Shown: positions 1 to 64,000 of the stretch, one piece after another
Layout of the letters: every line of letters starts with the position of its first letter
How positions within the stretch are numbered: the first letter of the stretch is position 1
Source of the DNA: Konateibacter massiliensis
Lineage (GTDB): Bacteria; Bacillota; Clostridia; Lachnospirales; Lachnospiraceae
Direction of reading: 5' to 3'
Length of the DNA stretch: 64,000 bases
Assembly (NCBI RefSeq): GCF_900184995.1
Contig: NZ_LT860098.1
Span: 749,001 to 813,000 of the forward strand
Position numbers and translations under genes: made by a program
Notes under the pieces: generated by a model
The model's database searches: none
Told to the model about the DNA's origin: nothing
The model's input: only the letters and a program-made list of their open reading frames with translations

Positions 1-613
1 AAATCCGCTTACGCTTATCAGCAGCTCCTTGCAATTGATTGAAGCCCAACACCCGGAGGTAAAAGACTTTCGGTTTTGGAATGAAACAATGGCTGATATT
101 CAATATGTCCTCTCGCTGCTTGATGAATTAAGCAAATTTAACCAGAGTGATATTTTAAATCTATCTCAATTTGAAATAGGTGAGCTTGTGGATTCTGTTT
201 GTTTTGCTGTTCGCAATGATATCTGCGATTCTTCTTGCACGCTTACCTGCACATACAGCAAATCACTTCCGAAAATAACCGGCGATGCCATTAAGATTCG
301 TCAGGTGATAACTAACCTGATTAAAAATGCAAAAGATGCTGTTAATCCTGAAAATGGCTCTATTCAGGTAACCATACTGGATGTTAATCCGGATAAATTT
401 CAAATATCCATCGCGGATAATGGATCTGGAATACCGGCTGAGTTTCAAAATACGATATTTGAACCATTTGTTACACATAAGGCAAATGGCTCCGGCCTTG
501 GTCTGCCCATCTGCAAAAATATTGTGGAGGCGCATGGCGGAAGCATTACCTTTGAAACACAGGAGAACATCGGAACAACCTTTTACATAACCTTGCCGAT
601 TTCTCCTAACTAA
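1..613 (+). CDS. Sensor histidine kinase, C-terminal part (5' truncated by window edge)
   Basis: The reading frame is open from base 2 and begins NPLTLISSSLQ, the residues that normally follow the phospho-accepting His in an H-E-I-R-N-P-L H-box, so the window starts just after the catalytic histidine. The rest is a DHp helix pair and a complete HATPase domain: N-box NLIKNAKDAV, G1 box DNGSGIP, F-box IFEPFVTHKANGSGLG and G2 GLGLPICKNIVEAHGG. The enzyme autophosphorylates on His and passes the phosphate to a response regulator. The GSGLGLPICKNIVEAHGG ending is typical of KinB/NtrB-like kinases. The sensor domain and partner lie to the left, so the signal is unknown. An internal TTG at 29 is not a likely start because homology continues upstream of it. 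Confidence 0.9.
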   Translation, partial: NPLTLISSSLQLIEAQHPEVKDFRFWNETMADIQYVLSLLDELSKFNQSDILNLSQFEIGELVDSVCFAVRNDICDSSCTLTCTYSKSLPKITGDAIKIRQVITNLIKNAKDAVNPENGSIQVTILDVNPDKFQISIADNGSGIPAEFQNTIFEPFVTHKANGSGLGLPICKNIVEAHGGSITFETQENIGTTFYITLPISPN

Positions 614-617
614 CACT

Positions 618-806
618 TGTGCCGGTGAAATGTCATATCCTCCCGGCACAAAAATTGTCACTTGCATTAGTCAAAGCGGATATTCGTAATCCGCTACGCT
701 ACTTACTCATAACCTTATTACCACTTCGTGGTATTTCAGTAGGTGCTTGAACACCTACTGAAACAGGCAAGTTGCATCCTCGCTTGAAGAAGCGGGGGAC
801 TTCCTT
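618..806 (+). ncRNA. Candidate HEARO/omega-RNA-like structured RNA without an adjacent nuclease gene
   Basis: Five hairpins follow one another with little space between them: 618-625/643-650 (TGTGCCGG/CCGGCACA), 676-681/689-694 (GCGGAT/ATCCGC), 719-724/728-733 (TACCAC/GTGGTA with a TTC loop), 734-745/752-763 (12 perfect pairs, CTTGAA loop) and 778-785/790-797 (CCTCGCTT/AAGCGGGG with a GAAG loop), ending GGGGGACTTCCTTG. The order and the closing AAGCGGGGGACTTCC resemble, from memory, HEARO RNAs (guide RNAs of IS200/IS605-type IscB nucleases). In IscB loci the RNA lies directly before the nuclease gene, but here the next gene is a convergent flavodoxin. A decayed IS605-family right end is the main alternative. 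No coding frame of note is present. Confidence 0.5.
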
Positions 807-813
807 GATAAGA

Positions 814-1803
814 TTAAAATACAAATATTTCATCTAACAGGCGAAGCGTTTTAAAATCACCCTTTGCCGTCATCTCGCCCGACATAAAGGCTCTTTGGAA
901 CGTCATTTTTCCGTTTATAATACTCTCTATAATCTGATTTGATATTTTTATGTCAACCCCTACATTTTCCCGGTCACCGTAGTAACAATTCAGCTCACCC
1001 CGATTTACCTCTAAAATAAGACGTTTTTGGTTATCTGTGACAGTAATGCCAAAGCTGACCTTCACCTCTTTGTTTGGAACAAAGTGTGACTTAAAGTCAT
1101 TGATATATTCCATTTCATTCGATACCTCTTTAAAATCCATTTTTGATTTAAAGAGATTTGCAAGCTCCTCAATATCTTCCTTTTGCTTCTTCACATACTG
1201 GTCATCCGAAGCGTACTTGGACAACTGCTCCGTCTCCTGCGGTGAAAGCTCCATGCCCTTCGTTCTCAGCACATTCTGCTTTACTGCCATATTGCTTGTC
1301 GGCAAATTCTTCAGCTTTTGTGAAATCGCTCTGTATAGATTTTCCGATGCCTTTTCAATCAAAACGGCGTAGTCCTCATTCACCTCAAAGCTTGCCAAAT
1401 CATCCACATATCCGCAGATACCGTTGCATTCCAAACCACCTAGCAAAGTCCATGCGCTTGAGAGTGTAAGACTTGCTTCTCTCTCACCATATGTGGTTGA
1501 CATAACTACCGGCTGCATATATACATTACTAAGCTTCTCCTTGTCCGCATATAACCAGCATGCATCCAAAAACATCTGCATATAACCGCCAATTCCAAGC
1601 CATTCTACCGTTGTTGCTAAAATAATGCCGTCTGCCTCCTTCAGCGTCTGAGGCAATGTCATAATGGCATTCTTCTGCTCAAACAGGTTATACTTAACCG
1701 TCTCAACCCTAAGCTCAGTTAACACCTGCTGCATTTTATTGACTACATACAAAGTCGGATCATCAATCAATCCTCTTCCCCCGTAATATATATTAACTCT
1801 CAT
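814..1803 (-). CDS. Flavodoxin-like oxidoreductase fused to an SCP2 sterol-carrier domain
   Basis: A 329-residue cytoplasmic protein. Residues 1 to about 180 look like an NAD(P)H-dependent FMN reductase/flavodoxin fold (MRVNIYYGGRGLIDD; ADGIILATTVEWLGIGGYM as the flavin loop region). The last roughly 110 residues match the SCP2 lipid-binding fold (LEVNRGELNCYYG, IINGKMTFQRAFMSGEMTAKGD). The start is ATG 1803 rather than an ATG 15 bases upstream, because AGGAGGTAGAT directly precedes it. It sits 38 bases after the rhomboid gene on the same strand and probably shares its transcript. The substrate is unknown. SCP2 domains usually bind hydrophobic ligands, so a lipid or quinone electron acceptor is a guess. 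Confidence 0.75.
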   Translation of the reverse strand: MRVNIYYGGRGLIDDPTLYVVNKMQQVLTELRVETVKYNLFEQKNAIMTLPQTLKEADGIILATTVEWLGIGGYMQMFLDACWLYADKEKLSNVYMQPVVMSTTYGEREASLTLSSAWTLLGGLECNGICGYVDDLASFEVNEDYAVLIEKASENLYRAISQKLKNLPTSNMAVKQNVLRTKGMELSPQETEQLSKYASDDQYVKKQKEDIEELANLFKSKMDFKEVSNEMEYINDFKSHFVPNKEVKVSFGITVTDNQKRLILEVNRGELNCYYGDRENVGVDIKISNQIIESIINGKMTFQRAFMSGEMTAKGDFKTLRLLDEIFVF

Positions 1804-1841
1804 ATCTACCTCCTGCATTGTCTCAAACGATTCTCTACTCC

Positions 1842-2477
1842 TTATTGTATAATATCACTGTCTAAAGGGCAAGAATGTTTTTTTCTCCGATAAAGTAAAA
1901 TTGCTAAAATAATTCCGCAGATTAAACCGCCAATATGCGCCGCATTATCGACTCCGTTTTCGGAAAAACCGTGATATAACGTAAAAATGACAAGCAGTCC
2001 AAGCCTTGCCGACGTCATATCCTCCAATCGCCCCTTATTCACGATTACGATATAAAATAGCGCTCCGATTACTCCAAATATTGCTCCCGAAGCACCTGCC
2101 GATACGACAATCTCTCCCTGCAGATAATTGTAACCGCAAGACAAAGCACTGGCGCCAAGCCCGCTAAGCAGATATATAATGAGGAATTTGATTTTTCCGA
2201 CCGCTCTTTCCAGATTATCCCCCAGAAAGAAAAGCACAAGCATATTATTGAACAAATGCTCTATCCCAAAGTGTAAAAACGTAGATGTAAATAATCTGTA
2301 ATACTGCCCATAATCCACGATAAGAGGTGCAACCGCAGCACCATGGTTTATCATATATCTGGAATCCTGTGTAGAGCCGCCAAGCTCCAGCACAATAAAT
2401 ACCATGATATTAATCAGAACAATTAAATTCGTGCAAAAAGCATTTCTTTCTATTTTATATTTAAGTTCTCGAAACAT
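1842..2477 (-). CDS. Rhomboid-family intramembrane serine protease
   Basis: 211 residues with about six membrane segments. The catalytic Ser is in GASGAIFGVIGAL and the catalytic His in NAAHIGGLICG. The conserved HFGIEHLFNNM loop-1/TM2 region is also present. Rhomboids cleave single-span membrane proteins within or near the bilayer. The start ATG is preceded by AGGAGA, and the gene has its own TTGACA/TAATGT promoter (2508-2536). It lies directly downstream of the Tad pilus operon. A role in pilin or pseudopilin processing is possible from position, but nothing in the sequence proves it. Confidence 0.9.
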   Translation of the reverse strand: MFRELKYKIERNAFCTNLIVLINIMVFIVLELGGSTQDSRYMINHGAAVAPLIVDYGQYYRLFTSTFLHFGIEHLFNNMLVLFFLGDNLERAVGKIKFLIIYLLSGLGASALSCGYNYLQGEIVVSAGASGAIFGVIGALFYIVIVNKGRLEDMTSARLGLLVIFTLYHGFSENGVDNAAHIGGLICGIILAILLYRRKKHSCPLDSDIIQ

Positions 2478-2507
2478 CGTCAGTCTCTCCTGTTTTTTTA
2501 TAAAGAG

Positions 2508-2536
2508 ACATTAACACTTTACGAGAAGAATGTCAA
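2508..2536 (-). promoter_or_regulatory. Sigma-A promoter of the rhomboid gene
   Basis: On the minus strand TTGACA (2531-2536), a 17-base spacer, then TAATGT (2508-2513), 31 bases before the rhomboid start codon. Confidence 0.7.
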
Positions 2537-2578
2537 TTAGCGAGAAGCCAGATATTTTTTACTGAAAACTACATATCT

Positions 2579-4045
2579 TTATTGAAACACATACTCCACT
2601 GCTGCAAAATGAAGTGTATCCTCCGGAAAAATCTCCACCGTTTCATTTGCTTCCAGTCTTTTTCCGTTATGGAAGGTTCCGTTCGTGGAATTCAAATCCG
2701 TGAGATAATAGCTCCCCTCATCCTTTTTAATTTCCGCATGAATCCTGCTTATTGATTCGTTTTGTATCACTCCGTCCACATGCTCTTCCATTTTTCCGAT
2801 TAAAAAGGCTTTTTCTGAAAGCTCAAAGCTTGGATATTTCTCTTTGCTTGGTGAAAGCTTGTGCCGTGGCTGACGGCATGCAAGCAGTACGGTGTTTCCG
2901 TAGCTTTCTGCCTCCGACTCCGGTTGAAAGTTTCTTATTACCGTTTCACTTATCAAAGAACCTTCGCTTTCCATCTGACTGTATCTTGTCACGTTTTGGG
3001 ATGCTGCTGCTCCTGTTTCCCTTTTTAATACCCAATTCGGCTCCACTGCCACTGTTCTGCCCCGTTTTTCTTCCTCCTCCATGACAATCAAGCTTTCCTC
3101 CTGCTCCTCTTTTTTTGCCTCATATTTTTTATAAAACATATAACCTGTCAGCACCGCTGTAATTAGAAGCACACCGCCAATTTTTAGGAAAATATCATTA
3201 CTTAATTTTAAATCGCTTATAACTTCTCTATTCTGATAGAGAAAATAACTCAATAATGCCAGAGCTGTCACGATCACGATACCTCCCATTGCATACAGCT
3301 TCTTACTCCTTTCCTTTTCTTGGGAAGCATCATTTTCTTGTCTTTCCTCTGTATCAAGATAAGCCGGCTCTGTCACTATTTTTCTGCCCCCCTCTATCTT
3401 GTTACTTCTTTCTATTTTGCTGCCTTTCTCTATTCTCTTACCACGTTTTAACTCTGTCTCACTTTCAGCAATATCTTCTTTTCCTTCCTCATTTTCCTGC
3501 CCTTCGTCACTGGCAATGGAATTTAAAATATCTTTTAGGGAATAGTTTTCATTCATCGTCTGGCGATATAGCTCATAGGCAGTCGCCACCGCATGCTTGT
3601 CCTCATGGTTAATTCTCTCAAGAATATACGCCGTGAGCGCGTGAAAACTTTCGCTGATATCATGTTCATAGCCCGGCATATAACAAAAATATATCCGACT
3701 GGTCTCAATATTCATATAAATAACATCCGGTTCCAGTACAAAATCATTTGGATTCAGCAGATATTCCTCACTGTTTTCAATTACCTTTAGAAAGCTTGTG
3801 ATAATCACATTCAGCTCTGTCTCCCCAATTTTCTTCTTTTCATAAATACGGGCAAGCGGCTGCTTTGAGGTTATTTCATAAAAATATTTTACGACTCCGT
3901 CTAGCTTTCTTACATTGCATCTCAATATAGCCGGAATCTCATTTGAAATCAACATCCTCATGCGGTAGTCCTCAACGAGCCCCGCTGCCTCATCACTTAA
4001 TATCATATAATTATTGTTTAAATCCCGTTTAAACTCCCGGTTCAT
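2579..4045 (-). CDS. DUF6382/FHA domain membrane protein of the Tad locus
   Basis: 488 residues. Residues 1 to about 180 match the DUF6382-type region found at the end of clostridial Tad operons (REFKRDLNNNYMIL). A charged low-complexity linker follows, then two membrane segments (about MGGIVIVTALALLSYFLY and GGVLLITAVLTGYMFYK). A C-terminal FHA phosphothreonine-binding domain carries the motifs NESISRIHAEI and YYLTDLNSTNGTFHNG. The start is ATG 4045, with GGGGGAG just upstream; the frame extends 17 codons further back without a ribosome site. FHA domains dock Ser/Thr-phosphorylated partners, so this protein may couple a kinase to pilus assembly. Confidence 0.85.
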   Translation of the reverse strand: MNREFKRDLNNNYMILSDEAAGLVEDYRMRMLISNEIPAILRCNVRKLDGVVKYFYEITSKQPLARIYEKKKIGETELNVIITSFLKVIENSEEYLLNPNDFVLEPDVIYMNIETSRIYFCYMPGYEHDISESFHALTAYILERINHEDKHAVATAYELYRQTMNENYSLKDILNSIASDEGQENEEGKEDIAESETELKRGKRIEKGSKIERSNKIEGGRKIVTEPAYLDTEERQENDASQEKERSKKLYAMGGIVIVTALALLSYFLYQNREVISDLKLSNDIFLKIGGVLLITAVLTGYMFYKKYEAKKEEQEESLIVMEEEEKRGRTVAVEPNWVLKRETGAAASQNVTRYSQMESEGSLISETVIRNFQPESEAESYGNTVLLACRQPRHKLSPSKEKYPSFELSEKAFLIGKMEEHVDGVIQNESISRIHAEIKKDEGSYYLTDLNSTNGTFHNGKRLEANETVEIFPEDTLHFAAVEYVFQ

Positions 4046-4062
4046 AAAACTCCCCCTATCTT

Positions 4063-4506
4063 TTACCGCCCAAGCAAATTTTCTAAAATCCTGCAATTTC
4101 GGATAAATGTTACCGGCTCTAACCGTTTCATCGATTTTTCAGCGTTTATTGTATAATTATTTTTTAAAAAGACCGATGATACAAGATACATACTTGGAAA
4201 TTGAAATTTCCCGCTGCATGTCACGGTAATCTTTTTGTTTTCCACCTGAATATCTGTCGTGATTCCCTTTGTTGCAATCACTTTATTCAAAATGACGTTC
4301 TGACTTTCCTCCTCCAATTTTTGTTTTATCTGCGCATTTGACAAGATTTTTTCGTTTGTATATCGGTTTGCCAGAATGATCGTACCCTCGGCTATTACCG
4401 CCCTGTCATGCAGAAAAAAGCTTATAAAAATTAATGCAACAAGCGTTCCTAAAATAAGAGGCATAAGCAAAGCCGCCTCTATCGTATAGCTCCCCTTTAA
4501 CTCCAT
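4063..4506 (-). CDS. TadE-like pseudopilin
   Basis: 147 residues. The class III prepilin N-terminus is MELKGSYTIEAALLMPLILG: a short basic leader, G-S-Y-T-I-E (Glu at +5 after the Gly) and then a single long hydrophobic helix. Prepilin peptidase would cut after the Gly. Pseudopilins of this type are minor components of the Tad/Flp pilus machine at the membrane. It overlaps the end of the upstream peptidase gene by 10 bases, so the two are probably translationally coupled. Confidence 0.85.
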   Translation of the reverse strand: MELKGSYTIEAALLMPLILGTLVALIFISFFLHDRAVIAEGTIILANRYTNEKILSNAQIKQKLEEESQNVILNKVIATKGITTDIQVENKKITVTCSGKFQFPSMYLVSSVFLKNNYTINAEKSMKRLEPVTFIRNCRILENLLGR

Positions 4507-4922
4507 ACCATTAAGCCCCCCAAAAAAGCAAGAAACAAAAACGGGATAAACGGAAGCTCATAGTTTCTTCCCACCAGCTTACCGATTAAAAGTAAAATAC
4601 CAACTCCTGCGGCAAGAAATGCGGCAGACATAAGAAGAAATAAATTATCAAAAAAACCTAAAAACAATCCCGTTACAACCAAAACAATGCCGTCTCCTTT
4701 TCCAATTTTCTCCCTTGTGACAAAGCACACCAAAAGCGCTGCCAGCCCGATTGTCATCCCCCCTAGAATAGAGAGCAGGGAAAGAGGTTTATATATAAAA
4801 TTGCATGCAACCCCTGCCACGATAAAGGGGAACAGTAACAATACATTGATTCTCTTATATACCAAATCCATTATTCCGGCAATTCCAAGCATACTTGCCA
4901 CCAGTATTTTTATTGTATCCAT
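4497..4922 (-). CDS. A24 prepilin peptidase (CpaA/TadV-like), second copy in the locus
   Basis: 141 residues, almost entirely membrane-embedded. The two catalytic aspartates of the aspartyl prepilin peptidases are visible in GIMDLVYKRI and GKGDGIVLVV. The family cleaves the leader of Flp pilin and TadE/F pseudopilins at the cytoplasmic face. A second peptidase of the same family lies at the head of the operon (12316-12837), and this copy sits directly beside the pseudopilin genes. The start ATG is 14 bases after the preceding gene's end. Confidence 0.88.
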   Translation of the reverse strand: MDTIKILVASMLGIAGIMDLVYKRINVLLLFPFIVAGVACNFIYKPLSLLSILGGMTIGLAALLVCFVTREKIGKGDGIVLVVTGLFLGFFDNLFLLMSAAFLAAGVGILLLIGKLVGRNYELPFIPFLFLAFLGGLMVWS

Positions 4923-4936
4923 AAGCCCTCCTTATT

Positions 4937-5863
4937 CTAATACCCACATCTTGAGCAAGGTGTCCTATCCCCTGCCTCAGAAATCGGAATCGCAGTCACA
5001 TCCCTTCGGATACCGCTACAATCTCGCACCTTGTGATATCTGTCTCCCGTGTCTGTAATATAATAGAAATCAGTGTCCGGCCTCTCCCCGCAAATTTCAC
5101 ACTCATGATATTTTCCTCCGCTGCTGTTTCTAAGCAGAGCGATCTCCCCCTTGCTTACCGTCGAGATGGAGAGTTTGATATGGGTGCATAATCTGTCTCT
5201 ATGATAAACCGTTCCAGTCTTTGTAATATATACAATTTCCTCCTCGGCATCCTCTCCCTCTCCTTTCGCAGATTCATAGCCTGTCCATCCCCTGATTCTT
5301 GCCCGCTGCATCACTCGCACCTGGCTTAAATTAAAAAAATTACATGGAATTTCTATTTTATAGAGCGCCACGATATCTACCATATCGTCCTCTTTCATAA
5401 AGGAGGACAACAGAAGATTTATTCCACTCTCAATATGGTTATGCTCATAATAGTACTCTCCTAACTCCTGTTTCACCTGACTGCCTACATACACGCTGCT
5501 GAGTGCTCCTGCTGCCACATCTTTCAATTGTCCGCTCGCAATCAAGCTGTTGCTCTCTGCCCGGCTATATACATAAGCATAAAGTGCGAGGTCTTTCCCT
5601 TGCTTATATAGCTCGTTTCCGATTTCAGCCTCTGTCCTTATTACCTCCGTAAAATACATAAAAAAACAAATTGCAAATAAGAAAAGAGGTAATACCAGTG
5701 CAGTCTCCACTGTAAGACTTGCCCGTTGCGAGGTGAACGAAGACACCCTTCCCGTCTCGGAGGTCCATCTGCCATTTGGGGTTGACAGTTTTTTCATGGA
5801 TAAAGAAAATCGTGGAGAGTGTTGTTTTATTATATTTTTTATGTTCCGTTTGTGGAAAGGCAT
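4937..5863 (-). CDS. TadE/F-like pseudopilin with a duplicated Cys-rich C-terminal domain
   Basis: 308 residues. After a roughly 45-residue basic leader comes SQRASLTVETALVLPLFLFA, a prepilin-type signal (T-V-E then hydrophobic helix). The C-terminal third holds two copies of a motif of the form Y-I-T-x-T-G-x-x-Y-H-x-x-R-x-C, about 25 residues, then C-x-x-C-G: ITKTGTVYHRDRLC ... CEICG and ITDTGDRYHKVRDC ... CSRCG. Each repeat could bind a metal ion or form disulfides outside the membrane. The start ATG at 5863 has AGAGGTGAAGGAAG before it. The long leader is unusual for the family; the function of the Cys repeats is unknown. Confidence 0.78.
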   Translation of the reverse strand: MPFHKRNIKNIIKQHSPRFSLSMKKLSTPNGRWTSETGRVSSFTSQRASLTVETALVLPLFLFAICFFMYFTEVIRTEAEIGNELYKQGKDLALYAYVYSRAESNSLIASGQLKDVAAGALSSVYVGSQVKQELGEYYYEHNHIESGINLLLSSFMKEDDMVDIVALYKIEIPCNFFNLSQVRVMQRARIRGWTGYESAKGEGEDAEEEIVYITKTGTVYHRDRLCTHIKLSISTVSKGEIALLRNSSGGKYHECEICGERPDTDFYYITDTGDRYHKVRDCSGIRRDVTAIPISEAGDRTPCSRCGY

Positions 5864-5888
5864 CTTCCTTCACCTCTTTTCTTACAGC

Positions 5889-7433
5889 TTAATAATAGGA
5901 AAAATCTCGTGTCACGGTATGACTGTAGCTTTCGCTGCCTCTTTCCAGCGCCTGAAACGGCAGTCTTAAAAACAGGCTGTCCGTCCTATACTGCATGGAA
6001 GCTGTAAAGCTCTGTGTACAGTTGTCAATTTTAAAATTAGGACTCTCAAGCTGTATTGTCCTCTCAATCAAATCAAGACTCCTCATTATTTTTTTATTGT
6101 CAGCTTCAAAAAAAATAAGAATTTTTAAATATCCCCTATAATCAATACCATCTTCGTCCTCCTCCCCGCTGTCAAGAAGCTCGCTCAGATTTTCCAGATT
6201 ACTCAAGGATAGATTCCAGTTTCCGGCATTCTTTATCAATGCTACCTTTTTCCCAGACATAAGCATTCTAAGCTCTATCACACTCTCTGCAAATGCCCAC
6301 GCAAGCAAAAGTGCCATTTCTAATATTGCCACAAAGACAGGTCCCAGATAGCCGACAATAAGCGTGGCAAGAGACAGCGCCTCCTGTCTTTTTACAGTGT
6401 CCGTGAGAAGATATACAAAGTTGATTCCCTCTCGCATCAAAAGCAATTTATTCACCACCGTTTCTAAATTTTGTCTGTCACTCTCTTTTCCGCATAAAAT
6501 ATACTCCGCCTGATATTGAATCCCCTTGCCACTTTCTGTCTCCCCACTCAAAAAATCAGGAAACTTTTCAAATAGGTATTCATTGAAAAGTGCTTTGTTT
6601 AGGACATTATATTCCTCCCCTGAAAATGCCCCATCTCCTTTTTCTAGTTCTCTCTTTGACGCCACCTCACTGAAATTGCTGATTTTTTTATCTGACAAGG
6701 CAGAGGAATCCTCCAATACCAACTCCAGAATTGGCGAGCTTTGTATCGACTTGATCGTATCAGCCGGATTGGAAGCCTCGCTTGGTTTTTCCATCTCAAC
6801 CTTACTCTCATCTCCATCTGCATCCTTTAACGCAGCATCATACTCACTTTGATATTTTTCTTTTGCGCCCGCAATCATACTTTCCCCTCCGCTCTCTTCC
6901 TCCTTATGGCTCTTAAAGCTTTCCTGCTTTTTCACAACGCTTTCATCATACTGTCCTAGAAGGCTCTCTGCCAATGAAATGCCAAGCTTATTTTTCATAT
7001 AGGAAACTGCCTGGCTGTAATACGCTTCCCCTTTATCATCCGTTGCGAGTACATATTTTTCGGACGTAACACTTTCAACGGAAGATCTCCACATATCCGA
7101 TTTGTATAGCAGGGACAATGTCTCCATATTTTTATTTACATCTGTGTTATACTCACCGAATTCTTTGATTCTTGCATTGACACGCTCCATGCTGCCATCT
7201 GCTGTTCCATAACCCATATCAAGGAAGAACAAGTCATACAGCTCAAGCAGCTCTCTGTTGTACTCGCCAAAGGCGGAAAACACCCCCATATCTGTTATAT
7301 TCTGAAGCTGCATTCTAACTCCCTGTAGTCTGGCGCTTTCTATCGTGGTGCAGACAACAGACAGTATGAGGGTAAGTATCAGACTCAAAAATACAGTAAT
7401 ATGTCCTTTTCTATAATATTTTGTTTTACCCAT
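5889..7433 (-). CDS. DUF5702-type Tad-locus protein (TadG-like)
   Basis: 514 residues. The N-terminus KGHITVFLSLILTLILSVVCTTIESAR resembles TadG/pseudopilin signal anchors (Glu within the hydrophobic segment). A large extracytoplasmic region follows, with a further hydrophobic segment (ATLIVGYLGPVFVAILEMALLLAWAF). This matches the DUF5702 family that accompanies clostridial Tad operons. It lies between the pilin gene and the TadE/F gene in the same transcript. The molecular role is not established; a structural or anchoring part of the pilus base is the usual inference. Confidence 0.75.
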   Translation of the reverse strand: MGKTKYYRKGHITVFLSLILTLILSVVCTTIESARLQGVRMQLQNITDMGVFSAFGEYNRELLELYDLFFLDMGYGTADGSMERVNARIKEFGEYNTDVNKNMETLSLLYKSDMWRSSVESVTSEKYVLATDDKGEAYYSQAVSYMKNKLGISLAESLLGQYDESVVKKQESFKSHKEEESGGESMIAGAKEKYQSEYDAALKDADGDESKVEMEKPSEASNPADTIKSIQSSPILELVLEDSSALSDKKISNFSEVASKRELEKGDGAFSGEEYNVLNKALFNEYLFEKFPDFLSGETESGKGIQYQAEYILCGKESDRQNLETVVNKLLLMREGINFVYLLTDTVKRQEALSLATLIVGYLGPVFVAILEMALLLAWAFAESVIELRMLMSGKKVALIKNAGNWNLSLSNLENLSELLDSGEEDEDGIDYRGYLKILIFFEADNKKIMRSLDLIERTIQLESPNFKIDNCTQSFTASMQYRTDSLFLRLPFQALERGSESYSHTVTRDFSYY

Positions 7434-7514
7434 TTTAAGCTCCTCCTCTCACCCTTTCTATACTGAGCACCTATTTTTTATTTCTTCAATATAAATTGCG
7501 TTTTTATTTTCTTC

Positions 7515-7682
7515 TTAGATGGCATTTGCATTTGAATTTATCTTTTCAAAAATTTTCCTTACAAGTGCCTCTAACTGGTCTTTGAATATGGCTACCAGTG
7601 CAATCAAAACGACTAAAATTAGTATCACCTCCACAACCCCTACTCCGTCTTCTTCTTCCATAAACCTTTTTATTGTATTCAT
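7515..7682 (-). CDS. flp: Flp-type (type IVb) major pilin, 55 residues
   Basis: This short gene is easy to miss. The translation starts MNTIKRFMEEEDGVG and continues VVEVILILVVLIALVAIF, ending INSNANAI. It has an acidic leader, a Gly suited to prepilin peptidase cleavage, Glu at about +5 and a single hydrophobic helix, the hallmarks of Flp pilins. AGAAAGAGGAGG lies just upstream of ATG 7682. It sits between tadC and the DUF5702 gene, 31 bases before the end of tadC. It would be processed by one of the two A24 peptidases and polymerised by the TadA/B/C machine. Confidence 0.85.
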   Translation of the reverse strand: MNTIKRFMEEEDGVGVVEVILILVVLIALVAIFKDQLEALVRKIFEKINSNANAI

Positions 7683-7712
7683 TTTGCTCCTCCTCTTTCT
7701 TAAATTTATATA

Positions 7713-9182
7713 TTACATTTGAAAGGACATACATGCGGGAATCATAATGATGATAAGCACCAGTATGAGATTTAAAAACATAGGCATCATAAGCTTTGTT
7801 CCGGCTTCCTCGCCGGCTATTTTTGCATATGCCTTGCGGTCCTCAAAGGCATCCAGACTTTCATTCCCCAATATTTGGGATAAACCTCTTGAACCTTTTC
7901 GCAGATTTTGCGTAATCAAGGATGATAGCTTTAAATAGCGTTGATTTTTCGCCCTTTTTCCAAACTCCTCATACGCTTTTGCCTCCGATACTCCACTCAT
8001 CATTTCATAATAAGTGATAAGCATTTCCTCGTAGGCATAGCGATAGTATTTCTTGTTTTTCTCTTTCTTCTCTCGGTAATCGAGTGCCACCTTCTGCCAT
8101 GCACTCTTCACCGTCATGCCTGCGCCTAAAAGCAAGGTCAGCTTGCTTACAATATCAGGATAATCGGATAAAAGCTGCCTTTCCCTCATTTTTATCTTCG
8201 TTTCCAAATCCTTGTCTTTTCCATAGTAAATTAAAATAGATGTCAATACACCGAGTGCACCTATGATTGCTCCTGTACTACTCTTTGGCTCTTTCCATAC
8301 AATTGTCTTTCCCGCTACATTTAATGGAAGCTCCATATACTGCTCTGTTGCATTGCTTTCGTCTGCAATATTTATCTCCTCAGACAACTGCTTCATAAGC
8401 TCTTCCTCTTCGGATAAAAGAGGCGGCAAAACCTTTACCAAGATATTACAATCATCCGAATATTCCTGATAACTCAAGGTTGCCGTCAGCCTGACGCTGA
8501 CACCTTCCTTTTCCAAATCCTCATTTGCAATCTCTCCACTTGTTCCAAGCACGTCAAAATTATCAGTTTCCCACTCAATTGTGACAGGAATACCCTCTAT
8601 TTTGGATGGAAGCTTTAAGTTACTCCTTACCTCCTCCAAGGAAAAATTACCTCCCATTATCTTAGTTGGAAGCATTTCCTTGACCTGCTCAAACAGTTTT
8701 AATATCTCCTCTTTCGTCAACTTCTGCGCGCTAATATTAACCTGTATACTCTGTTCTTCCTCTTCAATGGACGCGGTAAGCGCCTTCGATTGCTTTCCCT
8801 CCGCATAACTTCCCCTCTCGATATATTTATCCTCAATCAGAATTCCATCACCCATCTGTCCCAAAACGGTAAGAAGCATAAGTGCGTTTCCCGTAAATAT
8901 GATGAGAAGAGAAAGTGCAATTTTTTCTGCGTAATATCCCTTAATATGCATCGAGGTGCGGTCCGTTGGGTTAATCTGTTTCAGCTTATCCACCACCTGA
9001 GGCTTTAGAAGCCCTTTCCTAAACATCCCTTTTTTTCTCTGAAATACCGTCTCTACAATTGTTACACTCACCTTATAGAAAGGAACAAAAAGCTTTGAGG
9101 AGGGGCTGTATGATGTAATATCTGTTTTTCTAAATAGGAAAAAGATGAGAAAAAAACATAACATAACTCCAATTCCAATCAC
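7713..9182 (-). CDS. tadC: TadC-like type II secretion F-family membrane platform protein
   Basis: About 489 residues. N-terminal membrane segments are followed by an unusually large soluble insert (about 230 residues, with Glu-rich stretches), then a C-terminal T2SSF-like domain with LLLGAGMTVKSAWQKVA and a final hydrophobic helix (MFLNLILVLIIIMIPACM). The family forms the inner-membrane platform of the pilus with TadB. The likely start is GTG 9182, four bases after the tadB stop and about nine bases after GGAGG. An ATG at 9245 would overlap tadB by 59 bases and lacks a ribosome site. The large insert makes the protein longer than usual TadC (about 300 residues). Confidence 0.8.
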   Translation of the reverse strand: MIGIGVMLCFFLIFFLFRKTDITSYSPSSKLFVPFYKVSVTIVETVFQRKKGMFRKGLLKPQVVDKLKQINPTDRTSMHIKGYYAEKIALSLLIIFTGNALMLLTVLGQMGDGILIEDKYIERGSYAEGKQSKALTASIEEEEQSIQVNISAQKLTKEEILKLFEQVKEMLPTKIMGGNFSLEEVRSNLKLPSKIEGIPVTIEWETDNFDVLGTSGEIANEDLEKEGVSVRLTATLSYQEYSDDCNILVKVLPPLLSEEEELMKQLSEEINIADESNATEQYMELPLNVAGKTIVWKEPKSSTGAIIGALGVLTSILIYYGKDKDLETKIKMRERQLLSDYPDIVSKLTLLLGAGMTVKSAWQKVALDYREKKEKNKKYYRYAYEEMLITYYEMMSGVSEAKAYEEFGKRAKNQRYLKLSSLITQNLRKGSRGLSQILGNESLDAFEDRKAYAKIAGEEAGTKLMMPMFLNLILVLIIIMIPACMSFQM

Positions 9183-9186
9183 GCTC

Positions 9187-9927
9187 TCACACCTCCACAT
9201 CCACAATCCTCCTGCCCATAAAATAGGCAAAAAGATAAACTCCAAGACAGATTGTCATAACGATAATTCCAAATACATTTTTATACAGGATATTAAAATA
9301 GCCTTTTGAGGTAATTCCTATGTAGAGAATAATGAGCATTGGAATCATATTCATAATCTTTTGCTCCAGCTTTTTGCTTGCCAAAAGTACATCAATTTCC
9401 CTTTTTACCTCAATTTTTCCTGTAATGCTGTTTGCTGTCATATCAATTATGGCAGTAAAATCGCCGCCTGACCGCTTTGCAATGGTAAACACCTCTACAA
9501 AGCTCTTGATATCCTCATCACCACTCCGGTTTGCCAAATCAAGAAGAAGCACCTCTATCGTCTCATTCATCTCAAGTCTTCGCATGATATGATACAGCTC
9601 CTTCATAATAAGAGCATCCTTTGTATAGACTAAACATAACTCCTCATACACCTCCGCAAACGCATTTTCCACCGAATAACCTGCCGCCAGAGCGCCGGAT
9701 AAACTATTGATGGCATCCTTAAATTGTAGATTAAGCTCTTTTTTTCTTTTTTCTAATAATCCTCTCTTCTTATCCTCATAAAAAAAATTTAAGAACAAAA
9801 ACAGTATCATTACCGCAATAACCGAGTGATAAAAAAGCCAGCCAACCACACCACAAAGCCCAAGCCATTCCCCTCCATAAAAAAGAGCCTCCGCTTTCGT
9901 AAATTTATATTTGCTATAATCTATCAT
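9187..9927 (-). CDS. tadB: TadB-like type II secretion F-family membrane protein
   Basis: 246 residues. Membrane segments at about 25-50 and 185-235 flank a cytoplasmic helical domain with FKDAINSLSGALAAGYSVENAF and RSGGDFTAIIDMTANSITG, typical of the F-domain of TadB/TadC. It should assemble with TadC into the platform driven by the TadA ATPase. It follows tadA after a 169-base gap that holds a duplicated hairpin element (9948-10098). Confidence 0.85.
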   Translation of the reverse strand: MIDYSKYKFTKAEALFYGGEWLGLCGVVGWLFYHSVIAVMILFLFLNFFYEDKKRGLLEKRKKELNLQFKDAINSLSGALAAGYSVENAFAEVYEELCLVYTKDALIMKELYHIMRRLEMNETIEVLLLDLANRSGDEDIKSFVEVFTIAKRSGGDFTAIIDMTANSITGKIEVKREIDVLLASKKLEQKIMNMIPMLIILYIGITSKGYFNILYKNVFGIIVMTICLGVYLFAYFMGRRIVDVEV

Positions 9928-9947
9928 CTTTCCCCCCTGCTGCTATG

Positions 9948-10098
9948 AGCACTTAGAGAGTGTAGTTTACTCTCTTATGTGCGAATGTACTCCGATTTCT
10001 TTAATGAGGTCCTTTCGAATTTAGGAAATCGGAGCTTCCTTGCCCCTAGCACTTAGAGAGCGTAGTTTGCTCTCTTATGTGCGAATGTACTCCGATTT
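9948..10098 (-). repeat. Duplicated 51-bp hairpin element between tadA and tadB
   Basis: Two 51-base copies, 9948-9998 and 10048-10098, differ at only two positions. Each contains AGAGAG-x-GTAGTTT-y-CTCTCT, and the differing bases form a T-A pair in the first copy and a C-G pair in the second: a compensatory change in the hairpin stem. An outer GCAC/GTGC stem encloses this. The intervening 49 bases also hold AAATCGGAG, the inverse of the CTCCGATTT that ends each copy, so a second larger fold is possible. The right copy includes the tadA stop codon. Confidence 0.85.
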
Positions 10099-11323
10099 AC
10101 AGCTCAATTCCCGCAGCTCTCAGCTTGTCTCTGTATTTCAGCTCCCCTGTTTTATTTAAAATCCCAATAACCTCTTCCTTTTTCCTATCTCCGGTTTCCA
10201 CAAACTCATACAGAGGTGAGGTTATAATTTCGCCGTTATCAAAGCCTGTGATTTCCACAATCTCCAAGACCTTTCTGCTTTTATCCCTAAGCCTTCCAAG
10301 ATGAACAATGATGTCAATTCCCGACTGCAGCTGCCTTCTCACCGCCTCAAGCGGAATATCCATTCCCATTAAAATCATGGTTTCCAGTCGGCTTAACATA
10401 TCCCGTGAGCTGTTTGCGTGCCCACTTGAAAGCGAGCCGTCATGCCCCGTGTTTAAACACTGCACCATGTCAATCGCCTCCGTTCCTCTTACCTCTCCGA
10501 CAATGATTCTGGTGGGCCTCATACGAAGTGCCGACTTAATCAAATCACGGATAGAAATGGCACTGCAACCCTCCACGTTGGCATTTCTTGTCTCCAGCTT
10601 AACCAGATTTTCAATTCCTAAAATCTGCAGCTCTGCTGAATCTTCAATTGTAATAATTCTTTCGTCCTTGGGAATAAAATTTGACAATGCATTTAGAAAT
10701 GTGGTTTTGCCGGAGCCGGTTCCCCCACTGATAAAGATATTGTAGCCTGCAATAACAAGCTTTTCCAAAAAATCGGCTGCTTCCTTACTAATCGAATTCC
10801 ATCTCAGCAAATCCTCCATGCCGATTGGCTTGTCCGGAAAGCGCCGAATTGTGACAATCGGGCCATTAATTGCAACGGGCGACAGCACAATGTTTACTCT
10901 TGCTCCGTTTTCCAATCTGGAATCCACAATCGGTGTTGATTCGTTTACCACCCGGTTCGTCCTAGCCACAATCTGTTGGATGACGTCTAAGAGCTTGTCC
11001 TTGCTCTCAAATGTTTTCTCCCATCGGTACAGATGTCCTGTCCGCTCAATAAATATGTTATCTGTGCCATTTACCATGATTTCCGTCACCGTATTGTCAT
11101 CCACCAGCTCCTGCAAAATATCAAGCTTTCGCAGAGAATTAAAAACCTCCATGCGAAGGATATTTTTACTTTCCAACCCGATGTACTCCTCCTTTGACAA
11201 TTCAATAATAAAACGGTCAATCATCTCATAAATTTCCGTATCGGATACCTCCCTTGAAATATCCATTTGCTCAAGCACATAATTTCTTATCGTTTTTAAA
11301 TATTTTATTGCTCTCTCTTCCAT
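10097..11323 (-). CDS. tadA: TadA/CpaF secretion ATPase
   Basis: 408 residues. Contains the N-terminal CpaF region (VTEIMVNGTDNIFIER), Walker A GGTGSGKTTFLNAL, Asp box DERIITIEDSAEL, Walker B region RIIVGEVRGTEA and the His box TGHDGSLSSGHANS. This cytoplasmic hexameric ATPase powers Flp pilus assembly through TadB/TadC. The gene follows cpaE after six bases. The stop codon lies inside the repeat element that separates it from tadB. Confidence 0.95.
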   Translation of the reverse strand: MEERAIKYLKTIRNYVLEQMDISREVSDTEIYEMIDRFIIELSKEEYIGLESKNILRMEVFNSLRKLDILQELVDDNTVTEIMVNGTDNIFIERTGHLYRWEKTFESKDKLLDVIQQIVARTNRVVNESTPIVDSRLENGARVNIVLSPVAINGPIVTIRRFPDKPIGMEDLLRWNSISKEAADFLEKLVIAGYNIFISGGTGSGKTTFLNALSNFIPKDERIITIEDSAELQILGIENLVKLETRNANVEGCSAISIRDLIKSALRMRPTRIIVGEVRGTEAIDMVQCLNTGHDGSLSSGHANSSRDMLSRLETMILMGMDIPLEAVRRQLQSGIDIIVHLGRLRDKSRKVLEIVEITGFDNGEIITSPLYEFVETGDRKKEEVIGILNKTGELKYRDKLRAAGIEL

Positions 11324-11329
11324 AACGCT

Positions 11330-12319
11330 CTAGCGTATCACCCCCCTCACATAATCACCAAGCTCACTCCAGACAAGCTGCTGCGCATAGCACTCCCTGC
11401 TTCCGAAGCTATTGTGATAGGGCAGCTTTATCTTTTTCATGCTGGAAAGAAGAAACTCATAGCCAGTCTTAGTCAAAAGTCTTTCAAACTGTTCTATCTT
11501 GGCATTGGAGAGATAATCCTCACGAACCGGCACATAAATTTGATCACACTCGCCAAGCAGCTCCAAAAGTCCGTGTCCCCCGTCCCCAAAGTCCACAATG
11601 ACCGTATCGTATTTGCTGTTTGTGCTTATCTCCCGGAAAAGCCTCTGCCATTCCTCTTTTTTTACCTCCCAAATATCCGTCGGCGACGACACCGGAGGAA
11701 TGTAATCCAAGTTGTTCACGGACTCGACTATCCCCTCCAGCTTTACCAGTATATTGGATTTGTCTTGTCTGAGATAATAGATAACATCTGATAAATCTGC
11801 CTTATACTCCTTCTGAAAAAGCAAGGAAAAACCTGAGTATTCCTCCAAATTTAAGTAAAGTACCGCCCTCTCCCTTGCCATAATCTGGCCCATCGCCAGA
11901 CAGAACGAAGTTTTCATGCTTCTTTTTACAGGGGAATAGACACCGATAATTTTGCACTTTTTATTCAAAATGGACAGCGGCTCGTCCTCTCTCTCTGCAT
12001 AAAAGTTCATGATATTTTTTAAAATTGCTTTAGCTGATTGGTATTTATAGATTGCCGGATACTTTTTGCCAGCCAGCACCGCCTCTTGCTCCGAGATAAG
12101 TATCGTCATACCGATATTTTTCTGATTGGCAAGCTCCATATTCATTCTGTCACTGATGAGGAGAATATCTACAAAGTTTTCCCTTATATAATCCAAGATG
12201 CTCTTTTCTTCTGTAAATGCTTCCGCAAAAAATATACTGCTTTTGCTGTTAAAAAAATCTGCTAGACTGTATGCGTATGCCGCCTCGCCGTCACATATTG
12301 CAATGGTTCTGTTTGTCAT
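11330..12319 (-). CDS. cpaE: CpaE/TadZ-like MinD-family pilus localisation protein
   Basis: 329 residues. The N-terminal part is a receiver-like domain without an obvious phospho-Asp pocket. The C-terminal part is a ParA/MinD fold with a relaxed deviant Walker A (YSPVKRSMKTSFCLAMG; usually KGGxGKT). Family members position the Tad secretion complex. The start is ATG 12319, with GGAGGAATGAT upstream; it overlaps the stop of the peptidase gene as ATGA. The altered P-loop suggests weak or absent ATPase activity, as reported for some TadZ proteins. Confidence 0.78.
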   Translation of the reverse strand: MTNRTIAICDGEAAYAYSLADFFNSKSSIFFAEAFTEEKSILDYIRENFVDILLISDRMNMELANQKNIGMTILISEQEAVLAGKKYPAIYKYQSAKAILKNIMNFYAEREDEPLSILNKKCKIIGVYSPVKRSMKTSFCLAMGQIMARERAVLYLNLEEYSGFSLLFQKEYKADLSDVIYYLRQDKSNILVKLEGIVESVNNLDYIPPVSSPTDIWEVKKEEWQRLFREISTNSKYDTVIVDFGDGGHGLLELLGECDQIYVPVREDYLSNAKIEQFERLLTKTGYEFLLSSMKKIKLPYHNSFGSRECYAQQLVWSELGDYVRGVIR

Positions 12320-12837
12320 ATCATTCCTCCCACATAACATAAAACACTGATTAAAATTGGCAGAGTAAAATGAATGGTACTGCATTGTTCTCTCGAAATC
12401 ACCGGAAATTGACCACCTTTGCTTTGAAAAACCGCAGCTACATAATGTGCAATATTTAAAAAGGAAGCAAAGAAAGTCCTATGAATTATAATTTTCCCGA
12501 TTGAAAGAGCTGCTCCAATAACAAGTGCCAGTATTATACACCCCAACACCTCCTGCCAGCCGATAACTCCTCCTATGACTGCAAATAACTTGATATCCCC
12601 TGCTCCCAAGCCGCGTGTCAGAAATACCGGAAACAACACAACTACAGGCATAACAACACCAGCTAAATAACCTGCCGCTTTGTATTCAACACTTGACAAA
12701 TCGTCTGCTATTTTATTTTCTCCTCCAAATAAGACCGTGCAGACAAAACCCATCAAAAATCCTGCCAGTATCAGCTTATTACTGACTTTTCCGGTAGAAA
12801 AATCCATAATTAACGCAATAATAGCAACAAGGGACAC
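12316..12837 (-). CDS. A24 prepilin peptidase (TadV-like), first gene of the Tad operon
   Basis: At least 173 residues, with several membrane segments. Catalytic aspartates are in ALIMDFSTGKVSN and GLGAGDIKLFAVIGG. It cleaves prepilin leaders at the inner face of the membrane. The first standard start is GTG 12837, but no ribosome site lies close to it. AGGGGTG instead sits about eight bases before an in-frame ATT at 12855, and a stop codon lies just beyond. An ATT start would add the residues (M)GKFLVV, giving a more normal first membrane helix. A promoter lies at 12951-12979. Confidence 0.85.
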   Translation of the reverse strand: MSLVAIIALIMDFSTGKVSNKLILAGFLMGFVCTVLFGGENKIADDLSSVEYKAAGYLAGVVMPVVVLFPVFLTRGLGAGDIKLFAVIGGVIGWQEVLGCIILALVIGAALSIGKIIIHRTFFASFLNIAHYVAAVFQSKGGQFPVISREQCSTIHFTLPILISVLCYVGGMI

Positions 12838-13147
12838 AACTAAAAATTTACCAATTTATCACCCCTAACCTTGATTCTTATTCAATTAAAAAATTGGAAA
12901 GCTTCTATGCAGAATGCATAAAAGTTTATAGATTTGTTTTGATTGAGCTTATTATATATTAGCTTTTTGGATTTGTCCAGCTTATTTTCAAGACTGTTTT
13001 CGACTTCTTTTTACAGCCAAGCGCACAAAAATGGGAAAAACCTATATTTATGATACTTGTCACAATTAATTATAGGAATAATGCTTTTATTTTTCCACGT
13101 AGCAACAAATTTATTAGTTGCTAATAAGTAGAATATTTTTTTGCTTT
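12838..13147. other. Non-coding region between bofA-like gene and Tad operon
   Basis: 310 bases, AT-rich. It contains the Tad operon promoter (12951-12979) and an approximately 95-base leader. I see no convincing ORF or terminator hairpin. Confidence 0.6.
12951..12979 (-). promoter_or_regulatory. Probable promoter of the Tad operon
   Basis: Minus-strand TGGACA (12974-12979), 17 bases, then TATAAT (12951-12956). It is the best sigma-A match between bofA and the first tad gene. Confidence 0.65.
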
Positions 13148-13420
13148 CTAAATATACTGAAATAAAGCAATCGCATACAGCAGGGCAAAGCCCGGAACCC
13201 CTAGTGCACCTATCGTTCCTACTGTACCTATATTTATGCCGACAAAAATATTTACCCCACTTGTCAAAAGAAAGGCATTGAGAATATGAATGCCAATCGC
13301 TCCGAAAATCATTCGGAGAATCACATTCACAAGTAATTCTACTTTATTTTTAGCAAATACTATAATAAGAACGATTGCACAAATCACAAGTATAAAAATA
13401 ACTGCTTGCTCCAGACTCAT
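13148..13420 (-). CDS. bofA: BofA-family membrane protein (pro-sigma-K processing inhibitor family)
   Basis: 90 residues with two to three hydrophobic helices. The C-terminal half shows the BofA pattern of Gly/Asn spacing: GAIGIHILN, VGINIGTVGTIGALGVPGFALL. In Bacillus BofA restrains the SpoIVFB protease during sporulation. Homologues in Clostridia often lack that partner, so the role here is open. A yaaL-like gene is divergently placed, the same neighbour as in Bacillus recR-yaaL-bofA. The gene lies directly upstream of the Tad operon. Confidence 0.75.
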   Translation of the reverse strand: MSLEQAVIFILVICAIVLIIVFAKNKVELLVNVILRMIFGAIGIHILNAFLLTSGVNIFVGINIGTVGTIGALGVPGFALLYAIALFQYI

Positions 13421-13544
13421 TTCTTATCCTCTCTTGCATAACTAGTCTATAAATAAATATATGTTAGTTTGTTTAATTTATTACCCAAAATGTATATATT
13501 TATTTATTTTGCACTATACTAGTAAAAAGAGGTAATTATTAACA

Positions 13545-13561
13545 GCTAAACATGGTTTAGC
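13545..13561. promoter_or_regulatory. Small inverted repeat upstream of yaaL-like gene
   Basis: GCTAAAC-ATG-GTTTAGC, seven perfect pairs, 29 bases before the TTG start. It could be an operator or a leader hairpin. Confidence 0.4.
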
Positions 13562-13590
13562 CATTTGTAAGTGAAGAAAGCAGGGATATA

Positions 13591-13863
13591 TTGATAAAAG
13601 AGTTCTTGAGCAATATTAAAATTATACCACCGATAAAAGATGAAGCTATCGCACTTCAAATCTATCACAACAAGGAACGACTCAGCCTGTTATCTGACTT
13701 GGAACGAGCAAAAGTGGATTTAGACGTTGCATATTCTAATTTTGAAAACGTTGTTGATCCGGATTTGATTGACAGTTGCATTTATGAGCTGAATGCAGTT
13801 CAAAAAAAATATAAATTTCTGTATGAGCGGGTAAAACAGCATGAATTAGAGAAATTTTCATAA
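13591..13863 (+). CDS. yaaL: YaaL-like DUF2508 protein
   Basis: 90 residues, soluble, helical and charged. The central motif LERAKVDLDVAYSNFENVVDPDLIDSCIYELNA matches the DUF2508 signature (hydrophobic helix, DP.LID..IYEL). The start is TTG 13591, with AGGGATATA just before it. No biochemical function is known for the family; it is usually found beside bofA, as here, though the two are divergent. A strong terminator follows at 13935-13970. Confidence 0.72.
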   Translation: MIKEFLSNIKIIPPIKDEAIALQIYHNKERLSLLSDLERAKVDLDVAYSNFENVVDPDLIDSCIYELNAVQKKYKFLYERVKQHELEKFS

Positions 13864-13934
13864 AAAGAATCTGTTGCAAAATAACTAATATTTAGCTATG
13901 AGCAGCAGCTTCATTCTATACCAAATTATAAAGG

Positions 13935-13975
13935 ACGGCTAAAATCTCAATCTATGGATTTTAGCCGTTTTTATT
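13935..13975 (+). terminator. Intrinsic terminator after yaaL-like gene
   Basis: Twelve-pair stem ACGGCTAAAATC / GATTTTAGCCGT (13935-13946, 13957-13968), followed by TTTTATTATTTT. Confidence 0.85.
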
Positions 13976-13991
13976 ATTTTCTATATATTAA

Positions 13992-15473
<1,482 letters not shown>

Positions 15474-15589
15474 TTACTCACCTTGTATGATATTTGTAAA
15501 AACTAAGTATCACACATTTCCTTTCTTTCAATTTATGATTGTAGTAACAAAAACTTTTATAATACCGTTTCAATTTTGCACTTTTTTTA

Positions 15590-16987
15590 TTATGCCCGCT
15601 GCTCCTCTTCATTAATTCCAAAAATAAATGTCAAAACAAACGTCACTCCCATTCCTGCAACTGCGGCTATAAGAAACCAGATTATATTATTACCAGGACC
15701 TGTAAAAGTAACCGTTGCAAAAATTCCGCCAGAGCCAGGGAATGCATAGCATGCCACTCCTTTTATTCCCGCAATCAAACCTGCCACCCCATTACCAATC
15801 ATTGCCGCGTATAATGGTTTTTTGTATTTAAAAGTAATACCAAACATTGCAGGCTCTGTAACACCTCCAATAATTGCTGTTGTCGCACAAGAAAACGCTG
15901 TAGACTTAATCTTTGGAGATTTAGCCTTAAAGCCAACCGCTAAACTTGCAGCAAACTGATTGAAATTAGATAGAATCATAGCCGGAAGGAAAAATGGATC
16001 TAATCCTAATGAAGCAAAAGCCTGCGTCCAATATGGGGTCATCATAGTATGCATTCCTGTCATTACCATCAATGGCAGCAAGGCACACAATATAGCTACT
16101 CCAAGGAAACCAACCGTTTCATATACCCATATTACTGCTGCCGCAACATATGTTCCGACATAATAGCCTATTGGCGCTGTAATAACTAACGTAATCGGCA
16201 ACATAATCAGTAAAGATGCCGTTGGAACCAAAAATGACTTTAACATATCAGGACAAATTTTATTTATTAATCTTTCTACTTTACTTAACACATAAACTGT
16301 AATGATGATAGGAATTACAGTAGAAGAATAATTCGTTATATATGCAGGCAATCCAAAAATTGTCATTACTGTTCCATCAGTTGCAGCGGCAATAAAACTC
16401 GGATAAATTAAAAATGCGCCCAATAACATACCTATTCCCATATTGGTGCCAAATTTTTTGGCACTTGTTGCACCTAAGAATACAGGGAAAAAGTAGATAA
16501 ACGAGTCACCCAGCCAATATAAAAACTGATAAGTCGTACTTGTTTCCGGCAAAATACCTGCCATATTGGCTATCATATAGATAACCTTTATCATACCTCC
16601 GCCAATCATCATTGGAATTAGAGGAGTAATACTACCTGATACTGCATCCATCATACCCATTAAAATAGATTTGACTGTAACTTTTTTTTTTGTTAAATTT
16701 GTATCTAAATTCTCTTCAACCACTTTTTCTTTTGTTATTCCGGCAAATTCGCAAATTGTAGCATATGCTTCTGCAACTGCCGGTCCAATAACAATTTGTA
16801 ATTCATCGTTTGACCACTGGGTTCCCAACACTTTGTCGGCATTTTCGATCGCTTTCAAATCAACCAATGCCCTGTCTTTTAAATTAAAACGTAGTCTGGT
16901 CGTGCAATGTTGAAAATATGTAATATTTTCTTTACCTCCAATAGCCTTAAGAACTATTTCACTAAGTTCTTCATATTTTTTTGCCAT
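15590..16987 (-). CDS. PTS beta-glucoside transporter subunit IIBC
   Basis: 465 residues. An N-terminal IIB domain (about 1-85) carries the phospho-Cys in QHCTTRLRF. The IIC domain (about 105-460) has about ten membrane segments, with MDAVSGSITPLIPMMIGGGM and the GGVTEPAMFGI loop typical of the glucose/beta-glucoside superfamily. It imports and phosphorylates the sugar. The IIA domain is not fused at the C-terminus; it is encoded separately at 17971-18444, the first gene of the operon. AAAGGAGAAGAATT precedes the start. A RAT/terminator switch lies just upstream (17060-17132). Confidence 0.92.
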   Translation of the reverse strand: MAKKYEELSEIVLKAIGGKENITYFQHCTTRLRFNLKDRALVDLKAIENADKVLGTQWSNDELQIVIGPAVAEAYATICEFAGITKEKVVEENLDTNLTKKKVTVKSILMGMMDAVSGSITPLIPMMIGGGMIKVIYMIANMAGILPETSTTYQFLYWLGDSFIYFFPVFLGATSAKKFGTNMGIGMLLGAFLIYPSFIAAATDGTVMTIFGLPAYITNYSSTVIPIIITVYVLSKVERLINKICPDMLKSFLVPTASLLIMLPITLVITAPIGYYVGTYVAAAVIWVYETVGFLGVAILCALLPLMVMTGMHTMMTPYWTQAFASLGLDPFFLPAMILSNFNQFAASLAVGFKAKSPKIKSTAFSCATTAIIGGVTEPAMFGITFKYKKPLYAAMIGNGVAGLIAGIKGVACYAFPGSGGIFATVTFTGPGNNIIWFLIAAVAGMGVTFVLTFIFGINEEEQRA

Positions 16988-17059
16988 AATTCTTCTCCTT
17001 TACATAAACATAGTTTTATATGCAAACGATACACGCGCGCTTATGAATCGCTTTTGCCT

Positions 17060-17109
17060 AAAAAAAGCCTCAGAAACACAACAAGGAAACTCCTTTTATG
17101 TTTCTGAGG
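17060..17109 (-). terminator. Conditional terminator between licT-like gene and IIBC gene
   Basis: On the minus strand an 11-pair stem, CCTCAGAAACA / TGTTTCTGAGG (17099-17109 with 17068-17078), is followed by TTTTTTT. The stem includes the licT stop codon region. Its 5' arm overlaps the end of the RAT at 17108-17132, so antiterminator binding should block it. Confidence 0.85.
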
Positions 17110-17953
17110 TTATGCCCTGCCGGTAACAGTCCTCACGTGAACATACACGATTTACATGAAGCATCAGATATAAAGTCTCTTCTTCATCTAATATCCAATT
17201 TTTCTTTCTATTTAAATAATTGCTTATTTGTAATACACATTCATATGCCTCTGGTACTTCTTCTATCATTGACAATAACAACTTCTTATTTTCACTTGCA
17301 ATAGATTTATTCTCCGCTATTCTTTTAAACAAGCACTGCAAATGTGACACAAATCTGGAATAGCTGGCTGTTTCTTTATTAATTTCTATATTAAAATAGT
17401 TTTCAACAATCTTGGTAATTCCCTCCATCAGTTTGTCTGAATCATGCCCTGCATTACCGTTTAATAAATATAGCTCCGAATTTACAATATTCATTGCAAT
17501 TCCAGTAATTTCTTCTTTGGGCAGTTTAATATTCATCTTACTTTCAATAATTTTTAGTGCATATTTTCCAACATCTATTTCTTTTTCATAAAAAAGCCTA
17601 AAATCATAACTCAACGGAAAGTCAAACGTTATCCCCTTTTTATGTCTGTCGATGGCAAAATTCAAATGATCTGCTAATGTAAAAATCAAATTTGGATTTA
17701 ACTTACTTCCTAATTTTCTTTTTGCATAATCAACTATTTCAATAGATACTTTCAGCACTTCTTCCGGTATTTCATTAATCAGTTCTATATATTTATCATT
17801 AATATCATAAAAGGTTCTAGAGATTTGAGATAAGTCCTCCAATTCACAAGGCATTTTCATAAAACCAACACCTTTTCCTGAAACTATGATTTCTTCTCCA
17901 TAGCTGTCTAAAGCAAGAGCAAAATTATTATTTATTTTTTTTAATAATTTCAT
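17096..17953 (-). CDS. licT: BglG/LicT-family transcription antiterminator
   Basis: 285 residues. An N-terminal RNA-binding CAT domain (MKLLKKINNNFALALDSYGEEIIVSGKGVGF) is followed by two PRD domains with candidate regulatory histidines in ADHLNFAIDRH, FVSHLQCLF and LMLHVNRVC. When dephosphorylated by an active PTS it binds RAT RNA and prevents termination. The start is 17 bases after the IIA gene, with GGGGGGATAG upstream. Two RAT-like sites are present, one in the leader and one formed by the gene's own last codons. Confidence 0.93.
   Translation of the reverse strand: MKLLKKINNNFALALDSYGEEIIVSGKGVGFMKMPCELEDLSQISRTFYDINDKYIELINEIPEEVLKVSIEIVDYAKRKLGSKLNPNLIFTLADHLNFAIDRHKKGITFDFPLSYDFRLFYEKEIDVGKYALKIIESKMNIKLPKEEITGIAMNIVNSELYLLNGNAGHDSDKLMEGITKIVENYFNIEINKETASYSRFVSHLQCLFKRIAENKSIASENKKLLLSMIEEVPEAYECVLQISNYLNRKKNWILDEEETLYLMLHVNRVCSREDCYRQGITSET
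17108..17132 (-). promoter_or_regulatory. RAT antiterminator site embedded in the 3' end of licT
   Basis: On the minus strand the element begins GGACTGTTACCG and ends GGGCATAACC, matching the LicT/SacY RAT pattern (GGATTGTTACTG ... CAGGCAAAACC). It codes for the C-terminal residues of the antiterminator and overlaps the 5' arm of the terminator at 17060-17109. Confidence 0.7.
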
Positions 17954-17970
17954 TCTATCCCCCCTTCAAA

Positions 17971-18444
17971 CTAACAACAAATAATTTTATCATTACATAA
18001 AACTTTTCGGTTCATATTTATTTTGGTAATTATATCATTAGCAGCATCCGTTATCACAAGTATTGTTGTTACGTCATATCCCTTACTTATCAATAAATCT
18101 TTATCTAACTCAATAACCGGATCTCCTGCCTTAACCCTATCCTTTTCTTTCCTAAAAGCTTTAAAACCTTTCCCATTTAGTTTAACCGTATCTATACCAA
18201 TATGAACCAACACTTCTTTTCCGTCGTCCATTTTTACTCCAAATGCATGATTTGACGGAAACAGCATGGTAATGACGCCGTTGCAGGGAGAACAAATTAC
18301 ATTATTTGATGGTTCTATAGCCACCCCATCTCCCATGGTTTTCGTTGCAAACACATTATCCTTAACTTCAGTAATATCAATACACTTTCCATCAACCGGA
18401 GCATACAAATTCTTATCTATCTTCTTTTTAAATATACTAAGCAT
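17971..18444 (-). CDS. PTS glucose/beta-glucoside-type IIA component
   Basis: 157 residues, soluble. It has the Crr/IIA-Glc fold motifs: LYAPVDGKCIDI, FPSNHAFGV and the phospho-accepting His in VLVHIGIDTVKLNG. It relays phosphate from HPr to the IIB domain of the IIBC protein (15590-16987). It is the first gene of the operon. The start ATG is preceded by AAAGAGGTGAAGAT. Confidence 0.92.
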   Translation of the reverse strand: MLSIFKKKIDKNLYAPVDGKCIDITEVKDNVFATKTMGDGVAIEPSNNVICSPCNGVITMLFPSNHAFGVKMDDGKEVLVHIGIDTVKLNGKGFKAFRKEKDRVKAGDPVIELDKDLLISKGYDVTTILVITDAANDIITKINMNRKVLCNDKIICC

Positions 18445-18466
18445 ATCTTCACCTCTTTTTCCAAAT

Positions 18467-18529
18467 AAAAAAACCCTTCAAAGCGCATAATTATAAAGTC
18501 AAATTTATAGTTATGCCTCCCGAAGAGTT
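18467..18529 (-). terminator. Leader terminator of the beta-glucoside operon
   Basis: The minus-strand outer stem AACTCTTC / GAAGGGTT (18522-18529, 18472-18479) and inner stem GCATAA-TATAAA / TTTATA-TTATGC are followed by TTTTTTT. It overlaps the RAT at 18509-18536, so the two folds exclude each other. Confidence 0.75.
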
Positions 18530-18536
18530 ACAGTCC
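18509..18536 (-). promoter_or_regulatory. RAT antiterminator site in the operon leader
   Basis: The minus strand begins GGACTGTAACTC, has a TTCG loop and ends GGAGGCATAACT, very close to the LicT RAT consensus. It starts about 15 bases after the predicted transcription start. Confidence 0.8.
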
Positions 18537-18557
18537 ATTTATTAAATTATATTTCAT

Positions 18558-18586
18558 ATCATACTCTCTTTTTATATTTTTGTCAA
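18558..18586 (-). promoter_or_regulatory. Sigma-A promoter of the beta-glucoside operon
   Basis: Minus-strand TTGACA (18581-18586), 17 bases, TATGAT (18558-18563). Confidence 0.85.
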
Positions 18587-18691
18587 TTCCTTTTCAATCT
18601 ATTCTAGCTTTTTAAAAAAGTAGTTACTTTACAACCTGCCGGGTACGAATGCAAAACGAAAATTCACTACATGACAGTAGGTATTCAGGGC

Positions 18692-18737
18692 AAAAAGCAA
18701 CCAAATCCCTCATAAATGAGAGATTTGGCCGCTTTTT
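18692..18737 (-). terminator. Terminator after fliS
   Basis: A stem of about 19 pairs including G-T pairs (AAGCGGCCAAATC ... GATTTGGTTGCTT) with a TTTA loop. T-runs occur on both strands, so it may work in both directions. Confidence 0.85.
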
Positions 18738-19212
18738 ATACGCGAAAGCCTCTGTTCGTCTCAGGGCTGGCATAGTTCTCTGATAGTGTTCCTTTTCCGT
18801 AGGTCAGTCCTGCGTAAACCTGTTGGGTGTTTCCCATAAGAGGAGCAGACTTATCTCCCTTTGAAACCTCCCCAAAGGCCTCTGAAAGCTTTCCTATCAT
18901 TCTCTTGATTGCATCAAAATCCTGCGGCTCTCTTTTTATTGCGGACTGAATCAGCAGCTTATTCATATAAATATACAGCTGCATTAATTCCACGGCAATC
19001 GGATATTTTGTATCCAATGCCGACATCAGCTCATGAATACATGCTCCTGCTTTTTTCGTGGTTTCCACAAACTCGTCTATTTTGCCAAGCCCGTAGTATT
19101 CCATCGCTTCATCAATATATTCCAATGTCATATCATAAATCACAACAACAAGCTGGCTGCGGTTACTTTGTGTGATACGCATAGAAAAATCGGATATTTT
19201 TTCTTTCTTCAT
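18736..19212 (-). CDS. fliS: Flagellar export chaperone FliS
   Basis: 158 residues, mostly helical. The conserved N-terminal MRITQSNRSQLVVVIYDMTLEYIDEA and the central GKIDEFVETTKKAGACIHELMSAL are typical of FliS. It binds the C-terminus of unfolded flagellin in the cytoplasm and hands it to the export gate. It is ten bases downstream of the flagellin gene and ends with a strong terminator. It is somewhat longer than usual FliS (about 125-135 residues) because of a C-terminal tail. Confidence 0.9.
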   Translation of the reverse strand: MKKEKISDFSMRITQSNRSQLVVVIYDMTLEYIDEAMEYYGLGKIDEFVETTKKAGACIHELMSALDTKYPIAVELMQLYIYMNKLLIQSAIKREPQDFDAIKRMIGKLSEAFGEVSKGDKSAPLMGNTQQVYAGLTYGKGTLSENYASPETNRGFRV

Positions 19213-19222
19213 AATATGCCTC

Positions 19223-20731
19223 TTAGCTTAACAACTGCAATACTGTCTGCGGTTGGTCATTCGCCTGTGCAAGAATAGAGGTTCCCGCCTGCATTAACAC
19301 ATTTTCTTTTGTGTAGTTTGTCATTTCTTCCGCCATATCCGTATCCATGATTCTGGAGAACGCCTCTTCTAAGTTAAAGGATGTTGCGTCAATACTGCTA
19401 TCCGCAGATTCTAAGCGGTTTTGGTAGGTACCTACCGTACTTCTCGCTGACTGGATTTTGGTAAGCGCATCGTCAATTGCCGTCAAAGAACGATTCAAGC
19501 CTTCCTCGCCTATCATGTTCAAATTGTCAAGTCCCAATGCTTTTACTGAAACATCAGGAAGTACAATATCAATGGTCTGCCCCTGATTTGCTCCGATTTG
19601 AAGAATCATGGAACCCATTCCGGTCGCTTCGATATTTACAGTCGCCTTAAGTGTCGGGTCATCAGCCATTCTGGTAAGTGTATCGCCCTGTACCGTAAGA
19701 TTTATCTCAAAGCCGTTTCTATCCGTAATTGTCACTTCGTCACCGTCAGCAGCATAGGTTGCCGTCGTGGAAAAACCTGTACCGATATCCAATTTAACCT
19801 CGGCATCCACTCCGATTTCACTGATATTGCCGTCTGCATCTGCCAAAGTATCAAGTCCTAAAGCCGCTAATAAGGTTGCATTCTCGCAGCTTATATTCAC
19901 ATGGGTATCTGAACCGTATTCTTCTGAAACAAATAACAACGTCGTTGTATTGTTTGCAAAAGAAACCGTTGTGTATCCGGCAGAATCTCTTGTCGCATCT
20001 GTATATGTATTTGCAGCGGTTGTATTGTCAATCGCATAAAGATTTACATCCGCGATTTTGGCACCGTTTCGTAATTTTTCATAAACCTCGTCGGCTGTAT
20101 CTCCTTCTTCAATCTCAACTTCCACACCGTTAATTGTGATAGTTCCTGCCTCTGCCGCAGTAACCGGGTCTGACAGACCTACCGAACCTGCTCCCTGAAC
20201 AATTGCCTTTTCCGGTGCTGTGAGCACTTCAATTGCATAATTTTGCGACGCAACATTTTTTGAATAAGAACTCACCGTAACAGACGGTGAATCTGTAAAA
20301 CCACGGTAAGACATATTCCCATTTAATAAGGTCTGCCCGTTAAATTCTGTATCTCTTACCAGACGGTCAATTTCCTCTGTCAGCGAATCTACTTCTAACT
20401 GAATACTCTCTCTGTCACCGTCCGCATATGTTCCGTTCAAAGACTGTATTGTAAGCTCACGCATTCTTTGTACAATTGTATTTATTTCTTCCAATGCACC
20501 CTCAGCTGACTGTAATACCGAAACTCCGTCCAAAGCATTTTGAGAAGCATTCTCAAGTCCTTTAATCTGAGCCCTTAACTTCTTTGCAATGGCAAGTCCT
20601 GCCGGATCGTCTTCCGAGCTGTTAATCTTATACCCCGAGGATAATCTTTCCGTTGACTTTGCAAGTCTGTTTTCCGTGCTTTTTAATTGGTTGTTTGCAA
20701 TAATTGCAGATATATTATAAGTAAGCTTCAT
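19223..20731 (-). CDS. fliC: Flagellin
   Basis: 502 residues. Conserved D0/D1 ends are present: TENRLAKSTERLSSGYKINS and DDPAGLAIAKKLRAQIKGL at the N-terminus, and AFSRIMDTDMAEEMTNYTK, MQAGTSILAQANDQPQTVLQLL at the C-terminus. The variable centre (about 150-400) is Thr/Asp-rich and surface-exposed. This is the filament subunit. It is transcribed with fliS from a sigma-28-like promoter (20781-20808). Confidence 0.97.
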   Translation of the reverse strand: MKLTYNISAIIANNQLKSTENRLAKSTERLSSGYKINSSEDDPAGLAIAKKLRAQIKGLENASQNALDGVSVLQSAEGALEEINTIVQRMRELTIQSLNGTYADGDRESIQLEVDSLTEEIDRLVRDTEFNGQTLLNGNMSYRGFTDSPSVTVSSYSKNVASQNYAIEVLTAPEKAIVQGAGSVGLSDPVTAAEAGTITINGVEVEIEEGDTADEVYEKLRNGAKIADVNLYAIDNTTAANTYTDATRDSAGYTTVSFANNTTTLLFVSEEYGSDTHVNISCENATLLAALGLDTLADADGNISEIGVDAEVKLDIGTGFSTTATYAADGDEVTITDRNGFEINLTVQGDTLTRMADDPTLKATVNIEATGMGSMILQIGANQGQTIDIVLPDVSVKALGLDNLNMIGEEGLNRSLTAIDDALTKIQSARSTVGTYQNRLESADSSIDATSFNLEEAFSRIMDTDMAEEMTNYTKENVLMQAGTSILAQANDQPQTVLQLLS

Positions 20732-20780
20732 AGTCCCTCCATCTGTACTTATTTGTACTTCACTTTTTCAACTAATAGTT

Positions 20781-20808
20781 TTATCGGTTTATTTTCCTCA
20801 AAACTTTA
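20781..20808 (-). promoter_or_regulatory. Sigma-28 (SigD/FliA)-type promoter of flagellin
   Basis: Minus-strand AAAGTTT within CTAAAGTTT (20801-20808), then CCGATAA within 20781-20788, close to TAAA-N15-GCCGATAA; the spacing here is one base longer. Confidence 0.75.
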
Positions 20809-20828
20809 GCCTTTCTTCCATTTTCCTG

Positions 20829-23800
20829 TTACGAGACTGCTGTCTTTTGCATGGATACTACAAAGGCTCTTGCCACACTATATAAATCCTTTGTGCTTAT
20901 GCCCGTATCTTCCCCACTCTTTTCCTGACCATCTTTCCACTTATTAATATCTAAGCTCTTGCTTGTAATATAGTCAATTTTGTCTGCTTCCAATCCGGAG
21001 GCTGCAAGCTGTGCCTGCCATTCCTCACCATTTTGCTTTAACAGCTCAAGTCCTTCCTCATTATCCACTGCAATGTAGCCCGTGACACTGCTTCCCTTTA
21101 GAGTAAACTGGGCTGCTGCCTTTCCCACGGCCTCATTTTCCATCGTGACAGTTACCTGACCTTCCTTTGTTCCGCGGATAACCGTCAAATTCATAGATGT
21201 TATTTCATCACCTATCTGGAGAGGGATTTCATATTTTTCTTCGCGGCTTAGATTTGTTGTGAGCCTTATTTCATTTCTTAAGAGCTTTAGTTCCTTTAAG
21301 TCTAATGAAGTAACCCCATCTTTTTCTGTCTGTTCGTTCACCACAGATATTGCAGCGTTTTCAAACTCCTCATAAGCTGCTGTCATATCCTCTTTGGAAG
21401 TCAAAGAGTCTGCAATCTTATCCATCGCTTCCGTAAGCTCGGTGCTTTCCTCCTGATCATTTAAGAGGTTTTTAAACATGCTTCCTCGTTTGCTCATCAT
21501 CGCTTCCGCTGCCAGAATATTACTGATTGTCACTGGCTGTTTAAAATCCGAAAGCATTTCAATCACACTGCTTTCCACCTGTGAAGCCTTCTGTATGGTA
21601 GCCAGCTGCTCCTTATAAAATTGCTTTGTAATCTCGCCATCCGCTCTTGCCTCGACAAGCTTATCCACAAACTGTTCAAGCGGCATATCGGTAATCGTTC
21701 CCTTTTCAAAAACCTGCGTCAGCTTATCCGGTGCAATCTCCCGCAGTGCCTTATCCACAAGATTGTTGTGGTAGGTAGTGCTTTCTTCCTGCTGCTTCGT
21801 CTGTCCCTGGTCTGCCGCTGAATTTCCGCCAAATGCCGTGTTAATCTGGTCGCTGATGGAGGTTGACTGGAAAGTAAGAGATTCCAATTCGCCAAAGTTA
21901 TTATCTACCTTCACGTCAATTCCTTTATTCTGGCTGCTTCTCACTCCGGTCAAAAGATTGCTCAGCGTAATGCTTGCATTCTGGTTTACCAGTGCTCCGA
22001 CCACCCCTCCGTCCGTCTTTTCAACATTGTTAAGCAGACGGTATATTCCGATAAAGGAATCACGTTCCTGTTTCGTTATCTCATCATTTTGTTCCATTCT
22101 CCAGAGAAATTCGCTATACTTTTCCTGCGTGTTATCCTCTCCTAACTGGTTTTTCATATCACTAATCTGATTATTCAGCTCATCAATATTCATATCCAGT
22201 GGATTGATACCTTCTCGAATCATATTTAGTACAACCTTTGGTGTCAGATTCGATATTGTCTCGTTGACTGCGGCATCTGCCGCTTTTACCGCATTGATAT
22301 TATCCGTTGTAATTTCCATACTGTTGTAACCTAAAATCCGAACTGCTCTCTGATTTGACTCTGTCGTGTCCAGTCCCATATCGGTCAAAATATCATCTAC
22401 ATTCTGGAACGCTTTCGATATCTTGTCTCCCATATCACTTCTAGGCTTTGTCATCAACGCTTCATAACTCTGGTTTGCCGCATCATAGGTTGCCTTTAAA
22501 GACGTACCCTTTGCATGGATTCCATTGATGGTATTCGGTGTCTCACCAGAAACCACACTGCCGATAACGGTATTCGGTACGTATTTAATGTCCGCAATTT
22601 TTGTTGATATTTCTTTCAGGGAATTGATATTCTCCTGTGTTTCCTCAACATCACCCTGGCTCAAAAGCTGCTTGTAATAAGCATCCTCCGCATTTTTCAA
22701 CTCGTTAATTAAAGTCTGTAAATCTGTCGTCTCTATGGATATTCCCTGTTTCAGCAATCTGTAATTGGCTTCCGATGTCATTTGCAGACGAATTTCCTCC
22801 AACTGCCTTCTCGCCGTAATCAGAGCAATATTTTCTTCTGTCACCTGAACGCCTGCAGTTGTATTGCTTGCCTGCGTGTTTGCAGCCGACGCAGCAGTTG
22901 TCTGTGTACTTACGGTTTGGCTGTTTGCTTGCACACCCGTTGCCGTACTCTCCTCCTGCGCTGCCTTTAAATTAGCAATTGTAAGCGGCAGATTTCGGTC
23001 CACCACTTGCTTTAAGTTCTCATCCGTAGTCTTTTCTATAACCTGACAAGCCTCCTCAGCTCTCTGTGCAAAGGAACCTTCACCTGTCAGAAGTGCCTGT
23101 GAAGGTCTTCTTCCGGCATTCAATGCCTGTACGATGCTCTCCATCGTATCCTCCTCAGAAGTAGGAAGAGATAAATTCTTAAGCGCCTCATACTGGCTCA
23201 ACGTATCCTTTGTGAGCGGAATATGATTCTCTATCAGCTTCTTCGCATCGGACATTGTCTCTTCGTTTACCTCTAATCCTGCACTCTCAATGACCTTGCC
23301 CATCTGCTCATTTAAGCCGTTCCAATTAAATTCATCGGAGGTTTTTCCATAATAACCGCTGCCCTCGCTGAAATACCCGGCACCATAGGTTCCGCCCTCT
23401 ATGCCAAGTCCGCTGTATTCTGCCTTATATACATTTTCAATTGTCGGCGCAAGTCCGTTGTTGATGATATATTTTGATGCACCGTCAGAAAGTGGTTTCA
23501 ACTGGGAAGCAATCTCCAAAGCCTCCAGCGATTCTTCCATATTATCTTTCGTGAGAGGAATATTGTTTTCCTGAAACTTTTTCGCCAGAGCCGCCGCAGT
23601 CTGGGAGCTTCCCGAAACTGCCTCAAGCTCCTCCTTGCTGATATCAGCGGTTGCCTCAAAATCCTCACAGTGCGTTGCCAGATAAATTTGTATCTTATCC
23701 GTCACTGTGACGACAGTCTCCACCTTATCCTTCTCTGTGTCATAGCCTTCCTCGTTAAGCTCTGATAAGTCTGTGCCGGTAGCTGTGTTTCCAAGTGCAA

Positions 23801-24029
23801 CCAAGGCGCCCCTTACAAATTCAGACGGGTTGTTTGACACCGCATCCATAATATCTTCTTGACTGGTTTCTCCCAGCTTAAAAATCTGATTTTTACTGTC
23901 AGAGGAATCCCTTCGAAAAATATCCTGTCCAAATATTTTCTGCGTTGCATTATCAATTGACTTCTGTGTTCCTTTAAATTCCAATTTATTTTGAATACTG
24001 TTTAATTCGGTGTTATTATTTACGTTCAT
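20829..24029 (-). CDS. Giant DUF6240-like flagellar-associated repeat protein, FliK-like C-terminus
   Basis: 1066 residues without a signal peptide. The body holds about ten degenerate copies of a motif like I-P-L-T-K-D-N-h-x-x-h (IPLTKDNMEES, LAPTIENVYKA, IPLTKDTLSQYEA, LPLTIANLKAA, MEITTDNINAVKAA, ASITLSNLLTG, QPVTISNILAA), each starting a helix. The C-terminal roughly 110 residues (PLQIGDEITSMNLTVIRG, VTVTMENEAVGKAAAQ) resemble the FliK hook-length control domain. It matches, from memory, the DUF6240 family of Lachnospiraceae. The start is ATG 24029, preceded by GGAGGGAATC. A possible sigma-28 promoter and the flagellin neighbour support a flagellar role, perhaps a substrate-switch ruler; this is inference. 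Confidence 0.7.
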   Translation of the reverse strand: MNVNNNTELNSIQNKLEFKGTQKSIDNATQKIFGQDIFRRDSSDSKNQIFKLGETSQEDIMDAVSNNPSEFVRGALVALGNTATGTDLSELNEEGYDTEKDKVETVVTVTDKIQIYLATHCEDFEATADISKEELEAVSGSSQTAAALAKKFQENNIPLTKDNMEESLEALEIASQLKPLSDGASKYIINNGLAPTIENVYKAEYSGLGIEGGTYGAGYFSEGSGYYGKTSDEFNWNGLNEQMGKVIESAGLEVNEETMSDAKKLIENHIPLTKDTLSQYEALKNLSLPTSEEDTMESIVQALNAGRRPSQALLTGEGSFAQRAEEACQVIEKTTDENLKQVVDRNLPLTIANLKAAQEESTATGVQANSQTVSTQTTAASAANTQASNTTAGVQVTEENIALITARRQLEEIRLQMTSEANYRLLKQGISIETTDLQTLINELKNAEDAYYKQLLSQGDVEETQENINSLKEISTKIADIKYVPNTVIGSVVSGETPNTINGIHAKGTSLKATYDAANQSYEALMTKPRSDMGDKISKAFQNVDDILTDMGLDTTESNQRAVRILGYNSMEITTDNINAVKAADAAVNETISNLTPKVVLNMIREGINPLDMNIDELNNQISDMKNQLGEDNTQEKYSEFLWRMEQNDEITKQERDSFIGIYRLLNNVEKTDGGVVGALVNQNASITLSNLLTGVRSSQNKGIDVKVDNNFGELESLTFQSTSISDQINTAFGGNSAADQGQTKQQEESTTYHNNLVDKALREIAPDKLTQVFEKGTITDMPLEQFVDKLVEARADGEITKQFYKEQLATIQKASQVESSVIEMLSDFKQPVTISNILAAEAMMSKRGSMFKNLLNDQEESTELTEAMDKIADSLTSKEDMTAAYEEFENAAISVVNEQTEKDGVTSLDLKELKLLRNEIRLTTNLSREEKYEIPLQIGDEITSMNLTVIRGTKEGQVTVTMENEAVGKAAAQFTLKGSSVTGYIAVDNEEGLELLKQNGEEWQAQLAASGLEADKIDYITSKSLDINKWKDGQEKSGEDTGISTKDLYSVARAFVVSMQKTAVS

Positions 24030-24076
24030 GATTCCCTCCATACAGAAATTCCCGTATTTACAACTCTATGCGATAT

Positions 24077-24103
24077 ATTTCGGCACTTTACCTGCAATTC
24101 TTA
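24077..24103 (-). promoter_or_regulatory. Possible sigma-28 promoter of the DUF6240-like gene
   Basis: Minus-strand TAAG (24100-24103), 15 bases, GCCGAAAT (24077-24084); consensus is TAAA-N15-GCCGATAA/T. Confidence 0.5.
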
Positions 24104-24180
24104 ACAGAGGTATCACGAATATTTTGAAAATGGCAAAATCCTATGGTTACAGTCTCATCGCGTGACAAGATTGTAATCTG

Positions 24181-25065
24181 CTATTCAATATCAAAGTCAA
24201 AATAGGTGCTTGGATAAGGCTCATCCCTTAGCTGAAAGTGCCACCATTCCGTTCTGATTGAGTCAAAACCTGCCGCATCCATAATGCTTCTTAAATATTC
24301 CCTGTTTTTATGCTGCTGATCGGTTATCTTGTCTGTATCATAGTTGGATATGGTATCAAGCATATCAAAATAGCTGCCCATATCGACCTCGACGCCCTCC
24401 TCATTCACGATTGTAATGTCGACTGTGCTTCCTCTGGAATGTCTGGACTTTTTGGAAATATAGCCGCTTGTAAACAGTATGTCTTTTTCCAGCGAAGGGT
24501 AAAAAATCTCCTTCATGCTGTCGTTGCTTTCCTGCGACCAGCGCACAAAATGATCCACCGCTTTTTGAGGGCGGTAGCCGTCATATATTTTAAGGTGATA
24601 ACCATCCTCTAAAAGTCTGTCCGATGCCTGTTTCAATGCATCTGCCGCCTGCGTTGTCAAAATAGCAAGAGGTGCCGCATAACCGTCAATTTTTTCTCCG
24701 ACAAAATTGTAATCCGTGTAATAGCGGATCTCAAGCTCCGCTGTCGGTATCACGTCATCCACATAGACAAAACCCTCCGGCAGGTTGTATTTCTTCGCGA
24801 TTTCCGCCTCTTTTTCTGTCTCTCCTTCTGCTGTCGTCTCCTCCTGCAAAGCCGTTGATGAATTTCCCGCTTCACCTGTCATTCCTGTTTCTTCTGCGTT
24901 TTCCTCAACCTCAGCGTTTTTGGTCTCTTCGGCACTCTCCGTTCCTGCCGTTATTTCTTCCTCTTTACTGCTTTCCTCTGATTTTGTCTCAATCACCTGC
25001 TCGGTTCTCCCACAGCCTGCCAAAACCAAAACAAAGGTCAGCAAAAAAAAGCTCTTCTTCCACAC
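24181..25065 (-). CDS. VanX-like D-Ala-D-Ala dipeptidase lipoprotein (M15D)
   Basis: 294 residues. A lipoprotein signal (LTFVLVLAGC) and a roughly 70-residue Glu/Thr-rich linker precede an M15D peptidase domain. Zinc and catalytic residues are visible: YDGYRPQKAVDHFV, SRHSRGSTVDITI (SxHxxGxxxD) and TEWWHFQ (catalytic Glu, zinc His). It should hydrolyse D-Ala-D-Ala or related peptides outside the membrane. It follows the helicase gene by 16 bases. Being a lipoprotein without vanH/vanA nearby, it more likely serves wall recycling than vancomycin resistance. Confidence 0.88.
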   Translation of the reverse strand: MWKKSFFLLTFVLVLAGCGRTEQVIETKSEESSKEEEITAGTESAEETKNAEVEENAEETGMTGEAGNSSTALQEETTAEGETEKEAEIAKKYNLPEGFVYVDDVIPTAELEIRYYTDYNFVGEKIDGYAAPLAILTTQAADALKQASDRLLEDGYHLKIYDGYRPQKAVDHFVRWSQESNDSMKEIFYPSLEKDILFTSGYISKKSRHSRGSTVDITIVNEEGVEVDMGSYFDMLDTISNYDTDKITDQQHKNREYLRSIMDAAGFDSIRTEWWHFQLRDEPYPSTYFDFDIE

Positions 25066-25081
25066 AGCAATTCCCCCTTTT

Positions 25082-28000
25082 CTAGCTCAACAGCTCTAAC
25101 AAATCATTTTTATCAAACGTGATATTAGAAATTTCGTCCTCCGATATCACCTTATCTGCCAAGTCCTTCTTCATCTCCTGCAAGTTCAATATTTTTTCCT
25201 CGATTGAATTTTTGGTAATCAGCTTAAATACGGACACCACATTTTTCTGCCCAATTCGGTGTGCGCGGTCCGTCGCCTGATTTTGTGCCGATACATTCCA
25301 CCACGGGTCATAGTGGATAACGATATCCGCTCCCGTCAGATTTAATCCGGTTCCGCCTGCTTTTAAAGATATGAGAAATACCTTCGTGTTATCCCGGTTG
25401 AACTCCTCCACCATCTGATAGCGCCTTGCTTTCGGCGTCTTCCCTGTAAGAACAAAATAAGGGATATGCAGCTCATCCAGCTTTTTTATGAGAATGTCAA
25501 ACATCGTTGTAAACTGGGAAAACAATAATATCTTATGTCCGCCCTCAACACCATTCTCAATCAAATCCATACACGCCTCCAGCTTTGCTGAGCTGCCTTT
25601 ATATGCGTCATAATAAAGCGCAGGATCGCAGCAAAGCTGACGAAGCTTGGTGAGCTCCGCCAATATCTGAAGTTTGTTTTTCTTAAATTCCTCGTCTGAC
25701 TTGCTGTCAATGCTGTTTCGAAGCAGCTGCACATTTGCCTGATAAAGCTCTAGCTGCTCTCCTTCCATTTTGGAATAGATGGTATTTTCCAGCTTGTCCG
25801 GCAAATCCTTCAAAACATCTGGCTTCAATCGTCTCAAAACAAACGGACTAATCAGCCTTTGCAGACGTTTTAGCGATACCTCATCGTTTGTCTGTACGAT
25901 AGGTGCCTCGATTTCATTTCTGAAATGACGATAGCTGTACAGTAAACCCGGCATCAGATAGTCAAAAATGCTCCACAGCTCACTTAAACGATTTTCAATC
26001 GGAGTTCCTGTCAAGGCAAATTTTACCTTTGCCTGAACCGCCTTCACCGCTTTAGACGCCTGTGTCGCCTGATTTTTGATATACTGCGCCTCATCAATGA
26101 TTTCCGTCTCAAATAAAATATTATTATAATGTGCTGCGTCTCGCTTTAATAAATCATATGAAGTCACAAGAACATCATATTCTTCGAAACTTTCAATCAG
26201 CGTTTTTCTCTCCTGCGCCATGCCTGCCACAATGCATGTTTTAAGCTCAGGCGCAAATTTCTCAAGCTCTGATTCCCAATTGTAAATAAGGGATGCAGGG
26301 CACACAATTAAGCTGGTGCCTTTCTCCTCCTCCTTCTGTGAAAGAAGCAGAGCAATGATTTGAAGCGTTTTTCCAAGCCCCATATCATCGGCAAGTATTC
26401 CTCCAAAGCCGTAGGCTGACAAAGTTTTCAGCCAGCGATAACCATTCTTTTGATATTCGCGCAGGGTAGATTTCAAGGTGTATGGAATTTCAAATTCCGC
26501 ATCCTCTACTGCCTTGATATTTTTAATCAGGTTCTTAAAATAAATATCCCTGTGATATTCCACTGCCTCATTGCTTTCCCGCAATATCTTGTCCAAATAC
26601 AACGCCCTGTTTTGCGGCAAGATAATCTTATTTTCCTTTAATTCCCTAGCGGTCAGGGAAAGCCCGTCCGCCAGCTCTGTAATCGTGGAATATGAGCTGT
26701 CCTCTAAATTGATAAACTCACCGCTTTTTAGCCGGTAAAATTTCTTTCGTCTCTTATAGCTGTCTAAAAGCCCTGCCAGTTGGTTAAGCGGCATTTCTCC
26801 GGCATCCAGTGTAAGCTCCAGCAGCCCGCTCTCCAAGGACACACCGATGGACACCTTCGGGGAAGATATGACCTTCATTCCCTTAAAATTATCGGAAATA
26901 AATACTGTTCCGATTTCCTGAAAATCGCTTATCCCGCTTTCCAAGAAGTGAAAGAGAAGCTCATCATCATTTTTAATGAAGAACGCCTGCTCTTCCTCCT
27001 TTGTCGATCCCGCAAAATATTTCTTCCCCAAAAGATAAGCATTGCACTCTGTCTTTACATCCCGATACACTTCAATTGGATTGAATTTTTCAAAAATATT
27101 ATATTTTTTTCCCCCGTACTTTGCGTAGATTGTACAGGTGACATAATTCTTTTCCGGCGAATCCAGATAGATTTCTATTTCCGTAGCAGGCGGCATATAT
27201 GCCTGAAAATCCATTTCACGGTACTCTATCTCGCAGTGCTCCGACAAAACCGGAAGAATGGATGCACAAAAAGTATTATAGTCATCCTCACTTAGGAATA
27301 CCCTCTGTTCCCCATTCATCGTAAGCATATGAAAAACAGGTTTCATTTCTTCCTTGTATTCTTCACTGCTCATGTAAATACCATCGCTTTGCACCGCATA
27401 AATTCGCTTCGTTCCCATCAGAACATGGTTTGTATCTTCAAAATAAATGCTTGCTCCTTTATTTTCCTTCTCAATATAAACCTTAATATCAGGATTTTTT
27501 CTAATCAGTCTCAAGCCTTTTTCTTGCCTGGCTGCCGTAATCAATATTTCCCTGTCCTCACACAGTTCCATAAACTTATCCAGTTCAGACTCCGAAAGCG
27601 GAAGATATCGCAACGCTCTTTCATAGTATTCATAGTCGAACACTTCACTGATATGATGATAATTTTCAATATTTTCTATAATAAAATCTAGCATTTTAAG
27701 GGCTTCTTCCGTAAAAGCAGCCCTGTCATGTGCAAATTTTAATTTTTGCCCGTATTCAAAATAATTTCCGTTCTCCACGTTGTCTACAAATTCGGTGAGG
27801 CTTCGTATTACATATTTTTTCTGGCTGCCGATTTTGAAGCTTACCTGCACACCATCTTGTATTTTAAGCGAAGGAATAAGCTCAATATCACCTGCGAGCT
27901 TTTCCTTATATGCCTCCCTTTTATTCCGGTATGAAAGTTCATAGATTAAATCCTGAATGGCTTTGGAGGTCACTCTTTTTATCTCGCCCTGCCTCGACTG

Positions 28001-28285
28001 TTTTTCATATTCTAAAAGAAAAGCACCGCGATGGGCGCAAATTCCCCAGTATCCCATGCCGCAACTGCATGAGCTTTGATTGATTTGCTGTTCCTTATTC
28101 AGGGTAGCCTGCACTCTGTAATTTTTTCTGTTCTCAATTACATCTGCCCCAATTGTAACTTCCTCGCCGCAAACATCCTTCACATGCAGGTTTCTCACAC
28201 ATCCCCTCATTTGAAGCTCATTTGCATGCTGAAAGCTCACATTACTCTGGCAGTATTGTCTGATTGCTTCCCTTGTGATTAACAT
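25082..28285 (-). CDS. SNF2-family DNA helicase/ATPase with SWIM zinc finger
   Basis: 1067 residues. The N-terminal SWIM motif is C-x-C-x7-C-x-H (CSCGMGYWGICAH). A central SNF2_N-associated region is followed by the helicase core: motif I DDMGLGKTLQIIALLL, motif II DEAQYIKN, motif III ALTGTPIENRLSELWSIF, motif V SLKAGGTGLNLTGAD and motif VI QATDRAHRIGQ. It is an ATP-driven translocase on double-stranded DNA, probably remodelling DNA-protein complexes. It sits 21 bases after msrC in the same transcript. Housekeeping versus defence function cannot be told from this context. Confidence 0.93.
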   Translation of the reverse strand: MLITREAIRQYCQSNVSFQHANELQMRGCVRNLHVKDVCGEEVTIGADVIENRKNYRVQATLNKEQQINQSSCSCGMGYWGICAHRGAFLLEYEKQSRQGEIKRVTSKAIQDLIYELSYRNKREAYKEKLAGDIELIPSLKIQDGVQVSFKIGSQKKYVIRSLTEFVDNVENGNYFEYGQKLKFAHDRAAFTEEALKMLDFIIENIENYHHISEVFDYEYYERALRYLPLSESELDKFMELCEDREILITAARQEKGLRLIRKNPDIKVYIEKENKGASIYFEDTNHVLMGTKRIYAVQSDGIYMSSEEYKEEMKPVFHMLTMNGEQRVFLSEDDYNTFCASILPVLSEHCEIEYREMDFQAYMPPATEIEIYLDSPEKNYVTCTIYAKYGGKKYNIFEKFNPIEVYRDVKTECNAYLLGKKYFAGSTKEEEQAFFIKNDDELLFHFLESGISDFQEIGTVFISDNFKGMKVISSPKVSIGVSLESGLLELTLDAGEMPLNQLAGLLDSYKRRKKFYRLKSGEFINLEDSSYSTITELADGLSLTARELKENKIILPQNRALYLDKILRESNEAVEYHRDIYFKNLIKNIKAVEDAEFEIPYTLKSTLREYQKNGYRWLKTLSAYGFGGILADDMGLGKTLQIIALLLSQKEEEKGTSLIVCPASLIYNWESELEKFAPELKTCIVAGMAQERKTLIESFEEYDVLVTSYDLLKRDAAHYNNILFETEIIDEAQYIKNQATQASKAVKAVQAKVKFALTGTPIENRLSELWSIFDYLMPGLLYSYRHFRNEIEAPIVQTNDEVSLKRLQRLISPFVLRRLKPDVLKDLPDKLENTIYSKMEGEQLELYQANVQLLRNSIDSKSDEEFKKNKLQILAELTKLRQLCCDPALYYDAYKGSSAKLEACMDLIENGVEGGHKILLFSQFTTMFDILIKKLDELHIPYFVLTGKTPKARRYQMVEEFNRDNTKVFLISLKAGGTGLNLTGADIVIHYDPWWNVSAQNQATDRAHRIGQKNVVSVFKLITKNSIEEKILNLQEMKKDLADKVISEDEISNITFDKNDLLELLS

Positions 28286-28306
28286 GGAAACACCCTTTCT
28301 GATAAA

Positions 28307-28768
28307 CTATATGATTTCTGACTTCCAGTTACAGCCCTGTTCCAAAATATGAACCAGCTCCTCGAGAATTAATCTGTCCTCTTCCTTAAATCTCGCAAAT
28401 TTAGGGCTGTCGATATCGAGTACACCCACAACCTTTTTGTCTATTATAATCGGCACTACAATTTCAGAATTGGAAGCGCTGTCACAGGCAATATGCCCCG
28501 GAAATTGATGTACATCCTCCACAAGCTGAGTTTTTGCCTCCTGTGCCGCTGTTCCGCACACACCTTTTCCAATCTGGATTCTCGTACATGCCACCTTGCC
28601 CTGAAACGGTCCAAGATAGAGAGTTTCTTCCTTCAAAAGATAAAATCCTGCCCAATTGATTTCATCGAGCGCTTCCCATAGAAATGCAGCGGTATTGCTT
28701 AGGTTTGATACTAAGGGTAGTTCAGGGTCTATGAGGGCTTTCAGTTGAGTGATTGATTCTTTCTGCAT
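28307..28768 (-). CDS. msrC: Free methionine-R-sulfoxide reductase (GAF domain)
   Basis: 153 residues forming one GAF domain. The fRMsr signature is present: NWAGFYLL, LGPFQGKVACTRIQIGKGVCG and HIACDSASNSEIVVPI, supplying the three cysteines used in the catalytic and disulfide relay. It reduces free L-methionine-R-sulfoxide with thioredoxin. It is the first gene of an operon with the SNF2 helicase and the VanX-like lipoprotein. TTAGGAGACAAAT precedes the ATG, and a TATAAT box lies further upstream. Confidence 0.9.
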   Translation of the reverse strand: MQKESITQLKALIDPELPLVSNLSNTAAFLWEALDEINWAGFYLLKEETLYLGPFQGKVACTRIQIGKGVCGTAAQEAKTQLVEDVHQFPGHIACDSASNSEIVVPIIIDKKVVGVLDIDSPKFARFKEEDRLILEELVHILEQGCNWKSEII

Positions 28769-28852
28769 ATTTGTCTCCTAATATTAGTTGTAATATTTTA
28801 TTATATCACAGATAAAAACACTTTTGTTTATGCAAATTAATTTTTCTGGATC

Positions 28853-30769
28853 CTAAAACAAAAACACCGCCGCGCTAAACGGTCCCATCGGAAACGCCAC
28901 CGAGTATTCTCTGCCGTCACATTCCTTCTTCTCCGCCTTAAAGGTCCTTGTCGTCCACTCAGCCGTCCCGCCAAACTGCTTCTCATTGCTGTCTAACAAA
29001 AGCTTCACATTCTTCTTGTAGGGTATTCCGACCCGGTAATCCTTCCACTCTACAGGTGTAAAATTGCAGATAAAGAGCAGATTATTTTTTCCTGTCTCCG
29101 ACCAGCGCACAAAGCTGAAAATGCTTCTCTCCCGGTCATTCGCGTTTATCCACTCAAAGCCGCCCGGCTCCGTATCCCGTTCATACATGGCCGGATATTT
29201 GGTGTACAGCTTTTGCAACTCCTTCTGGTAGTTCCAAAGCTGTTTATGAGGTTCTTCCTTGAGTAAGTGCCAGTCAAGCGCTCTCTTCTCGCTCCACTCC
29301 TGAATCTGACCAAATTCCTGGCCCATAAATAAAAGTTTCTTTCCCGGATGCCCCATCATATAAGTGTAAGCCGTCTTTGCATTTGCAATTTTTTCCTCGT
29401 AATCACCCGGCATTTTGCTCAAAACAGAGCGTTTTAAGTGCACAACCTCATCATGCGATAAAACAAGGATATAATTCTCACTGTAGGCATAGGTCATGGC
29501 AAAGGTCATCAAATTGTGTGCGCCTTTTTTAAAGAGCGGATCAAGCTTAATATATTCTAAAAAGTCGTTCATCCACCCCATATTCCACTTAAACGTAAAG
29601 CCGAGTCCGTCTTCCTCCGTCTTTCCTGTCACCTTCGGCCATGCGGTCGATTCCTCTGCAATCATCATTGTTCCGTGATTTCTTCCGAGCACGACAGAAT
29701 TCAAATGCTTGAAAAACTCCATCGCCTCTAAATTTTTATTCCCGCCAAACTTGTTCGGAATCCATTCACCCGCATTTTTTCCGTAATCTAAGTAGAGCAT
29801 GGAAGCCACAGCGTCCACGCGCAATCCGTCAATATGATAGTGCTCAATCCAAAACAAGGCGTTTGCAATGAGAAAATTTCTCACTTCGTTTTTTCCATAG
29901 TCAAATATCTTTGTTCCCCAGTCGGGATGCTCTCCCTTTCTAGAATCAGCATATTCAAACAGCGGCTCTCCGTCAAAATCTGCAAGTCCGTGCTCGTCTC
30001 TTGGAAAATGCGCCGGAACCCAATCCAGAATGACACCTATCTTATTTTTATGAAAATAATTTATCAGATACATAAAGTCTGCAGGCGTCCCATAGCGCGA
30101 TGTCGGCGCATAATAGCCCGTCACCTGATATCCCCATGAGCCGTCATACGGGTACTCTGCAATTCCCATCAGCTCGACATGGGTGTAACCCATCTCCTTT
30201 ATATAGTCTGTAAGCTCATGCGCCAGCTCCTTATAGTTATAAAAACCGTCCTCGTCCTCCGCCTCGGCATGCTTGCGCCATGAACCCGGATGCACCTCGT
30301 AGATGGAGACCGGCTCTTTTTTCATATCCTTCTGCTCTCGTTTTTTCATCCAGACCTTGTCGCCCCAGCTAAAATTATTGATATTCGTCACAACGGAAGC
30401 ATTTTCCGGACGAAGCTGCGCGTAGTTGGCAAAGGGGTCCGCCTTGTATATCTGCTTTCCTTCCTTTGTCGTGATGAGAAACTTATACATCTGGCCCTCT
30501 AAGGCTCCCTCCACAAAGGCTTCATAAAATCCGATCGGCTCCAACCGTCTCATGGAATTTGCCTGTTTGTCCCAGCCGTTAAAGTCTCCCACGACGCTTA
30601 CCTCTTTTGCATGTGGTGCCCATACCGCAAAATATACACCCTTTTTTCCATCCAGCTCAATTGGATGTGCTCCAAGTTTTTTATAAATCTCATAGTGAGT
30701 TCCCTCACCAAAATAGTATTGATCCAATTCTCCCAGACAAATTTCTGTGTTTTTTCTCGCCTCACTCAT
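28853..30769 (-). CDS. glgB: 1,4-alpha-glucan branching enzyme
   Basis: 638 residues. A CBM48-like N-terminal domain (YFAVWAPHAKEVSVVGDFNGWD) precedes the GH13 barrel, with the catalytic Asp in IDGLRVDAVASMLYLDYG, Glu in MMIAEESTAWPKV and Asp in LVLSHDEVVH, and a C-terminal all-beta domain. It makes alpha-1,6 branches in glycogen. The gene begins 17 bases after the GH13 amylase gene. Both are probably controlled by the TetR regulator at 32239-32817. Confidence 0.96.
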   Translation of the reverse strand: MSEARKNTEICLGELDQYYFGEGTHYEIYKKLGAHPIELDGKKGVYFAVWAPHAKEVSVVGDFNGWDKQANSMRRLEPIGFYEAFVEGALEGQMYKFLITTKEGKQIYKADPFANYAQLRPENASVVTNINNFSWGDKVWMKKREQKDMKKEPVSIYEVHPGSWRKHAEAEDEDGFYNYKELAHELTDYIKEMGYTHVELMGIAEYPYDGSWGYQVTGYYAPTSRYGTPADFMYLINYFHKNKIGVILDWVPAHFPRDEHGLADFDGEPLFEYADSRKGEHPDWGTKIFDYGKNEVRNFLIANALFWIEHYHIDGLRVDAVASMLYLDYGKNAGEWIPNKFGGNKNLEAMEFFKHLNSVVLGRNHGTMMIAEESTAWPKVTGKTEEDGLGFTFKWNMGWMNDFLEYIKLDPLFKKGAHNLMTFAMTYAYSENYILVLSHDEVVHLKRSVLSKMPGDYEEKIANAKTAYTYMMGHPGKKLLFMGQEFGQIQEWSEKRALDWHLLKEEPHKQLWNYQKELQKLYTKYPAMYERDTEPGGFEWINANDRERSIFSFVRWSETGKNNLLFICNFTPVEWKDYRVGIPYKKNVKLLLDSNEKQFGGTAEWTTRTFKAEKKECDGREYSVAFPMGPFSAAVFLF

Positions 30770-30786
30770 GTTAAGTCCCCCTTTGG

Positions 30787-32145
30787 CTACTCTATTCTGA
30801 TAAATACCGCTGAATTAGCTTTTACGCTTACTTGTATTCCATTTCCTTGTATTTCGATTGTTTCACCGGTTTGTGCATTTTTAGCTGTCCTTACCTCTGA
30901 TAGAAAGGTAAGCGGAATATAGACATCTGCCGCATTCTCATCATTGTTTACAAGTGTAATAAGAGCAGCCTTTTCTGTGTATCTCGCAAAAGCATACTGT
31001 CTGTTGGTTAACATAAGTTCTCTGTATCTGCCCGTCAGCACATCCGCATTTTCCTTCTTTACTCTGCCAAGGCTCTTGATAAATTCCGTAAGTTCCCTGT
31101 TATGTCCGGTAAAATTGCGGTCGTTTATGTCAATTCGCGGTCTTAGCGGGTCATCACTGTTATTTTCTTTCTTGCCCTCAATTCCCCATTCCGAGCCATA
31201 ATAAATGGATGGGATTCCCGGCAGTGTGTAAAGCAGTGCATAAACCGGAAACAGATGCGCCTGATTATTCAGTTTGCTTGCCAGACGGTCAACATCATGA
31301 TTGTCCACAAAGGAGTAAAGGACAGCATCTTTGCAAAGTCCGCCATTTTCATCAAACAACCGTTTTATCGTATGGGCAATTTCAAAATAATTATGGTCAT
31401 TATGTCCGGAATATAGGCCCTTGTGCAGCTCATAGTCTGTCACCGAGTGAAGCGTTTCATCATTTGCCCATTTTCCATAGTCTCCGTGAATCACCTCGCC
31501 CATCAGCCAGAAATCCTCTTTTTTCTCCTCCGTAAACCGCCTCATCTCCTTCATGAACTCAAAGGTCAGGCAATCTGCGCAGTCCAGCCTGATACCGTCA
31601 ATGTCAAACTCCTCTATCCAAAACCCGATAACATCCAGCAAATACTGAACAACCGAAGGATTATACAAATTTAAGTTGGCAAGCTCATAGTGTCCTCTCC
31701 ATGCCGAGTAAGAAAAAGAATCTCCATAAGGGGAAGAACCGCCGAAATTTATATCCCTATACCAATCCTTATAAGGGGAAGCCTCCCCTTTTTCCTTTAA
31801 ATCGCGAAAAGCAAAAAAATTCCGCCCTGTGTGATTAAAAACACCATCCACAACAACCTTGATTCCCGCCTCATGAAACACCTTCACAAGTCTCTTAAAA
31901 TCATTGTTATCCCCAAGTCTTCTATCCACTAAGCGATAATCTCTTGTGTCATATCCGTGTGTCTCCGCTTCGAAAAGAGGTCCGATATAGACCGCATCCA
32001 CACCAAGCTCTGTCAGATGAGAAACCCATCCTTCCAACTCCAAGAGCCTGTGTAAAGCCTCCTGAATGTTATTCTCCTTCTCCGCCCCTAATGCTCCCAA
32101 GGGATATATATGATAAAAAACTGCCTCGTTGTACCATTTGCTCAT
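30787..32145 (-). CDS. GH13 alpha-amylase-family enzyme
   Basis: 452 residues without a signal peptide, so cytoplasmic. GH13 motifs: VVVDGVFNHTG (region I), IDGIRLDCADCL with the nucleophile Asp, WLMGEVIHGDY with the acid/base Glu, and SFVDNHDVDRL. It should hydrolyse or transfer alpha-1,4-glucans or maltodextrins. It lies directly upstream of glgB and has AGGAGGCAGC before the start. A palindromic TATACC-ATTC-GGTATA operator lies 15 bases upstream of the start codon. Confidence 0.9.
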   Translation of the reverse strand: MSKWYNEAVFYHIYPLGALGAEKENNIQEALHRLLELEGWVSHLTELGVDAVYIGPLFEAETHGYDTRDYRLVDRRLGDNNDFKRLVKVFHEAGIKVVVDGVFNHTGRNFFAFRDLKEKGEASPYKDWYRDINFGGSSPYGDSFSYSAWRGHYELANLNLYNPSVVQYLLDVIGFWIEEFDIDGIRLDCADCLTFEFMKEMRRFTEEKKEDFWLMGEVIHGDYGKWANDETLHSVTDYELHKGLYSGHNDHNYFEIAHTIKRLFDENGGLCKDAVLYSFVDNHDVDRLASKLNNQAHLFPVYALLYTLPGIPSIYYGSEWGIEGKKENNSDDPLRPRIDINDRNFTGHNRELTEFIKSLGRVKKENADVLTGRYRELMLTNRQYAFARYTEKAALITLVNNDENAADVYIPLTFLSEVRTAKNAQTGETIEIQGNGIQVSVKANSAVFIRIE

Positions 32146-32160
32146 GCTGCCTCCTGTCTA

Positions 32161-32176
32161 TATACCATTCGGTATA
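32161..32176. promoter_or_regulatory. TetR operator upstream of the amylase-glgB operon
   Basis: Perfect palindrome TATACC-ATTC-GGTATA, matching the site in the tetR promoter (TACC-N4-GGTA). Confidence 0.75.
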
Positions 32177-32238
32177 TTGCAAATACTTTTTAAGAAAATC
32201 AGAATGGAATTACACCTTATTTTTTGCGCACCTAATCC

Positions 32239-32817
32239 TCAAGAATAAATTCCATGCATAAATTGATGAACCAGCGTGAAAACCTGCTCATTTGTGATAT
32301 TCAGCTCACCGTCCTCACTCGTTTCCGACACATATAAAATATACCCATTAATCGTTCCGACAAACCCCATTGCAAACTTCTGCTGCCTGCCATTCATATT
32401 TCCAAGCAGCGGCGCAGCATTCTCAAAAATCTCCAGAACAATTCGGTTTAGCTGTGCGATAAAAGGCTTTACCGCTTTATGTGCTTCATTTTCCTTCGCA
32501 TAGTAGGTCAGTGCCAGCATAAAAAAATAAAATTTTCTATGCTTTTTTGCCAATTCTACATACGCTGCCGCCGTCCTATACAGTGTGCCGGGCAAATCGC
32601 CTTCATAGCGACTCTGCGCCTTCATCTCTCGAATGAACTCGCCTCCGTAGCTCTCCAGTATCTCCTTCAAAAGCCCTGTTTTGCTCCCAAAATAATAATA
32701 AAGCGTAGGCTTCGTAATTCCTGCATTTTCTGCAATCTCTTGTACGCCCACGCTGTCATAACCTTTTGTGTAAAACAAATCCAGTGCTTCCTCTAATATC
32801 GTCTCTCTCGTATCCAA
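32239..32817 (-). CDS. TetR-family transcriptional regulator
   Basis: 192 residues. The N-terminal helix-turn-helix is RETILEEALDLFYTKGYDSV and VQEIAENAGITKPTLYYYFG; the rest is a helical ligand-binding domain with no recognised ligand signature. Its promoter spacer contains TACC-AATC-GGTA, and a matching palindrome precedes the amylase gene, so it probably represses itself and the downstream starch/glycogen genes. Which metabolite releases it is unknown. Confidence 0.9.
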   Translation of the reverse strand: MDTRETILEEALDLFYTKGYDSVGVQEIAENAGITKPTLYYYFGSKTGLLKEILESYGGEFIREMKAQSRYEGDLPGTLYRTAAAYVELAKKHRKFYFFMLALTYYAKENEAHKAVKPFIAQLNRIVLEIFENAAPLLGNMNGRQQKFAMGFVGTINGYILYVSETSEDGELNITNEQVFTLVHQFMHGIYS

Positions 32818-32848
32818 CCATTCACCACCCCTTTTGTCTTATATTTTT

Positions 32849-32877
32849 ATTGTACCAATCGGTATATAGAAAGTCAA
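32849..32877 (-). promoter_or_regulatory. tetR promoter with operator in the spacer
   Basis: Minus-strand TTGACT (32872-32877), 17 bases, TACAAT (32849-32854). TACC-AATC-GGTA (32853-32864) overlaps the -10 edge and spacer, the classic repressor position. Confidence 0.75.
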
Positions 32878-32925
32878 CCTTATCTGAAAACAATGGGAGG
32901 TGCACATAATATTTTTTATATCATA

Positions 32926-32970
32926 GAAAAAATCCAGTCAGAATGTTTACCATTCTAACTGGATTTTTTT
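32926..32970 (-). terminator. Terminator after the sugar ABC transporter operon
   Basis: Stem AATCCAGT-x-AGAATG / CATTCT-x-ACTGGATT with one mismatch and A/T runs on both sides. It lies 38 bases after the permease gene end. Confidence 0.88.
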
Positions 32971-33007
32971 GCTATTAAAAAGAATTCTAATTAAAAAATC
33001 TAGTATC

Positions 33008-34162
33008 TTATGCTTCTTTCTTTTTTGTCGTAACATCAAAGATAACTGCCGCAAGCAATACAAGTCCCTTTACTACCTTCTGATAGTTGGCATCCACACC
33101 CATGATATTCATTCCAAGGTTGATAACACCCATCAGGGTTGCACCGATAATAACGCCCGGAACAGTTCCGATACCGCCATATGCAGAGGCACCACCGATA
33201 AAGCAGGAGCCGATTGCATCCATCTCATAGTTGGTTCCGGCTGTCGGGTTTGCGGAGTTAAGTCTTGCTATCGTAATCATTCCGGCAACAGATGCCAGGA
33301 ATGCCATGTTTAAATATGCTTTAAAATATACCATATCCGTATTGATACCGGACAGTCTCGTTGCTTTTTCATTTCCTCCTACCGCGTAGAAATATCTTCC
33401 CGTTGTAGTCTTGGATGTGATATAAGAGTAAATCAAAATAATTACGATTACCCAGATGAGCACGGTCGGAATTCCCTTATGCTGTGAAAGCTTGAAGGTA
33501 AAAGCAAGAATTGCGGCACAGATAACAACTGCCTTTCCTACCATATTTGCAAAGCTCTCCATCTGGTATCCCTTTTTTGCTCTGTTGTTTCTGTTTTTGA
33601 TTTGCAGCACAACATAGATGACACAAGCGATAATACCGGCCAGCATACAGGTAATATTAAAGCCGTTTCCACCGAAGATATCCGGCACATAAGTGTTGAA
33701 CAATTTCAAATAATTATCCGGCATAGGCGCTACCGTAAGTCCGTTTAATATAACGTTGGAAAGTCCCCTAAACACAAACATTCCGGCAAGCGTTACAATA
33801 AACGGCGGTATTCGTTTAAAGGCTATCCAAAAGCCTTGCCAAGCTCCGATTGCAAGCCCCACCAAAAGCATAACGATAATCGCAACCGGCACCGGTACAT
33901 GCTTATTTACCATCAAGGTTCCTCCGATTGCGCCGACAAAGCACACAACCGAACCTATGGAAAGATCAATGTTACCTCCGGTCAAAATACATAACAACAT
34001 GCCTGTCGCCAAGACAAACACATAAGCATTTTGCGCAATCAGGTTATTCACATTGGCAGGAAGCAGCATTTTTCCGCCCGTTCCCACTGTAAATAAGACA
34101 AATACCAATATTAGTATCAATATCATGGTATATTTTTTTAATATTCCTACAACTTTATCCAT
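33008..34162 (-). CDS. mmsB: Multiple-monosaccharide ABC transporter permease
   Basis: 384 residues with about ten membrane helices. The BPD_transp_2 family motif is TGGNIDLSIGSVVCFVGAIGG. A longer loop near the middle is typical of the GguB/MmsB/XylH branch. It forms the membrane channel for a sugar such as xylose, arabinose or galactose. It is the last gene of the transporter operon and starts four bases after the ATPase gene. Confidence 0.9.
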   Translation of the reverse strand: MDKVVGILKKYTMILILILVFVLFTVGTGGKMLLPANVNNLIAQNAYVFVLATGMLLCILTGGNIDLSIGSVVCFVGAIGGTLMVNKHVPVPVAIIVMLLVGLAIGAWQGFWIAFKRIPPFIVTLAGMFVFRGLSNVILNGLTVAPMPDNYLKLFNTYVPDIFGGNGFNITCMLAGIIACVIYVVLQIKNRNNRAKKGYQMESFANMVGKAVVICAAILAFTFKLSQHKGIPTVLIWVIVIILIYSYITSKTTTGRYFYAVGGNEKATRLSGINTDMVYFKAYLNMAFLASVAGMITIARLNSANPTAGTNYEMDAIGSCFIGGASAYGGIGTVPGVIIGATLMGVINLGMNIMGVDANYQKVVKGLVLLAAVIFDVTTKKKEA

Positions 34163-34166
34163 AGTC

Positions 34167-35705
34167 TTACTCTCCCTTACTTGATTTCAAAATATGTGAC
34201 ATAATCCGTTCCTGACTTGCCTCCTCGGCTTCCAGTTCGCCCACGATTCTGCCTTCGTTCATAACATATATCCTATCACACATTCCAAGTACTTCCGGAA
34301 GCTCCGAGGATATCATGATAACCGACTTTCCGGCTGCCACAAGGTCGTTGATAATACAGTAAATTTCATATTTTGCCCCGACATCAATGCCTCGTGTCGG
34401 CTCATCCAAAATCAATATATCCGGATCGGCAAACATCCATTTTGCAAGCAGAACCTTCTGCTGGTTTCCACCGCTTAGGTTTCCTACATTCTGCTCCACG
34501 GTAGGGCATTTTGTATTTAACTTTTCCTTGTATTCCACCGCCACGTTATATTCCTTGTCGATATCGATGATTTGATGACTGCTTACCTCTTTTAGATTTG
34601 CAAGTGTCGTATTGATTCGGATTGGATTAGAGAGGATAAGTCCGTTTCCTTTTCTGTCCTCCGTCACATAGGCAAGCTTTTTATCAATTGCTTCCTTCAC
34701 GTTATGTAATACTACTTCTTCTCCGTTGATTGTAAGGCTTCCCGATATATTTGTGCCATAGCTTTTTCCGAATACACTCATGCCAAGCTCAGTTCTTCCC
34801 GCACCCATCAGTCCGGAAATTCCTACTACCTCACCCTTTTTCACATGGAAGGAAACATTATCTACTACCTTTTTCTCCGTATAAAGCGGGTGATACACTG
34901 TCCAATCCTTTACCTCCATATTGACCTCGCCTATTTTTTGCGCAGTCCGTTTCGGGAAACGGTCAGTCAAATCTCTTCCAACCATGCCCTTTATAATGCG
35001 GTCCTCCGATATGTCATCCTTTTGTTTATCCAGGGTTTCAATCGTAGATCCATCTCTTATAATCGTAATTTTATCTGCGACATAAGAAATTTCATTTAAT
35101 TTATGGGAAATAATAATGGAAGTCATTCCATTTTTCTTAAATTCCAACAATAAATCCAGCAATGCCTTTGAATCAGATTCATTTAAAGATGCTGTCGGTT
35201 CATCCAAAATCAATAGTTTGGCGTTTTTGGCAAGTGCCTTTGCAATCTCAACAAGCTGCTGCTTTCCAACACCGATATTTTTTATTAATGTTCTTGAGGT
35301 TTCTGAAAGTCCGACCTGCCTTAAAAGCTCATCCGCCTTTCCGTATGTTTCATTCCAATCAATCGCCGACTTTTTGCCACGCTCATTTCCTAAAAATATA
35401 TTTTCTCCAATTGTCATATGAGGAATCAGTGCCAACTCCTGATGTATAATGATGATTCCTTGTTCTTCACTATCCTTTATTTTTGTAAACTTACATGTTT
35501 CACCATTATAGATGATGTCTCCCTCGTAAGAACCATAGGGATAAATACCGCTTAATACATTCATCAATGTAGATTTTCCGGCTCCGTTTTCGCCAACCAA
35601 CGCATGAATTTCGCCTTCTTCTACTTTTAAATTCACATTATCAAGAGCTTTTACACCCGGAAAAGTCTTGATTATATTTTTCATTTCTAATATTATTTTA
35701 GCCAA
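34167..35705 (-). CDS. mmsA: Sugar ABC transporter ATP-binding protein (two ATPase domains)
   Basis: 512 residues with two ABC domains. The first has Walker [17 protein letters not shown], signature [15 protein letters not shown] and Walker [13 protein letters not shown]. The second has a degenerate Walker A ([11 protein letters not shown]), signature [14 protein letters not shown] and Walker [13 protein letters not shown], as usual in RbsA/XylG/MglA proteins. It energises sugar import through the permease at 33008. Specificity within pentoses and hexoses is set by the binding protein. Confidence 0.95.
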
Positions 35706-35731
35706 TCCAGCGTCCCTCCAATACTTCTTAA

Positions 35732-35758
35732 ATGGGCTGCTATGTCATAGCAGCCCAT
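35732..35758 (-). promoter_or_regulatory. Intercistronic hairpin between binding protein and ATPase genes
   Basis: An almost perfect palindrome, ATGGGCTGCTATG-T-CATAGCAGCCCAT, without a T-run. Hairpins here in sugar transport operons commonly protect the upstream mRNA, giving excess binding protein. Confidence 0.7.
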
Positions 35759-35770
35759 AAATATTCCGTC

Positions 35771-36928
35771 CTACTGTAAGTCTGCTTCTGTATAGTAACC
35801 GGAGTCAATTAATAATTCTTTATAATTGTCTTTATCTGCAAATACTGGCTCGCAAAGGTAGCTTGGGATAATTCCTGTGCCGTTGTCATAAGACTCTGTA
35901 TCATTAACCGGTGCTGTACTTCCTGTCATGACTGCATCTACCATCTTAACAACCTGTGTAGCTAAATCACGAGTATCTTTGAAGATTGACATAGACTGTT
36001 TTCCAGCAATCATATTCTTTACGTTTGCCATATCGCAATCCTGACCGGTAATAACAGGCCATTCACCTGTGTAGTTTGCATCGAGTGCATTTTCTACACC
36101 AAGAGCAGTTGAGTCATTGGAGCAAAGTACTACGTCTAATTTGGTTCCGTCTGCATAGTAAGAAGAAAGAATTGCTTCCATTCTTGACTGTGCTGTCTCA
36201 GTTGACCAGTTTGCTGTTGCAACATCAGCAAAATCCTTGGAGCCGGATTTAACAACTAATTTACCTGCTTCGATATAAGGATTTAATACATCCATAGCTC
36301 CGCCATAGAAGTAGTTTGCATTGTTATCTCCTGGGTCACCTGTAAAGATTTCCATATTGAACGGACCTGCTGCATTGTCAAGATCAAGAGCATCCACAAT
36401 GTATTCGCCCTGCTTTGTTCCTACCATATAGTTATCAAAAGTTGCATAGTAGCTTACTGCATCAGAGTTCATAATCAGACGGTCATAAGCGATAACAGGA
36501 ATATTTGCGTCCTTTGCAGCCTGTAACGGTGTTCCAAGGGAATTTCCGTCAATAGATGCAACTACTAACAGCTTACAGCCGTTTGAAATCATATTTTCAA
36601 TCTGGGAAACCTGTGTTGCCACGTCGTTACTTGCATACTGAAGGTCAACCTCATAGCCTGCTGCTTCCAGCTGTGCCTTCATGTTCTCGCCATCCTGATT
36701 CCATCTCTGTAAATCCTTGGTTGGCATTGCTACACCTACTAATCCACCTGCTGCCGCTGTATCAGTTGCTGCATCAGTTGTGTCTTTCGTATCCGTCGCT
36801 GTGTCTTGAGTCGTTGTTTCCGTTTGGGTTGAGGATGTCGTCTCTGTAGTTGAGCTGCTTCCGCAACCTGCAAGCATAACGCCTGTTAATGCTGTTGCAA
36901 GAATAACACTGAGTAATCTTTTTTTCAT
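35771..36928 (-). CDS. chvE: Multiple-monosaccharide-binding lipoprotein (ChvE-like)
   Basis: 385 residues. The lipoprotein signal MKKRLLSVILATALTGVMLAGC and a Thr-rich linker precede a periplasmic-binding-protein type I fold (VGVAMPTKDLQRWNQDGENM, YASNDVATQVSQIENMI, IPVIAYDRLI). The close match to ChvE/XylF-type motifs suggests a monosaccharide ligand. It is the first gene of the transporter operon, with GGGAGGTATTTTTAGC before the start. Confidence 0.9.
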   Translation of the reverse strand: MKKRLLSVILATALTGVMLAGCGSSSTTETTSSTQTETTTQDTATDTKDTTDAATDTAAAGGLVGVAMPTKDLQRWNQDGENMKAQLEAAGYEVDLQYASNDVATQVSQIENMISNGCKLLVVASIDGNSLGTPLQAAKDANIPVIAYDRLIMNSDAVSYYATFDNYMVGTKQGEYIVDALDLDNAAGPFNMEIFTGDPGDNNANYFYGGAMDVLNPYIEAGKLVVKSGSKDFADVATANWSTETAQSRMEAILSSYYADGTKLDVVLCSNDSTALGVENALDANYTGEWPVITGQDCDMANVKNMIAGKQSMSIFKDTRDLATQVVKMVDAVMTGSTAPVNDTESYDNGTGIIPSYLCEPVFADKDNYKELLIDSGYYTEADLQ

Positions 36929-37063
36929 GCTAAAAATACCTCCCTAAGTAATGTTGCTTAGTAACCCGGATACCCCTCCGTTGTTACGTTATCTGCTACA
37001 CTTAGACTATATCATGTTCATACTAGCACTTACTTGCCACCTTCTATATATTTTTAACTGGAC

Positions 37064-37100
37064 AAAAGGATAGCACTTTTTCATTTTGTGCTATCCTTTT
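37064..37100 (-). terminator. Terminator after the second sugar-binding protein gene
   Basis: Thirteen-pair stem AAAAGGATAGCAC / GTGCTATCCTTTT with an 11-base loop; the 3' T-run is part of the stem. Confidence 0.75.
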
Positions 37101-37115
37101 GCAAAAATTTCCTGT

Positions 37116-38171
37116 TTAATTTTGTTCTAATTCCGTATTCTCCTCATCCGGAATATTTAAGTAGACGTCCTCCCCTAAGTGAAAGCCCGAATCAATGATG
37201 ACTTCATCCATATTTTCTGCTGTCACCGCAATCGGCTCAAGCTTTATGTACGGCACTTCATATTTGTTGTCACTGATCGTATCAGTAGTTCCAATCTCCT
37301 CCGATTTCGCGAGCATTACCGCATATTCTGCCGCCGCCTTTGCAAGCTTTTCCACAGGCTTATACACCGTCATAAGCTGAACTCCCTCAACAATTCTTTG
37401 GCACGCATCTAAATCGGCATCTTGCCCAACCACCGGTATCGTTCCTGCGAGGCGCCGCTCCGAGAGATAACGCACCGCCTGACCTGCAAGACTATCGTTT
37501 CCGCACATAATTCCCCCTATCGTGCTTGCCACCTGATAGTTACTGCTTAAATAGGAATAGACAAGCTCCGGCTTCCAGCCCTCTGCATTCATGACATCTG
37601 CCACCTCTATGCCGTTTTGCTTCATCACCTTTTGAAAACCTTCTTCAACAAATGCCACATTTGTGTCCGTCGTAGGACCACACATCATAAGCAGTGGCTT
37701 ATCCTTATCCATTGACCCCGCAAGAGCCTCTGCCATCAGCTCTCCAACCCTCTCATTGTCAAAGGATATATACAGATCAACATCTGCCTCCGATATCAGT
37801 CTGTCGTAGGCGAGCACCTTAATCCCTGCTTTTTTTGCCTCACGCACAACATCCGTAATTTCCCCCGAATCAATTGCCACGATAACAATCACATCTACCT
37901 GCTTATCAATAAAGTATTGTATTTGCGAAACCTGGGTCTCTAAATTCCCGTTTGCATTCTGTACGTTTACTTCAGCACCCAGCTCCTTTGCCGTTGTCAC
38001 AAACACGTCCCTGTCTCTTTCCCAACGCTCTATCACGAAAGAATCAAAGCACATTCCAATTTCTATCTTGTCATCCTTTGCATTGCTGCTCTGCGCACCC
38101 GTCTCCTTCTGGCACCCTGCCAGCATGGCGACCACACACAAAACAACGATGGACATCACTGTCCTTTTCAT
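37116..38171 (-). CDS. Second sugar-binding lipoprotein, XylF-like
   Basis: 351 residues. Lipoprotein signal with VVAMLAGC, then a type I periplasmic-binding fold: IEIGMCFDSFVIERWERDRD, VNVQNANGNLETQVSQIQYF, VIVIVAIDSGEITDVV, IKVLAYDRLI. These are close to the XylF xylose-binding motifs. It starts four bases after the response regulator gene, so it is part of the sensor operon rather than the transporter operon. It may supply ligand to the sensor or serve as an alternative transporter subunit. Confidence 0.87.
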   Translation of the reverse strand: MKRTVMSIVVLCVVAMLAGCQKETGAQSSNAKDDKIEIGMCFDSFVIERWERDRDVFVTTAKELGAEVNVQNANGNLETQVSQIQYFIDKQVDVIVIVAIDSGEITDVVREAKKAGIKVLAYDRLISEADVDLYISFDNERVGELMAEALAGSMDKDKPLLMMCGPTTDTNVAFVEEGFQKVMKQNGIEVADVMNAEGWKPELVYSYLSSNYQVASTIGGIMCGNDSLAGQAVRYLSERRLAGTIPVVGQDADLDACQRIVEGVQLMTVYKPVEKLAKAAAEYAVMLAKSEEIGTTDTISDNKYEVPYIKLEPIAVTAENMDEVIIDSGFHLGEDVYLNIPDEENTELEQN

Positions 38172-38175
38172 ACTC

Positions 38176-39771
38176 CTACCCCCTTCCCTCCTTGTATTCT
38201 GTCGGTGTCACTCCAATGTTTTTCTTAAATATTCTGCTGAAATAATTCGGGTCTGCATAACCGATGCGAAGTCCGATTTCCTTCATACTCATATCCGTAT
38301 TATTCAGAAGTTCCTTCGCCTTATTCATCCTTATATTTGTCACATACTTAACAAAATTTTCTCCTGTCTCCTCCTTAAAAAGCTTGCTGAAATAATAGGG
38401 ACTTATGTCAACCTCCTTGGACACCTCGTCCAACGAAATATCCTTATGATACTGCTTCTCAATATATTCCTTCGCCTTGTCAATGATGGTGCTTGAGGTT
38501 TCCTGCTTCTTCCCTTTTACATTCTGGCAAGCCTCCCATGTTTTTTCCAAAAACCAGCGTCTTATTTCATCGTTTCCTTGCATTTGATTTAAAACTTCCA
38601 GATATTCTGACCTTGATCGGAATTTATAAACCATACCGCCGCTCTCATAGGCAATGTGCTCCGACCATAGCACAAATTCTAAGGCTTTGAGCTTAATATC
38701 ATCCCTATATTCTCCGTGTTTTTCCTGCATCCAGTCAAAAAACTTCTTAGCAATCTCATTGCCCTCCGCCACATCGCCGCGTCCCACGGCATCAAAAAGT
38801 TTTTTCTCAAGCTCAATTGGATAATCTTCCTCATAATCACAGCCCAACGGCAAATCCTCCACATGCGCCACACTTCCTCTCGCATGTAGCAGCGCCGTAA
38901 GAGCCTCGTTGTAGGATTCCACTGCTTGATTTATATTTTTGACGGAGCCAATTCCAATCCGAAACTGTAAATCCATTCGGCTTTTTAGCTTTCTCGCAAG
39001 CTGTCTTGCCTTCTCAATCAATTCAATTCTGGCATCATAGTCCATGAGCTTCTCATCATACGGTATCAAAACAGCAATCTTATTTGCCATGACAGGACCG
39101 ATGATGCCCGGAAAATAATCCTTGATGCTGTCACGGATATCCCGATAATTGGATTGAATTCGAATACCGCTACCCACCGCATTTGTCATATGATTGTTTT
39201 CCTGATTTTCTCCACACACAAGCGAAAGCATGTAACCGTAATCCACATTGATGCCAAGCAATTGTTTATAATTCTCAACATCTTCCTCAAAATGCTCCTG
39301 AAATAAAATAGAATAAATCAAGCCACTCTCAATAACAGGGACTACATTTTCCAGTTTTTCTCTTATCATCAGGTCATTTCTTCTCTTTTTTCTTTCCTGA
39401 TCAATAATTCCCATTGCCCGTCTTAGAATTTCTACAATTTTATCATGTAAAATCGGCTTATTAATATATTCCATAACACCGAGATTAATTGCTTCTTTCG
39501 CATAATCAAACTTGTCATAGGCACTCACGACAATGAAAATAACCGATGAATTGTGCTTCCTGATTTCCTTCATCGCCTCAATCCCGTTAATCCCCGGCAT
39601 CTGAATGTCCATAAAGGCGATATCGGGCGAGAACGTTTCTGATAATTCGATGACATTTCTTCCTGTTTTTGCGTATTCTACAACACATTCATCTTCAAAA
39701 TTTTTCTCAATGATAAATTTTAATGCATCAATCACAATTCCTTCATCATCCGCCAGCATAATCTTGTACAT
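38176..39771 (-). CDS. YesN-type response regulator with AraC output domain
   Basis: 531 residues. The receiver domain (1 to about 120) has acidic residues D8 and D9, the phospho-acceptor D55 in PDIAFMD, and Lys in YINKP. A linker region follows, then a C-terminal AraC/XylS double helix-turn-helix (SPYYFSKLFKEETGENFVKYVT, IGYADPNYFSRIFKKNIGVTP). The start codon follows the kinase stop without a gap. Likely target: the adjacent sugar transporter operon. Confidence 0.93.
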   Translation of the reverse strand: MYKIMLADDEGIVIDALKFIIEKNFEDECVVEYAKTGRNVIELSETFSPDIAFMDIQMPGINGIEAMKEIRKHNSSVIFIVVSAYDKFDYAKEAINLGVMEYINKPILHDKIVEILRRAMGIIDQERKKRRNDLMIREKLENVVPVIESGLIYSILFQEHFEEDVENYKQLLGINVDYGYMLSLVCGENQENNHMTNAVGSGIRIQSNYRDIRDSIKDYFPGIIGPVMANKIAVLIPYDEKLMDYDARIELIEKARQLARKLKSRMDLQFRIGIGSVKNINQAVESYNEALTALLHARGSVAHVEDLPLGCDYEEDYPIELEKKLFDAVGRGDVAEGNEIAKKFFDWMQEKHGEYRDDIKLKALEFVLWSEHIAYESGGMVYKFRSRSEYLEVLNQMQGNDEIRRWFLEKTWEACQNVKGKKQETSSTIIDKAKEYIEKQYHKDISLDEVSKEVDISPYYFSKLFKEETGENFVKYVTNIRMNKAKELLNNTDMSMKEIGLRIGYADPNYFSRIFKKNIGVTPTEYKEGRG

Positions 39772-41274
39772 CTATTTTTCCCCCTCCGTTATCGGAATAT
39801 AAATCGCAACCTCGGTTCCCATATTTTCTCCAACACTTGTAATTTCCATTACATCCTGCTTTGAGTAAAACAGTCTGAGTCTGTTTATTACATTGTCAAG
39901 TCCCACGCCGTTTGAATCCTCTGAAATATCCTTTTCCTTCAGCTTACTGCTCATCACTTTTTCAATCAGCTCCTGACTCATGCCGATGCCGTTATCTCTC
40001 ACGCTGATGCAGACATGATCCTCTTCCCGAAACACAAGAAGTTCAATCACGCCCTCCCAGTCGATATCTCTGATTCCATACTGAATACTATTTTCCACAA
40101 TCGGCTGCAGCAGCATGCTCGGCAGCCTTACATTTAAGTATCGTTCATCAATATTCTTCACAAACTTAATCTCACCGGAAAAGCGCACATTCAAAATATA
40201 AATATAGCTGTCCACCAGATCAATTTCTTCTCTGAGGGTAACGGATTCCTTGTTATTTTTTACGTTGTATCGGAAAAAATCTGCCATATTCTGAATATAG
40301 CGGTAGGTTTTATCCGCCCCTTCCATCATAGCAAGCTGTGCCCCCGCATTCAGCGTATTAAACAAAAAATGAGGATTAATCTGTGCCTGAAGATAACGAA
40401 GCCTTGCATCCTTTAAATGATTCTCCATCATCAGCTCTTTTTCCTTCATGGAAATTTCCAGCTCCATGCTTTTCTTAATCTGCTCAATATAATTTTGAAT
40501 GCTTAATACCATTTGGTTAAACGCCTTTGTTACAACCTCTATCTCATCTCTTGATTCAACCTCCACAACCGGAATATCAAAATGCCCCTTTGCCACGAGA
40601 TTTGCCGCCTCCGAAAGCTTGACAATCGGATTAATCATCTCCCTCGTAAAAAGAATAATCAGGATAATATTGGCTATTGCAATTACAATTAAAATTCCCA
40701 TGCTCAAAACCTCTGAATATTTTAAGGAGGACAAAAGCAACTGGTAATTTCCTGTATTTTCCTTAAACTGTTCGTTATTTAGGCTGTAAATATAGGCGTT
40801 GATGTACTGATACATCTCTGCTGCCTCATCGTAGCTTACTCTGTATTTTTCAACATTCCTGCCGCGCTTATACTCAATGGTCTTGTCCGTTATCTCAAGA
40901 TAGCTGAGAGACATATTTTTTATGTTTTTCTCAATTATTTTACTATCATCATTTACGATATCGGAATTCAGCCCATTCATCAGCTTCAAATACTTATCTT
41001 CGTTCCTATAATAAGCTTCCATCGCATCGGAGGTCTTCGTGTTTAAATACTCCTCCATCGATTCCTGAACCTGCTTCAAAATAGACTGAAGTTCATTTAA
41101 GTTAACATTGCTGATATAAACCTTATCAATCTCTGAAATCATTTTATTCATATTCTGGTTCATAATCATATTCACGACTAATAAAATGCAGGAGGTAAAT
41201 AAAAATACTGCAATCAGCTTTGTCTGTATGGAAAACCGGATACCATTCCCTTTACTCTGCCGTCTCTTCGTCAT
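39772..41274 (-). CDS. YesM/LytS-type sensor histidine kinase
   Basis: 500 residues. Membrane helices at about 20-40 and 190-215 flank a helical extracytoplasmic domain of about 150 residues. A HAMP domain follows (TREMINPIVKLSEAANLVAKGHFDI), then the His_kinase H-box LQAQINPHFLFNTLNAG, N-box LLQPIVENSIQYGI and G-box VRDNGIGM. It overlaps the upstream binding-protein gene by 23 bases. The gene order and the membrane-anchored sugar-binding partner resemble the XylFII-LytS-YesN xylose sensor described in Clostridium beijerinckii. Confidence 0.92.
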   Translation of the reverse strand: MTKRRQSKGNGIRFSIQTKLIAVFLFTSCILLVVNMIMNQNMNKMISEIDKVYISNVNLNELQSILKQVQESMEEYLNTKTSDAMEAYYRNEDKYLKLMNGLNSDIVNDDSKIIEKNIKNMSLSYLEITDKTIEYKRGRNVEKYRVSYDEAAEMYQYINAYIYSLNNEQFKENTGNYQLLLSSLKYSEVLSMGILIVIAIANIILIILFTREMINPIVKLSEAANLVAKGHFDIPVVEVESRDEIEVVTKAFNQMVLSIQNYIEQIKKSMELEISMKEKELMMENHLKDARLRYLQAQINPHFLFNTLNAGAQLAMMEGADKTYRYIQNMADFFRYNVKNNKESVTLREEIDLVDSYIYILNVRFSGEIKFVKNIDERYLNVRLPSMLLQPIVENSIQYGIRDIDWEGVIELLVFREEDHVCISVRDNGIGMSQELIEKVMSSKLKEKDISEDSNGVGLDNVINRLRLFYSKQDVMEITSVGENMGTEVAIYIPITEGEK

Positions 41275-42283
41275 AATTCAAATACTCCCCAACATTTTCT
41301 TTGGTGATAAGGTTAATGTCTGCCGACATATATTCACTGACATGTCCGGTATTGCTGTACTCTTGCAATGCGTCGATACAGTATTCTCCAAGCTCCTTGT
41401 AATCAATGGATATCGTTGAATTGATTACCTCTCTGTCGATTGCGTTTAAAATTGTATCGGAAGTATAACAGCCCATGATATTAACCACACCTACCTTGTT
41501 ATAATCGACCACCGCCTGGTAGGCACTCGTGGTGCTTACCTCGTCAAGGCAGATGATAATGTCAGGCGTTTCCTCCTCATTGATAAAAATATCGCGAACT
41601 GCCTCCTCTGTTCCAAACGTGCTTTTGTTATTAATAGCAAGGGCATTCAGGTGATAGTCCTCATTTCTTTCATCACCTTTCAGTGTATCCCTGATTCCCG
41701 CATAAATAATATTTTGTATCGTATTATCAGAATTGGTATTCATCAGCACTAAGATATTTCCACCTTCCGTCGTCTTCAACACCTGCTCACCATATACCTG
41801 ACCCATGCTGTAACTGTTTACTCCCACAAAGCTCTTGCGTCCACTGTTGGTGCAATCAGATAAAACCGTTATGACCGGAATACCTTTTTCCTCCGCTTCA
41901 CTGATTATATCACGAAGCCCGTTGCTCTCATCTCCCTCAAGGATGACTCCATCAACGTTCGAATCGATTGCGATATCCAGAAGCTGACTCTTTGTGTAGT
42001 TGACTGCCAAGTTCTTACCCGACAGCTCCAAATAGATATTATTCTCCTCCGCTTCCTCCTTCGCACTTTTATAAACTCCCTCCCAAATGGTGTCGGAGCT
42101 ATCATCCGCGATGAAAGCGTAATGCTTTTCATACAGTTTGTATTCCACCTGATTCTGCTGTTTTACCTTTAATGAATTTTGAAAATAGAGCAGACTTCCT
42201 CCGGTTGACATAATTATTACAACAAAGAAGATAACCAGAACCCATATCATTGTTTTATTCGATAAAATATTTCTTTTTTTCAT
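41252..42283 (-). CDS. Membrane-anchored sugar-binding protein, XylFII-like sensor subunit
   Basis: 343 residues. An uncleaved N-terminal anchor (MIWVLVIFFVVIIMSTGGSLLYF) without a lipobox is followed by a type I periplasmic-binding fold (LLDIAIDSNVDGVILEGDE, GIPVITVLSDC, GVNSYSMGQVYGEQVL). Because it is anchored and sits first in the kinase operon, it is more likely a ligand-sensing partner for the kinase than a transport subunit. The start is ATG 42283 rather than an upstream TTG; GGGGTTTAGGC precedes it. Confidence 0.82.
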   Translation of the reverse strand: MKKRNILSNKTMIWVLVIFFVVIIMSTGGSLLYFQNSLKVKQQNQVEYKLYEKHYAFIADDSSDTIWEGVYKSAKEEAEENNIYLELSGKNLAVNYTKSQLLDIAIDSNVDGVILEGDESNGLRDIISEAEEKGIPVITVLSDCTNSGRKSFVGVNSYSMGQVYGEQVLKTTEGGNILVLMNTNSDNTIQNIIYAGIRDTLKGDERNEDYHLNALAINNKSTFGTEEAVRDIFINEEETPDIIICLDEVSTTSAYQAVVDYNKVGVVNIMGCYTSDTILNAIDREVINSTISIDYKELGEYCIDALQEYSNTGHVSEYMSADINLITKENVGEYLNYDEETAE

Positions 42284-42469
42284 GCCTAAACCCCACGTCA
42301 ATCAATTATGCAAATATTTATTTGTGCATCACATACATATTATACAATACTTTAGTAACAATATCTATATTTTTTACTCACTTCAACCAAATACATATGT
42401 TTTCTTCTGTTGTTTTTTGTGGGTTTTGTATAGTTTTGTTGGTCGTGACAAAGCAGACAAGTGCATATT

Positions 42470-42510
42470 AAAAAGGCTATTCGCCTCTTTCAAGACGATA
42501 GCCTTTTTTG
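42470..42510 (-). terminator. Terminator after the TPR/AAA-like gene
   Basis: Stem AAAAAGGCTAT-T-CG / CG-ATAGCCTTTTTT, flanked by A/T runs; may act in both directions. Confidence 0.85.
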
Positions 42511-42538
42511 CATTTACAAATTTTATCTTGTATTACTT

Positions 42539-45172
42539 TTATATGATGTCTTCAAAATCGCTTTCCTGTAAGATGACTCTTTTTTCCTCATCATATCTTC
42601 TCTTCATAATGACATCCTTTAGACGTTTGAATTTCTTCTTATTATTCTGTGCAATTGCCTTATCGATGATGTCCTTTACCTGCTCAATGGTAAGGGCTTC
42701 TTCATCTTTTTGGATATTCCCAAGGCATGTATACAGTGCAAGTATTGCCATATCATCGATAGCGTACATCAATGTCTTTGCATACTCTTTTCCGAATTCA
42801 ACCAGCTCATCATTATTGTATTCCGGCAGCTCTATCCGGTAGGTTATCTGGTTTGCAAAATCTTTATCTCTGCCCAGCACGCCCTCTATTCCGGCTTTTG
42901 TATCCTCCAGGATAAGCATAATCTCTTCATTTGCCTCACGAATGGTTGACATAATATTCTTAATTGCCTTTTCCGTAAGATTTCCGGCTTTTTCAATAAT
43001 TAAAACGCCGCCCTCCATCTTGTCCATCAAGAGCTTCATATCCTTCGTATTAAGGGAATTTGCAGATATCTTTGCAACCTTGGCACTCTTTTTATTCTGT
43101 GCCATCTGAACACCCTTCGCAATTGCCATTCCAAGCGTTGTTTTTCCGGTCTGCTCATTACCGATCAATGCGATATTCCCCGCCTCAAAAGGAATTCCCT
43201 CTTGATTTGCCGCATTCATCGGAGCAAATATTTTATTTAATGACTTTTCTACACCGCGCACAGATAAAAATGCTGCGAAAAGCTCCTGCTGGCTCTTCGT
43301 CAATCCGCCTGGCTGACTTTTCTTACTCTCATCTGCTTGCCTGCTGTCATCCTCTTCGTCCTCCAGCTCATCCTCAATCATAGCTTGAAGATTCTTCGGC
43401 AGGCTGGACGTGATTCTTCCCTCAATTGCCGCAGCGGCGTTATCATCATCCTCCGCTTCATCCAAAACCGGCTGGCCTGATTGTTCTGCAATATTCGAGG
43501 AAACCTCGTTTTCTTCCTGCGCAAGCTCAAGCTCGGCAAGCGTCTGCTCATCCAATCCTACCTCATCTAAATCAAAGTCTTGGTCATCCGCCAAATCTGT
43601 CATTGTTTCTATTGAAGCGTCCTCATTCAAATCGGCTTCCGATTGGCTTGCTTCCTCTAAGTTCACATCCGCTAAATCTGGCTGATTTAAATCTACTTCT
43701 GATTGGCTTGCTTCATCCAAATTTATCTCCGCAATGTCTTCATTACTCAAACTTATACCATCTAAATCAATCTCTTCCAGCCCGATATCTCTCGTGCTCA
43801 AGTCATCCGGCTCATTTTCCAGCGTAGCTGCAACCTGTGCCAGTGCCGCATCCTCTTCAAGAAAGCTCGCTTCCAGTGCCGCTACAATTTCATCACCGTT
43901 TGCCTTCATCTCTTCCTCAGATATGATAAGAGCAAGCTTTGCCATAATATTTTCCGCTTTTTGAAGCGCTTTGCCCTTTGTCTCGTTCAGACGCTTTAAT
44001 TCCGCTTCCTTGATTGCTACTTCCGCCGCAGATTTCATCTTCTCCCATTCATTCAAAACATCCTCGATTTTCATCTGACCCGTAATCTGTTTTTCCAGAA
44101 TGTTTGCCTCCGGCATATAAAGACTTATCTGTCCGTCATTTTCCTGCGCAAGTATTCTGTCGAAGCTCACCTTCTCATCCGGTGCATCTTTGGAAATCTC
44201 CATCTCACCCGGCATTTCAACCTGTAAAGTCTCCGGCACTATCTCATTTTTCTCAAGCTCTTCATCAAATTTCAAATCAAGAATCTGGCTGTCTTCCACC
44301 AATCTTCTGATATTTTCCATCGTCGTGTCAACAGCTTCCTTCTCTGTTGCACTCATAATCTGTTCCATGCTCTTTGCAAGCTCCGCCTGCAAATTGATGG
44401 TATCATATTTTCCAAGGTTAACCGGCTTTATTTTAATGTCATCCGGGTCTACCTCCTCAGAAAACATCTCCTCTGTAATTACTTCCAACCGGGAAGTGTC
44501 CAAAAAGGCACTATCGTCCTCTTCATCCTCGTCGAAGAATTCGGTTTCTTCCTCCTTGACATCATTTCTGTGCTCATACTTCTCCTGCTGCTCCGACGTC
44601 AACGGGCGGTAAAGCATCTTCAGCTCCATTGCCTTTTCTACATACTTGCCCTCACTAAACCAGAGAATAATCTCATCGCACTCTTCGATGCACCTAGAGC
44701 CCATTCCTGCTTCGTGATACAGATGAGCCAGCTCATAAGCCCATTCCTCGTGATATTCTCTCTCCTTAAATGCCTCCATAATAGGAATCAGTTCCTCCGC
44801 AGAAGCACCCTTCGCTTTATAAATCTTGTATTTTAAAATATCAGCCGCAATATCTCCCGGTGATAAATGCACAAATTCTCGGTAGTAATCAATTGCTTCC
44901 TCATAATCTTCCATCTTGATTGCGAGCTCTGCGAGCTTGTATACCATCATTCTTCCGATTGGCGAACGGTCATAAGCCATCAACAAAAGTTCATGGCTCT
45001 CTTCGTATTTTCCGTTTTTCTCATAAATATCGCTTACGGTACAAAGCATGGAAACATTTTTTACTCGTCTCCAGTCAATCGTATCTGCAAGTTTCATTGC
45101 AGCTTCAAAATTTCCCTCATTCACAAGCTTTCTGATTTGATCCGCTTTTATTCTGTATTCATACTTGTCCAT
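42539..45172 (-). CDS. TPR protein with acidic repeat linker and AAA-like C-terminal domain
   Basis: About 877 residues in three parts. Residues 1-210 are TPR-like helices (LVNEGNFEAAMKLADTID, NGKYEESHELLLMAYDRSP, MEDYEEAIDYYREFVHLSP). Residues about 210-630 are very acidic, with two near-identical blocks of the form L-(D/E)-E-A-S-Q-S-E-(V/A)-D-L-N. Residues about 640-877 form a P-loop domain with Walker A IGNEQTGKTTLGMAIAKG, but the Walker B position reads GGVLIIEKAG rather than hhhhDE, and no arginine finger is obvious. It may be a nucleotide-binding scaffold rather than an active ATPase. The function is unknown. The start is ATG 45172 (AGAGGTGG upstream). Confidence 0.7.
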   Translation of the reverse strand: MDKYEYRIKADQIRKLVNEGNFEAAMKLADTIDWRRVKNVSMLCTVSDIYEKNGKYEESHELLLMAYDRSPIGRMMVYKLAELAIKMEDYEEAIDYYREFVHLSPGDIAADILKYKIYKAKGASAEELIPIMEAFKEREYHEEWAYELAHLYHEAGMGSRCIEECDEIILWFSEGKYVEKAMELKMLYRPLTSEQQEKYEHRNDVKEEETEFFDEDEEDDSAFLDTSRLEVITEEMFSEEVDPDDIKIKPVNLGKYDTINLQAELAKSMEQIMSATEKEAVDTTMENIRRLVEDSQILDLKFDEELEKNEIVPETLQVEMPGEMEISKDAPDEKVSFDRILAQENDGQISLYMPEANILEKQITGQMKIEDVLNEWEKMKSAAEVAIKEAELKRLNETKGKALQKAENIMAKLALIISEEEMKANGDEIVAALEASFLEEDAALAQVAATLENEPDDLSTRDIGLEEIDLDGISLSNEDIAEINLDEASQSEVDLNQPDLADVNLEEASQSEADLNEDASIETMTDLADDQDFDLDEVGLDEQTLAELELAQEENEVSSNIAEQSGQPVLDEAEDDDNAAAAIEGRITSSLPKNLQAMIEDELEDEEDDSRQADESKKSQPGGLTKSQQELFAAFLSVRGVEKSLNKIFAPMNAANQEGIPFEAGNIALIGNEQTGKTTLGMAIAKGVQMAQNKKSAKVAKISANSLNTKDMKLLMDKMEGGVLIIEKAGNLTEKAIKNIMSTIREANEEIMLILEDTKAGIEGVLGRDKDFANQITYRIELPEYNNDELVEFGKEYAKTLMYAIDDMAILALYTCLGNIQKDEEALTIEQVKDIIDKAIAQNNKKKFKRLKDVIMKRRYDEEKRVILQESDFEDII

Positions 45173-45217
45173 TACCAATCCACCTCTGCCATTGTCCGCA
45201 CAATGTTTTTTGTCGCC

Positions 45218-45258
45218 TACACTGTATTTAGTGTATCATATGGGTATTATCTTGTCAA
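45218..45258 (-). promoter_or_regulatory. Promoter of the TPR/AAA-like gene with overlapping palindrome
   Basis: Minus-strand TTGACA (45253-45258), 17 bases, TACACT (45230-45235). TACACT-N6-AGTGTA (45218-45235) covers the -10 and start point and could be a repressor site. Confidence 0.65.
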
Positions 45259-45301
45259 AAAAAAGCTAAAATATACGCGATAAAAAACGAATGTACACAG
45301 C

Positions 45302-45341
45302 AAAAGAGAATTTATGCCAAACATAACATAAACTCTCTTTT
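45302..45341 (-). terminator. Terminator-like hairpin at the end of the candidate RNA
   Basis: AAAAGAGA-x-TTTATG / CATAAA-x-TCTCTTTT with a 10-base loop. The T-run is short and part of the stem, so efficiency is uncertain. Confidence 0.55.
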
Positions 45342-45819
45342 GTGATTTGATTCTATTCAATTGTTTTTATTTCAATTACTTTTCATTTCATTATTGTTTT
45401 TCATTAATCGGAGGCTTCTTTTGTGATTTACGCCTGTGTATATTGATATACTATGTATTTCCCATTTCATCAATTATTGACAGTTGCAATCTGATATTTC
45501 AAATGTCTTTCACAGTACATTTTCAATGCTTTCACAAATACATTTTCTAGAATTATTCATTAATTTGAATTCTTGAATTCTTTGCCAAGATTTCTCGTCT
45601 CTCAACTTGAATTCTCAATTCGCATTAACTAATATTTTCTATGAATCTATCTGCTTTCACACTTTTATAAAATGTTTCTTTACACATTCTATAAAACTAT
45701 CAGACTCTTTTCGTGACTTCCTTCAATATGTGGGTTTTCTGATCACTCGTATATATCTCCGGTTTCTTCTCTCCGATTCATTTCTCATTTGTTTTTTTCC
45801 GGAATTCTCTATATTTAAA

Positions 45820-45894
45820 TTACACAGACATTTTTTTAAACCCCGTCACGGCATATTGAACGATTGACTCTTCTGGCATTCCCACTGGAATCAT
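45820..45894 (-). CDS. Possible 24-residue leader or small protein inside the candidate RNA
   Basis: ATG 45894 is preceded by AAGGAAAGAGG. The product begins MIPVGMPEESIVQY and ends FKKMSV. No family is recognised and there is no membrane segment. It may be a chance ORF in a structured RNA, or a real small protein encoded by it. Confidence 0.3.
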   Translation of the reverse strand: MIPVGMPEESIVQYAVTGFKKMSV

Positions 45895-45980
45895 CCTCTT
45901 TCCTTCGAATACTTTTAATTAGTTTTTTCTCTTTCTAATTATTCGTATTGTCTTATATGCTTTATCTCTTTGTTAAGCTA

Positions 45981-46009
45981 ATCTTAGCATAAGAGTCTTA
46001 TTTTGTCAA
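45981..46009 (-). promoter_or_regulatory. Strong extended -10 promoter for the candidate RNA
   Basis: Minus-strand TTGACA (46004-46009), 17 bases, TAAGAT (45981-45986) with TGC directly before the -10. It lies more than 800 bases from the next protein-coding start. Confidence 0.8.
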
Positions 46010-46142
46010 TGCAGTTTGTCATTTATTGTATTATTATTTTTCTTTATGTCGCTTTCTTTTTTATATTTTGTTTATTGTATTAATTTTCATGTATTTTCTG
46101 TTTTTATTATCAATAGTGAAAATATCCCATTTCCTATGATAT

Positions 46143-46186
46143 AAAAACAGAGCGAAAAATGTGTTTCATGCATTCTTCGCTCTGCT
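46143..46186 (-). terminator. Terminator of the aconitase-family gene
   Basis: Stem CAGAGCGAA / TTCGCTCTG, 18-20 base loop, followed by TTTTTATA on the minus strand. Confidence 0.8.
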
Positions 46187-46197
46187 TTGTTTTAATT

Positions 46198-48486
46198 TTA
46201 GTCTCTATAGGTATTAATCAAGCATCCTTTTAAAATAATGTTTCTCTCATCATCTGTCAGCTCACCCATCCTCAGAGTGAATTCCTTCAGTGTGTCTCCC
46301 ACAACGAACGCCTTCATTTCCGTCTGCTTTTCCTCAACTGCTTTTTTGATATCCGGCACGAAGATATAATCACCATTCTTAAACGGAAGCTCCTCTTTAT
46401 CAATAATAAATGGAAGCATACCCCAGTTAATCAGATTGGAGCGGTATCTCTTTGTCGCATACTCATTGGCAATATTCGCCCAGCCACCGAGCACTCTCTG
46501 ACATGATGCAGCCTGTTCACGAGCGGAACCGTCTCCCGGCTTCACTGCAAAAATCGTACTTCCGATTCCTGTATTTTCATTATTTACAGAAGCGTATTTC
46601 TCTTTGATTGTCTTAAATACAGGTTTCAGCTCGGATAATGCTTCCTCCGGTGCCTGTCCTGCTCTTCTTGCATTCTCTGCCTGATGCACTTCCTTTGCTC
46701 TTCCTACATATTCCGGATCTTTTCTGGAAAGCGTAAACTCTGCCAGTCCAATCGGGTTAGAGCGGTATGAGGAGGTCTCTCCGGACGGAATTAATTCGTC
46801 CGTTGTCGTAACAGGATCATGAATCTCAGATACAACCTTAATCAGCATATTGTCAGTAAGATTTGACATTTCAGGCCAATCCTTAATATTTGGACCAAAC
46901 TTAATCTCAACGCTTGGGTCTGCAACTCCCTTGCTGTCAAATACACGATTTTCATATATTGTCTTATCAAAGAAATATTTTGGATTTGTAAAATCAACAT
47001 CCATATCTGTTGCCGCTGTCAAATATCCCTTGTTTGCTGCCGTAGCCGCAATGGAACGAGCATCCATAAGTGCAACTGAAGAAATTTGTCCGTTCTGCAG
47101 CTTAGAGCCTTCGCGGTTCGGGAAGTTTCTTGTTGAGTGTCTGATACTGAACGCATTGTTAGCCGGTGTATCGCCCGCGCCAAAGCAAGGTCCGCAGAAT
47201 GCTGTTTTCACAACTGCTCCTGCTGCCATCAGCTTCGCAACACTGCCGTTTTTCACAATTTCCATATAAATCGGAGTACTTGCCGGATATACACTCAATG
47301 TAAACTCATCCGATCCGATACTTGCGCCGTTTAAGATATCCGCCGCATCACAAATATTTTCAAAGCCGCCGCCTGCACAGCCTGCAATAATTCCCTGCTC
47401 TACATAAAGCTTTCCGTTTCTCACCTTGTCTCTCAGGCTGAAATTCACTGCTCCGCCAAGACTTACAAGTGCCTTCTTCTCACAGTCTGCAAGGATATCC
47501 ATCAGGTTGGCATTCAACTCCTCAATGGTGTAGGTATTGCTCGGGTGGAACGGCATAGCAATCATCGGCTTTACCTTGCTTAAATCCACATAAATCATAC
47601 CGTCATAGTAAGCAACCTTGTCCGTATTCAGCTCCTCATAGTCTTCTTTTCTTCCGTGAATTTCATAGAACTCTTTTATTGTGTCATCTGTCTTCCAAAT
47701 CGAGGAGAGACAGGTGGTCTCTGTTGTCATTACGTCAACACCCATTCTAAAATCAGCGCTTAAGTTCGCCACTCCGTCTCCGATAAATTCCATTACCTTA
47801 TTGTTTACATAGCCATTTGCAAACACTTCACCGATGATAGCAAGGGCAACGTCCTGAGGTCCTACGCCCTTCTGCGGCTTTCCGGTAAGATAAACGCCCA
47901 CTACCTTCGGCATATTAATATCGTAGGTTTTGGACAAAAGCTGCTTAACAAGCTCCGGTCCTCCTTCTCCGATTGCCATTGTTCCAAGCGCTCCATATCT
48001 GGTATGGCTGTCGGAGCCAAGAATCATCTTGCCGCCGCCTGCAAGCATTTCACGCGCATACTGATGAATAACCGCCTGGTGAGGAGGAACATAGACACCA
48101 CCGTACTTTTTCGCACTGGTCAGTCCAAATATATGATCATCTTCATTGATTGTTCCGCCTACTGCACAAAGGCTGTTGTGGCAGTTGGTCAGTATGTAAG
48201 GAATCGGAAATTTCTCCAGTCCTGACGCTCTTGCTGTCTGTATAATTCCTACAAAGGTAATATCATGGGAGGTCAGCTTGTCAAATTTCAGCTTTAACTT
48301 CTCCATGCTTCCGGATGTATTATGTCTTTCTAATATACGATATGCAATTGTTCCTTTTGCTGCTTCTTCCTTGGAAGGAACCGCAGAACCCAGCTTACTG
48401 CTTAATGCTGCGCTTGCTTGCTCATTGTCTTCAATAATTTCAGTGCCATTTAATAAATATGCACCGTTTTTGTATAATTGTACCAT
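46198..48486 (-). CDS. Aconitase-family hydratase (YbhJ-like)
   Basis: 762 residues. Aconitase-fold landmarks: [20 protein letters not shown], the cluster-ligand candidate [11 protein letters not shown] and [13 protein letters not shown] near the swivelling domain. The usual SCTNG-type first ligand loop reads [12 protein letters not shown], as in the YbhJ branch of the superfamily, so the substrate may not be citrate. It binds a [4Fe-4S] cluster and dehydrates or rehydrates a hydroxy acid. It is a single-gene unit with its own promoter and terminator. TTTCCTCCTC on the plus strand (GAGGAGGAAA on its own) precedes the start. Confidence 0.82.
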
Positions 48487-48931
48487 TCTGTTTCCTCCTC
48501 TTTCTAAAAATCGTACTAGAAAATATTATAAAGGTATCTGATTGTAAAGTAAAGTGGTAACTTTTTATTTCAGTCACTTTGTGTTGTATTTCCGCCATGC
48601 TGCTTATAATTTAGTCGGCAAATCACATTTATAAAAGCACACACATCTACCGTCAAATTATGAATATCGGGTATCCTGCCGTAGAAATATTTATACAATT
48701 TTTGTTGTGTGGCTAAGCCCCCATATCCAATTACAGAAATATTTTCGAAGTCCTAAACCACATTGCAAAATACGATTGTTATATAACTATACCTTATTTC
48801 GTGAGTTTTTACAAATCAAACCTCTTATAATATGATTGATGATTAAAAAAGGCAAATAGTCAAAATACAATTTTGATATAAATATTGTTTGCAAACGCTC
48901 AATTATAGCTCTATGAATGGAGGTTGAATTT
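48487..48931. other. Non-coding stretch upstream of the hydratase
   Basis: 445 AT-rich bases holding the hydratase promoter (48525-48553), an isolated plus-strand TATAAT (48826-48831) and a palindrome GTTTGCAAAC just before the small ORF. Nothing else is recognised. Confidence 0.5.
48525..48553 (-). promoter_or_regulatory. Promoter of the aconitase-family gene
   Basis: Minus-strand TTTACT (48548-48553), 17 bases, TATAAT (48525-48530). Confidence 0.75.
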
Positions 48932-49084
48932 GTGATAGCTTTACTTATTTTGGAAGTTTTGCTGCTAATTGCTGCATGCTTCTTTATTCCAAAGGTGGTT
49001 TATTCCCCTAAGACACATGAATTTGCAAAGACTCAGTATAATAAATTTCTTCACAATCTGTATGGGGATGAGCATGAAGATTAA
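48932..49084 (+). CDS. Small single-span membrane protein, 50 residues
   Basis: The GTG start at 48932 lies eight bases after GGAGG. The product begins (M)IALLILEVLLLIAACFFIP, a single hydrophobic helix, followed by a charged tail ending HNLYGDEHED. No family is recognised. It is convergent with the acyltransferase gene, which ends 14 bases away. The good ribosome site and amphipathic tail favour a real gene, but length alone gives weak support. Confidence 0.5.
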   Translation: MIALLILEVLLLIAACFFIPKVVYSPKTHEFAKTQYNKFLHNLYGDEHED

Positions 49085-49098
49085 ACAAGTCTATATAT

Positions 49099-50190
49099 TC
49101 ATAACCGTTGTTTCATATGATTCCATACCCAAGTGAAAAACATACAGACAACAGCAATTAATACGCCGATTGGAATAACCCAATAAACTGTAAGATTTCC
49201 AAGCCCTAAGATTTCCTTTATCGCTATACTATAGGTGATTAAAAGCCACTGCATAATATAGATGGTATTCAGATTTGCCGATATATATTTCACGGTATTT
49301 TGTATTCTTCCTTCAATCAAACAGGAAAAATAATAGTATACAGATATGGAAACACCTATGATACTTGCAATCCATAGGGTGCTGATGAAGTTCTGCTGAT
49401 AATAGGAATCTCGTGCACCCACAAAATAGCATCTGACATCAATTCCCAACGCAACGCTTCCCGCTGTAACACTGATTAATGCCACAACACTAAGCCACAG
49501 CACTCTGCTATAAAAATTATGTTTATCACTAACCCGCCGAAGCAGATAAGCAAAGCAGATTCCCATAACCGGATATATAAGCCACAGCGTTGCAGGAAAT
49601 GCGATATAGTGATTTGTATAGAACATCAGTCCCAAAACATACTGTAATACTTTAGGAACAGAATCAAAGGAGCCTATAAAAAGTGTTCCAAACACCTGAA
49701 AAACAAGAGCTGCACACAGCAGCATCCAAGGCTTTAAGGATAATTGCTTCATCAGCGCCACAAGCAGAAATGCCATTCCTGCAAACTGCAATATATCTAT
49801 GGTTCCGATGGTATCGATTAACGCCTTTTGATAGTCTGTTTCCAATTCCATTCCCTTTGCAATTATCATGAGCAAGGTTTCTCTAAAAAAGTTTAACGCA
49901 TATCCCATCAGAATTAGCTTAACACCACGACTGGCAAATTCCTTTGGAGAATCATGCTTTGTATATACCATTCCTACTCCCATGGCAAACATGAAAATCG
50001 GTGCAGCCATGGGCGCCCCAAAAAATTTAATAACCAAATGTAAAAAGCTTTGCGGCATGATACTGCTGTCCAATACACTCATATTGTCGCAGACATGAAC
50101 AATGACCATAAAAAAGATTGCAAGAGTCTTTGCCACATCAAATTCAAACTGTCTTCCGGTATTTACTTCTTCTTTTACTAATATCGACAT
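49099..50190 (-). CDS. Multi-span membrane acyltransferase-family protein
   Basis: 363 residues with about ten membrane helices. The N-terminal RQFEFDVAKTLAIFFMVIVHVCDN (Asp and His in the first helix) resembles acyltransferase-3/HGSNAT-like proteins that acylate sugars or surface glycans across the membrane. The start is ATG 50190; its ribosome site (GAGG) lies in the last codons of the upstream GNAT gene. The two genes form an operon with a MerR-type promoter. The substrate is unknown. Confidence 0.75.
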   Translation of the reverse strand: MSILVKEEVNTGRQFEFDVAKTLAIFFMVIVHVCDNMSVLDSSIMPQSFLHLVIKFFGAPMAAPIFMFAMGVGMVYTKHDSPKEFASRGVKLILMGYALNFFRETLLMIIAKGMELETDYQKALIDTIGTIDILQFAGMAFLLVALMKQLSLKPWMLLCAALVFQVFGTLFIGSFDSVPKVLQYVLGLMFYTNHYIAFPATLWLIYPVMGICFAYLLRRVSDKHNFYSRVLWLSVVALISVTAGSVALGIDVRCYFVGARDSYYQQNFISTLWIASIIGVSISVYYYFSCLIEGRIQNTVKYISANLNTIYIMQWLLITYSIAIKEILGLGNLTVYWVIPIGVLIAVVCMFFTWVWNHMKQRL

Positions 50191-50191
50191 C

Positions 50192-50821
50192 TTATTTAAC
50201 CTCATTTTCACCTACCATTTGCTTGCTAAACAAAAAGCATGTCAACGGAACTTCTTTTCCAAGCTGCAGCATGATATCCTGACTTTCAACTTGTTCAAAT
50301 CCACGATGCTCATAAAAATGATAGGTGCAGTTGGTGTCTGTGAATAGATATAACAACTTGCCAGCCTCCCGTTGTTCCAGTTCTTTCATCATGTAAGAAC
50401 CTATGCCTTTCCCCTGCATATTAGGATCTGCAACCACAAAACATATTTCACCGTCAGGATTTGCCCTCTTCTTATAATTTTGAAGCATTTTCCTGTTTGC
50501 ATCCTTATAAGAAAAATCCTTGTCTCTTAATATGACTTTCATAATGAGCTCCATGGTTTTTACATAGAGCCCTTTCCAAATGGATCGATACCTTTTAGGT
50601 TCTTCCCTCACATCAGCCAATACTAATCCAACAAGTTTTCCCTCCATGTAAGCCGCTATCATTTGTGTTGCTCTTTGCATTTCCATATACAAGAAGTATT
50701 TTCCGTACATATAGAGTTCCTTTTCATTTTCCATGTATCGGTTGAAGTTCATCCCCTTTACGGCGAATTCGATTGCCTTATCATAATCTTTTCTTTCTAG
50801 TTCTTTTAATTCAATCCGCAT
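50192..50821 (-). CDS. GNAT-family N-acetyltransferase
   Basis: 209 residues. The GNAT core shows the acetyl-CoA motif VVADPNMQGKGIGSYMMKELEQ and the terminal FYEHRGFEQVESQDI. The start is ATG 50821, with AAGGGAGATGAAAAT upstream; a longer frame starts in the promoter and is unlikely. The acceptor substrate cannot be told. It is the first gene of the MerR-controlled operon, which hints at a stress- or drug-linked modification. Confidence 0.88.
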   Translation of the reverse strand: MRIELKELERKDYDKAIEFAVKGMNFNRYMENEKELYMYGKYFLYMEMQRATQMIAAYMEGKLVGLVLADVREEPKRYRSIWKGLYVKTMELIMKVILRDKDFSYKDANRKMLQNYKKRANPDGEICFVVADPNMQGKGIGSYMMKELEQREAGKLLYLFTDTNCTYHFYEHRGFEQVESQDIMLQLGKEVPLTCFLFSKQMVGENEVK

Positions 50822-50854
50822 ATTTTCATCTCCCTTGTTTTGGTGTATAATCGA

Positions 50855-50885
50855 ATCATAATGTATCACGTTACGTGACTGTCAA
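50855..50885 (-). promoter_or_regulatory. MerR-type promoter with 19-bp spacer
   Basis: Minus-strand TTGACA (50880-50885), 19 bases, TATGAT (50855-50860). The spacer is centred on the palindrome TCACGT-T-ACGTGA (50866-50878). An overlong spacer with a central dyad is the hallmark of MerR-activated promoters. Confidence 0.85.
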
Positions 50886-50923
50886 TCAAAAAAATTATGA
50901 AATGCAAAACCAAGGAGAATAAT

Positions 50924-51736
50924 ATGCAGGACAATCTACTTCTGACAACAGGTCAGATGGCAAAACTACACAAAACAACAAAACGTTTGTTACAATACTA
51001 CGATGAAATCGGTCTTTTTTCTCCGGCTATCAAAGGTGAAAATGAATACCGCTATTACTCATATGAGCAAAGTCCGGAATTGGAAATCATCCTTTCCTTG
51101 AGTGAGCTTGGAATGAAGTTAAGTGAAATCAAGAATTATCTTACTTCACGTTCTCCTGAAAATTTATGCTCTCTTCTTAGAGAAAAACAAAAACTTCTCA
51201 GAGAAAATCTTAAGAACTTTCAACTGATAGACCAAATGCTTTCAAACCATATAAATAACGTGGAAAAATCCTTTCAAATTCCTTTTAACTCAACATATAA
51301 GGAATATCAGCAGGAAGAACATCTGCTTGCTACACCTGAGACAACAGAAGATTCCATAGAAACAATTTATAAGACTATTTCAGGAACCCTCATTAATACC
51401 GATGAGCGCCATCTATATTGTCATATATATGGCTCTATCCTTCCACAGTCCTCCTGGCAAAATCACGATTACACAACATACAATCGCTATTATTTCAAAA
51501 CGGTAGCGCCATCCGTTGGAATGCCCTTATTAAAAAAGCCAGCGGGCAATTATCTTTGCATCAACTGGCTTGGGAACTGGGACACGCTTAAAAATGCTTA
51601 TTCTATTTTAATAAAGTATGCCGAGGATAATGACATAGCATTAACAGGGGATGCCTATGAGGATACTATCCTTGACGGTTTTTCTGTGCAAAATGAGAAT
51701 GAATATGTCACCAAAGTCATGATTCAGATTGCATGA
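50924..51736 (+). CDS. MerR-family regulator with effector-binding domain
   Basis: 270 residues. The N-terminal winged helix is LLTTGQMAKLHKTTKRLLQYYDEIGLFSP and YYSYEQSPELEIILSLSELGM, followed by a coiled-coil dimer helix. The C-terminal roughly 160 residues resemble a GyrI/BltR-type effector domain. The start is ATG 50924 (AAGGAGAATAAT upstream). It is divergent from the GNAT/acyltransferase operon and very likely controls it through the 19-bp promoter. Confidence 0.9.
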   Translation: MQDNLLLTTGQMAKLHKTTKRLLQYYDEIGLFSPAIKGENEYRYYSYEQSPELEIILSLSELGMKLSEIKNYLTSRSPENLCSLLREKQKLLRENLKNFQLIDQMLSNHINNVEKSFQIPFNSTYKEYQQEEHLLATPETTEDSIETIYKTISGTLINTDERHLYCHIYGSILPQSSWQNHDYTTYNRYYFKTVAPSVGMPLLKKPAGNYLCINWLGNWDTLKNAYSILIKYAEDNDIALTGDAYEDTILDGFSVQNENEYVTKVMIQIA

Positions 51737-51752
51737 ATCTCTCTAAAACATG

Positions 51753-51790
51753 AAAACGAATGACAAACAATAATGCCACTCGTTTTGTTT
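51753..51790 (+). terminator. Weak terminator after the MerR gene
   Basis: AAAACGA / TCGTTTT stem with a 20-base loop, followed by GTTTAAC. Confidence 0.4.
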
Positions 51791-51871
51791 AACATATTAT
51801 ATATTATTATCCTTCATCTACAATTAGCATTGTTAACACGTCTGCAAGAATTCTCATAGAGGCCTCTACTA

Positions 51872-52375
51872 TTACTTTATTCGATTTTTAAACCAATTGT
51901 TTGTTTCATCGACTGTATCTTGTGTAAGAATATTATTATAAACTTCACTATGCAGCCATTCTAAGGTTTTCGTACTTAAGTACTTTTTCATTTCCTGCTC
52001 TGCTTCTAGCATTACAACACTTATCAAACAAGGACATTTTGTATGCGATTCCGGCAAATTATTCTTATCTAATAGTATATTATTTTGCCTAATTTCTGCA
52101 CACTGAAAAAATGGCTCATTTCCCTCGACTGCCTCAACGATATCCCAAAATGTTATTTCGTTTGCTTCACGTGCAAGTTCATATCCACCTTTTGCACCTG
52201 GCACTGATTTTACAATTCCAGACTTGCCTAACTTTGTATATACTTTAGACAAATATGTTTCTGATACTCCTTGAAATGCTGCCAAATCTTTAATACCGAT
52301 TGATTTCCCCTCTTCGATATTAACCATATATAACAAACAATGGATCGCGTATTCTACTCCAACCGAAAACTTCAT
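51872..52375 (-). CDS. Rrf2-family transcriptional regulator
   Basis: 167 residues. The winged helix is MKFSVGVEYAIHCLLYMVN and VSETYLSKVYTKLGKSGIVKSVPGAKGGYELAR. Three cysteines (FFQCAEI and KCPCL) sit where IscR/NsrR-type members bind an Fe-S cluster, so redox, iron or nitric-oxide sensing is plausible. It is divergent from the PNPOx-type flavoprotein and probably regulates it. The C-terminal tail is longer than usual. Confidence 0.9.
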   Translation of the reverse strand: MKFSVGVEYAIHCLLYMVNIEEGKSIGIKDLAAFQGVSETYLSKVYTKLGKSGIVKSVPGAKGGYELAREANEITFWDIVEAVEGNEPFFQCAEIRQNNILLDKNNLPESHTKCPCLISVVMLEAEQEMKKYLSTKTLEWLHSEVYNNILTQDTVDETNNWFKNRIK

Positions 52376-52479
52376 TCTAACTCCTTCTAATGCTTGATTT
52401 ATCCTATTCTTATTCTACATATTATAATTAATTGAACTCTATCATATCATATTTTCTTTGTATTTTCCATTTATATGTA

Positions 52480-52508
52480 TTGACATTTCTATTTTTATAT
52501 TGTATTTT
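52480..52508 (+). promoter_or_regulatory. Promoter of the PNPOx-type gene
   Basis: TTGACA (52480-52485), 17 bases, TATTTT (52503-52508), leaving a leader of about 95 bases. It is the likely target of the Rrf2 regulator. Confidence 0.65.
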
Positions 52509-52611
52509 AATTACAGACACATTTTATCCGCGATAGTATTTATCTGAATTCCAAAAGATGTGTGATATAGAAATATAGTAAATAATCTAATAAAAAGGAT
52601 GGTATTTTAAA

Positions 52612-52986
52612 ATGTTAACAGAAAAATTATATGAAGTTTTAAATCACGAAGGTGTTGTTTCTATTGTTTCTTGGGGAAATGACGAACCACATGTAACAAA
52701 TACATGGAATTCCTACTTAGTTGTTACTGAAGATGAAAGAATTCTAATTCCTGCTGCAGGACTTCGTAGTACAGAAGCTGATGTTACTGTAAACAATAAA
52801 GTTAAAGTAACATTGGGCAGTAGAGAAGTTATAGGATTCAACGACTACCAAGGAACAGGTTTCTTACTTGAAGGAACTGCTAAATTCTTTGACTCCGGAA
52901 AAAACTTTGAAATGATGAATGCAAAATTCCCATTTGCAAACAGAGTTCTTGAAATCACTGTAAATTCTGCAAAACAATTATTATAA
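52612..52986 (+). CDS. Pyridoxamine 5'-phosphate oxidase-family flavoprotein
   Basis: 124 residues forming one FMN-binding split barrel (GVVSIVSWGNDEPHVTNTWNS, RILIPAAGLRSTEADV, GFLLEGTAKFF). Small proteins of this family bind FMN, F420 or haem and reduce diverse substrates; true pyridoxamine oxidases are longer, so that activity is unlikely. GGATGGTATTTTAAA precedes the start. Its divergence from a Cys-containing Rrf2 regulator suggests a role in redox or nitrosative stress. Confidence 0.85.
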   Translation: MLTEKLYEVLNHEGVVSIVSWGNDEPHVTNTWNSYLVVTEDERILIPAAGLRSTEADVTVNNKVKVTLGSREVIGFNDYQGTGFLLEGTAKFFDSGKNFEMMNAKFPFANRVLEITVNSAKQLL

Positions 52987-52994
52987 TGGGATTA

Positions 52995-53131
52995 AGGATT
53001 AGAGATATAAAAAGGGGGATGTCGCACTAGCTGTGATATGCTCCCCCATATAGGACAATAAAATGTAAAAGTCCTATATGGGGTATTTATCATGTCTACT
53101 TTAGAGGGATCATATCAAGTTCTCTAATCCT
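52995..53131. repeat. Nested inverted-repeat element, bidirectional terminator
   Basis: AGGATTAGAGA (52995-53005) pairs with TCTCTAATCCT (53121-53131). Inside, CCCCATATAGGAC (53044-53056) pairs perfectly with GTCCTATATGGGG (53071-53083), while GGGGGA (53014-53019) could instead pair with TCCCCC (53042-53047). Minus-strand T-runs after GGGGG-CCCCC suggest termination of the small gene at 53124-53291; plus-strand T-runs follow the outer stem. Confidence 0.7.
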
Positions 53132-53291
53132 CTTTTTTCTTCTTAAAATGATAATAAAAAGCAGTTGAAGCAATCATAACTGCAAAGACTATGTACATAT
53201 ATAAATTAGACATATTTAGTATCCGAATAATACCTACCAAAAGAATACAAATAATAATAAAAATATGCATGATATATGATTTGTTTTTCAT
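53124..53291 (-). CDS. Small two-span membrane protein, 55 residues
   Basis: ATG 53291 is preceded by GGAGGGGTAC. The product begins MKNKSYIMHIFIIICILLVG, has a second helix (YMYIVFAVMIASTAFYY) and ends in a basic tail HFKKKKED. No family is recognised. The strong ribosome site and two clean helices support a real gene. It lies just downstream of the resolvase remnant, and its stop codon lies in the outer arm of the nested inverted repeat. Confidence 0.6.
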   Translation of the reverse strand: MKNKSYIMHIFIIICILLVGIIRILNMSNLYMYIVFAVMIASTAFYYHFKKKKED

Positions 53292-53339
53292 GTACCCCTC
53301 CACAATAATATAACTTGTCTGATTTTATCATGCAGTCAA

Positions 53340-53631
53340 AAAGAATGCAACCCATAGCTATTTGGTTTACCAGTCTGACTTTTTTCTTTTCTAAACATTC
53401 TACAATTTCCATTAGGACCTTGACACTTCTGCTTAGTCAGAAAAAATCCAGTATGTAAATTTCATCACCCTCACGCACATACTCTATCATAAGTTGGAGT
53501 TGTTCCCTCTTGGTATCCTTACCCGATACCTTCTCCGTAAACCATTTGTCAATTTCATGTTTCTCTAATGCTTCAGTCTGTCTTTCCTCATTTTGCTCTA
53601 CTGTACTTACTCTCACATATCCTATTCTCAT
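53340..53631 (-). pseudogene. Serine recombinase (resolvase) remnant with in-frame nonsense codon
   Basis: ATG 53631 begins MRIGYVRVSTVEQNEERQTE, the N-terminal catalytic domain of resolvases with the active Ser in RVST. The frame reads to YILDFF and meets TGA (53437-53439), where relatives read DFSRLSRS; it then continues in the same frame as LSRSVKVLMEIVECLEKKKVRLV before homology ends. The stop is consistent with a single CGA-to-TGA change, and the C-terminal DNA-binding part is absent. A dead mobile-element gene. Confidence 0.8.
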
Positions 53632-53649
53632 ATGCCATCCGCCTTTCAA

Positions 53650-53952
53650 TAAATAAATTTCAGGCTTAAATCGCCATGTTAAAATAGGCTACACCCTTGT
53701 TATGCAATTCCTGCTATCTCTAATTTTGTAAAAATAGAATTATGTAGGATTGGGATTTGGCACTATTTTTTTCATGTAAATTTAAACTTACCTATATTCA
53801 TTTATTGGCAGGTTTTGTGGCATACCCTTGGTAACCAAAAAGTAGGACTAAAATGGTTACCGGCTATTGGGATTTGGTGGTTGCTTACGTTTTATAAAGG
53901 AATAGTACCTTACACCCCAAAATAAACAAAATATTGATGTTAGAATTTAAAT
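53650..53952. other. Non-coding stretch between resolvase remnant and IS3 element
   Basis: About 300 bases. It contains a 12-base direct repeat ATTGGGATTTGG (53749-53760 and 53866-53877) and an inverted repeat GGTAACC / GGTTACC near 53830-53861. No ORF; probably element debris. Confidence 0.5.
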
Positions 53953-54029
53953 AGTACAAGTCAAAATGAGAAATTCCAATATAAAAAATTATGGTACAAT
54001 ACTTGTACTGAATCATGGAGGGTCTCATT

Positions 54030-54314
54030 ATGCCGAAGAACTATGACAAACAATTTAAATTGGATTGCATCCAGTACTATCATGACCACAAGGAGCTTGG
54101 TTTGATTGGCTGTGCCAACAATCTTGGAATCAGCCACCAGTCTATATCAAGATGGCAAAGAGAATTTCGTGAGACAGGTGATCTCGAATCTAGAGGCTCT
54201 GGAAATTTCTCTTCGGATGAAGAAAAGGAGATTGCCCGTCTTAAGCGTGAATTGCGCGACACACAGGATGCACTTGATGTGTTAAAAAAAGCCATCGGCA
54301 TTCTGGGAAAATGA
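54030..54314 (+). CDS. IS3-family transposase OrfA
   Basis: 94 residues. The helix-turn-helix NLGISHQSISRWQREFRET is followed by a leucine-zipper-like helix (EKEIARLKRELRDTQDALDVLKKA), the normal OrfA layout for DNA binding and multimerisation. The start is ATG 54030, with GGAGGGTCTCATT upstream. The run of seven A (54284-54290) near the end is a typical -1 frameshift site that would fuse it to OrfB. Confidence 0.9.
   Translation: MPKNYDKQFKLDCIQYYHDHKELGLIGCANNLGISHQSISRWQREFRETGDLESRGSGNFSSDEEKEIARLKRELRDTQDALDVLKKAIGILGK
54284..54290 (+). other. Probable -1 ribosomal frameshift site
   Basis: Seven consecutive A in TTA-AAA-AAA of orfA. Slipping back one base enters the orfB frame, which is open from here through ATG 54311, giving the OrfAB transposase. 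Confidence 0.75.
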
Positions 54315-55225
54315 CGCAAGCCATTTACCTCGAAGTATCTGAGAAGACAGAAGCTTCCAAGAAAAACGGACGCCGTGTTTCTGTCTCCAGAGTGCTGCGA
54401 ATCTTAGGCGTTTCACGATCGGGATATTTCGCATTTTTAAGAAAAACTCCTTCAAATACACTCGTACGAAAGAAAACTATAAAGGCCAAAATAAGAGAGA
54501 TTTATGATGGCTCCAAACAAAACTATGGTGCTCCCAAAATCACCAAAGAGCTCAAAAAAAAGGGAGAAGTTATTGCAGAACGAACGGTTGGTACCTACAT
54601 GAAGGAAATGGGAATTAAAGCGCAATGGGTAAAACCATGGACAATCACTACAAAAGATTCTGATTTTAGTAACGAACTTCAAAATATCCTTGATGAACAA
54701 TTCAATCCTGACCGCCCTAACGCTGTTTGGTGCACCGATATCACTTATATTTGGACCGTAGACGGATTTGTCTATCTGACAAGCATTATGGATTTGTATT
54801 CCAGGAAAATCATTGCATGGACACTTTCAGAAACGTTAGAGGTTTCTTGTGTAATTGATGCCATAACCAAAGCAAAAGCACGTCGCAAAACAGATCTTCC
54901 GTTGATTATACACAGCGATCGCGGCTCTCAGTATGTTTCAAAAGCCTACAACGAAGCAACCGAAAATATGAAGCGTAGTTATTCAAAAAAGGCCTTCCCA
55001 TGGGATAATGCATGTATTGAATCATTTCATGCACTCATAAAACGGGAGTGGCTGAACCGATTTCATATCCTCGATTTCGACCAGGCTTATCGCCTCGTAT
55101 TTGAATATCTAGAGGCATTTTATAATACAAAACGTATCCACAGTCACTGTGATTATATGTCACCAAATGACTTTGAAAAACTATATGAGCAGAGCCAAGA
55201 TGGCCGCCTGCTTCTAGCAAGTTAA
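54311..55225 (+). CDS. IS3-family transposase OrfB (DDE integrase core)
   Basis: 304 residues. An N-terminal HTH_21 region (NYGAPKITKELKKKG, AERTVGTYMKEMGI) precedes an rve-type DDE domain: first Asp in WCTDITYIW, second in IIHSDRGSQYVS and Glu in DNACIESFHALIKRE. It cuts and joins the IS ends. It overlaps orfA by four bases in the -1 frame and is probably made mainly as the OrfAB fusion. Confidence 0.95.
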   Translation: MTQAIYLEVSEKTEASKKNGRRVSVSRVLRILGVSRSGYFAFLRKTPSNTLVRKKTIKAKIREIYDGSKQNYGAPKITKELKKKGEVIAERTVGTYMKEMGIKAQWVKPWTITTKDSDFSNELQNILDEQFNPDRPNAVWCTDITYIWTVDGFVYLTSIMDLYSRKIIAWTLSETLEVSCVIDAITKAKARRKTDLPLIIHSDRGSQYVSKAYNEATENMKRSYSKKAFPWDNACIESFHALIKREWLNRFHILDFDQAYRLVFEYLEAFYNTKRIHSHCDYMSPNDFEKLYEQSQDGRLLLAS

Positions 55226-55397
55226 TGTGAGGAATTTTTTCTCATTTTAACTTGTACTAAATCTTGACATAGGACCACTCTTTTTCTGGTAGATGATTGT
55301 CTACTCATGATTGGTGCTATTCTCTTATAGTCTAGTGATTAGGGTAAACATTACTTCAAAACCCTCTGTATCGTTTAAATTATGTTGATTTGGGCAT

Positions 55398-55447
55398 AAA
55401 AAAGAATGTTACATTCAGTGGTATGCTGAATGTTACATTCTTTTAAA
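55398..55447 (-). terminator. Terminator after the broken surface-protein gene
   Basis: A 19-base stem with one mismatch (AAAAGAATGT-x-ACATTCAG / CTGAATGT-x-ACATTCTTTT), flanked by A/T runs. Confidence 0.85.
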
Positions 55448-55500
55448 ACTTTCATTATATGTATTCTTATATTTCTTAAATTTAATTCTGTTTATTACTG

Positions 55501-57317
55501 TTACTTCGTCTTAGCAGATATTGTAACTGCCTCTCCGGTTTTTGTACCGTAAGATTGTTTATTCTCTGCAACAACTTTAAACTTGTACTTGCTTTTTTCT
55601 GTCAATCCGGTGACACGATAAGATTTCTTTGTCACCGTATCAAGTTTTACCCATTTTTTTGTTGTATCATCATACTGGTAAACATTATAACCGGTGGCAT
55701 TTTGAGATTTATTCCATGTCAGATTTATAAAATTTTCACCAATCTTTGATGCTTTTAGTTTAGTGACCTTATCTGGTTTTTCCATCGCTTTTGTTTTCTG
55801 CGTGATAGTAGTTTCTTTACTAACAGTTGTAGTTTTATCATTATTACGATATGCCACAACTTTGAATTTATAATTCTTATTTGGCTTCAAGTTTTTTACT
55901 GTATAATTGGTTTTACTTACTGTTGCTATTTTATCCCAACTATCGCCATTCTTCTGATACACATAGTAACCAGTTGCTTTGCTTGCTTTACTCCATGTTA
56001 GTTTCATGGAGTCTTGCTTTATTTTAGATACCTTTAATGAGCTTATTTTACTTGGTTTAACAGGTGTTGTATCAACTACTTTCATCCCTAATATATTTTT
56101 ACAATAACCATATACAAAAGAACTTTTTTCGGCATGAACTGTAACTTTCTTTTCAATACCCTGAAATGGATTAGAATCAGTCCAATTGTAAGACATTTTC
56201 TTTACAGTGCTTGGTAAATATGCATCTTGCAATGCAGTATTTCCTATAAATGCTAACATGTCAATATGCGTGCAACCTTCTTCAATAATAATAGTCTTTA
56301 GTTTCTTATTCTCGGCTAGTGCACTTACTCCAATATATTTAACCGATTTTGGTATCGTCAGTTCCGTTATATCTGTATTAGTAATTGAACTCGCATCAAT
56401 TGCTTCTACTGTGTTTGGTATTATTAAGGTTGTTATGCATCATATGTATGAGTACTAGTTCCTGTACTTCCACCTGTTGCTCCATTTCCATTGTATGATA
56501 CATAGTAAGTATAAGGGTCAAATTTAACTTCAAGTGTTACATTATTTCCTGGAATGTCTTGTAAATCTACCATGATAGAAAAATCTTTACCTGTACCTGG
56601 AGTCCATGCACTGATGGCTGTGGTACTCCAACTCCATAATTGCAAATCAACTTCATTTGTTCCATCCTTTATTTTAGCTACACCTGCTTTTACCTCGGTG
56701 TCATAAGGTATTAATCTTGCAAGTGAATCATTTGATGATGTTACAGCTGAAAGTTTATATCCTACTGTTGGATATTTAATAGTCAGTTTATAACTTTTTC
56801 CTGCTTGTCTTACAAAATTTTTCTCTCTACTTGTATTATTATATGTATAGCTATCTTTACCAACTAATCTTATTCCATATGTAGATGATTTCATATCACC
56901 TGAACTTGGAGCTGTTATTCCTGCTCCTATCTGACCCATGTATCCGGGATAACCTGCCATTGTCTCTTTTGTTACTGTAGTATTAAATATTGATAAGTCT
57001 CCTTTAGCTGTGGTGTTAGCTGTTTTTAACCATTCTCCTAACCATATGTCATAAGCACTTAAATTTGGAGTAATAATATTTACATATGTACCATACAAAC
57101 CATCTGTTGTACGTACATTTAGTGTTACACTTCCTGTTTTGTTTGCAAATTTTTTATTGGCTGTATTATTCCCATTGGCTGGGTTTGGATATGCGTATGG
57201 TACTATTATAAAAAGCGCTGATACTAATATGGTTAAAATAGTTAATACAATTAATTTTTTCTTATTTATGTATTTAAATAATTCTTTCTTGTTATTAAAC
57301 CTTAAGCTCGCTCTCAT
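55501..57317 (-). pseudogene. Broken cell-surface protein gene (anchor, InlB-like repeat, LRR, two fn3)
   Basis: The 5' part (57317-56433) has a basic N-terminus, one membrane anchor (LIVLTILTILVSALFIIVPYAY), a beta-rich domain and the start of a Listeria-Bacteroides repeat (YYVSYNGNGATGGS), then stops at TAA 56433. A different frame continues directly as BspA-type LRR (LIIPNTVEAID, ITELTIPKSVKYIG, LAFIGNTALQDAYLPSTVKK) and two fibronectin III domains (LKVSKIKQDSMKLTWSKASKATGYYVY; LKASKIGENFINLTWNKSQNATGYNVY). The repeat is cut short at the junction (about 56440), so an internal deletion with frame loss is likely. The 5' ORF could still make a truncated anchored protein. Start site AAAGGGAGTGAGAACAA-ATG. 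Confidence 0.75.
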
Positions 57318-57348
57318 TTGTTCTCACTCCCTTTACTTCATGTAATTA

Positions 57349-57386
57349 CATAAAAATCCAAGTACGTTTCAACTTGGATTTTTATG
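57349..57386 (-). terminator. Terminator after the LRR gene
   Basis: Fifteen perfect pairs, CATAAAAATCCAAGT / ACTTGGATTTTTATG, eight-base loop; A/T-rich on both sides. Confidence 0.85.
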
Positions 57387-57424
57387 ACTATAATATACTC
57401 TAACTAATTGCAAATTATTTTATA

Positions 57425-58231
57425 TTAGTATGCTTTATATACTCTATTGCAAACATACCATTTTTTAACGTTTTCTTTGCCTTTCTCATTGGTTGCCCTT
57501 TTTAATCTCTCATTTAAGTATTTTTTATCCGCTGATTGTATCATCTTTTTATAGCTATTTAATTTGCTACTTGGTATCTGAATAGTTACTTTTTGAGTTT
57601 TAAGTTTCGTATTATTGAAATAAGATTTTACAAATAAAGAACCTTTACCAATAGATTTAAGCTTCTTAGATTTAATTTTAATTTTAACTGCTTTCTGACT
57701 AAAATCACATATTGAATAGTTTCCAACTTTTGTTAGACTGCTTCCCAGTGTTATGTTGGTTAAACCTGTATTTGAAATTGAGTTATTTCCTATTGTTTTT
57801 ACACTGTCTGGTATGACTAATTTTTTAAGAGAGTCTAGTTCAACAAATGAATAGTTTCCAATTTTAGTTAAAGTCTTTGGTAATGATATACTTGTTACCT
57901 TATACAAAGAATTAAAATTTCTGTTTCCGATACCTGTGATACCTTTTTTTACTACTACTTTTTTAATACTTTCTTTGTATTGAGCCCATGGCTCTGTTGA
58001 TTCACCCTTATCATAGTCCCATACGTAATTATAAGTACTGCCTGTACCACTAATCGTTAATGTCTTACTTGATGTGTCGTAATTCCAGTATGCTGTTTTT
58101 CCACATTGTCCACTTGTTACACTTGTTTCCTCTGCTTGTACAACTCCAACGTTTCCTACTGGTGTTAAACCGCCTGACACTAATGCCAATGCCATTGTTA
58201 CTACTAATAGTTTCTTGATTAAATTTTTCAT
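57425..58231 (-). CDS. Secreted BspA-like leucine-rich repeat protein
   Basis: 268 residues. A signal peptide (MKNLIKKLLVVTMALALVSG, ending near VQAEE) precedes a CGKTAYWNYDTSSKTLTISG module typical of BspA-like proteins. About four LRR_5 units follow (LYKVTSISLPKTLTKIGNYSF, LKKLVIPDSVKTIGNNS) and a basic C-terminal tail. There is no LPxTG anchor. It may bind host or matrix components. The start is ATG 58231, chosen because the signal peptide begins there; GGGAGG lies 12 bases upstream. Confidence 0.8.
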   Translation of the reverse strand: MKNLIKKLLVVTMALALVSGGLTPVGNVGVVQAEETSVTSGQCGKTAYWNYDTSSKTLTISGTGSTYNYVWDYDKGESTEPWAQYKESIKKVVVKKGITGIGNRNFNSLYKVTSISLPKTLTKIGNYSFVELDSLKKLVIPDSVKTIGNNSISNTGLTNITLGSSLTKVGNYSICDFSQKAVKIKIKSKKLKSIGKGSLFVKSYFNNTKLKTQKVTIQIPSSKLNSYKKMIQSADKKYLNERLKRATNEKGKENVKKWYVCNRVYKAY

Positions 58232-58259
58232 GTTGTTTATTATCCTCCCTCTTCTTCCT

Positions 58260-58943
58260 TTATTTCTGTTCAACGCTGATTGGTGTAATTACTATATTTT
58301 CTGCTGATACTCCCGTTTTTCTTTTCATAACGTCCTCAATCTGGGCTCTTTTGGCATCGGTTACCTCTGACATATTAACGACTACATCTGCTGTATCATC
58401 CGTGATTGATACGACAACATCTTCAAATCCCTTGGACTCTAAAAGAGTTTCAGCAGCTGCCTCACGTTCTGCAATGTCAGTCATTTTAATCATGGCGTCG
58501 ATGGCAGCTTGTTTTTGTTCGTCTGCAATAGCTGTATTGTTAATAATCTCTAATAAAGCTTCTTTGTTTTTTGCTCTTACCTGCTCTCTTGAAAGTTTTG
58601 CTTCTGCAATAAATCCTACATTTGTTGTTGCACTGGTAAGAACTGCTTCACCTGAAGTAGTATCTCCTGTTTCTGTGCTTTCATTTGTCGAATCTGTTGT
58701 AGCTGTATCATTCGAAGTTGTATCTGCTTCAACTGATTTAGCTTGCAATTCTTGTATCTGTGATTGCAAATCCGTAACACTTGTCTGTAATTCTGTTAGC
58801 TGATTATTTGCATCAGATAATGCTAATTCTTTTTCTGATTTAATGTTTTTTAAACTTTGTCTTTGAACTAATAAATATCCATTTCCTAAAATTGATATTG
58901 ATAATAAAATTACTAAAATAATAAAAATTTTTTTATTTTTCAT
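58260..58943 (-). CDS. Membrane-anchored coiled-coil protein with SpoIIIAH-like domain
   Basis: 227 residues. An N-terminal anchor (IFIILVILLSISILGNGYLL), a coiled coil (DANNQLTELQTSVTDLQSQI), a Thr/Ser-rich linker and a C-terminal SpoIIIAH-like domain (REQVRAKNKEALLEIINNT, AIDAMIKMTDIAEREAAAETLL, RAQIEDVMKRKTGVSAENIVI). SpoIIIAH forms a ring in the sporulation channel, but here the N-terminal half is shared with the next gene's product and the context is accessory DNA, so a sporulation role is doubtful. Confidence 0.8.
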   Translation of the reverse strand: MKNKKIFIILVILLSISILGNGYLLVQRQSLKNIKSEKELALSDANNQLTELQTSVTDLQSQIQELQAKSVEADTTSNDTATTDSTNESTETGDTTSGEAVLTSATTNVGFIAEAKLSREQVRAKNKEALLEIINNTAIADEQKQAAIDAMIKMTDIAEREAAAETLLESKGFEDVVVSITDDTADVVVNMSEVTDAKRAQIEDVMKRKTGVSAENIVITPISVEQK

Positions 58944-59008
58944 AAGTGCTTTCCTCTCTTGCAGTTATCTACTGTGAACTTTATCTACCCTAAACATATT
59001 ACTGTAAC

Positions 59009-59596
59009 TCAAGGCAACAATAATTTTTGCCCTTCTTTTAATTTGTTATCATTTTCTATATTATTTAATTCACAAATCTTTTCAACCATGTCTTTGTTGC
59101 CATATAATTTCATGCTAATAGTTGCTAATGTATCTCCCTTTTCAACAGTATAAGAATCTTCATTTTCCTGTGAGATTTGCTCATTTTCTGTACTATTTGA
59201 CTCAATAGTCTTTCCAAGTGTTTCCTCTGAGCTTTCTATTTCTGTAACAACTCCGACTGATGAACCTGCTTCACTTGGACTTACTTCATCTGATGTTAAA
59301 TCTAAATCATAACTTTCAATTTCACCTTCCTTATTTGGTGATTTTGAGTTTAAACTTTCATCCGAACTAGCATTGGTTGTTTTTTCAGTTGATTTAGCTT
59401 GTAGCTCTTCTACTTGGGTTTGTAAATCCGTAACACTCGACTGTAATTCGGTTAATTGATTATTTGCATCTGTTAAAGCCGTTTCTTTTTCTGCTGTTGC
59501 TTCTTTTAAACTTTGATTTTGAATAAACAAAACTCCGTTACCTATTATAGAAAATACCAATAATACCACAATTATAATAGTTTTTTTGTTTTTCAT
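59009..59596 (-). CDS. Membrane-anchored coiled-coil protein with C-terminal LysM domain
   Basis: 195 residues. The anchor and coiled coil (KKTIIIVVLLVFSIIGNGVLF, DANNQLTELQSSVTDLQTQV) are nearly the same as in the protein at 58260-58943. The C-terminus is instead a LysM peptidoglycan-binding domain (YTVEKGDTLATISMKLYG, ICELNNIENDNKLKEGQKL). It probably links membrane and cell wall. It is the first gene of the minus-strand operon, with promoter and operators at 59657-59692 divergent from the XRE regulator. Confidence 0.85.
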   Translation of the reverse strand: MKNKKTIIIVVLLVFSIIGNGVLFIQNQSLKEATAEKETALTDANNQLTELQSSVTDLQTQVEELQAKSTEKTTNASSDESLNSKSPNKEGEIESYDLDLTSDEVSPSEAGSSVGVVTEIESSEETLGKTIESNSTENEQISQENEDSYTVEKGDTLATISMKLYGNKDMVEKICELNNIENDNKLKEGQKLLLP

Positions 59597-59656
59597 ATGT
59601 ATCTCCCTTTTCCTTCCCTTGTTTTCTCTTTTTATTATATTTTACCATAATTATAC

Positions 59657-59684
59657 ATTATATTATTCATTTAATCAATTACAA
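59657..59684 (-). promoter_or_regulatory. Promoter of the LysM/SpoIIIAH-like operon
   Basis: Minus-strand TTGTAA (59679-59684), 16 bases, TATAAT (59657-59662). The -35 overlaps an XRE box. A second overlapping pair, TTGATT-17-TATAAT, lies a few bases downstream. Confidence 0.6.
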
Positions 59685-59738
59685 ATAGTGTACTGATACT
59701 ACACCAATTGTTATGCTTATCACTTTACAATTAGTGTA
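59681..59738. promoter_or_regulatory. Three operator boxes (ACAATTRGTGTA) in the divergent promoter region
   Basis: ACAAATAGTGTA (59681-59692), inverted TACACCAATTGT (59700-59711) and ACAATTAGTGTA (59727-59738). The first two form a dyad with a 7-base spacer. The third touches the xre ribosome binding site, which suggests autoregulation. Confidence 0.75.
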
Positions 59739-59753
59739 GGAGGTGTTTACTCA

Positions 59754-60047
59754 ATGATTAAAGGAATGGCTGACAAACTTAAACAATTACGTGTTGAAAA
59801 TGGATTATCACAAAAGGAAGTTTCCAATATTTTGGAAGTGTCACCTTCAATTATTTCTGGTTACGAAACTGGTGAAAGAACTCCAAGTCTTGAAAATTTA
59901 CTCGCATTATCCTATTTATATAAATGTAGCACTGATTATTTATTAGGTAGAAACCAAGATAAACCATCTGTTACTATTGATGTATCAAATCTGAATCAAG
60001 AGCAGATTCACGCTCTTCATGTTTTAATTAAAACAATAAAGGCATGA
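59754..60047 (+). CDS. XRE-family DNA-binding regulator
   Basis: 97 residues. A Cro/CI-type helix-turn-helix (LKQLRVENGLSQKEVSNILEVSPSIISGYETGERTPS, LLALSYLYKCSTDYLLG) with a short C-terminal helix. AGGAGGTG lies eight bases before the ATG. It is divergent from the LysM operon. The repeated ACAATTRGTGTA boxes around its promoter, and two similar boxes at 61152-61176, are the likely binding sites. It is probably a repressor of this accessory region. Confidence 0.9.
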   Translation: MIKGMADKLKQLRVENGLSQKEVSNILEVSPSIISGYETGERTPSLENLLALSYLYKCSTDYLLGRNQDKPSVTIDVSNLNQEQIHALHVLIKTIKA

Positions 60048-60076
60048 GAACTTTTAATCCCATGCCTTCTTTTTTA
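60039..60076 (+). terminator. Terminator of the xre gene
   Basis: AAGGCATG / CATGCCTT stem, 14-base loop, then CTTTTTTA. The 5' arm includes the stop codon. Confidence 0.88.
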
Positions 60077-60126
60077 CTTTGTATGATAGTTCCCAAATAT
60101 CTTTGCTTAAAATGGGTACCCTTTCT

Positions 60127-61062
60127 CTATGTTTCTACATCATCATGTATTTCATCTGCCGGATCACTCTTTACCATGATATGATATTCTTGTGTACCAT
60201 CTTCTTTGTAAACTGCAACTGCTCCTAAGTAATCATATATTTTTATGGCTGTCTGTGTTAACTTTTTGTTTATGTCCGATACTACTACTCCAAAATCGTA
60301 TACCCTTTGTGATGACATATTGTATTTTATTAGGTGTGTGGCTTGAAGTGTAGTTGCATACACAAAAACTTTTGTGCCTTCGTAAGCGATTATCTCATAT
60401 AATCCATGGTGAAATTCTGGTCTTTTTAGTGCGGCTACAATTATGAATCTGTTACACAGCCTACAATAGTCTCTGTTAAACTCTACCCTTATCTTACCTG
60501 ACTTTTTTAACTCTATAATTTTTAGAACTTTTGGAACTTCTTTTGCTTGCTCCCATTTTAACTGAGGTTTTCTTTTTGTTTCTATTGTTACTTTCTTACT
60601 TCCTACTGAAACTACTTTGTAAAATTTTCCTAAACCTTTATACCTCTTACTGTTCCATTGGTTAAATGGCTCTTGTTTTATTCCACCTATGATTGCTAAC
60701 CTTGGAACCTCCTTAATACTACTGACTGCAAGGGATTGTATTCCTACTTTTGTTGCTCCGTTTGTTAGCTTTTTAAAGTGCTTTATGATTTCTTCTTTTG
60801 TCTCTACTGAAATCTTTCCTGAACATATTTCATACATATACATGAGTTGTCTTGCTGTCATTTCATCTAAACCTAGTAGTTTTAAATTCCGTACATTGTA
60901 TGGTTTGTTGTAGCTGATTAATTCTGCATATGTTTGCTCTAGTAAAAGGATTGCTTGCTGGTCAAATCGTAGCTTTATTAAGTATTCTCGGTTTATGTCT
61001 ACTTCATCAAACTTTACTTTTTCTTCTTTGCCTGTTTCTTCATTATAAATATAGTTATCCAT
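60127..61062 (-). CDS. Protein of unknown function, 311 residues
   Basis: Soluble, no signal peptide or membrane segment. The N-terminal half is helical (FDQQAILLLEQTYAELISYN, LGLDEMTARQLMYMYEICSG). The C-terminal half is beta-rich and basic, with CRLCNRFIIVAALKRPEFHHGLYEI, which has a C-x-x-C pair. I recognise no family. Two XRE-like boxes (61152-61176) lie about 90 bases upstream, and the gene faces the xre terminator. Codon use is AT-rich like its neighbours. A phage- or plasmid-type cargo gene is likely. Confidence 0.6.
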   Translation of the reverse strand: MDNYIYNEETGKEEKVKFDEVDINREYLIKLRFDQQAILLLEQTYAELISYNKPYNVRNLKLLGLDEMTARQLMYMYEICSGKISVETKEEIIKHFKKLTNGATKVGIQSLAVSSIKEVPRLAIIGGIKQEPFNQWNSKRYKGLGKFYKVVSVGSKKVTIETKRKPQLKWEQAKEVPKVLKIIELKKSGKIRVEFNRDYCRLCNRFIIVAALKRPEFHHGLYEIIAYEGTKVFVYATTLQATHLIKYNMSSQRVYDFGVVVSDINKKLTQTAIKIYDYLGAVAVYKEDGTQEYHIMVKSDPADEIHDDVET

Positions 61063-61151
61063 TTATTCTCCACCACCTATTAATATTAATAATTTTCACT
61101 CAACTAGATGCTTCATTTAGTACCTTTTTCCTTAAACCACTCGGAAATTTT

Positions 61152-61176
61152 CCACACCAATTTTCTACACCAATTT
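61152..61176 (-). promoter_or_regulatory. Two tandem XRE-like boxes upstream of the 60127-61062 gene
   Basis: On the minus strand AAAATTGGTGTA (61165-61176) and AAAATTGGTGTG (61152-61163), 13 bases apart. The first differs by one base from ACAATTGGTGTA, the form found at the xre promoter. Confidence 0.6.
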
Positions 61177-61506
61177 TTTCTTCTGGGAAATTCTTCTCAA
61201 TTTTCTCCTATTTTTTCCTTGGATTTTTGACCCCGACTGCATACCTATTTTTTCACTTTATGTATAGCTGATTTTTTACCATGTAGAAGTTGAATCTATC
61301 AGAAGAACTCTCAACTTTGAACTTACGCCACAAATTTATCAGGAAGAAATTGTTTTTCTTTTTATTGTTGGTAATTGACTTATTGTATATAAACTTTCCA
61401 CTACTGCACACCCTTTGTTCTTGCTCTATGCTTGGTAGGGAGAAAAGGGAATGAATGAAAGGTTTTGAGGTACTGCTTCCCTGCTCTTTTTCTCATTGGG
61501 ATAAAA

Positions 61507-61546
61507 AATAAACACTACTCACATTTAAATGAATAGTGTTTATTCT
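61507..61546 (-). terminator. Terminator of the paralogous gene pair
   Basis: AATAAACACTA / TAGTGTTTATT, 11 perfect pairs, followed on the minus strand by TTTTTTAT. Confidence 0.85.
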
Positions 61547-61557
61547 GTACTTCTGTG

Positions 61558-62028
61558 TTATAGATAATTTCTGTGGGCATATGAGGTATCTATTACTATG
61601 TAATCTTCTTTTACTTGCTTGATTCCTATGATTACGTCATGTTCCATCCACCGCTTTATTTGCTCTAGGTTAAGCTGATATTTCTTATCCTCTCCATTGA
61701 TTGCTATTATTTCTGTTTTCTCACGGAAAGCTTTTACTTCTAAAAGTATTAATGTTTCAGATGTGTCTTCTCTTTTACCTTCCCCATCTATATAGGAGAT
61801 TTTGTCTATGTTTTTTATTCTGCCGTTTAATACTACCCTATGCCCTGGACTACTTTTCTCTCTATATTTCAAGCCTACTATTTGATGCCCTTGTTCTAGT
61901 AAACTCTCTATGTTTTCTTTGGCTACAATAACACTTACTTCTTTCTGTGTATTGTATATTTTATAACCAATTATGCTATCGTCTGATTTTGATTTTACTC
62001 TTCCAATTAAATATGCTGTTGTTTCCAT
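61558..62028 (-). CDS. Unknown protein, paralogue of its upstream neighbour (156 residues)
   Basis: Soluble, predicted mostly beta with one helix near the C-terminus. It aligns along its whole length with the protein at 62044-62529: shared features are a G-(R/K)-V-K start, YK-x-Y, DGEGKRE / KDGKRKS, TLILLEV / TLVLIEV, and NLEQIKRWMEHDVIIGI / NLHQIKQWLLHDYIVGL. No known family. It starts 15 bases after its paralogue, and a terminator follows, so the pair forms the end of an operon. Confidence 0.65.
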   Translation of the reverse strand: METTAYLIGRVKSKSDDSIIGYKIYNTQKEVSVIVAKENIESLLEQGHQIVGLKYREKSSPGHRVVLNGRIKNIDKISYIDGEGKREDTSETLILLEVKAFREKTEIIAINGEDKKYQLNLEQIKRWMEHDVIIGIKQVKEDYIVIDTSYAHRNYL

Positions 62029-62043
62029 GTGTTTTCCCCTTTT

Positions 62044-62529
62044 CTATGCTGGTGTTTGGTTACTAAGCAATGGTTTCAGATAAACTCTGTTATCATATTC
62101 TGAGTGATGAATGATGTACTGCTCTCCTACTTCACTTAACCCTACGATGTAATCGTGTAATAGCCATTGCTTTATTTGATGTAAATTAAGAATATATAAC
62201 TTGTCCTCTGCATCTACACAGAGGATTTCTACTTTATCTTCAAAATCATATACCTCTATAAGTACAAGTGTATGAACTGAATTACTCTTTCTTTTGCCGT
62301 CTTTACCTAAACATGACAAGTGCTTTATGTTACTGATTTCAGGGTTTATTACTACTTTTTCTGTGTACTCATTCTGCTTAAATCCTATTATCCGTCTGCC
62401 TTTTTTTACTTCTAGTATGATATCTTCTCTTGACATGATCGTTGACTCTCTTGATTTTGAATCATACAGTTTATATGCTACTGTATGGAAAAGACCTTGT
62501 TTTACTTTTCCTGTTACGTATAATGCCAT
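62044..62529 (-). CDS. Unknown protein, paralogue of its downstream neighbour (161 residues)
   Basis: Soluble, no signal peptide. Closest visible relative is the adjacent protein (61558-62028), most strongly in the C-terminal block NLHQIKQWLLHDYIVGLSEV. A short extra tail (LLSNQTPA) follows. GGAGGAAAAACA precedes the ATG. It lies 51 bases after the large membrane protein gene and is probably co-transcribed with it. The function is unknown. Confidence 0.65.
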   Translation of the reverse strand: MALYVTGKVKQGLFHTVAYKLYDSKSRESTIMSREDIILEVKKGRRIIGFKQNEYTEKVVINPEISNIKHLSCLGKDGKRKSNSVHTLVLIEVYDFEDKVEILCVDAEDKLYILNLHQIKQWLLHDYIVGLSEVGEQYIIHHSEYDNRVYLKPLLSNQTPA

Positions 62530-62580
62530 TGTTTTTCCTCCTGCTTTCTTCTTCGCCTTGCTCTCTTTTGCTTCCCCTGT

Positions 62581-64000
62581 TTACCTTAAACCTCCTATTA
62601 GTTTTTCTAATTGTTGAGCCGGACCTCCAAATAACTTTATTAAATAGAGAACTATATCAAGCTCATTTACATAAATGAGTATTATGCCAACTACTATTAT
62701 TACGATACACCTTAATGTTACTTGGCTTGCCGTCATGTAGCTCCTTTGGTCTGCATTATATTGTGGTAAGTCTTCTTCGTACTTTACTGCTACCCAGTAA
62801 CCAAATGATAGCTTTTCTAATACCCTCATTCCTATATCTACATTAGTGTCGATTAACCAACCTAACATTAAAGAGATTGACCAACAAATTAAAAACCATC
62901 CCAGTATCATGAAAAATGTTCTCATGGTATGCATTCTCTCTGTGTTGGCATCTGCTGTGAACTCATCTTGTATCTTTGCTACTATCTTCAGGTCTAAGAT
63001 TATTACTCCATCTTGGCTTAATTCATATGCATAGAAGCTTTTTAGGTAGTCGTTTAATTCACTATGGTTGACTGTGTAGATGAACTTGTTTTCTTTTAAA
63101 TATGTGTTCCACCAATCTAAGGAAGCTTCTGTGCTTTGACTTTCTATCCATGTAGAGTATAATGCTGAGTCAAATAGTCCACACTTTGTTGTTAATGCAT
63201 AGAACCTTTGCTTTTGTTCTGAGTCTGCGTTATTACCCTGTGCTTCCTCTTGTTCTTGTTTTTGTTTTAATTCAACGTTATAATCCTGCAGTCCTACTTC
63301 TGTTCCTGGAAACATTAGTGTTGGTTTAATGCTGGTATTCACTGTTTCATGTTCTAGGTTGTCTATGGTTGAGGTACCACTACTATTTTCTTCAGCTGGT
63401 GTTTTTGCTGGTGTGGCACTCTTTAGAGTGAGTGAAACTACTTTGGCTTTATCTGCATAAACACTGTTGATACTTTCAGCATCACAAAAGTCTGTAATTT
63501 GTAGTTTCGGACTGTTTACGACTTCTACTCCATTCCTATCTACGAAAGAAGCCATGTCGCTCTCTTTACTCCACTTGGGAGTGAACTGCGAATACTTTGT
63601 ATTGTTGTAATTCTCCTGTACTATCCAATCAGTAAACTTAATTCTTATTTTTCTACCAAAGATGGCGAGTGGTTCATCTGTGACGAACTCAGGTGCATAG
63701 GTTGCTTCTAGGTAATCTCTTAAAATGATTCGACCACATTGAATCGTTTTAGATGCTCCATCATCTATTAAACTATGACGGATTTCTGTTGTTGTCATGC
63801 CTTTGATTATGAAAGAAGATTTTCCTGTTTGAGTTTCGTTATCTGCTCCTGATACTGTCAGGTAAGAATTCTCAGGGTTTGATATTGGTGTACCACTTGC
63901 TAACCAACCACCATTGCCATCTGAATCATACTTGATTAAGTTTCCAGTCCATAAGTTGATGCCTAAACCTGATTTTGTTAATTCTCCTGATACGGTGTTA
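62581..64000 (-). CDS. Large unknown membrane protein, 5' end beyond the window
   Basis: At least 472 residues. The frame is open to the right edge, so the ATG at 63798 is not the true start. The visible N-terminal part is Gly/Ser/Thr-rich and extracellular in character (SGLGINLWTGNLIKYDSDG, ENSYLTVSGADNETQTG). A Gln/Glu-rich segment follows, and two membrane helices sit near the C-terminus (FFMILGWFLICWSISLMLGW and VTLRCIVIIVVGIILIYV). I recognise no family. A surface or secretion-apparatus protein of an integrated element is plausible. Confidence 0.6.
   Translation of the reverse strand, partial: NTVSGELTKSGLGINLWTGNLIKYDSDGNGGWLASGTPISNPENSYLTVSGADNETQTGKSSFIIKGMTTTEIRHSLIDDGASKTIQCGRIILRDYLEATYAPEFVTDEPLAIFGRKIRIKFTDWIVQENYNNTKYSQFTPKWSKESDMASFVDRNGVEVVNSPKLQITDFCDAESINSVYADKAKVVSLTLKSATPAKTPAEENSSGTSTIDNLEHETVNTSIKPTLMFPGTEVGLQDYNVELKQKQEQEEAQGNNADSEQKQRFYALTTKCGLFDSALYSTWIESQSTEASLDWWNTYLKENKFIYTVNHSELNDYLKSFYAYELSQDGVIILDLKIVAKIQDEFTADANTERMHTMRTFFMILGWFLICWSISLMLGWLIDTNVDIGMRVLEKLSFGYWVAVKYEEDLPQYNADQRSYMTASQVTLRCIVIIVVGIILIYVNELDIVLYLIKLFGGPAQQLEKLIGGLR

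Follow-up and report, generated by a model that had tools for sequence, protein, structure and literature searches.

Large structured RNAs of complex fold are rare, and a function is known for only a minority of them. OLE forms a ribonucleoprotein with Oap proteins, and ROOL, GOLLD and OLE all form RNA homo-oligomers; RNAIII, which is part of the agr locus, encodes delta-hemolysin and pairs through C-rich loops with the Shine-Dalgarno sequences of its targets. In the part of PMC3861533 drawn on here, the RNAIII of Staphylococcus aureus, the agr effector, is a molecule of 514 nt with three long-distance helices and an internal short peptide. Passages of PMC12286853 give ROOL as an RNA of about 660 nt with multiple pseudoknots, a variable linker and a function still unknown, encoded in phages and prophages and often near tRNA islands. 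The same passages (PMC12286853) describe GOLLD, also found in phages and prophages, as having many members above 800 nt, with one less conserved part and one conserved part that is the 3′ region. OLE, according to a passage of PMC9723947, is an intricate RNA of about 600 nt in Gram-positive extremophilic or anaerobic species, and a section of PMC8632094 describes the uORF motifs of leader-peptide attenuators.

Here we analyze a locus in a 64,000-nt stretch of the Konateibacter massiliensis genome (the whole of which we call the window), where a minus-strand unit at 46009-45301 consists of a promoter, an RNA of about 675 nt and a closing hairpin. Its family, Lachnospiraceae, is a major group of gut bacteria, and the RNA is matched in about one fifth of the sampled family genomes (84 of 397). 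Comparison of sequences supports an RNA family that recurs across Lachnospiraceae with no match in Rfam 15. With a near-consensus promoter and pseudoknots kept by compensatory change, it is absent from the RNA library searched. The unusual trait, which is fairly well supported, would be a short reading frame, preceded by a dedicated ribosome-binding site, that threads the strands of the core fold, and this weaving of ORF and core strands makes for a concrete, testable link between translation and folding.

The transcription unit and its recurrence in Lachnospiraceae

The unit is syntenic in all three genus genomes (3/3, window included), between the same two genes, both of which lie on the strand of the RNA in the window. 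The upstream neighbor (46198-48486) is an aconitase-family gene by Pfam (Aconitase) and a ‘hydratase’ by NCBIfam (PRK11413), and the downstream one (42539-45178, minus strand) encodes TPR repeats and a weakly CbbX/SpoVK-like C-terminal part, hereafter the TPR/AAA gene; only TPR-type models exceed the Pfam cut-offs in it. By BLAST, the first part of the region is 73-74% identical in both other genus genomes, which are those of Candidatus Galacturonibacter soehngenii and Lachnotalea glycerini DSM 28816, the latter placed in Lachnospiraceae by NCBI.

When 397 genomes of the family were searched with a covariance model of the 200-nt core (R1), 37 matched at E≤1, and 12 matches, including those in the window and in G002, were full-length at E≤2.7e-4, with full-length matches also in other genera. 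The TPR/AAA gene immediately follows seven R1 matches (E 1.6e-9 to 0.14), namely those in G150, G017, G184, G202, G145, G037 and, weakly (E 0.14), G204; their position beside the same gene is thus evidence for the family that does not depend on the model, and by eye the order of elements in their DNA is the same. A second covariance model (R2), built from 19 sequences, matched 98 of the 397 genomes at E≤0.1 and 84 at E<1e-6 (85 matches, as G122 has two), with one match in the window's own genome. The two matches in G122 are divergent and sit on different contigs (C12:353050-353294 and C7:23807-24018), the one on C7 about 1.7 kb upstream of a TPR/AAA gene. For the 313 family genomes with no R2 match at E<1e-6, the RNA is either dispensable or too divergent for the model. 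Searches at the level of the order (295 genomes) and the class (291 genomes), with samples that also include family members, gave weak matches in 6 (E 0.0017-0.029) and 7 (E 0.0051-0.088) genomes, respectively, and those outside Lachnospiraceae were set aside as weak and fewer than a threshold of E≤0.1 per genome predicts by chance. The counts given below refer to 76 copies aligned to R2, which come from 75 of the 84 genomes and from L. glycerini. Judged from the sequences of these copies, the RNA family and its fold are very probably real.

The promoter that the initial annotation had described, TTGACA and TAAGAT separated by 17 nt with a TG before the -10 element, was located on the minus strand (Table 1) and is predicted to start transcription at about 45974. 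Since the stretch holds 8 promoter-like sites against 6.1 ± 2.8 in shuffles, the weight of this one comes from its strength and conservation and not from mere presence: in 71 of 76 copies, the 420 nt ahead of the ORF contain a site with no more than two mismatches to TTGACA/TATAAT, a count that allows spacers of 16-18 nt and stands without a shuffled control. The median distance from the predicted transcription start to the ORF start is 119 nt (72 copies with at most three promoter mismatches), and the median unit length is about 725 nt (46 copies with the closing hairpin called). At the other end, a strong hairpin is indeed present where a terminator-like one had been proposed, but a mechanical terminator scan of the stretch called no terminator, the closing hairpin included. 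The T-run of this hairpin in the window is part of the stem, and the L. glycerini counterpart is followed by a longer T-run. Taken together, the sequence comparison supports a unit with its own near-consensus sigma-70-type promoter that would encode an RNA of roughly 675 nt. The TPR/AAA gene starts further downstream at 45178, and a second promoter-like site (TTGACA-17-TACACT, 45258-45230, minus strand) lies between it and the RNA, which suggests that this gene is transcribed on its own.

Table 1. Positions in the window of the promoter, the RNA and its elements
Feature	Positions	Strand	Remarks
Promoter	45981..46009	-	-35 TTGACA 46009-46004; 17-nt spacer; -10 TAAGAT 45986-45981; TG before -10
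Whole RNA, about 675 nt	45301..45975	-	Promoter to closing hairpin; syntenic in 3/3 genus genomes; family model matches
Shine-Dalgarno-like AAAGAGGATG	45892..45901	-	GAGG at 45898-45895, ahead of short ORF
Short ORF (M)GMPEESIVQYAVTGFKKMSV	45820..45885	-	GTG start, 21 codons and TAA
Helix a, 5′ strand UUCAAUAUG	45852..45860	-	Pairs with 45722-45730; 99.5% of cells paired; double changes in 7/8 pairs
Helix a, 3′ strand CAUAUUGAA	45722..45730	-	Partner of 45852-45860
Helix b, 5′ strand GUGAC	45845..45849	-	Pairs with 45713-45717; crosses a; 97.3% of cells paired; double changes in 5/6 pairs
Helix b, 3′ strand GUCAC	45713..45717	-	Partner of 45845-45849
Helix c, 5′ strand GGGUUU	45838..45843	-	Pairs with 45732-45737; double changes in 4/4 counted pairs
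Helix c, 3′ strand AAACCC	45732..45737	-	Partner of 45838-45843
Helix d, 5′ strand AUGUCUGUGUA	45821..45831	-	Overlaps ORF end; pairs with 45430-45440, about 400 nt away
Helix d, 3′ strand UACACAGGCGU	45430..45440	-	Partner of 45821-45831
Stem of hairpin carrying e, UUCCGG with CCGGAG	45799..45804 with 45757-45762	-	Window and G002; UCUGG/CCAGA in G001, by eye
Helix e, 5′ strand AAUCGGAG	45771..45778	-	In hairpin loop; pairs with 45406-45413; pseudoknot
Helix e, 3′ strand CUCCGAUU	45406..45413	-	Near 3′ end
Helix f, AGUCUGAUA with UAUCAGAUU	45488..45706	-	45706-45698 with 45496-45488; closes middle domain
Helix g, 13-pair hairpin, loop GUAAAGAA	45663..45696	-	Double changes in 11/11 counted pairs; 90-92% of cells paired
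Hairpin loop GACGAGAAA	45591..45599	-	Inside a stretch of roughly 70 nt absent from two genus relatives
Closing hairpin, probable intrinsic terminator	45301..45342	-	Common to 3 genus sequences

Core helices and the docking tail

The minimum free energy of 45977-45295 is -143 kcal/mol, lower than in all 20 dinucleotide shuffles (-108.1 ± 7.4; z -4.7). Several features noted earlier from the letters of the window were found as described: the minus strand is 64% purine, the 13-pair hairpin is formed by TTTTATAGAATGT/ACATTTTATAAAA (45684-45696 paired with 45663-45675), and TGTGAAAG occurs three times (45654-45661, 45529-45536 and 45507-45514), with 0.028 copies expected from base composition. As a family motif, TGTGAAAG was rejected, being present at least once in 8 of 76 copies and three times only in the window; the conserved loops are instead GUAAAGAA (57 of 76) and GACGAGAAA (41 of 76). 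The latter lies ahead of the ORF start in 36 of the 76 copies and is confined to the downstream side in 5, among them the window; in L127 it even precedes the predicted transcription start. Overall it occurs in the window and at 41 further places in the 76 copies, nearly always on a stem of unrelated sequence. Set at differing places like a movable module, this loop may possibly be a protein site or a tertiary contact. On the other strand, a protein was considered and rejected: the window and L. glycerini each have a plus-strand ORF of 86 aa, alike by eye, and G002 has no plus-strand ORF of at least 60 aa at the matching place; we read the 86-aa ORFs as a shadow of RNA conservation.

Comparing the three genus sequences for common helices yielded a consistent set, helices a to g together with the closing hairpin; several of these show compensatory changes. 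Reading from 5′ to 3′, the Shine-Dalgarno sequence and start codon come first; next are the 5′ halves of helices a through d in that order, then a hairpin whose loop holds the 5′ strand of e, the 3′ strands of c, a and b, hairpin g, a middle domain, the 3′ strands of d and e, and the closing hairpin. The middle domain, between hairpin g and the 3′ strand of d, is of very variable length. Helices a and c are nested, a being crossed by b; d and e each cross all three of these, and e in addition crosses d. The stem of the hairpin that carries e was seen in the genus sequences, and the compensatory changes in helix f were found among those same three sequences.

Covariation in homologues, which the initial annotation had proposed as a check, is extensive across the 76 copies. 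Among the core pairs of a, b, c and g, 27 of 29 are changed on both sides and still pair in at least one copy, a count from which two weakly pairing c pairs (A7 columns 78/367 and 79/366) had been excluded beforehand and which was made on an alignment (A7) fitted to a, c and g and so favoring those helices. The 29 pairs contain 275 double-change cells versus 67.7 ± 7.3 in shuffles, and 95.2% of their cells are standard pairs, a proportion that falls to 30-43% when the partner is slid by 1-3 columns. Helix b is in the structure of no search model because it crosses a, yet 97.3% of its cells are paired. The loop of helix g has GTAAAGAA in 57 of 76 copies. In a MAFFT alignment of 19 sequences, which is not structure-fitted, a ranks first and c second, with at most 4 pair types at a position. 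That scan also gave several A-U-rich alternatives overlapping one another; their pair types were few, and we ascribed them to chance.

For the long-range helices d and e, we permuted the 3′ strands among the 43 of 76 copies that have a CUCCG-type tail and an anchor, the 33 without tail or usable anchor having been dropped beforehand, and 0 of 2000 permutations reached the observed complementarity for either d (z 10.8) or e (z 6.0). Helix e has the compensatory variants ACCGAAG/CUUCGGU, AAUCAGAG/CUCUGAUU and AUUCGGAG/CUCCGAAU, and helix d occurs as AUUCUUGCG/CGCAAGAAU, as GGUCCC/GGGACC and in the form of the window. An unanchored search for helix d, taking the best complement within 900 nt, gave no signal (median z 0.47), at most one of 25 cross-copy comparisons reaching the observed score in only 5 of 73 copies. 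When d was sought directly upstream of the CUCCG-type tail (50 copies), the tails of other copies equaled the score in a mean of 18% of comparisons. The comparative evidence supports a 5′ part that would fold into a multiply pseudoknotted core, onto which the 3′ tail would dock through d and e.

The short reading frame and alternative explanations

One alternative is an ornate RNA without any coding part, like OLE, ROOL and GOLLD, that acts as scaffold, cage or ribozyme and in which GGAGG and the NTG after it are structural. The initial annotation had likewise seen a non-coding and nearly ORF-free transcript. Size, pseudoknots, a strong promoter and a variable middle do resemble that group as it appears in passages of PMC12286853, and no minus-strand ORF of at least 40 aa lies in the region, but the window copy has a 21-codon ORF with a Shine-Dalgarno sequence. 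A start codon is found at one place before helix a in 75 of 76 copies (TTG 36, ATG 32, GTG 7, CTG 0), L161 being the sole exception, and 72 of these 75 have a Shine-Dalgarno-like sequence upstream; the restriction to ATG, GTG or TTG at that position speaks against a structural NTG. In 68 of 74 measurable copies, start codon and helix a are 24, 27 or 30 nt apart, and therefore separated by a multiple of three. Over 14 codons the frame is open in 65 of 75 copies versus 25 and 15 for the other two frames, and the bias is kept among 54 representatives less than 75% identical (45 versus 18 and 12), although it is weaker over 9 codons (65 versus 33 and 48 of 75). The Shine-Dalgarno-like sequence is also kept in 23 of 26 copies in which no CUCCG-type tail was found (some with short flanks), so its retention is not accounted for by pairing with that tail.

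What the non-coding alternative has in its favor on this side is the peptide itself, which is variable and poorly conserved, and the 10 of 75 copies whose frame stops after 2-4 codons with start codon and Shine-Dalgarno-like sequence kept. Read-through of the helices is thus not universally needed; five of these ten are also out of phase at helix a. The typical form of the peptide is M-D/G-...-QY-V/E-SG-..., with QY..SG as the best-conserved part; since these residues are encoded where helices a and b lie, their conservation proves nothing about the peptide. The ORF has 14-36 codons in the 65 open copies, and in all of them its codons traverse the 5′ strands of a, b and c, and in the window copy also that of d. 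We conclude that initiation appears to be conserved more firmly than the product. The short ORF is probably translated, judging by these patterns, and an entirely non-coding RNA, which the Shine-Dalgarno sequence, the start codon and the open frame speak against, is a possibility to which we give a minor share.

The kept Shine-Dalgarno sequence, start codon and open frame would also suit a small-protein mRNA, with the peptide as product and the folded part as a stabilizing 3′ untranslated region. Against this, the peptide varies in sequence and in length (14-36 residues), the helices are kept by compensatory changes, and the ten early-stop copies retain the RNA and not the peptide, which together make this reading improbable.

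A third alternative is that the RNA serves the TPR/AAA gene downstream as a cis-acting leader (an attenuator or a riboswitch), in which case the short ORF would encode a leader peptide. In 32 of 76 copies the RNA is indeed followed by the TPR/AAA gene in the same orientation, 228-823 nt past the model match; an aconitase-type gene is upstream on the same strand in 25, both are present in 9, and at least one is present in 48 (with flanks that differ in length). However, in the window the unit has its own closing hairpin and the TPR/AAA gene a separate promoter-like site. In 15 copies, moreover, the gene downstream is instead one for an RluA-family pseudouridine synthase, 434-2816 nt beyond the match, and still others of the remaining copies have unrelated neighbors. 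The RluA-linked copies are L128, L140, L141, L143-L147, L055, L109, L111, L155, L156, L161 and L163; most have ORFs of 14-18 codons or immediate stops, and no TPR/AAA gene was found in their available flanks. The TPR/AAA gene, matched in 194 of 200 family genomes, is also far commoner than the detectable RNA, and among the best 30 TPR/AAA loci (with 1.5-kb flanks) a strong RNA match was present at 4, including those in the window and G002. The adjacency therefore looks like inherited gene order, and we set the TPR/AAA gene aside as a functional partner. With no fixed downstream gene and an intervening hairpin and promoter-like site, the RNA is very unlikely to be a cis-acting leader. Finally, a sponge for a protein such as CsrA, whose GGA-containing loops would titrate a translational regulator, is hardly credible, since the RNA is purine-rich with GGA at several places but by eye has no array of repeated GGA hairpins, and its conservation lies in long-range pseudoknots and not in repeated sites.

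Proposed working and comparison with known RNA classes

We favor, with some reserve, a trans-acting dual-function RNA of RNAIII-like logic in which translation of the short ORF and the closed fold are mutually exclusive. Action in trans is suggested by the unit having its own promoter and closing hairpin, which are kept where the neighbors differ. We tentatively propose two states for such a molecule. In the open one, ribosomes initiating on the short ORF or reading it would keep the 5′ strands of the core helices unpaired, and the RNA would be a small mRNA. If translation of the ORF ceased, the core would snap shut and the 3′ tail would dock on it, and this closed form would be the molecule that acts in trans.

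A more speculative extension, which we consider doubtful, would make the RNA a trans-acting translation sensor that gauges ribosome activity through its miniature ORF. As long as ribosomes occupied this probe, the core would stay open, and with initiation lost, the core and its docked tail would close into an active molecule with effects elsewhere in the cell, either a scaffold or possibly a ribozyme. The early-stop copies keep the Shine-Dalgarno sequence and start codon ahead of a frame that ends after 2-4 codons; they would fit this picture provided that the sensor responds to initiation alone, and all ten leave it possible that initiation itself is the signal. If true, the sensor would apply the logic of a leader peptide with no downstream gene attached to it, in a molecule as large as the ornate RNAs.

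The initial annotation had placed the transcript among large ornate RNAs, and the kind was rightly chosen given the extensive covariation in homologues, but the gathering score of no Rfam family was reached. The Rfam check that it named, with ROOL and other large RNA models, came out empty: of the 4227 families of Rfam 15, among which we assume ROOL, GOLLD and OLE to have been included, and presumably RNAIII as well, none matched anywhere in the window at gathering thresholds. The locus alone at E≤10 gave 10 sub-threshold matches, none near its own gathering score, and the best three (mir-4899, ctRNA_pND324 and mir-553, with 25.6-28.8 bits against gathering scores of 45-85) were treated as chance matches to AT-rich hairpins. 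Likewise, 15 homologous loci, taken from the 30 R1 loci, gave no Rfam match at E≤0.5. ARAGORN found no tRNA in the window, and a tmRNA was rejected as neither ARAGORN in the window nor Rfam gave one.

BLAST of the window copy against 50,697 records of phages and 72,556 of plasmids gave no match, although divergent copies would escape such a search. Thus a phage, prophage or tRNA-island setting like that of ROOL and GOLLD was not found for the window copy. A strict viral-contig pattern, which catches 21 of the 76 known copies, found none, and a loose pattern gave at least 120 loci, mostly by chance, with R2 yielding one weak match (E 0.022) on the 80 of them that were listed. In the literature, as covered by title and abstract, we found no description of this RNA; it could be among the 3,161 motifs of PMC8040213, and ‘Lachno’ does not occur in passages of PMC11109978, PMC8040213, PMC8632094 and PMC6429828.

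Among the described systems, leader-peptide attenuators of the uORF type share with our reading that translation of a short ORF would compete with RNA pairing (as in a section of PMC8632094), whereas the Lachnospiraceae RNA ends in its own hairpin with no fixed downstream gene. GOLLD, from the passages of PMC12286853, is similar in having one better- and one less-conserved part; the Lachnospiraceae RNA is however best conserved in its 5′ part, has ordinary gene neighbors and is without an Rfam match. ROOL resembles it in size, multiple pseudoknots and a part of variable length (PMC12286853, in part), but the Lachnospiraceae RNA differs in its short ORF and in matching nothing in Rfam; besides, the window contains no tRNA, and its copy matched neither phage nor plasmid records. 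OLE is of similar size and has an intricate fold (in the passage of PMC9723947), and differs in that the Lachnospiraceae RNA has a short ORF and, again, no Rfam match.

In combining a large structured RNA with what appears to be a short open reading frame, the Lachnospiraceae RNA would belong with dual-function RNAs. Its relation to RNAIII seems to be one of working by analogy, yet no kinship is evident. The neighbors in the window are hydratase/aconitase-type and TPR/AAA genes where an agr connection might be asked for, and the short-ORF peptides vary widely among copies. Unlike in RNAIII, the ORF supplies strands of the core pseudoknots; the bacteria are different and Rfam gave no match. What the two have in common, as far as the part of PMC3861533 used here describes RNAIII, is that both are large and intricately folded, with a short peptide frame inside.
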